Below are positions 1 to 23,930 of a stretch of 23,930 nucleotides of DNA, piece by piece. The DNA is from a virus: the IMG/VR virus record IMGVR_UViG_3300028840_000452, positions 1 to 23,930 of that record; one strand, 5' to 3'. Position numbers and translations under genes: made by a program. Each line of letters starts with the position of its first letter. Position 1 is the first letter of the stretch. The notes beneath the pieces are model-generated. The model worked only from the letters and a program-made list of their open reading frames with translations. It made no database searches and was not told the origin of the DNA.

Positions 1-563
1 CGTTGCAGCTTCTTCCCTCGCGTGAAGAAGTAGACGAGACGAGACTCCCCGCCGGCGATCCTCTGAAAGATCCCGGTCCCTGGGATCAGATACGTCCCCG
101 TTTCGGCGACGGACTTCCGAGCCTTTCCTGACTTCATCCGCTCGAAGCGGAGCCGCTTCATCCGGAGCTCGACCGGGACCGTCGACTCGAAGGTCGGTCG
201 CGCCGGCCCTCCGACGACGGGCTCGGCCACGTAGCGCGCGCCCGGCGTCGCCGGCTTCCGCTCGGCGCCGCGCTCGAAGAGCGAGAGCAAGAGCCGCGGC
301 TTCTGACCGACGGAGATCGTCGCGAAAGGACGCGCGTCCTTCACCGACGCGAAAGGCTTGATGATCGCGGCCTGTCTCCGGATGAACTCCGGTTTTCGGA
401 CGGTGAACTCCTCCTCGACCCGCTCGCGCGCTGTCTTCTGGACGAGCTTCGCTGTCTTGTTGATAGCGTTGACCGCGGCGTAGGCGAGCCGCTTGCGACC
501 ATTACGCATCCGGAGTAGGAGTTGCGTCGAGTCGAACTTCGCCTCAATGCGGAACTCAGCCAC
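1..563 (-). CDS. Minor tail protein Z-like (gpZ), partial at 3' end
   Basis: About 187 residues are visible and the C-terminus runs off the window. The start is GTG at 563, chosen because AGGAGG lies about 9 nt upstream and the frame reads cleanly from there. The N-terminal part (AVNAINKTAKLVQKTARERV, about residues 30-50) and the later basic segment ending GTGIFQRIAGGESRLVYFF resemble the gpZ/prophage minor tail protein Z family, which completes and stabilises the tail tube end in lambda-like phages. Its start overlaps the stop of the helix-turn-helix gene by 8 nt, so the two are translationally coupled. Its position is odd: in lambda, Z lies between FII and U near the head genes, whereas here it follows the hub gene. 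The family assignment rests on overall pattern, not on a catalytic motif. Confidence 0.7.
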   Translation of the reverse strand, partial: MAEFRIEAKFDSTQLLLRMRNGRKRLAYAAVNAINKTAKLVQKTARERVEEEFTVRKPEFIRRQAAIIKPFASVKDARPFATISVGQKPRLLLSLFERGAERKPATPGARYVAEPVVGGPARPTFESTVPVELRMKRLRFERMKSGKARKSVAETGTYLIPGTGIFQRIAGGESRLVYFFTRGKKLQ

Positions 564-855
564 GCCCGTCGCCCTCCTGACTCTCCTCCCGGACCAGCCG
601 ATCGCGCTCCCGTCGGTGACTGTAGATCGCATCGAGCGAGAGCCTTCCGCGCGAGAGCTCGACGAGCGCGCGCGCGCGATCGGGGCTCGGCCGGTGACCC
701 TGAAGCCACTCGTAGATCGCGCCCTTCGTGACCCGGACCTCCGGATCCGGATGATTGCGGAGCGCTTTGTGGATCTCGGGGACTCCGACCTCGGCGACGA
801 ATCTCCCGAAGCGCGTCCTCCAGCGAGGGAGCGCTCGGCGGCAATAGTCGGACAT
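556..855 (-). CDS. Small helix-turn-helix DNA-binding protein (Cro/YdaS-like)
   Basis: 99 residues from ATG at 855. This internal ATG is chosen because GGAGGAGG lies about 10-15 nt upstream, and longer readings back to 1002 begin inside a promoter-like region. Residues about 39-75 (RVTKGAIYEWLQGHRPSP, then a hydrophobic helix ALVELSRGRLSLDAIYSHR) look like a two-helix DNA-recognition unit followed by a packing helix, as in small phage Cro/YdaS-type repressors or adaptors. The C-terminus is highly charged. It is the first gene of a two-gene unit with the gpZ-like gene and has its own promoter-like sequence upstream. A regulator inside a tail locus suggests it controls late genes or its own unit, which is inference. 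It could also be a non-regulatory DNA-binding virion protein. Confidence 0.62.
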   Translation of the reverse strand: MSDYCRRALPRWRTRFGRFVAEVGVPEIHKALRNHPDPEVRVTKGAIYEWLQGHRPSPDRARALVELSRGRLSLDAIYSHRRERDRLVREESQEGDGRG

Positions 856-917
856 CGGCGGGAGCCTCCTCCGACGGCGGATTGTGGGATCATCGTCCGG
901 CGAGCCTACTCGGGGAC

Positions 918-947
918 GGTCTAGCACGACGGCGGGATTTCTGTCAA
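918..947 (-). promoter_or_regulatory. Sigma70-like promoter for the HTH/gpZ-like unit
   Basis: On the minus strand a perfect -35 hexamer TTGACA (947-942) is followed after 18 bp by TAGACC (923-918). Transcription would start near 910, giving a leader of about 55 nt before the ATG at 855. It lies in the 109-bp gap after the hub gene, one of the few real gaps in the minus-strand block. This suggests the HTH and gpZ-like genes can be transcribed independently of the tail operon. Confidence 0.5.
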
Positions 948-964
948 GGGAAGATCGCGCTTCG

Positions 965-3460
965 TCAGCGGGAGAGCTCCCAAACGATCTTGCGGAGCGC
1001 ATAGTGGCCGGAGCAAATCGTGTCGATCTCGACCCGGAGCGAGTTGTTGAGCCGGCCGAGACCGCCCTCCGTGATCTCGTCCGCTTCGAGGTAGGTCCAC
1101 GTCTCGCCGGTGAGCCCGGTCTCCGTGTGGATCAGCGTCCCGAGCTCGCCGTAGACCCGGATCGTGTACGTCGTCCCGTCCTCGGGAGCGTCGGTCTCGC
1201 CCGAGGTCGCGTAGCCCCAAACGCCGAGCCGGTTTCGGTGCGCCCAAGAGACGGTGAGCTCGCCGGTGATTGTCGCCGGGTAGCTGTCCCCGTTGAAGCG
1301 GACGTCGGTCGGACAGTAAGCGAGCTCGCGCCTCGCGGTCGAGAGTGCGGAGATCGTCTCCGTCGGGCAGGAGTCGATGTCGTAGCCGCCCATGTTATTG
1401 TACGGCTGAAACTTGATCCCCGTCGACCCGGAGCCCGGTATATGAACGACGCCGGACGAATAGCTGACGAACCAGATCCGCTTGCCGGACGCGAACGAGG
1501 TCGGCGCGGTGTCACAGCACCCGCGCGCGAGCCCGGTCAGCGTGATCGTGCCGGCGAGCTCGTTGATCGTGACGTTCTCGAAGGCGATTATCTCCTCCAG
1601 ATCGCTCTGCGTCGGGTCGGTCCCCTCGAAGATCAGCGCGAGATTGAGCCCGGCGTCGAACTCGGCCGAGTTGCGCGAGACGAGGCGCTCGGCGGCGTCG
1701 GTCCCGAGCGTCGCGTAGATCGTCGCCGAGGTCTCGTTGATCGCCGCGGAGAGCTCGGCGCTCGGCGTGAAGAACGGGAAGCGCGTCGACTCGTCCTCGA
1801 CGATCGCATTGTAGCCTTTCGAGATCCCGACCGACGCGCGCGACGCGAGCGTCAGAACCTGTTGCGCGCCTCCGTCGGGAACGGCGAGATTCTTTACGGC
1901 CTCGTAGGGACCGAGCGCGACGGCCTGATCCGCGAGCATCGGGACCGGCCCGGCCGGGTCGACCCACTCGGAATCATCCGGCGGCGTGTAGGCGGTCCAA
2001 TCAATCGCGAAGTAATCCTCGATCGCTTCGAGCTCGATCCGGCCGGAGACGAGCTCGCCTTTGCCGATCTGCTGGACCCGGCAGACCATCGACGAGATCC
2101 CGAGCTTCGGCCAATCGAGCTTGAACGGAGAGCCCGGTCGGAAGGACCACGCCGAGCGGTCGGCGTTGATCGAGAGCGTCGCGAGCGGATACGAGAGCCC
2201 GGCGAGCGCCTTCGACGCCGCGCGCGCCGCCGTCGCTTCGTGCGAGAAGCCGCGGAGATTGAGATCTTGCGTCGAGATCTCCCCGCCGGCGGCCTCGATC
2301 GCGGCTTGATTCTGAGCGATCACAGTCTTAGAGACGTAGCCGTCGCGCCGGTTGATGTACTGGACCCGGACCTGATTCTTGAGATCGGTCCACGCCGACC
2401 GCGCGTAAGCCGTGACGGTGCAGTTTGTCTCGTCGAGGACCGGGAGCTCCTCCTCGTCGTAGTCGAAGCGAACGAGGTCGAGCACCAGGAGCCCCGTCGA
2501 CGGCTCGACGTAGACGACGCCGTCAATGTGTCGCAGGATGTCGAGGAGAAGATCTTTCGCCGAGACCTCCGCGTCGACGAGCATCGAGAGCCCGAGCTCC
2601 TCCTCCGCGAGCGTCGTCCCGGCGGCGCGGAAGGAGTCGACGTCGATGTTCCCGACGGGGATCCCGAGCCCGTTGAGGCTCGGCGCGGTCGTGAGGAGAT
2701 CGTAGATCATGCAAGCGGGATTCGCGTCCTGGCCGATCCGATGATAGTCGAGCGGGAGCGAGAGCGAGTTAGGACAACGCCGGAGCTCGATCGCGACGTC
2801 CTTGATGTAGGGAGACGTCCCCCAATAGAAACCTGTGAGCGTCTGCGTTTCGTGCAGCCTGAAAACAGCGTAGCAGATTCCGCGATACGCCGGCAGATTC
2901 GAGGAGATCTTCTGCGCGAGGTAGTTGTCGATCGGCTGAGTCGTCGAGCCGCGGTAGACGAGGATGTCTCCCCACAGACCGCCCTCGCCGTCGACGCCGC
3001 CGAAGTACTCGAACGCCTGCACGTCGAAGCCGTCGTACTCGGAGCGCGAGTAGCGCGTGTAGCCCTCCTCGTAGAAGTGCGGGAGCGCGTTGCGATAGGG
3101 AAGCGGCTCGCCGTCGAACCACGGACGGAGCGCGGCGTCGATCTCTCCGGAGCAAAGAACGAGATTCATCCCGAGATAGTAGTCGTAGCCTTTGGTGACC
3201 GTCTCCGAAGTGAACCAGCCCGTAGAGATCTCCTCCTCGATCGGCGTCACCTTGAGATCACCGTACCACGCGAGCATCGGTCCGGAGCACAGGACCGTCC
3301 CCCACGCGACGGGGATCGGCCGGCCCTCGCCGGTCGTCGGGACTCGGAAGTCGGAGAGCCCGGCGGGATCCGGCGAGTCGAAGTTAGGCTTCGGCTTGAC
3401 GAGATCGTAGACGAGCGAGAGCCCGATCTGGATCAGCATCATCACCCACCACGCGACCAC
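965..3460 (-). CDS. Tail tip / hub protein (gpJ / GTA-hub-like)
   Basis: 831 residues. The start is taken as GTG at 3460, with AGGAGGT 6-7 nt upstream and 11 nt after the previous stop; the longer TTG start at 3481 would put the ribosome site inside the gene. The N-terminus is hydrophobic (VVAWWVMMLIQIGLSLVYDL), followed by a region with VAWGTVLCSGPMLAWYGDL typical of central tail-tip proteins that form the baseplate hub and tail opening. The central part resembles the hub of lambda-like and gene-transfer-agent tails. The last 130 residues or so (TVSWAHRNRLGVWGYA onward) look like a fibronectin-type III beta domain ending the molecule, where host contact would occur. It is the last gene of the tail operon, right after the BR0599-type gene. 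No separate NlpC/P60 peptidase gene is present beside it. Confidence 0.8.
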   Translation of the reverse strand: MVAWWVMMLIQIGLSLVYDLVKPKPNFDSPDPAGLSDFRVPTTGEGRPIPVAWGTVLCSGPMLAWYGDLKVTPIEEEISTGWFTSETVTKGYDYYLGMNLVLCSGEIDAALRPWFDGEPLPYRNALPHFYEEGYTRYSRSEYDGFDVQAFEYFGGVDGEGGLWGDILVYRGSTTQPIDNYLAQKISSNLPAYRGICYAVFRLHETQTLTGFYWGTSPYIKDVAIELRRCPNSLSLPLDYHRIGQDANPACMIYDLLTTAPSLNGLGIPVGNIDVDSFRAAGTTLAEEELGLSMLVDAEVSAKDLLLDILRHIDGVVYVEPSTGLLVLDLVRFDYDEEELPVLDETNCTVTAYARSAWTDLKNQVRVQYINRRDGYVSKTVIAQNQAAIEAAGGEISTQDLNLRGFSHEATAARAASKALAGLSYPLATLSINADRSAWSFRPGSPFKLDWPKLGISSMVCRVQQIGKGELVSGRIELEAIEDYFAIDWTAYTPPDDSEWVDPAGPVPMLADQAVALGPYEAVKNLAVPDGGAQQVLTLASRASVGISKGYNAIVEDESTRFPFFTPSAELSAAINETSATIYATLGTDAAERLVSRNSAEFDAGLNLALIFEGTDPTQSDLEEIIAFENVTINELAGTITLTGLARGCCDTAPTSFASGKRIWFVSYSSGVVHIPGSGSTGIKFQPYNNMGGYDIDSCPTETISALSTARRELAYCPTDVRFNGDSYPATITGELTVSWAHRNRLGVWGYATSGETDAPEDGTTYTIRVYGELGTLIHTETGLTGETWTYLEADEITEGGLGRLNNSLRVEIDTICSGHYALRKIVWELSR

Positions 3461-3471
3461 GGACCGACCTC

Positions 3472-4302
3472 CTAACCCCAAAGATGTCGCGAGTCCCAGG
3501 GAGTGTCTAGCCGAGAGCGAAAGACGTTCTTCCCCGGAATGTGCGACCAGCCGAGATGATTGATTAGATTGTTGAACTTGTCGAGGCAGGACGCCGCGCG
3601 GTGGCTACATCCCCAGTAAGCCCAACACTCGTCCAGCGATTCGAGCCCCGGCATCGGGGACAAGAGCGTGATCGTGTCCCCGACATGATCCGCGATAAAC
3701 CGCGTCTCGCCGTCCGGCGCCTGTAGCTTGCCGGCGCTGAACCATCCATCAGCGCGGAGCGCGAAGTCGTTCGAGGTCACCGTCCGGCCGGAGACCGTCG
3801 TGATCGTGACCGCGTCCCGGCAGGACGTCGGATTAGCTCCGCACCCGGCCGAGAAGAGCACGTGATTGCACGGCGTCTGCATCTGTAGCGGCGGGAATCC
3901 TCGCGTGAGCGCGGCCGCGATCGAGGTAGCCGTGAGCTCGACCTCCGTCTCCTCGAAGGCGGCGCGGACGATCTTCCCTGAGAAGATCGCGATCGCCTCC
4001 GTCTCGTCCCCGCGGTGCGCCCGGTAGTGAGTGAACCAGACCGGCGTCGAGGGACTCTCGGCGATAAAGAGCTCCGCGACGGGATTCGCGACCGGGAGCC
4101 GGAGCGAGAGCGTCTCGCCGGTGTCCTCCTTCGTTTGTCGGACCTCGCCGCGCGTGATCGTCTCCGGCGTGAACGTCCCGATCGGGAACGTAATCTCTCG
4201 ATCGGCCGAGGTATAGAGCCAGACGTCGTCACCCTGGACGAAGCGGAAGCCCTCGATCGGTTGCGCGCCGTAACGGGATTTCTCTCGATCGTCGTAAGCC
4301 AA
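3472..4302 (-). CDS. Phage_BR0599 / DUF2163-type tail protein
   Basis: 276 residues from a TTG start at 4302, supported by GGAGGG 7-8 nt upstream. The N-terminal two thirds are beta-rich (the DUF2163-like part). The C-terminal third has the family's cysteine-rich pattern: CNHVLFSAGCGANPTSC, the ADGWFSAGKL segment, and a closing CSHRAASCLDKFNNLINHLG followed by IPGKN. Proteins of this family sit between the distal tail protein and the hub in many siphophages and in gene transfer agents, and are thought to bind the hub. It lies 11 nt upstream of the hub start. The conserved cysteines may bind a metal or form disulfides; that is inference. Confidence 0.85.
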   Translation of the reverse strand: MAYDDREKSRYGAQPIEGFRFVQGDDVWLYTSADREITFPIGTFTPETITRGEVRQTKEDTGETLSLRLPVANPVAELFIAESPSTPVWFTHYRAHRGDETEAIAIFSGKIVRAAFEETEVELTATSIAAALTRGFPPLQMQTPCNHVLFSAGCGANPTSCRDAVTITTVSGRTVTSNDFALRADGWFSAGKLQAPDGETRFIADHVGDTITLLSPMPGLESLDECWAYWGCSHRAASCLDKFNNLINHLGWSHIPGKNVFRSRLDTPWDSRHLWG

Positions 4303-4334
4303 GATCGCGCCCTCCGATTTCGACGGCTCGCCGG

Positions 4335-4452
4335 CTGAAAACGGCCTCCGTCAGTCCCTTGTGGCGGGACTTCTCGACGCTCCGCGACCGATCGGTCGCG
4401 GTCCCTCCCGAACGTCGCTGACAGCCGTTTTCGGGCTCTAAAGCCCGATTTT
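4335..4452 (+). ncRNA. Candidate structured RNA, antisense-oriented, in tail operon gap
   Basis: This occupies a 167-bp gap (4303-4469) in a tail operon whose other junctions abut or overlap. Read on the plus strand, 4335-4345 pairs with 4424-4434 (11 bp including one U.G). GTCAG 4350-4354 pairs with CTGAC 4418-4422. AGTCCC 4353-4358 pairs with GGGACT 4366-4371, and CGACG 4375-4379 with CGTCG 4413-4417, which encloses a 20-base perfect palindrome at 4382-4401. The result is a closed stem with two inner arms, followed by an intrinsic terminator. Two facts favour the plus strand: the U-run lies at its 3' side, and one P1 pair is U.G on plus but A.C on minus. No convincing plus-strand promoter was found. 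A minus-strand mRNA structure or a small mobile element remain alternatives. Confidence 0.45.
4431..4452 (+). terminator. Intrinsic terminator facing the plus strand
   Basis: A 7-bp stem, TCGGGCT (4431-4437) with AGCCCGA (4442-4448), and a 4-nt loop CTAA are followed directly by TTTT (4449-4452). On the minus strand the stem is followed by A residues, so it would not terminate the tail operon. Its 5' arm overlaps the 3' arm of the outer stem of the upstream folded element (4424-4434), so the two structures compete. Confidence 0.6.
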
Positions 4453-4469
4453 GACACTATCAGCGCTTG

Positions 4470-5102
4470 TCAGGAGCCCTCCGTCGGCGCTTCGAGCGGG
4501 AGCTCCCGGACCATGATCGTCGCCTCCGCGTGATCGGTATCCGGATACGAGATCGAGACCCGATCCGAGTCCAGCCGGCAGAGCTTGAGGAAGGAGATCA
4601 CCGTCTCGCCGGCGTCGAAGTCCTGAGTCGCGCCCGGATCAATCGTCAGCGATTCCGTCTCGCCGTCTCCGGGATCGTCGGCGTCGTCGATCCGATAGTA
4701 GCTCATCCCTCCGGGAATCCCGTGAGTCCAGATCGCCACGTGCCGGCGCGCGCCCGTTGTCCCGAACATCTGCTGAGTGTAGCGGATCCAGACGATCGAC
4801 GCGATCGTCGCGTCGGTCAGGAGATCCTCCGAGAGCGTAAGATCCCACTGATACGACGGGAGCCAGAACGGGACCGCGCGCCCCTTCCGCGCTTCGAGGA
4901 AGGCGCGCATCGTCGTTATTTCGTCGCGCCCGAACGCCGTCCAAGTGAACGGCCGGACGGCCGCGGGACTCTCGGAGATCGCGTCGCTGTAGCGCTTGCC
5001 GGTCTCCCCGTCGAGCAGCTCCATCTTGCGTTTCAAGCGCTCGTCGATCGGCCCGATCCGATTGTAGTCGAGCTCTAGGACGTCGAATCCGAGGTAGCTC
5101 AA
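4470..5102 (-). CDS. Tail-tip protein of the distal-tail / DUF2460-like region
   Basis: 210 residues from TTG at 5102, which overlaps the previous gene's TGA as TTGA, a coupling arrangement seen repeatedly in this operon. The longer upstream reading lies in a shadow frame of the previous gene and is rejected. A segment near residues 55-85 (TMRAFLEARKGRAVPFWLPSY) matches a pattern common in phage tail-tip proteins located just before BR0599-type genes. The second half contains beta strands and charged loops. I infer a structural role between the tail tube end and the hub. There is no enzymatic motif. After its stop comes the 167-bp folded gap, so coupling to the next gene is broken here. Confidence 0.6.
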   Translation of the reverse strand: MSYLGFDVLELDYNRIGPIDERLKRKMELLDGETGKRYSDAISESPAAVRPFTWTAFGRDEITTMRAFLEARKGRAVPFWLPSYQWDLTLSEDLLTDATIASIVWIRYTQQMFGTTGARRHVAIWTHGIPGGMSYYRIDDADDPGDGETESLTIDPGATQDFDAGETVISFLKLCRLDSDRVSISYPDTDHAEATIMVRELPLEAPTEGS

Positions 5103-6175
5103 GGCGTCCACCCGTCGATGTCGAAGCTGACCGACTGCGAGATCGCTTCGAGCGATTGCCAGCTGATCCCCTCGTCGTCGGACGCCCTCCCGACGACCAT
5201 CGGGACGACCGCCGTCTCCGTCGCCGGCCAGCTGTTTTGTAGACCGCTCGTAATCACAACGTGGTCGCTCTCGACGGAGTCGATCGTCTGGACCTCCCAA
5301 GAGAACGGCGAGCGCCAGAGCATAACAAGCCCGCCGGCGACGAAGGGAATATCTGTAGTTGTGCAGTAGATCGAGAGATCGTCGGCCGCGGCCGCGATCG
5401 CGAGCGGTGTCTGGAACTGCCAGCGCGCGACGCCGAAGGCGCGCGCCTGATTGCCGAACATGATCGCGTTCGACATCTGAGCCTCGCGGCGATTCGTGAG
5501 CGTCACCGAGTAGGCAATCCGGCCGACAGGGACGGCGCGAAGCTGGACTCGTTGCTCCATGCCCTCGAAGCCGGCCTCGATCACGTCGGTCAGATAGCCG
5601 AAGTCCTCCTCGACGGGACTCAGCATATCCGGCGGGAACGGGAACGGGATCAGCCGGAAGCCGACGAGCGCGAGATTAGTCCCGGCGACGTCGATCCCGT
5701 CGAACTCCCACGTGACGAGATTGTCGATCAGCGGATTCCCCTCCGCGGAGACCTGGACGACGTAGACCTTCGACTCGCTCGCCGGATAGTGGGTCGGCGT
5801 CCCGAGCGGGTCGACGACCGTGATCCCGGCCGGCCCGGTGACGACTATGTCGTCGAGCGTCCGCGCGCGCGTGAGGAAGGCGTTGTAGATCTCGACCTCT
5901 ACCTCCTGCAGAGAGACGACCGACCCGAGATCGCGCTCGCGCGGGATCACGTGGATCCGATCGAAGTAGAGGAGACCGTAAAGGCGCCCGAGGATCCCTG
6001 ACATTGAGTAAGCGTCGGGACGAGGATCCGCGAGGTCGCCTCGGGCGCCGGTAGGCGGCAAGCCGAGGACGGTCGAGAGCGCCGTCGTAGGATAGGGGAT
6101 CGTCGCTCCGTCGAGATCGGCGGTCCCAACCTCGGGGAGAGAGAGCCACGAAGGAGCGCGCGTCCCGCTCGCCAT
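5099..6175 (-). CDS. Tail-tip structural protein
   Basis: 358 residues from ATG at 6175, with AAGGGAG about 6 nt upstream and one base between the previous stop and this start. The protein is beta-rich without transmembrane segments. Near residues 205-260 it has a pattern (QRVQLRAVPVGRIAYSVTL, then FGNQARAFGVARWQFQTPL) that resembles the segment of distal tail proteins in which Q-R-x-L is followed some 40 residues later by a W within the tube-facing domain. It ends overlapping the next gene (TTGA). I take it as a virion tail protein from position and composition, but do not recognise the exact family. Confidence 0.6.
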   Translation of the reverse strand: MASGTRAPSWLSLPEVGTADLDGATIPYPTTALSTVLGLPPTGARGDLADPRPDAYSMSGILGRLYGLLYFDRIHVIPRERDLGSVVSLQEVEVEIYNAFLTRARTLDDIVVTGPAGITVVDPLGTPTHYPASESKVYVVQVSAEGNPLIDNLVTWEFDGIDVAGTNLALVGFRLIPFPFPPDMLSPVEEDFGYLTDVIEAGFEGMEQRVQLRAVPVGRIAYSVTLTNRREAQMSNAIMFGNQARAFGVARWQFQTPLAIAAAADDLSIYCTTTDIPFVAGGLVMLWRSPFSWEVQTIDSVESDHVVITSGLQNSWPATETAVVPMVVGRASDDEGISWQSLEAISQSVSFDIDGWTP

Positions 6176-6176
6176 G

Positions 6177-7226
6177 CTACGCTCCCTTCACAACTGCGAA
6201 GTGCGGGAAGAGCATGTAGTTGACGCCGCCGACCGCCAGGACGTCGCCGGCAGCGTACCCGTGACCAACGGCCTCTGTCCAGTAGATCGACGGCGCGTAA
6301 CCGATCGGCGCCCAACGAGCGCCGGGATCCGTGAGGACGTAGTTGTGGAGCGGGAGAAGGAGCGCGCCGGCGAAGGCGGTCTGATGTGTCCGGTCGAGGA
6401 TGTGAATGTAGCCGGGGAACTCCTCCTCGTCGATTGTCCCGTCGGTAGCCGGATTCAGATTGAGCGCGCATCGCATGAAGCGCCCGGTCCCGCCGAAGTT
6501 GGCCGTCTCGCTGACTCCGTTATGAATCCAGCGCGCGGAATAGGTCGCGGCGTCGACCCGAACGTAGGCGGTCGGTTGCACATAAGTGAGCGTTCCCGAG
6601 TAGGAGCGGTGCCGATTCTGGTGAGACATCGGCGGGAGAGCGGAGAGCTCCGTCCCGTAGCCGTCGGAGTCAGGATTCGCGCCGTCGTGCGTGTTGTAGG
6701 ACGCGCAAGCGGAGCCGAAGAAGTAAGGGAAGTCCTCCGGCTGACCGACCTCGGAGAGATCGGCGCCGAATCCGAAGTAGGCGAAGATCCCCGGAGAGCG
6801 CTCGACGACTACGATGATATTGTCCGAGCCGTCGTCGAAAAAGTGATAGGCGGCGACGGAGCCGGACGGGAGATTGATCCCGCACCCGACGGAGTAGCCG
6901 TCCGGCGGGTGGATCGGCGCGCCGGCTTGCTCGTACCATTCGAGCGAGCCGGAGTAGCCGGTCCCGAGGTAGAGCCCGATCCCGTAGCCGCCGTCACCGT
7001 AGTCCCGGTAGAGCGGATCGGGATCGTCGTCGCGCATCCAGATCCGCTCGTTCATCGCGGCGCGCATGTTGACGTAGAGACCCGACTTGTGAAGGTGAGC
7101 GCGCCATCCTGAGCCGTCGCCGGTCGAGGAGTCGAGCGTCCATCCCTGACCCGTCAGCCAGGAGACGAACGTCGTCAGAAGATTCGTCGGCGACGAGCTG
7201 ATCCCGGTCGTATAAGCAGCGGCCAT
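6177..7226 (-). CDS. Virion tail protein, paralogue of the upstream gene's C-terminus
   Basis: 349 residues from ATG at 7226; AGGACGGGGA lies 4-13 nt upstream and the previous stop is at 7238-7240. It is rich in glycine, tyrosine and aromatic residues, consistent with surface beta structure. The C-terminal pattern (sequence around YAAGDVLAVGGVNYMLFPHFAV) resembles the end of the neighbouring upstream protein (ALTAETMIDDPDYAYRWIAFHNIF), and both have a segment with hydrophobic strand-turn-strand before a Y-F-G-F motif (IFAYFGFGADL here, YEIAYFGFLDSY there). The two are probably diverged duplicates that form parts of the tail tip or adhesion device. No enzymatic residues are recognised. Confidence 0.6.
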   Translation of the reverse strand: MAAAYTTGISSSPTNLLTTFVSWLTGQGWTLDSSTGDGSGWRAHLHKSGLYVNMRAAMNERIWMRDDDPDPLYRDYGDGGYGIGLYLGTGYSGSLEWYEQAGAPIHPPDGYSVGCGINLPSGSVAAYHFFDDGSDNIIVVVERSPGIFAYFGFGADLSEVGQPEDFPYFFGSACASYNTHDGANPDSDGYGTELSALPPMSHQNRHRSYSGTLTYVQPTAYVRVDAATYSARWIHNGVSETANFGGTGRFMRCALNLNPATDGTIDEEEFPGYIHILDRTHQTAFAGALLLPLHNYVLTDPGARWAPIGYAPSIYWTEAVGHGYAAGDVLAVGGVNYMLFPHFAVVKGA

Positions 7227-7237
7227 GATTCCCCGTC

Positions 7238-8845
7238 CTAGTCGAGAGCGATCGCGAGGAAGTCGTCGCGATCCGTCCGGAAGATGTTGTGAAAGGCGAT
7301 CCACCGGTAGGCGTAGTCGGGATCGTCGATCATTGTCTCCGCGGTCAGCGCCTGACCCGTGACGACCCTGACCCCGCGGAGCTCGCCGATCGTGTTCGGC
7401 GTCGAGGTCATAAGCATCACCGGCCAGAGCGAGTAGCTATCGTCGAGATTGACATCGAGGAGCGAGAGCCCACAGCAGACCGGCCAGACGAAGTTGAAGT
7501 CCTCGCTCGCGTAGGGTGTCGCGTCGTTTTGCGTTCCGAAGAAGCCCCGCCAATCGCCTGACCAATCGCGCGCGCGCATCTGCATCCGATCGGGCTCGTC
7601 GGCGTAGATCGTTGACTCCAGATCTGAGTGAGTGAAAGCCCGATGCTCGCGCGTCGCGTTCGACCAGCGGAAGGAGCTCGACTCCCACGTCGGCGGATTG
7701 TCGTCGAAGGCGAGCGCTCCTCCGATCGCGATCGGATACGGCCACTGCTCCGGAGAGAAGTAGGAATCGAGGAAGCCGAAGTAGGCGATTTCATATTGCG
7801 TGTTGAGCTTCGCGACGACGATCGCGCGCCGGCCGTCGACGATGAACCAGTAAGGGATCGAGGAGTCCCAAAGCGGAAGGTAGAGATTCCCGTGATAGCC
7901 GGCTTGTTGACGAAACAGCGACGTCGCGAGGTAGGCGTCGAAGGCGGCGATCTCCCAATCGAAGTAGTCGCCATCCTGACGCTCGAAGGGATGCAAGCCG
8001 ACGAGGATCTCGGAGTCGCCGTCGTTGCCCGGCGCCTCGAAGATCGCCTCCCCGAAAGCGGCGTCGACCGTGTCGCTCCTCCGAAGCCGGACGGCGCCGA
8101 TCGAGAGATACGAGGACACGTTCCCGACCGTGATATGCAGCCGGTATTTCGTCGCCGCGACGGGAGAGCCCACGGTGAACGTCCGGACCTCGCCCTCGAT
8201 CCAGCCGGTCTCGTCGGTCGCGGAGTCGAGCGTCGACCACGCCGACCCGGTCCAATAGTCGAAGGTCCAGGTCTTCGGGAGATACGAGAGCGCCGTCGAT
8301 TGCAGAGCGCAGATCTGGTAGTCCGCGATCGTCTCGGCCTCCTGAAACGTAAACTCGATGTCAAACGGCCAGCTGACCGAGCTCGCCTGAAAGCGCCGAT
8401 TGTTGTCGACGGCGATCTTCCCGTCGGTCAGATTCTGAGCACCGGTCGCGCCGGTGTTCCCGGAGTCAGCCAGGACGATCGCGCCGCGGGTCTTTCTGAG
8501 GATCGTCCACTTCGGCGCCGTCGAGATCGTGAACTGATCCCCGGAGACGAACGCCGTCCCGCCGGCCGTGATCGTGAACTCGATCTCGCCCTCGGCGTAG
8601 GGAGTCCCGACGGTCGCGTTCGGGAGCGAGCCGGTCACACTCCCGACGACGGTGAACGTCGTCGCGCCCGTCGCCGTGATCGTGAAGGTCTCCGCGACGG
8701 AGTCGGCGCCGCCGGAGTAGGAGCCGAGCGTCCCGGTCCCCGTCCCGGAGTACTCCAGCCCGAACGCCGAGCCTTTGAGCGAGACGTAGTCGCAGAGCTT
8801 GTCGAACAGATCGTTGTAGTCGGTCGCGGTCCCGGTCGTGAACAT
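7238..8845 (-). CDS. Large tail-tip / adhesion structural protein
   Basis: 535 residues from ATG at 8845, 2 nt after the tape measure stop. An in-frame extension upstream to 9133 is arginine-rich shadow sequence of the tape measure gene and is rejected. Domains: an N-terminal segment (FTTGTATDYNDLFDKLCDYV) typical of phage tail proteins that anchor to the tube; a Thr/Gly-rich beta domain around 25-110; a jelly-roll-like domain around 150-260 (SWPFDIEFTFQEAETIADYQ, then KTWTFDYWTGSAWSTLDS) resembling carbohydrate-binding discoidin folds; and a C-terminal domain shared with the next gene. Position directly after the tape measure suggests a distal tail component with a carbohydrate-binding insertion, which is inference. 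Confidence 0.6.
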   Translation of the reverse strand: MFTTGTATDYNDLFDKLCDYVSLKGSAFGLEYSGTGTGTLGSYSGGADSVAETFTITATGATTFTVVGSVTGSLPNATVGTPYAEGEIEFTITAGGTAFVSGDQFTISTAPKWTILRKTRGAIVLADSGNTGATGAQNLTDGKIAVDNNRRFQASSVSWPFDIEFTFQEAETIADYQICALQSTALSYLPKTWTFDYWTGSAWSTLDSATDETGWIEGEVRTFTVGSPVAATKYRLHITVGNVSSYLSIGAVRLRRSDTVDAAFGEAIFEAPGNDGDSEILVGLHPFERQDGDYFDWEIAAFDAYLATSLFRQQAGYHGNLYLPLWDSSIPYWFIVDGRRAIVVAKLNTQYEIAYFGFLDSYFSPEQWPYPIAIGGALAFDDNPPTWESSSFRWSNATREHRAFTHSDLESTIYADEPDRMQMRARDWSGDWRGFFGTQNDATPYASEDFNFVWPVCCGLSLLDVNLDDSYSLWPVMLMTSTPNTIGELRGVRVVTGQALTAETMIDDPDYAYRWIAFHNIFRTDRDDFLAIALD

Positions 8846-8847
8846 GA

Positions 8848-11412
8848 TTAGATCCCCAACGCCGAGCGGATCGCTCGACGGTTTTCTGAGACGGTCTCGA
8901 TCAGCACCCTCTGACCTCGCGGCGTCCGGATCTCCTCCAGGACGAGCCCTCGATCGAGCCCGAGCGTGACCTTCCCTCCGACGGTCGCTTCTCCTCCTCC
9001 TCCCTCGACGAGCCCTCCCTCGGCGAAGCGCGCCCTCGGGAGCGACGCGATCTCGGGAGCCGCGAGCGCTCGCGAGCCGTACTTGTTGATCGCTCGTAGG
9101 TGTTCGAGGACGCCCGGCTGACGGACGGCCCACGCGCGCGTGATGTACTCATCGTTCGAGACGGCCGCGAGGATCGAGTCCGACGTCCCGGTCCCCGGTC
9201 CCCGGATCAGCCCTCCTCCCGCCGCCGGCATCGGTCCTATGAAGTCGGCGCCGACCTGACCTCCTCCGGAGAAAAGCCCCGTGAACGACTTCATAATCTG
9301 CGACGCGAGCATCTGAGCGACGATCCGCTTGAGGTCTCCGATGATCGCGGTAGCCAGCTGAGAGAACGCGCTCTTGAAGGTGGTCGACTTGTCGATCCCG
9401 GTGTCGAAGAACTCCGCGAGCGAGCTCGTCGCGGAGTCGATCGCCGTCGAGCCAAGCGTAGCGAACACGTTCTGAGCGGCCTCGACATTGTAGGCGATCT
9501 CGTCGATCGAGTCGGCGAACTGTTGAGCCTGAGCGATCTTCTCCGGGTCTCCGGTAGCCTCGGCCGCGGCGAGCATTGCGGCGGCGAGTTGACGGAGCGT
9601 TTCGAGCCGCGTCTGTTCGAGCGCGAGTAGCTCCGTCTCCGCTTCGAGTTGTGAGATCAATCCGGCGCCGGCCTGAGCGTCGATGTCGGCGCGCGCCGTC
9701 CCGAGCGCGCGGAGCGCGGCCTCGGCCTCGGCCCTCGCTTCGTCGAAGTCGATGTCGGCGGTCAGCGACGTCCGGAGCTCGTCGAGGATCGCCTTGCGTT
9801 GCGCGTCGCTCTCTCCCTGCTTCCGAAGGAGCTCGTCGGCCGCGGCGATCTGAGCCTCGATCCCGAGCCGCTCCGCGTCGAACCGCTTCCCCTGCAGATT
9901 GAGGAGTTGCGCTTCAAGATCGAGCCGCTCCTGGCCGAGATCCCGGACGGCCTTCGTCTCCTCGAACGTGAGCGCGGCCATCTTCTCGCCGTGTTCGAGC
10001 TCGGACTTCTCTCTCTGCTGTGCGATCCGCGCGCGCTCCTCCTCCGCTCTCGCCGGATCGAGGAAGTCGCCGAGCGCGTCCTCCTTCTCCTTGAGCGCCG
10101 CGAGCTCCGCGGTGTGAGCCTCCTCCAGCGCTTGCCGGCGGTCGGCGTAATACTGCGTCAGCGACTGCAGTCCGGCTTCGAGCTCGCGCTTCTCCTCCTT
10201 GACCTTGATCGCGGCCTTCGCCTTGACGAGCGCGATCTCTCGATCGAGCGATCGGACCAGCGCCTGAGCCCTCTTGTCGGCGAGCTCGGCGATCTCCTCG
10301 GCGCTCGCGCCGGCGGTCCCGGTCGAGACCTCCGTCGGCTCGATCTTCGGCGCGAATCCGAGCGAGAGATCCCAACGGGACTTCATCCGCTCGCGAAAGC
10401 GCTTCGATTCGTTCTCGTCGAAGCGAGCGAAGGTCTTGATCTCCTCCCGGACCGCTTCGAAGTTGCCGCGCATCCCGTTATAGATCACCTTCGAGAGCGA
10501 GACTCCCGCCGCCGCAAGCTTCCCCATCAGCTGAGTGACTATGTCGACGGCCGAGCCGACGACGGCGACAACGAACTTCATCGCTACGCCGACACCCTGA
10601 CCGAACTGCTCCCACGCCTTGCCGGTGTCGCCGATATTCCCCGAGAGCGCCTGTAGTGTCTGCGAGAGCTCCGGCCCGAAGCCGGCCATGAAGTGGATCC
10701 CGAACGACTCGCCCTGCATCTGCAGGATTTCGAGATCGTCCTTGATCCGCTCGGACGCCGCCGCGAGGTCGCGATCGAACAGGACGCCGAGCGACCGAGC
10801 GCGCTCGATCACGTTCGCGAGCCCCTCGTCCGCGAGCGCTTGCATCGTGGGCTTCAGCTGTGCTCCGGACCGACCGAAGAGCCCGATCGCGACCCGGTCC
10901 CGGACCAGCTGATCCTCCAGCCCGTACAGTTTCTTCGAGATCAGCTCGAAGGTCTGGACGGAGTCCTTGCCCTTGAAGTCTTTGAGCTCCAGCCCGAGGT
11001 CGCGTAGGTGGCCGAGCGCCGTCGGGATCCCGGCCTGAGCGTCGCCGAGATTCTTGTTCATCCGGATCAGCGCGGCGCCGACCTGATTGAGATCGGCGTC
11101 GGACGTCCTCGCGACGAGCGCGAGCGCGGAGAGATTCTCCGTGCTCGCGCCGACCTTCGCTCCGAGCTTGTTGATCTGATCCGCGGCCTCGATCGCGCCC
11201 GAGATCATTCTCTTGAACGTGACGAAGCCGATCGCGATCCCGAGCCCGCCCATCAGGGAGCGCGTGAAGCCGAGCGTCCGATTGAGCCCTCCGAAGCCGG
11301 CCTTCGATTTCGTCGCGGTCTTCTGACCTTCGGCCTGTATCCGCTTGAGAGAGTTGACGACCTCCTGCACTCCCTCGGCCGATAGTCGGACTCGGACGTC
11401 GGGCTTCGCCAT
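8848..11412 (-). CDS. Tail tape measure protein
   Basis: 854 residues from ATG at 11412, with AAAGGA about 9 nt upstream and TAGATG joining it to the chaperone gene. The tape measure sets tail length and is ejected with the DNA. At about 1.5 angstrom per helical residue, 854 residues suggest a tail near 130 nm (estimate). Seen in the sequence: a basic helical N-terminus; a glycine-rich hydrophobic segment (GGLGIAIGFVTFKRM) near 55; an alpha-helical body; hydrophobic stretches near 275-310 (GVAMKFVVAVVGSAVDIV) that could cross the membrane; a long charged coiled coil with repeated Glu/Ala/Arg from about 370 to 640; and a glycine-rich C-terminus with GGGLIRGPGTGTSDSI and YITRAWAVRQPG, typical of siphophage tape measures. 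No lysozyme or peptidase domain was noticed. Confidence 0.93.
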   Translation of the reverse strand: MAKPDVRVRLSAEGVQEVVNSLKRIQAEGQKTATKSKAGFGGLNRTLGFTRSLMGGLGIAIGFVTFKRMISGAIEAADQINKLGAKVGASTENLSALALVARTSDADLNQVGAALIRMNKNLGDAQAGIPTALGHLRDLGLELKDFKGKDSVQTFELISKKLYGLEDQLVRDRVAIGLFGRSGAQLKPTMQALADEGLANVIERARSLGVLFDRDLAAASERIKDDLEILQMQGESFGIHFMAGFGPELSQTLQALSGNIGDTGKAWEQFGQGVGVAMKFVVAVVGSAVDIVTQLMGKLAAAGVSLSKVIYNGMRGNFEAVREEIKTFARFDENESKRFRERMKSRWDLSLGFAPKIEPTEVSTGTAGASAEEIAELADKRAQALVRSLDREIALVKAKAAIKVKEEKRELEAGLQSLTQYYADRRQALEEAHTAELAALKEKEDALGDFLDPARAEEERARIAQQREKSELEHGEKMAALTFEETKAVRDLGQERLDLEAQLLNLQGKRFDAERLGIEAQIAAADELLRKQGESDAQRKAILDELRTSLTADIDFDEARAEAEAALRALGTARADIDAQAGAGLISQLEAETELLALEQTRLETLRQLAAAMLAAAEATGDPEKIAQAQQFADSIDEIAYNVEAAQNVFATLGSTAIDSATSSLAEFFDTGIDKSTTFKSAFSQLATAIIGDLKRIVAQMLASQIMKSFTGLFSGGGQVGADFIGPMPAAGGGLIRGPGTGTSDSILAAVSNDEYITRAWAVRQPGVLEHLRAINKYGSRALAAPEIASLPRARFAEGGLVEGGGGEATVGGKVTLGLDRGLVLEEIRTPRGQRVLIETVSENRRAIRSALGI

Positions 11413-12149
11413 CTACGGCCGTCCTTTCAGAATATCCGGGATCGCCGGCGGCTTCGGCCGGGATCCCCGTCGGTAATGCGGCGCGACCACAGCGTGACGG
11501 AGAAGCGCTTGACGGTAGTCCTCCTCCGCGACCGTCCTCGCGAGGATCCTGTAATGATCGAGGAGCACTCTCAGCGGGAGACGGTAGAAGCGCTCGGCGC
11601 GATCGGGATCCCCGCCGGCGAGCTCCAGAATCATCGGAGTCCAGGAGCCGTAGCGTCCTCCTGATCTTCCCCGCTCTTGTCGCTGTTGCTCTCGTCGCTC
11701 TCGCTTGCCGGGATCGCGTCTCTTGAGAATGTCGCCGTAATCCTCGAAGAGCCGATCCCTCCGTCGAAAAAATCGACGAGGAGATCGAGGATCAGGTTCT
11801 GCAGCTTTGTCTTGTCGGCCGGCGTCGTGAGCGTCGCGAGGAAGCGCTCCGTCTCCTCCGCGAGCTCCGGCGTCCACGCGCGCGGCGTCGGGATCGCTCT
11901 CCCGAGAAACCGCCGGCGGGACAGAGCCGGCGGGACGAGGAGAAGCGAGAGAATCTTCCGGCCGAGCCCTCCCTCGACCAGCTGACCGAGGATCCGGATC
12001 CCGAAGTCCTCCGGGGATTCGTCCGGCCCGGCCATCGGCCGGTGAAGTCCAGCCTTGCGCGTGTAGGTGAAGAAGAGCTCGTCCTGCTCGGCGGTCGTCT
12101 CCTGCACGGTCAGGAAGGATCGACCGCCGAGCTCGTGAATCTGCACCAC
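11413..12149 (-). CDS. Tail assembly chaperone G-T (programmed -1 frameshift product)
   Basis: Reads 12149-11766 in the G frame, shifts back one base at the slippery heptamer, and continues 11766-11413 for a product of about 245 residues: 128 of G plus 117 of T. The frame relation is exactly -1. The T part (FEDYGDILKRRDPGKRERRE, then TPMILELAGGDPDRAERFYRLPLRVLLDHYRI) has no start codon of its own with a ribosome site, and the codon use in its own frame is coding-like. In lambda-like phages the G-T minority product links G-coated tape measure to tube subunits. It ends TAG next to the tape measure ATG. Confidence 0.85.
11631..12149 (-). CDS. Tail assembly chaperone G
   Basis: 172 residues from GTG at 12149, overlapping the tail tube stop as TAGTG. 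It is the unshifted product of the chaperone gene pair: gpG coats the tape measure while the tube polymerises and is absent from the mature virion. The protein is mostly helical, with VEGGLGRKILSLLLVPPALS near 55-75 and NLILDLLVDFFDGG at the slip site near 117-130. After the slippery codons it continues 44 residues into an acidic Ser/Asp-rich tail that the fusion product lacks. Position between tube and tape measure and the canonical slip site make this secure even though the sequence itself is not strongly diagnostic. Confidence 0.85.
   Translation of the reverse strand: MVQIHELGGRSFLTVQETTAEQDELFFTYTRKAGLHRPMAGPDESPEDFGIRILGQLVEGGLGRKILSLLLVPPALSRRRFLGRAIPTPRAWTPELAEETERFLATLTTPADKTKLQNLILDLLVDFFDGGIGSSRITATFSRDAIPASESDESNSDKSGEDQEDATAPGLR
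11766..11772 (-). promoter_or_regulatory. -1 ribosomal frameshift site T TTT TTC
   Basis: On the minus strand the heptamer T-TTT-TTC occupies 11772-11766, in phase with the G frame (codons TTT at 11771-11769 and TTC at 11768-11766). Slippage by one base allows TTT-TTT pairing and continues with CGA in the T frame. The sequence, phase, and position in the chaperone gene all match the classic X XXY YYZ rule. The heptamer stands out because runs of six T are almost absent elsewhere in this GC-rich window. Confidence 0.88.
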
Positions 12150-12922
12150 TAAGCCGAGACCTCGATGATCCGGAAGTGCGGCTCGTTCGGATGATTCGTC
12201 GCGTCGCTCTCGACGTCACCCGTGAGCGCCCACTCCGCGTACTCGTCGGAGATCAGACCTACCGAGCCGTCGGCTCGGACGGACGCCTGCCAGATCTCGA
12301 CCGTCCACGTCGGACCGCGGCCCGGATCGCCGACGAACCGAATGTAGCACTTGATCGAGGTCTGATTCATCCCTCGGACCGTGTCGAGAGAGAGCGTCCC
12401 GTAGTCGTAGTCGACTTCGATGTCTGTGTCGTCCGCGATCCCGCCGCCGGGGACGATGTAGATCCGGCCCTCCGTCGCGTCGACGAGGTAGTCGGTCGTC
12501 ACCGTGTAGGGAGTCCCGCCGCCGTCCGGCTCGACGACGACGTTCGAGATGTCCCTGTACGCGAGATCGTAGTAACGCCCCTGCTGTGCGCTTGAGATGT
12601 CCTCGGCTGCGACCGAGGACGAGCTCTGCGTGTAGGTCGAGACGTCGCCGTAGAACGCGCGCGCGAGATTCTCCAGATCGAACTCGTCGCCGACGATCCT
12701 GAGCGCGAGCGTCGTCCGGATCACGTCGGAAGCCAGGAGCGGCGCGCCGGCCGTCGCGCTGGAGTACTTCTTGATCTCCTCCGGCGTCGGCGTGATCTCG
12801 AACGTCGTGCAGTTCCCGACGAAGATCTCGCCCGTCCTGGCTCCCGCCGAGGTCAGCCGGTCGAGGTAGACCTTCCCTCGGCCGAGCATCACTCGATTGC
12901 CATTGACCGTAGTTCCTGCCAT
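12149..12922 (-). CDS. Major tail tube protein
   Basis: 257 residues from ATG at 12922, with GGAGGAGG about 8-15 nt upstream. gpV-like tube subunits stack in rings around the tape measure. The N-terminal part (GNRVMLGRGKVYLDRLTSAG, then FVGNCTTFEITPTPEEIKKY) has the pattern of tube proteins that begin with a strand and a loop containing the residues on which the ring is built. The remainder is beta-rich with an inserted domain around 100-180 (GGGTPYTVTTDYLVDATEGRI and DTDIEVDYDYG) that may project outward. Its place before the chaperones and after the terminator gene is diagnostic. Confidence 0.85.
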   Translation of the reverse strand: MAGTTVNGNRVMLGRGKVYLDRLTSAGARTGEIFVGNCTTFEITPTPEEIKKYSSATAGAPLLASDVIRTTLALRIVGDEFDLENLARAFYGDVSTYTQSSSSVAAEDISSAQQGRYYDLAYRDISNVVVEPDGGGTPYTVTTDYLVDATEGRIYIVPGGGIADDTDIEVDYDYGTLSLDTVRGMNQTSIKCYIRFVGDPGRGPTWTVEIWQASVRADGSVGLISDEYAEWALTGDVESDATNHPNEPHFRIIEVSA

Positions 12923-12952
12923 TCGTTGCTCCTCCTCCCTCCGGCGCCTCGG

Positions 12953-13450
12953 CTACGCGATAGCCTCGACGTCGATCGAACTCGACTGATAGAAGAACCG
13001 ATACGTCAGCGTCGCGCGGCAAAGCAGGTATTCGGATTGCTCGTACTCGAACGCCGTCCCGATCTCGTCGGGTGGATCGTTGCAGAGCGCGACGGTCTCG
13101 CCGTCCGGGACGACCTTCCCGATCGACGACATAGCATCCGAGATCCAGACGAGGATCGGATCCGCGGCGGCGTCCGCGGTCGTCGCGGCGCCGGCGGTAG
13201 CCTTCGTGACCACTTCGAACTTGAGATCCAGAGCCCGTCGGACGACCGCCCCGCGACTCGAACGTCCCGCTTTTTCGTCGCGCATGGGATCGACGATCTC
13301 TTGCGCCGGGTACACCGTAACGACCGGGAGCTGGCTCGGCTTCGGTGACTCGACGCGAGTCCTAACGGGCTCCGGGATCTCCGCGGGACGCGAGACGCTC
13401 CCGAGATGTGCAATCACAGCCGTGATTATCTGTTCGCGGATCGTCGCCAT
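12953..13450 (-). CDS. Tail terminator / completion protein (gpU-like)
   Basis: 165 residues from ATG at 13450, overlapping the previous stop as TAATG. Terminator proteins cap the tube on the head side. Features: a short N-terminal helix (REQIITAVIAHLG), a loop with VRTRVESPKPSQLPVVTVYPAQE, then strands (RRALDLKFEVVTKAT) and a C-terminal strand (YLLCRATLTYRFFYQSSS), the alpha-beta layout typical of gpU-type proteins. Gene order FII-like, this gene, tube, chaperones supports the assignment. Sequence similarity alone is modest. Confidence 0.7.
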   Translation of the reverse strand: MATIREQIITAVIAHLGSVSRPAEIPEPVRTRVESPKPSQLPVVTVYPAQEIVDPMRDEKAGRSSRGAVVRRALDLKFEVVTKATAGAATTADAAADPILVWISDAMSSIGKVVPDGETVALCNDPPDEIGTAFEYEQSEYLLCRATLTYRFFYQSSSIDVEAIA

Positions 13451-13764
13451 TAGCTCGTCTTCGTGAGCGCGACGCGCGTCATAGCGCCGTCGCCGTAGGG
13501 GAGAAGGCTACGCACTGAGTAGCTCGTCCCGTCGACCGTGATCGCGCTCCCCGGCGCGAGACCAGGGAGCGCGTCAGACTTCACGTGGACCGCTTCTCCG
13601 TCCGGGACAATCGTCGGCATTTCTCCGTCGAGCACTTGGACCGCCGCTCGATCGAAGATCCCCGTGACAGTGACGGAGCCGACCGTGACCGCGACGGCTC
13701 CGTCGGCGTCGAGGAGATCGGCGAGCATTTCGTTGATCTCAGCCTCGCCGAGAACGCCTGACAT
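13450..13764 (-). CDS. Head-tail joining protein (gpFII-like)
   Basis: 104 residues from ATG at 13764. Small beta-barrel connector with an N-terminal helix (EAEINEMLADLLDADGA), then VTVGSVTVTGIFDRAAVQVL, a middle strand AVHVKSDALPGLAPGSAITV and a final SYSVRSLLPYGDGAMTRVALT. This order resembles lambda gpFII (helix, 'GVFD' strand, 'VxVRxDxxxxLxxGDxxxI', 'xVxxxxPDxxGxxxLxL'). It binds the head-completion protein and provides the docking face for the tail. It overlaps the next gene by 1 nt and sits 3 nt after the previous one, so is co-translated with both. Confidence 0.75.
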   Translation of the reverse strand: MSGVLGEAEINEMLADLLDADGAVAVTVGSVTVTGIFDRAAVQVLDGEMPTIVPDGEAVHVKSDALPGLAPGSAITVDGTSYSVRSLLPYGDGAMTRVALTKTS

Positions 13765-13767
13765 GAT

Positions 13768-14157
13768 CTACCCCGTCTTGAGAACTCCGACGAACGCGCA
13801 AGAGCACGTGAACGACGGAGTCGTCCCCGCGATCGTCGCGACCGCGCGGACATAGGCTTCGGCCGCGGAGACGTCGAACGAGATCAGCTCGATCGCGCCT
13901 CCGGCCGTGTCGTCGATCTCCGTGAACGTCGCGCCGGAGATGTCGGCGTAGGTACCGTCGACGGTCGAGCATGTCTGCAGCTTGACGTTCATCGTCGGCG
14001 TCGTCCCGGTCCCGGCCGCGGAGTGTATGATCGCCGCGGCTCGCCCTTCGTAGAGCGAGACGTCGACGCCGGTCCCGTTTGTGGTCTCCGTCAGCGCCGC
14101 CGGCGCGAGGAGCTCCAGCGGGACTCCGTGACCGAGAGCGTTGAGTAGGTTCGACAA
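13768..14157 (-). CDS. Small beta-rich virion protein next to capsid genes
   Basis: 129 residues from TTG at 14157, supported by GGGAGG about 9 nt upstream. The sequence has alternating small and beta-branched residues (VDVSLYEGRAAAIIHSAAG, then TPTMNVKLQTCSTVDG, later IELISFDVSAAEAYVRAVAT and AGTTPSFTCSCAFVGV), an all-beta sandwich pattern seen in many proteins encoded between capsid and connector genes. Such proteins may be head decoration or neck components. I do not recognise the exact family. It has three cysteines in the last 60 residues. Confidence 0.55.
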   Translation of the reverse strand: MSNLLNALGHGVPLELLAPAALTETTNGTGVDVSLYEGRAAAIIHSAAGTGTTPTMNVKLQTCSTVDGTYADISGATFTEIDDTAGGAIELISFDVSAAEAYVRAVATIAGTTPSFTCSCAFVGVLKTG

Positions 14158-14185
14158 GATCTTGCCTCCCTCCTGAGCGGCCGGT

Positions 14186-14491
14186 CTACCTCGGCCGCGT
14201 CTTCCTTGACTTCCGCTTCCGTGCCGGCTTCGGATCCCGGTCGACGGGCTCCGGATCGCCGTGCTCGATTGTCTCCTCCTCGGGCTCCTCCTCCGGAGCC
14301 CGAGGATCGTCAGCCGGCGCGCCTGTCTCCGTGACGGGGACGACGTAGCCGAGCATCAGCTTGTGAGCGATCGCGTCCGGACCGACGTCCTCCGGGACTC
14401 GGAGCGTTGCTCCGATCGCGACGTCGCCGCGCGCGCCTCCGAGACAGTGCGCTCGGACGACCTTGTACTCGCCGGCGAGTGGGTGCGCCAT
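14186..14491 (-). CDS. Small capsid-adjacent protein with basic tail
   Basis: 101 residues from ATG at 14491, with GGGAG about 6-10 nt upstream and 34 nt after the capsid stop. The first half is compact (VRAHCLGGARGDVAIGATL, then HKLMLGYVVPVTE). The second half is low-complexity and acidic (EEEPEEETIEHGDPEP) and ends in a short basic cluster (KPARKRKSRKTRPR). Small proteins of this size immediately after the capsid gene often act as head-associated or connector assembly proteins; the function here is not known. The basic terminus could touch DNA or RNA. Confidence 0.5.
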   Translation of the reverse strand: MAHPLAGEYKVVRAHCLGGARGDVAIGATLRVPEDVGPDAIAHKLMLGYVVPVTETGAPADDPRAPEEEPEEETIEHGDPEPVDRDPKPARKRKSRKTRPR

Positions 14492-14525
14492 GATCTACTC
14501 CCTCCGTTTAGGTTCGCGGCCGCGG

Positions 14526-16487
14526 CTACGCGATCTTCGCGCCGGTCCCCTTCACGAAGCCCTGCGGGTGCAGGATCCCCACGTCGGCCATCGAGAACGA
14601 GATCAGCCTGACCTGGCCGTACTCGGCCTTCGAGGTCTCGTCGAGGACGATCTCCATCTCGTTCCCCCACAGACCGAAGGCGAGCTCGTTCCAGTTCCCG
14701 AAGATCAGCGCGTGCTCGTCCGAGCCGGCGCCGAGAACCTTCGAGCACTGATTTGTCGCGCCGGCGCGGTAGCCGATCATCTCGCCGTCGTTGATCTTCC
14801 CGTCCCAAATGAACTTCGGGTAGGTCGATCCGATCAGCGGCGTCCTCGACAGGACGGCGCCCATCAGCGCGGTCGTCATCCACGCGAGCGAACCGTAAGA
14901 AGCGTTCGCGTCGTGGACCAGACCGACGGCGGTCGTGAGCTCCGGGAGATCCGGGACGCCGGTGTACGCCTGACTCTGCACGTCCGCGGTGTGATAGATC
15001 CCGATCGGAGCGTTCGCGGTCCCGTCGCCGTGAATCGCAGCGAGGTCGAGCGCGGTCGCGTGACCGATCGCGAGCTCGTTCCGGATGTCGGCCTCGATGT
15101 CGATCGACGCCATCGTCAGAAGCTGACGAGGGATCTGCACGTGACCGATCAGCGACTTCGGCGACATGGTCGTGTAGCCGTACGTCGTCTGACTCGCCGT
15201 CGCGCCGCTCGCCGGATTCTCCTGCATCCAGTAGACCGTCGGCGCGCCGGTCTTCTTGTTGAAGTGGACGACGTCGCGGAGCCCGGTGTAGAGCCTCGCG
15301 CCGAACTCCAGACAGCGGGTCTTGTTGCGGAGAAGGTCGATCATCTCCGGCATGACCTGGTCGTTGACGAGCGTCGCGCCTCCGGCCGGCTCGCCGGTCC
15401 CGAGCGCGCGCGAGGAGAAGTCGTCGCGGCCGCGGAGCCGCCACGGGACGACGAGACCGCCCTTCGTCGGCTTCGCGCCCTCGCGGATCAGCTCCTGGTG
15501 GACTTCGAGCTCCAGCCCGTCGCGCTGGATCTGACCCGAAGCCATCGCCATCGCTCGCGCGTACGAGTACGCGCGCTTGTCCTTCTCCGGGACGGCCGTG
15601 AGACTCTCGGCCGGCGGCTGTGCCGGCCCGGTCGTCCGGATCTTGTCGAGGATGATCTTGCGGACCTTGTCCGGCGAGAGACCCTCGCGGACGAACTCGG
15701 CCGCGCGGTCGGTGAGACCGTGCTCCGCGCAGAGCTCGAAGATCTCCGCGGCCTCCTTCGAGACGTCGCGCGTGACCTCCGGCGCCGCCGGCTTCGGCGA
15801 CTCCGGATCCGTGCGGACGCCCTCGCCTTCTGCTACGAGCTTCGGATCCATGCTTCTCTCCCTCCCTTCGCCGGCCGGGACTTCGATCTTGAAGTCGACC
15901 AGCTGATCCTCGGGTACGTTCCTGACTGCCATCTGACTGAGCTCGGCCTCCCGCCCGAGCCCGACCGTCGGATCGGCCGGAATCGGGACGAGCGAGAGCT
16001 CGGCCGGCGCCCAACTAACGAGGTAGGTCGGGACGCCGTCCTCGTCCTCCTCCAGCAAGCGCATCCCTCGGACGAAGTAGCCGATCGACGTCGTCCGCAA
16101 ATGACCCTCGTCGACTAGAGTCTTCTGATCCTTCGCGAGCCTGATCGACGCGAACTTCAGGAGACCGCGGAGCCGTCGCGCGAGCGTGTCGATCCGGACG
16201 TCCTTGACGCTCCCGATCTGAGCTCGAACGTCGTGACCCTTGAGCGCCGGGAGTCCCTCCTCCGCTCGCGAGAGATCGACGTCGTCGGGATCGTGAGAGA
16301 GAACCTCGTAGTAGGCGCCATCCCACGACCAGCGCTTGACCTTGAACTCGCTCGACAGCGAGACCGGGTAGAGCTCCTCCTCCGTCCCGTCCTCGCGCGT
16401 CGAGATCTCGCGCTCTCCGACCTCGATCGCGAAGTCCCGCGTGAGCTTTCGCGGGATTCTGACTGTCCTCGTCTGACCGTTCATCAC
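14526..16487 (-). CDS. Fused prohead protease-major capsid protein (HK97 fold)
   Basis: 653 residues from GTG at 16487 (ATG one codon later also possible), with GGAGGGA upstream. Residues about 30-175 are an S78-type prohead protease: ALKGHD with catalytic His85, TTSIGYF with catalytic Ser134, and AELSLVPIPADP near 162-173, the usual strand after the active site. A charged linker of roughly 190-310 acts as the scaffold-like delta region, followed by the HK97-fold capsid domain (KRAYSYARAMAMASG near 318, YTTMSPKSLIGHVQIPRQ in the body, and IWDGKINDGEMIGYR toward the end). The protease matures the shell by cutting itself and the delta region. Such fusions are known in several phage lineages. 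This is the first gene of the minus-strand head-tail operon. Confidence 0.92.
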   Translation of the reverse strand: MMNGQTRTVRIPRKLTRDFAIEVGEREISTREDGTEEELYPVSLSSEFKVKRWSWDGAYYEVLSHDPDDVDLSRAEEGLPALKGHDVRAQIGSVKDVRIDTLARRLRGLLKFASIRLAKDQKTLVDEGHLRTTSIGYFVRGMRLLEEDEDGVPTYLVSWAPAELSLVPIPADPTVGLGREAELSQMAVRNVPEDQLVDFKIEVPAGEGRERSMDPKLVAEGEGVRTDPESPKPAAPEVTRDVSKEAAEIFELCAEHGLTDRAAEFVREGLSPDKVRKIILDKIRTTGPAQPPAESLTAVPEKDKRAYSYARAMAMASGQIQRDGLELEVHQELIREGAKPTKGGLVVPWRLRGRDDFSSRALGTGEPAGGATLVNDQVMPEMIDLLRNKTRCLEFGARLYTGLRDVVHFNKKTGAPTVYWMQENPASGATASQTTYGYTTMSPKSLIGHVQIPRQLLTMASIDIEADIRNELAIGHATALDLAAIHGDGTANAPIGIYHTADVQSQAYTGVPDLPELTTAVGLVHDANASYGSLAWMTTALMGAVLSRTPLIGSTYPKFIWDGKINDGEMIGYRAGATNQCSKVLGAGSDEHALIFGNWNELAFGLWGNEMEIVLDETSKAEYGQVRLISFSMADVGILHPQGFVKGTGAKIA

Positions 16488-16569
16488 ATTCTCGACTCCC
16501 TCCTCGCGCCGCGTGACTGTCTACGATACCGGGTCGACTCAATATCGGTGACGGGCGCCCTCCTCGTCG

Positions 16570-16617
16570 AGTCAAATCTCTTTTGACTTGCCGGCCGGAG
16601 ACCTCCGCGGCTACTCT
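16570..16617. promoter_or_regulatory. Divergent regulatory region between capsid and portal operons
   Basis: A dyad AGTCAAA (16570-16576) - 5 nt - TTTGACT (16582-16588) contains TTGACT on each strand, so both operons could use a -35-like hexamer within one operator. On the plus strand TTGCCG (16588-16593) and TACTCT (16612-16617) are spaced 18 bp. TACTCT fits TANNNT, and its last base is 7 nt before the ATG at 16625, so the plus-strand transcript may be leaderless. The ATG lacks a good nearby ribosome site, which agrees with that idea. No clear -10 box is visible for the capsid direction. Confidence 0.4.
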
Positions 16618-16624
16618 GGCCGAC

Positions 16625-17179
16625 ATGACTGACGAACTGACCGCGCTCCCGGAGTCGTTCGCGGCCGGGACAACGATCAAGTACACGAAGAGCTTCGCGA
16701 GCTATCCGGCCGACGACGGCTGGACCCTGACGCTCTACCTTGCCGGCGCGACGACGGAACATGTGGACGCCGTCGCCGACGGCGCGGCCTTCGACGTAAC
16801 GATCCCCGCGACCCTGACGAGCTCTCCCTTCCAGCCCGGTCTCTACAAATGGTCCGAGCGCGTCTCGAAGTCTGGCGAGGTCTACGAGGTCGGCTTCGGC
16901 GTCGTCGAGATCAAGGATAACCTCGCGGAAGCGACGGACGGGAGCTCTCAGGAATGGCTTGAGCGCGCGATCCCCGTCCTCCGCGCGCACGTCGAGGGAC
17001 GACTGACCGCCGGGATGCAGAGCTACTCCATCGCCGGCCGAGCGGTCTCGAAGATCCCCGTGAAGGAAGCGGTCGACCTGCTGACGTTGCTAGAGTCTCG
17101 CCTCAAGCGCCTCAAGCATCCCGGCCGGATCTCCCGTCCGGGTCTCGTCCAGATCGTAAAACCGGGGACCAATCAATGA
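16625..17179 (+). CDS. Head-completion protein: Ig-like domain plus gpW-like C-terminus
   Basis: 184 residues from ATG at 16625. The upstream TTG (16583) is rejected because it lies inside the promoter-like dyad and has no ribosome site. N-terminal 1-100 is an Ig-like beta domain (SFASYPADDGWTLTLYLAG, then FQPGLYKWSERVSKSGEVYEV). C-terminal part from 115 (ERAIPVLRAHVEGRLT, SYSIAGRAVSKIPVKEAVDLLTLLESRLKRL) resembles lambda gpW-type head-completion proteins, which plug the portal vertex for tail attachment. It overlaps the portal start by ATGA, the usual gpW-portal neighbourhood. Why it has an Ig-like domain is not known. Confidence 0.7.
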   Translation: MTDELTALPESFAAGTTIKYTKSFASYPADDGWTLTLYLAGATTEHVDAVADGAAFDVTIPATLTSSPFQPGLYKWSERVSKSGEVYEVGFGVVEIKDNLAEATDGSSQEWLERAIPVLRAHVEGRLTAGMQSYSIAGRAVSKIPVKEAVDLLTLLESRLKRLKHPGRISRPGLVQIVKPGTNQ

Positions 17180-18753
17180 CCCGCCGACCCTTCCACAAAC
17201 GGCTCGCACGTGCGTTTCGCCTCGCGGTCCGCGAGCTCCGACGGCCGACGACGCGAAACGCCTTCGCCGGCGCCGGCGTGAGCCGACTGCTCCTCGACTG
17301 GATCGCGACGTCTCGCTCGGCCGACGAGGAGATCAAAGGCGATCTCCGGAAGCTACGAGCGCGCGCGCGGGAGCTCGCGAGAAACAACAGCTACATCAAG
17401 CGCTACCTCCGGCTCCTCGTCGCGAACGTGCTCGGCCACGCCGGGATCCGTCTGCAAGCGGTCGTCCGCGGCCGCGACGGAGCGCTCGACCAGGAGACGA
17501 ACCGCAAGATCGAGACAGCCTACCGCGAGTTCGCCGACGGCCCGGTGACGGTCGACGGCCGGCTCAATCTCTACGAGGTCGACGATCTGATCCTCCGGAC
17601 GCTCGCGACCGACGGGGAAGCGATCGTCCGCTTCTGGCGCGGATCGGACGTCAATCCCTACGGGCTCGCGCTCCAGCTGATCGACTCCGACCTCCTCGAC
17701 GAGCGCTTCAATCGCGCGGCCTCGACCACGCAGAACGAGATCCGGCTCGGCGTCGAGGTCGACACCGTCGGCCGGCCGCTCGCCTACCACTTCTACGACA
17801 AGCCTCAGAGCGCCGCCCTCGTCTCGCCGGCCTCGCGTTATCGCGTTCCCGCCGGCGAAGTCGTCCACATCTACCGCGCGGATCGAGTCAACCAGACGCG
17901 CGGCGTCACCTGGCTTCACTCGATCATGGTCCCCGTCCACATGCTGGACGGCTACGAGGAGAGCGAAGCCGTCGCGTCGCGCGTGAGCTCGGCGAAAATG
18001 GGATTCATGGTCCAGACGAATCCCGAGTTCGGCGCGGCGCTCTCGACGGAAGGCGATTCGGGGACGTCGCCGGCGACGATCCAAGCGGCGCCGGGATCGT
18101 TCGAGATCCTCGATCCTGGCTACGACTTCAAGCCCTGGGATCCGGATCATCCGACGAGCCAGTTCTCCTCGTTCATAACTCAGATGGTGCGGAAGATCGC
18201 GAGCGGTCTCTCCGTCTTTGCGAACGTCCTCGGGAACGACGCGAGCGGCGTCAACTACTCCAGCTTCCGAGCGTTCTCCCTGATCGAGCGGGACGACTAT
18301 CGGCAGACACAGACCGACCTCGTCACTAAGTGGCGCGTCCCGCTCTACCGCGAGTTCCTTCGCTCGGCGATCTTGACCGGCGCGCTCCGGCTCCCGACGA
18401 GCCGCGCGGCCGACTACTACGCCGTCCGACATCGCGCGCGCGGGTGGTCGTGGATCGACCCGGAGAAGGAAGCGAAAGGCGCGGTCCTCGCGATCGAGAA
18501 TCAGCTGACCTCCCGAACGTCGATCCTCGCGGAGAAGGGGATCGACATCGAGGACGTCTTCGCGGAGATCAAAGCCGAGCGCGAGCTCGCGGTCTCCTAC
18601 GGGATCGAGCTCTCCTCCTCCTCGCCGGTCGACGAGCCGGCGACGAAGTCGGACGTCGAAGATCTCGCCGAGGGACGCGAGCGCGACGGATCAAACGGCG
18701 GCGCCGGCAAGCCCCGGCCCGTCGAGGACCGGCGCCTGATCGCCGGATGTTAG
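17176..18753 (+). CDS. Portal protein, lambda gpB family
   Basis: 525 residues from ATG at 17176. The portal is the dodecameric DNA gate of the head. The first 80 residues are basic, then RNNSYIKRYLRLLVANVLG, LATDGEAIVRFWR around 140-152, LQLIDSDLLDERFN, and the conserved late motif GVNYSSFRA (N360) followed by an arginine/aspartate-rich helix, all typical of the lambda-type portal. The C-terminal 40 residues are charged and low-complexity, ending in Arg- and Gly-rich sequence. It is transcribed away from the capsid gene, so assembly genes that normally sit together are split between two opposite operons. Confidence 0.93.
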   Translation: MTRRPFHKRLARAFRLAVRELRRPTTRNAFAGAGVSRLLLDWIATSRSADEEIKGDLRKLRARARELARNNSYIKRYLRLLVANVLGHAGIRLQAVVRGRDGALDQETNRKIETAYREFADGPVTVDGRLNLYEVDDLILRTLATDGEAIVRFWRGSDVNPYGLALQLIDSDLLDERFNRAASTTQNEIRLGVEVDTVGRPLAYHFYDKPQSAALVSPASRYRVPAGEVVHIYRADRVNQTRGVTWLHSIMVPVHMLDGYEESEAVASRVSSAKMGFMVQTNPEFGAALSTEGDSGTSPATIQAAPGSFEILDPGYDFKPWDPDHPTSQFSSFITQMVRKIASGLSVFANVLGNDASGVNYSSFRAFSLIERDDYRQTQTDLVTKWRVPLYREFLRSAILTGALRLPTSRAADYYAVRHRARGWSWIDPEKEAKGAVLAIENQLTSRTSILAEKGIDIEDVFAEIKAERELAVSYGIELSSSSPVDEPATKSDVEDLAEGRERDGSNGGAGKPRPVEDRRLIAGC

Positions 18754-18771
18754 TTTCGAAAGGAGCCGATC

Positions 18772-19191
18772 TTGTCCGCGATTTCTAACTACGCCGAGGA
18801 AGCGGTCCTCAATCACCTGTTCAACAAGGACGCGCTGACCGGCCCGTCGACCTACATCGCGCTTTTCACGGACGACCCGACGGACGCCGGGACCGGGACC
18901 GAGGTCTCCGGCGGGAGCTACGCGCGCGTCCTCGTCTACGACAACGGCTCCGGCTCGCCCGACTGGACCCTCGCCGCGGTCGACGGGACGGCCTACGCCG
19001 TCGAGAACGACGACGACATCACCTTCCCGACTGCGACGGCCTCCTGGGGAACGATCACGCACGTCGGGATCTTCGACGCCGCGACCGTCGGCAATCTCCT
19101 CTGGCACGGAGCCCTCGACGAATCGAAAACGATCGGGACCGACGACGTCTTCAAGATCTCGGCCGGGAATATCGTCGTCAAGCTTTCGTAG
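18772..19191 (+). CDS. Small virion-associated protein of unknown role
   Basis: 139 residues from TTG at 18772, chosen for GAAAGGAG 7 nt upstream. It starts with a short helix (AISNYAEEAVLNHLFNKDA), then TYIALFTDDPTDAGTGTEV, and continues beta-rich with ASWGTITHVGIFDAATVGNLLWHGAL and a final strand pair. This layout (amphipathic helix, ALFT, YAR, W-G, GNLLWHG) is common in small phage proteins encoded near virion genes and sometimes annotated as tail-fibre related. I infer a structural or accessory role in the virion; no catalytic motif is seen. Confidence 0.55.
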   Translation: MSAISNYAEEAVLNHLFNKDALTGPSTYIALFTDDPTDAGTGTEVSGGSYARVLVYDNGSGSPDWTLAAVDGTAYAVENDDDITFPTATASWGTITHVGIFDAATVGNLLWHGALDESKTIGTDDVFKISAGNIVVKLS

Positions 19192-19224
19192 CCGCGGCGC
19201 CGATCGCGCGACCCGACCTTAGCC

Positions 19225-19252
19225 GGCGGCCGCTCTCCCCGCGGCCGCCGTT
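19225..19252 (+). terminator. GC-rich hairpin with short T-run
   Basis: Perfect 9-bp stem GGCGGCCGC (19225-19233) and GCGGCCGCC (19241-19249) with a 7-nt loop, followed by GTTT. The T-run is short but the stem is strong. It lies in the 79-bp gap after the small virion gene, before the ribosome site AGGACGG of the next gene. It could be a partial terminator or an mRNA processing or stability hairpin. Confidence 0.45.
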
Positions 19253-19270
19253 TCACTAGGACGGACCTCG

Positions 19271-20374
19271 ATGCTCGATCAATACACGTTCGAGTTCGAC
19301 AACGCCAACTCCGGCTACATTTTCAAGGTCGGCAGCTACTACGCGAAGGCTACCGGGTGGAGCAACTGCAACGCCGGCCAGAGCGTGACCTCGGGGATCA
19401 CGTTCGGCGCCTTCTTCCGATTCGATACGTCCTCCCTCCCCGACCACGCTCAAATCGAGTGGGTGAAGTTCCGTGTTCGCGGCTACCGGAACGCCCCGGC
19501 CGGCTCGCCGCAGTTTTTCGAGCTCCGTCTCCGCTTCGGCGACATCATAGGCGGGACGCTCGACGGGACCGCGGCCGAGTGGAGCGCCGGCTCCCACATG
19601 CTGACCCTGACGGCGAAGCCGGCAGACAAGACGACGCTCGACCTGAGCGACGACGGTAACGATCCGCTCGTCCTCGTCAACAAGAGCGGCGACTCCGACG
19701 TCTCGATCATCGACCACGGTACGCAAGGGACCGGCGACTCGGCCTGGTGGTCGTTCTTCAATGTCGACACCGACACCCGATGCAAGCTGTACGTCGGGTT
19801 CTCCGTCCCGTCGGCGACGCTCTCGGGCTCGGGCTCTCTGACCTGTTCGGCCGAAGTGATCCGCGGCGGGAGAGCGGAGCTCGCCGGCGCGGGAGAGCTC
19901 GACGCCGACGGAGACCTGATCGCTGACGGGAGCGCGGAGCTCGCCGGCGCGGGAGAGCTCGACGCCCTCGGCGGCGTCCTGTTCGCGACGGCCTCCGCGG
20001 AGCTCGTAGGCTCCGGAGAGCTCGTCTCCCTCGCGACCGTCGAGCGGCTTTGCTCGGCCACCCTGGCCGGCGTCGGAGAGCTCGACGCCGCGGCCGGCCC
20101 GATCATCTACGGCGGGATCGCGACGCTCGAAGGCAGCGGCGATCTAATAGCCGGCGCGGGAATCCTACACTCTACCGCGGCCGCGACGCTGACGGGGATC
20201 GGTGAGATCTTCGTCGCCGGCGGGATCGCCGTCCCTCCGCTCGCGCTTCACTCGGCGACGATCGCCGTCGCCGCGACCGATTCCGATTCAATCGCCGTCG
20301 GCGCCGTCGACTCCGGGACGATCTCCGTCGCGGACGGCGACGCCCTGACCGTAGGACCGAGGAGAAACACATGA
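19271..20374 (+). CDS. Fibre-like protein with seven ~20-residue repeats
   Basis: 367 residues from ATG at 19271. Residues 1-180 form a beta-sandwich domain (GAFFRFDTSSLPDHAQIEWVKFRVRGY) resembling DNRLRE-type domains found in surface proteins. From about 182 to 316 there are seven repeats of about 20-21 residues, each beginning A-(T/E)-L-x-G-x-G-(E/S/D)-(L/I), at about 182, 202, 222, 243, 263, 284 and 305. The gene shows matching 60-bp DNA repeats. Repetitive glycine-rich beta strands suggest a stacked fibre shaft. The last 40 residues are polar and serine-rich. It overlaps the next gene by ATGA. Function as a receptor-binding or decorating fibre is inference. Confidence 0.6.
   Translation: MLDQYTFEFDNANSGYIFKVGSYYAKATGWSNCNAGQSVTSGITFGAFFRFDTSSLPDHAQIEWVKFRVRGYRNAPAGSPQFFELRLRFGDIIGGTLDGTAAEWSAGSHMLTLTAKPADKTTLDLSDDGNDPLVLVNKSGDSDVSIIDHGTQGTGDSAWWSFFNVDTDTRCKLYVGFSVPSATLSGSGSLTCSAEVIRGGRAELAGAGELDADGDLIADGSAELAGAGELDALGGVLFATASAELVGSGELVSLATVERLCSATLAGVGELDAAAGPIIYGGIATLEGSGDLIAGAGILHSTAAATLTGIGEIFVAGGIAVPPLALHSATIAVAATDSDSIAVGAVDSGTISVADGDALTVGPRRNT
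19868..19966 (+). repeat. 60-bp tandem repeat inside the fibre-like gene
   Basis: The 39-bp blocks 19868-19906 and 19928-19966 differ at one position and are offset by exactly 60 bp, which encodes 20 residues. They encode the second and third protein repeats almost identically, suggesting recent duplication by unequal recombination, while the other five repeats are diverged at both DNA and protein level. Confidence 0.85.
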
Positions 20375-20751
20375 GCACCCTGACCGGCTCGATCACCGGC
20401 TACGTCGTCGGGGACGACCTTGAGATCCGTCGAACGGTGACGGACCTCCCGGACGCGATCGCGAAGGCTTGGCTTACGATCAAGCAGACCGCGCGCGACC
20501 CGGACGACGACGCCGTAGTGACGAAGGAGATCACCGAGAGCGACGATCCCGGCGTCGGATGCATCGAGGTCGACGGCGGCGTCGGCGCCGACGCGACGCT
20601 CCGCTTCGACCTGACAACAGCTGACACGACGACGCTCGGGATCCGTGAGTGGGTCTACGACATACAGATCGAGCTCGACGACGGGACGATCTACACTCCC
20701 GAGGTCGGAGAGCTCCAGCTGACCTCGGACGTTAGACGAGGGACGACCTAA
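20371..20751 (+). CDS. Small Ig-like phage protein
   Basis: 126 residues from ATG at 20371, overlapping the previous stop (ATGA), so translationally coupled to the fibre-like gene. The pattern YVVGDDLEIRRTV, then a helix DAIAKAWLTIKQTARDPDDDAVVTKEIT, followed by ATLRFDLTTADTTTLGIREWVYDIQIELDDG and TYTPEVGELQL is like small phage proteins with a BppU- or Ig-like N-terminal fold, often encoded beside tail fibres and acting in fibre assembly or attachment. No transmembrane or catalytic features. The assignment is by fold pattern only. Confidence 0.55.
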   Translation: MSTLTGSITGYVVGDDLEIRRTVTDLPDAIAKAWLTIKQTARDPDDDAVVTKEITESDDPGVGCIEVDGGVGADATLRFDLTTADTTTLGIREWVYDIQIELDDGTIYTPEVGELQLTSDVRRGTT

Positions 20752-20779
20752 CCTCCCCACCAGCGAAAGGTCTCGCAAC

Positions 20780-21088
20780 ATGCCAGAGAATCACGTCGAT
20801 CTCGGCCCGATCGAGCGCGCGATCGGTAGCCTAGAAGGAACCGTGAAGAGCCTCGCCGAGACAACGTCCTCCGGATTCGCCGGCGTGAACGCCCGGCTCG
20901 ACGGAGTCAATGGTCGCGTCCGCGCGGTCGAGAACGCCGCCGCGACGCACGTAACCGTGAAGAACTGCGAGAAGATCCGCGACGCCTGTGAGCTCGCGCG
21001 CGGCTCGACGACCCGGCTAGTCTGGATTCCGCTCGCGCTGATTGTGGTCTCCGGAATCGTCGGCGTCCTGATCGCGAAGATCTTCTGA
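20780..21088 (+). CDS. Holin-like protein: N-terminal coiled coil, one C-terminal membrane segment
   Basis: 102 residues from ATG at 20780, with GAAAGG 10 nt upstream. The first 60 residues form a heptad-like helix with no membrane segment (IERAIGSLEGTVKSLAETTS, VNARLDGVNGRVRAVENA). Two cysteines at 63 and 70 flank a short helix, and residues about 80-99 are a single strong transmembrane segment (LVWIPLALIVVSGIVGVLIA), ending AKIF. The layout is that of XhlA-like accessory holins. It lies 16 nt before the endolysin gene, so membrane permeabilisation is the probable role. It might instead be a regulator of the true holin or an anchor for another protein. Confidence 0.6.
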   Translation: MPENHVDLGPIERAIGSLEGTVKSLAETTSSGFAGVNARLDGVNGRVRAVENAAATHVTVKNCEKIRDACELARGSTTRLVWIPLALIVVSGIVGVLIAKIF

Positions 21089-21104
21089 CGGAATCGAGGT
21101 AGAG

Positions 21105-21596
21105 ATGAGCTCCCGCGAGACGTTCGACAAAGCGATCGAGATCGTCCTCGCCCACGAAGGCGGCTACTCCGATCACCCCGCGGACGGCGGCGGCGCCACG
21201 AACTACGGGATCAGCTCCCGAGCTAATCCCGACGTCGACGTCGCGAACCTGACCCGCGAGGACGCGATCGAGATCTACTGGACACGCTACTGGACCGGGA
21301 ATCGTTACGAGCTCCTCCCGGAGCGGATCGCGATCAAGGTCTTCGACCTGGCTGTCAACATGGGCAGGAACACGGCGATCTGCTGTCTCCAGCGCGCGCT
21401 TCGCGCGGTCGGTCAGCAGGTAGCCGTCGACGGAGTCGTCGGTCCCGAGACCGCCGGCGCCGCGTCCTCCCTTTGCGAGCTCGCGATCATCGCGGCGCTT
21501 CGGTCGGAAGCGGCCGGCGAGTATAGAGCGATCCTGATCCGGAATCCTTCGCAAGCCCCGTTTGCCTCCGGGTGGATCTCCCGAGCCTATTCGTGA
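21105..21596 (+). CDS. Endolysin: glycoside hydrolase family 108 with peptidoglycan-binding domain
   Basis: 163 residues from ATG at 21105; GAGGTAGAG lies just upstream. N-terminal half has the GH108 signature HEGGYSDHPADGGGATNYGI (Glu18 as acid, then the D/N-rich loop with G-G-x-T-N-Y-G-I), and RYWTGNRYELLPERIAIKVFDLAVNMG further on. The C-terminal part (about 100-160: GQQVAVDGVVGPETAGA) is the PG_binding_3 motif that often follows in this family. The enzyme cuts glycan strands of the host cell wall for lysis. No signal peptide is seen, so it needs a holin. It is the last gene of the plus-strand operon. Confidence 0.9.
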   Translation: MSSRETFDKAIEIVLAHEGGYSDHPADGGGATNYGISSRANPDVDVANLTREDAIEIYWTRYWTGNRYELLPERIAIKVFDLAVNMGRNTAICCLQRALRAVGQQVAVDGVVGPETAGAASSLCELAIIAALRSEAAGEYRAILIRNPSQAPFASGWISRAYS

Positions 21597-21664
21597 CCCC
21601 GCGCGGCCGGCGGCTCTGGCGGCGAGCTCGTCGGCGGCGCTTTCGATCCCGAGCTCACAGCGCC

Positions 21665-21699
21665 CCGGAGCGCTCACCTCCGGCCGGCCCGAGCTCGGG
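21665..21699 (+). terminator. Hairpins after the endolysin gene
   Basis: CCGGAG (21665-21670) pairs with CTCCGG (21678-21683) over a 7-nt loop, and a perfect 12-bp palindrome CCCGAGCTCGGG lies at 21688-21699. There is no T-run, so these are not clear intrinsic terminators; they may help end the operon by a Rho-dependent route or be part of the repeat-rich region that begins here. Confidence 0.25.
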
Positions 21700-21755
21700 A
21701 TCACCCCTCTTGACTCCCGATCGGCCCGGATCGAGCGGATCGGCCGAGATCCGAG

Positions 21756-21818
21756 CTCGACAAACGGCTTCTGAGCGACGATCTCCCGCCGGCCCGACTA
21801 CCGGGTCGGATCCGGGAG
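21756..21818. repeat. Box-plus-hairpin repeat, copy A
   Basis: Positions 21756-21808 match 23516-23568 (copy B) at 48 of 53 positions. The core is AGCGACGATCTCCCGCC. The stem CTCCCG (21783-21788) pairs with CGGGAG (21813-21818). It lies in non-coding DNA upstream of the origin-like region. See the finding on the three copies. Confidence 0.7.
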
Positions 21819-21862
21819 CGCCCTCCTCCGGCGGCGCCTGACGTCGTCGAGGAGCGCGAGCT

Positions 21863-21895
21863 CGCGACATCCTCGCGACATCTCCGCGACATCGA
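21863..21895. repeat. Three 11-bp iterons, CGCGACATC core
   Basis: The 9-mer CGCGACATC repeats at 21863, 21874 and 21885 with an 11-bp period, the last two bases of each unit differing (CT, TC, GA). Iterons at about one helical turn spacing are typical binding arrays for replication initiators. They lie 38 bp before the first DnaA-box-like sequence. Confidence 0.6.
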
Positions 21896-21932
21896 GCCCC
21901 GAGAGCCCCGAGATCGGCCTTCCCGAGCCGAT

Positions 21933-22172
21933 TGTGGACAAGCCGTTGATAACTCCTCCGGAATCGGTTGATAGCCGGTGAGCAACTCGGGTGATTTCGT
22001 GGACATCTCGACCCCGAGACCGGCCTGTGGACAGCTGTCCAGAGTAATCCCCGAGATATGCACAGACCCCGAGAGCCCGGAAGCCCCGCGGCGTAGGCGC
22101 TCCCGGCGCTTATCCACTTATCCACCGCCCCTACTACTACTAGATGTTAGATGTTAGGTAGAGAACTACAAC
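21933..22172. other. Origin-like region: DnaA-box cluster and DnaA-trio-like CTA repeats
   Basis: Sequences close to the DnaA box (TTATNCACA) occur at 21933-21941 (TGTGGACAA, reverse), 21998-22006 (weak), 22026-22034 (TGTGGACAG, reverse), 22056-22064 (ATATGCACA), 22110-22118 (TTATCCACT) and 22118-22126 (TTATCCACC). The last two are followed by a short GC-rich spacer (22126-22130), then CTA CTA CTA CTA (22131-22142), and an AT-richer stretch with two GATGTTA repeats (22143-22156). This order is the DnaA-box / GC spacer / DnaA-trio arrangement of the basal unwinding unit described in B. subtilis oriC. No long coding frame is convincing across 21597-22355. Function as a phage origin is inference. 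Confidence 0.6.
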
Positions 22173-22221
22173 AGCAGGAGCCCCGAGGAGCGAGCTCGCG
22201 GTCGAGGATCTCGACCGTCCC

Positions 22222-22273
22222 GAGCTCCAAATATCGCCTGTAAGCGACGTTCTCCTCCGGAGCCGATAGGAGA
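22222..22273. repeat. Box-plus-hairpin repeat, copy C
   Basis: Shares ATCGCCTGTAAGCGACGTTCT with copy B (ATCGCCTGTGAGCGACGATCT) but its stem differs: TCTCCT (22251-22256) pairs with AGGAGA (22268-22273). It lies between the origin-like region and the small minus-strand gene. See findings. Confidence 0.55.
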
Positions 22274-22355
22274 GCCGGGGACGGCCCTCCGCGGCCAGCC
22301 TCGCGCCTGAGAGCGTGCTCTCGCGCGCGATCCGGCGCGGGTCTGTGGCGGGATT

Positions 22356-22448
22356 TCAGATCCCGGAGAGAGCCTCCGCGATCGCGCGGAGACAGAAGAT
22401 CGCGGCGACGGCGGTCGCGATCCAGAGCAAAGCGTAGAGACGGCGCAC
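22356..22448 (-). CDS. 30-residue single-pass membrane peptide
   Basis: Starts GTG at 22448 with GGAGGAGGG (22464-22456) 7 nt upstream, one of the strongest ribosome sites in the window. The product is mostly one hydrophobic helix (RRLYALLWIATAVAAIFCLR), with two arginines at the N-terminus and AIAEALSGI at the end. It lies 84 nt after the secreted beta-rich protein on the same strand. The size is below the usual gene-calling limit. Small phage membrane peptides often take part in lysis or exclusion; the role here is unknown. The strong ribosome site and the clean hydrophobic profile are the only evidence. Confidence 0.5.
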   Translation of the reverse strand: MRRLYALLWIATAVAAIFCLRAIAEALSGI

Positions 22449-22532
22449 GATTCGACCCTCCTCCGGCCCGGCGCCGGCGAGCTCGTCCGCGAGCTCCGAG
22501 CTCCCCGGCCGGCCGGCAGCGCGCGCCGGCGA

Positions 22533-23012
22533 TCACTCGATCGGCGAGAGATCGACGACGCTCGCGAGGACTCCTTTCTGCCACTCCCCCGTCGAGAAGT
22601 CCCAACGCAAGAAGGGACCGACGTTGACTCCGAAGTACTCAGCCCAGTGGACCTCGACGCCGTAGTCTCGGAGATTCCCGAGATCGTAGGTCAGCGCGAT
22701 CAGCCCTCCCGTCGGACCGTCCTTCTCGTTAGGATTCACTTCGATCCCGACCTCCAGCGTTACGACCCGGTAGGAGATCGGCGTCAGATTGATGTATTGC
22801 GTCCACTCCTCGCGGTCGGTGTTCCAGAGAAAGCCCGCGTGAACCGGGATCGACGCCGTCCAATCGTCGACGACGTCCTCCGTCTCCGCGTCCTCCGCGG
22901 TCGACGTAGCCTCCGGAGCCGGCGCCGCGGCGCCGTCCTCCGCGAGCGCGACGGAGATCGGACCGCCGAGCCCGAGGAGCACCAGGACGAACAGCACGAC
23001 GAGAGATCTCAT
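22533..23012 (-). CDS. Secreted beta-rich protein with signal peptide
   Basis: 159 residues from ATG at 23012, with GGAGG 5-6 nt upstream. The N-terminus is a signal peptide: Met-Arg, then LVVLFVLVLLGLGG and a VALA cut site before EDG (after residue 24). A 25-residue acidic/Ala-Pro linker follows. Residues about 50-159 alternate hydrophobic and polar (SIPVHAGFLWNTDREEWTQY, then SYRVVTLEVGIEVNPNE, GGLIALTYDLGNLRDYGVEV, YFGVNVGPFLRWDFSTG), about eight beta strands, as in small outer-membrane barrels or periplasmic beta sandwiches. No lipobox cysteine, so it is not an ordinary outer spanin. Exported proteins of this kind in phages may modify the envelope or block superinfection; that is conjecture. 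Confidence 0.65.
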   Translation of the reverse strand: MRSLVVLFVLVLLGLGGPISVALAEDGAAAPAPEATSTAEDAETEDVVDDWTASIPVHAGFLWNTDREEWTQYINLTPISYRVVTLEVGIEVNPNEKDGPTGGLIALTYDLGNLRDYGVEVHWAEYFGVNVGPFLRWDFSTGEWQKGVLASVVDLSPIE

Positions 23013-23139
23013 CCTCGCCTCCTTCCTTCCGACGGACGGATCGCGGGTCAGCCGCGCGCCGGCGACACTCCTCGGAGCTCCCCGGCGCCCTCGCTCCGCG
23101 ACCCGTCCTCCCTGAGTCTACTACATCTTCGGCCGGCTG

Positions 23140-23331
23140 TTATCTCCAGCCCCGAGCTCCTCGCTCGGCGTTCTCGCGGAGCTCCTTCCCGATCTTGCGA
23201 GCTCGCGCCGTCACCCTGGCCGACAGCTCGACGACGATCGAGCGGAGCACTTTGCCGGCGAGCCGGCCAACGATCCCGAGGAGCGCCCGGATCTCCCGCG
23301 CGTCGGCCTCGAGTACGAATCGGCTATACAT
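23140..23331 (-). CDS. Small helical protein of unknown function
   Basis: 63 residues from ATG at 23331, preceded by GGGAGGGAGGG. The longer reading to 23394 lacks a ribosome site. The protein is one or two long helices (ADAREIRALLGIVGRLAGKV, then IVVELSARVTARARKIGKEL) with regular hydrophobic heptads and basic residues on the second half, suggesting a dimeric helical bundle that could bind nucleic acid or another protein. I do not recognise its family. It lies 127 bp upstream of the secreted protein gene on the same strand. Confidence 0.5.
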   Translation of the reverse strand: MYSRFVLEADAREIRALLGIVGRLAGKVLRSIVVELSARVTARARKIGKELRENAERGARGWR

Positions 23332-23450
23332 GACGCCCTCCCTCCCGTCAAGAGCGGATCGGACCGCCCGACCCGACGAGCTCGTAGAGTGCAAATCCCG
23401 AGCCTACGGCCTCGATACACCCGCGGAGAGCGCCGATCGGCGAGCGCCGG

Positions 23451-23483
23451 GAGCGAAGATCGAGCGAAGATCGAGCGAAGATC
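23451..23483. repeat. Three perfect 11-bp iterons GAGCGAAGATC
   Basis: GAGCGAAGATC occurs at 23451-23461, 23462-23472 and 23473-23483, followed by a partial fourth (GAGCGAA, 23484-23490). They lie in the 331-bp gene-free stretch 23332-23662, upstream (on the minus strand) of the 63-residue gene. The period is the same as that of the iterons at 21863 but the sequence differs. Confidence 0.75.
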
Positions 23484-23495
23484 GAGCGAACGAGC

Positions 23496-23509
23496 CCGGA
23501 GCGCTCCGG
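23496..23509. repeat. 14-bp perfect palindrome CCGGAGCGCTCCGG
   Basis: A perfect inverted repeat located between the 11-bp iterons and copy B. A related but imperfect form, CCGGAGCGCT...CTCCGG, lies at 21665-21683 ahead of copy A, so the A and B regions share more than the 53-bp core. Confidence 0.6.
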
Positions 23510-23515
23510 ACCGGC

Positions 23516-23578
23516 CTCGACAAATCGCCTGTGAGCGACGATCTCCCGCCGGCCCGACTATCGGGTCGACCGGGATCG
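23516..23578. repeat. Box-plus-hairpin repeat, copy B
   Basis: Positions 23516-23568 match copy A at 48 of 53 positions. An outer stem, CGAT (23539-23542) plus CCCG (23545-23548) with CGGGATCG (23571-23578), encloses an inner stem CCCGA (23553-23557) with TCGGG (23561-23565). It is in the 331-bp gene-free stretch, on the far side of three genes from copy A. Confidence 0.7.
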
Positions 23579-23620
23579 CGGTCTCCCGGTACGCGAGACG
23601 GGCGCCGCCGGTCTCCCGGT
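23579..23620. repeat. 30-bp spaced direct repeat CGGTCTCCCGGT
   Basis: The 12-mer CGGTCTCCCGGT occurs at 23579-23590 and 23609-23620, 30 bp apart. They adjoin copy B and may be operators for the neighbouring ribbon-helix-helix protein, which is speculation. Confidence 0.5.
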
Positions 23621-23662
23621 CAGCGCCCGTCGGCGAGCTCGCGCCTGTAGCGAGCCCCTAAA

Positions 23663-23845
23663 TCAGCGCCATTCGATCGTCTCGCCGGCCTTCAGATCGT
23701 CGAGGAGCCGGACGACGGCCGTCCGGACAAGCCTCGACTTCGACACACACTCCCGACGCGCGGCCGAGCGCGCGGCCCGGTGCAGCGCCTTCGAGAGCTT
23801 GAACAGACAGACGTCGTTCTGGACGCGCTTCCGATTGCGGCTCAC
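23663..23845 (-). CDS. Ribbon-helix-helix-like DNA-binding protein
   Basis: 60 residues from GTG at 23845, overlapping the preceding gene as GTGA, with GAAGGGAGGG upstream. The layout fits Arc/MetJ/CopG-type regulators: basic N-terminus, a single strand (NDVCLFKLSKAL) that would pair in the dimer, a first helix (HRAARSAARRECV), then SKSRLVRTAVVRLLDDLKAG as the second helix, which carries the hydrophobic dimer surface. Such proteins usually repress their own operon by binding short direct or inverted repeats. The repeats downstream at 23451-23620 are possible targets. The family call is by pattern only. Confidence 0.6.
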   Translation of the reverse strand: MSRNRKRVQNDVCLFKLSKALHRAARSAARRECVSKSRLVRTAVVRLLDDLKAGETIEWR

Positions 23846-23930
23846 AGCGCCCTCCCTTCCGCGTCGAGCGCTCCGCGGATCGCGACGATCCGGCTGAGGT
23901 AGATCTCCCGGACGGCGTCGACCTTATCGG
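23842..23930 (-). CDS. Partial gene, C-terminal 28 residues
   Basis: Open from the window edge to TGA at 23844-23842, overlapping the next gene's GTG as GTGA. The visible end (DKVDAVREIYLSRIVAIRGA then LDAEGRAL) is an amphipathic helix with the codon style of the other genes (GTC, ATC, GCG), so it is probably real. The rest lies beyond the window. Nothing can be said of its function. Confidence 0.5.
   Translation of the reverse strand, partial: DKVDAVREIYLSRIVAIRGALDAEGRAL

Follow-up and report, generated by a model that had tools for sequence, protein, structure and literature searches.

A candidate DnaA-driven replication origin in an uncultured phage with the layout of the bacterial basal unwinding system

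An apparently non-coding region of an uncultured phage carries tandem DnaA boxes, a GC-rich spacer and a DnaA-trio run, and this region is probably a phage replication origin that is built on the unwinding module of bacterial chromosome origins and driven by DnaA. The initial annotation had claimed the order of DnaA box, GC cluster and DnaA-trio known from bacterial oriC. The claim passed all of the computational tests, and the oriC-like reading is backed by the geometry of the module, by its conservation in place in a diverged relative, by a minimum of duplex stability and by a signature of dnaA/dnaN origins.

Setting and structure of the module

The window, that is, the whole stretch of DNA that was analysed, is a viral record of 23,930 bp from an uncultured phage. 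It includes a tailed-phage structural block with a fused protease/major capsid protein, a portal, a tape measure, a J-like tail protein and a GH108 endolysin. The module lies in about 0.9 kb of apparently non-coding DNA that extends from the end of the endolysin gene at 21596 to a small gene on the minus strand (22533-23012), and phage genes flank it on either side. DnaA was not found among the genes of the window. It is also true, as had been noted earlier, that no phage replication protein is seen in the window, but this carries little weight in a fragmentary record. A blastn search of the region against GenBank phages gave no match, and the terminase and capsid matches of the window were distant and scattered over many hosts, giving no host assignment.

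Some other features of the window were observed. In 14526-18753, the portal and the following genes are on the plus strand and the capsid and tail genes on the minus strand, so that the structural block is divided in an unusual, divergent way; the same split was found in the diverged relative L094 described below. Internal repeats of about 60 bp are located at 19857-20093, inside the ORF 19271-20374, and appeared as off-diagonal matches against a near-identical contig. In addition, an intergenic repeat family around TCGCCTGTGAGCGACGATCTC is common to the window (21765, 22234 and 23525) and the distant relative, with copies in L055 (12745) and in the reverse-complemented record of L094, G023 (27768).

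The sequence of the module at 22109-22142 is C-TTATCCACTTATCCACC-GCCC-CTACTACTACTA (table 1). Thus, the two overlapping boxes, GC-rich spacer and fourfold CTA described in the initial annotation were all confirmed, and so were four further box-like sites upstream, each with two mismatches at most. The CTA run is the only one of four units in the window.

Table 1. Features of the candidate origin region (positions in the window)
Feature	Position	Strand	Remark
Three direct repeats CGCGACATC, 11-bp period	21863-21893		starts 21863, 21874, 21885; unit differs in L094
Upstream DnaA box (TTGTCCACA)	21933-21941	-	1 mismatch
Weak DnaA-box-like site (TTATCAACG)	21944-21952	-	2 mismatches
Weak DnaA-box-like site (CTGTCCACA)	22026-22034	-	2 mismatches
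Weak DnaA-box-like site (ATATGCACA)	22056-22064	+	2 mismatches
DnaA box 1 (TTATCCACT), upstream one of the tandem pair	22110-22118	+	1 mismatch to TTATCCACA
DnaA box 2 (TTATCCACC)	22118-22126	+	1 mismatch to TTATCCACA; 1-base overlap with box 1
GC spacer GCCC	22127-22130	+	
DnaA-trio run	22131-22142	-	CTA x4 on plus strand, 3'-GAT-5' x4 on minus strand
Probable DNA unwinding element	22130-22174		least stable 45-bp segment of window; nearest-neighbour stability minimum at 22130

The basal unwinding system (BUS) of bacterial chromosomes was described by Pelliciari et al. (2021, PMC8287927) as tandem DnaA boxes with mismatch limits of 2 and 4, a GC-rich gap averaging 4 bp, and three or more trios that have a central A and the consensus 3'-GAT. 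Counted from the better box, the distance to the first trio peaks at 10-13 bp and does not exceed 16 bp. In the window, the two boxes have one mismatch each, the distance from the end of box 1 to the first trio is 12 bp, and four perfect trios lie on the correct strand. That each box is one base off TTATCCACA counts against an origin. As to chance, 6 of the 16 boxes of the window (at most two mismatches) fall inside 200 bp here, and the maximum in 300 Markov simulations of the window was 3. When the 24-kb window was shuffled 200 times, a box with at most one mismatch was never followed within 16 bp by CTA x3.

The trio run is also placed on weak duplex. The stability minimum of the entire 23.9-kb window starts exactly at the trio, and the least stable segment is 64% AT, against a background of 34% AT. 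In L094, the minimum is likewise on the trio, and many records have no 45-bp segment weaker than that of the trio. Among phage sites with clustered boxes, 18 of 21 were in the least stable 1% of their own locus, against 0 of 13 chance-like matches. The GC skew showed no consistent turn at module sites, which speaks against an origin.

Conservation and recurrence

The initial annotation had proposed that loss of the CTA repeats and boxes in close relatives would speak against it; both are kept in the two relatives, L012 and L094. In L012, a contig 99.7% identical to the window, the spacer GCCC is changed to GGTC, and the boxes and trios are unchanged. L094 is a syntenic but diverged relative (identities of 58% for the portal, 63% for the lysozyme, 52% for the capsid and 67% for the terminase), in which the equivalent position reads TTGTCCACTTGTCCACGGGCCCTACTACTACTACTA. 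The module is in place there with the layout TTGTCCACTTGTCCAC-GGGCC-CTAx5; box 1 is TTGTCCACT and box 2 is TTGTCCACG, so that both boxes carry the identical A-to-G change, and the trio run is longer by one unit. Between the window and L094, the module is 88% identical, whereas the intergenic region reaches 48% and none of its other 36-bp stretches exceeds 67%. L094 was missed by the TTATCCAC-type pattern and was recovered using degenerate boxes. More distant portal relatives (29-38% identity) showed no recognisable module in the portions that were examined, a further point against the origin reading. The record of L094 (G023, reverse-complemented 2010-4288) also encodes QueC, a QueE-like radical SAM protein, QueD/PTPS and GTP cyclohydrolase I; judged from these genes of the 7-deazaguanine pathway, the phage group of L094 may modify its guanines.

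The combination had been regarded as not a common design, and it proved to be commoner than was supposed, recurring in unrelated phages. For instance, an exact 32-bp match of the module adjoins an ERF recombination gene in L013, a 42-kb phage contig without other DNA similarity to the window. About 20 viral contigs carry the module: a scan with a pattern of these parts gave 17 matches, against 2 for a control with the trio on the wrong strand. A second pattern gave 27 viral matches. When 20 records were scanned over their whole length, each had the pattern at one place, and none had the backward control. In addition, extra boxes near the 54 matches of all patterns were placed mainly upstream (75 in 300 bp upstream against 11 downstream), and two or more extra boxes were found upstream in 19 contigs and downstream in 2. 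The genes next to the modules included ERF, PD-(D/E)XK nucleases and, once, DnaB at a distance of about 100 bp. This recurrence suggests that many phages begin their own copying via host DnaA.

Some candidates were set aside. About half of the looser viral matches were without an extra box and were treated as chance, as were several coding-region matches without extra boxes from the viral scans with TTGTCCAC and TTTCCACA. Most plasmid matches consisted of the tandem box pair and had no trio run. An opposed second trio run (TAGTAG) lies downstream of the module in L013 and L094, and it was rejected as a general part of the module, being not clearly enriched across sites. GenBank MT836079 (L031), filed as 'Bacteriophage sp.', encodes DnaA, DnaN and RecF and is apparently bacterial; its module is located between dnaA and dnaN, and we rejected it as a phage match and kept it as a positive control.

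In bacterial genomes, the strict pattern TTATCCAC-N(0-14)-CCCCTACTACTAC had at least 115 matches. Among the matches listed, 71 of 80 bacterial loci had dnaA or dnaN within 3 kb; thus, such a sequence in a bacterium mainly marks the chromosome origin, to which the phage module is equivalent. The listed loci span Clostridia, Streptomyces, Paenibacillus, Thermus, Bdellovibrionales, Poribacteria and others, in an uneven taxonomic sample. One of the bacterial loci (L176) is identical to the window module at 33 of 36 positions.

Complete circular genomes of gokushoviruses (ssDNA Microviridae) have TTATCCACATTTCCACAGCACCCTACTACTACTA or TTTTCAACTTTTCCACAGCCCCTACTACTACTA-like sequences in their non-coding DNA beside VP4, with repeated TTTTCAACA or TTATCCACA sites ahead of them. 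Among the genomes examined (loci L029, L030 and L236-L240), the module is on the gene strand in three (KT264804, KT264800 and MG945867) and on the strand opposite the genes in four (KT264798, KX513868, MG945694 and MT135259). Because it occurs in either gene orientation, the gokushovirus module most likely acts on the double-stranded form.

Mode of action and alternative explanations

We propose that host DnaA would bind the tandem pair (22110-22126) and the boxes upstream of it, and that a DnaA filament would extend over the GC spacer onto the minus-strand 3'-GAT trios (22131-22142) and open the adjoining weak duplex (22130-22174). The host helicase could then be loaded, and the DNA of the phage or prophage would enter theta replication, with this site as the presumable main origin of the phage.

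An improbable alternative is a plasmid-type origin of the P1/F/RK2 kind, in which a phage initiator encoded outside the window binds the repeats and opens the DNA, and DnaA only assists. The initial annotation had claimed that the phage carries its own iterons. The three repeats at 11-bp spacing are indeed present, and both the window and L094 have short tandem repeats at 220-250 bp upstream of their boxes, as this explanation expects; in a Pantoea plasmid, a gene for replication initiation also has a similar tandem box pair about 280 bp upstream of it. However, the unit and period differ (CGCGACATC and 11 bp in the window, GTGACGCTC and 9 bp in L094), whereas the boxes, spacer and trios are kept, and the iteron reading is unsupported because L094 is without the CGCGACATC unit. 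In addition, no initiator of Rep_3, the only Rep family searched, was found in the 19 module-bearing records, which are possibly incomplete. Furthermore, runs of trios are the hallmark of opening driven by DnaA (PMC8287927), and the scheme of plasmid origins given in PMC10797057 has no DnaA-trios. DnaA was found in none of the 19 records, a phage O protein in 1 of 19 and DnaB in 3 of 20 of the records, all of them possibly incomplete, so that a phage initiator or helicase may be out of view.

The site is intergenic, which would also suit a DnaA decoy or a DnaA-controlled promoter, where the boxes sequester host DnaA or control a neighbouring gene and no strand is opened. Clusters of boxes can titrate DnaA or regulate genes. 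Such a site, which we consider very unlikely here, requires neither trios that run on the correct strand at a fixed distance nor the weakest duplex alongside the boxes. Thus, since the trios and their spacing are conserved and the repeats are not, both the decoy and the initiator-driven origin fit worse than opening by DnaA. Least likely is that the motif arose by chance, or that a piece of a bacterial chromosome was filed as phage by mistake. The random appearance of about half of the looser matches without an extra box and the misfiled dnaA-dnaN-recF fragment show that both do occur. However, shuffles and simulations failed to reproduce the module, complete circular gokushovirus genomes carry it, and it lies among phage genes; its conservation in place in the syntenic relative L094 largely refutes this explanation.

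Beyond the window, a wider proposal is tentative and lies somewhat on the doubtful side: a wide range of phages, both tailed dsDNA phages and gokushoviruses, may lack an initiator for DNA opening and may rely on a complete and portable copy of the chromosomal DnaA-trio module for the start of duplex replication, as their main origin, and their box variants may match those of the host. Unwinding by DnaA-trios has been described for bacterial chromosomes (PMC8287927). Among the open-access papers searched, we found none that connects phages with the basal unwinding system or gokushoviruses with DnaA boxes. If phages carry a minimal working copy, these would be natural stripped-down test pieces for the opening of DNA by DnaA. 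Phage replication would be tied to the cell-cycle initiator of the host, and the box variants could aid host prediction for uncultured phages. For the ssDNA gokushoviruses, a DnaA origin would add an unexpected route for copying the duplex form.

Comparison with known origins

In origins of the lambda type, the O protein binds iterons inside the O gene. The window resembles them in that a phage origin is expected to recruit the host helicase. However, the recognition sites here are DnaA boxes, and no O homologue was found in 18 of the 19 module records. In the origins of P1, F and RK2, opening is driven by Rep and DnaA is a helper. P1 oriR, F and RK2 oriV, as DnaA-assisted iteron origins, share with the window DnaA boxes in an extrachromosomal or phage replicon and short repeats nearby, but the repeats of the window are not conserved, and its records show no Rep_3 initiator. 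The closest likeness is to the BUS of bacterial chromosome origins, with which the window has in common tandem DnaA boxes, a spacing of 12 bp from the upstream box, a GC gap of 4 bp, at least three 3'-GAT trios and weak duplex alongside. Opening by the BUS depends on DnaA and requires boxes and trios alike; of this, the window shows the weak duplex. In contrast to the chromosomal oriC, which lies on the host chromosome beside dnaA/dnaN or other origin genes, the candidate origin of the window is borne by a phage away from dnaA/dnaN and has boxes that overlap by one base.
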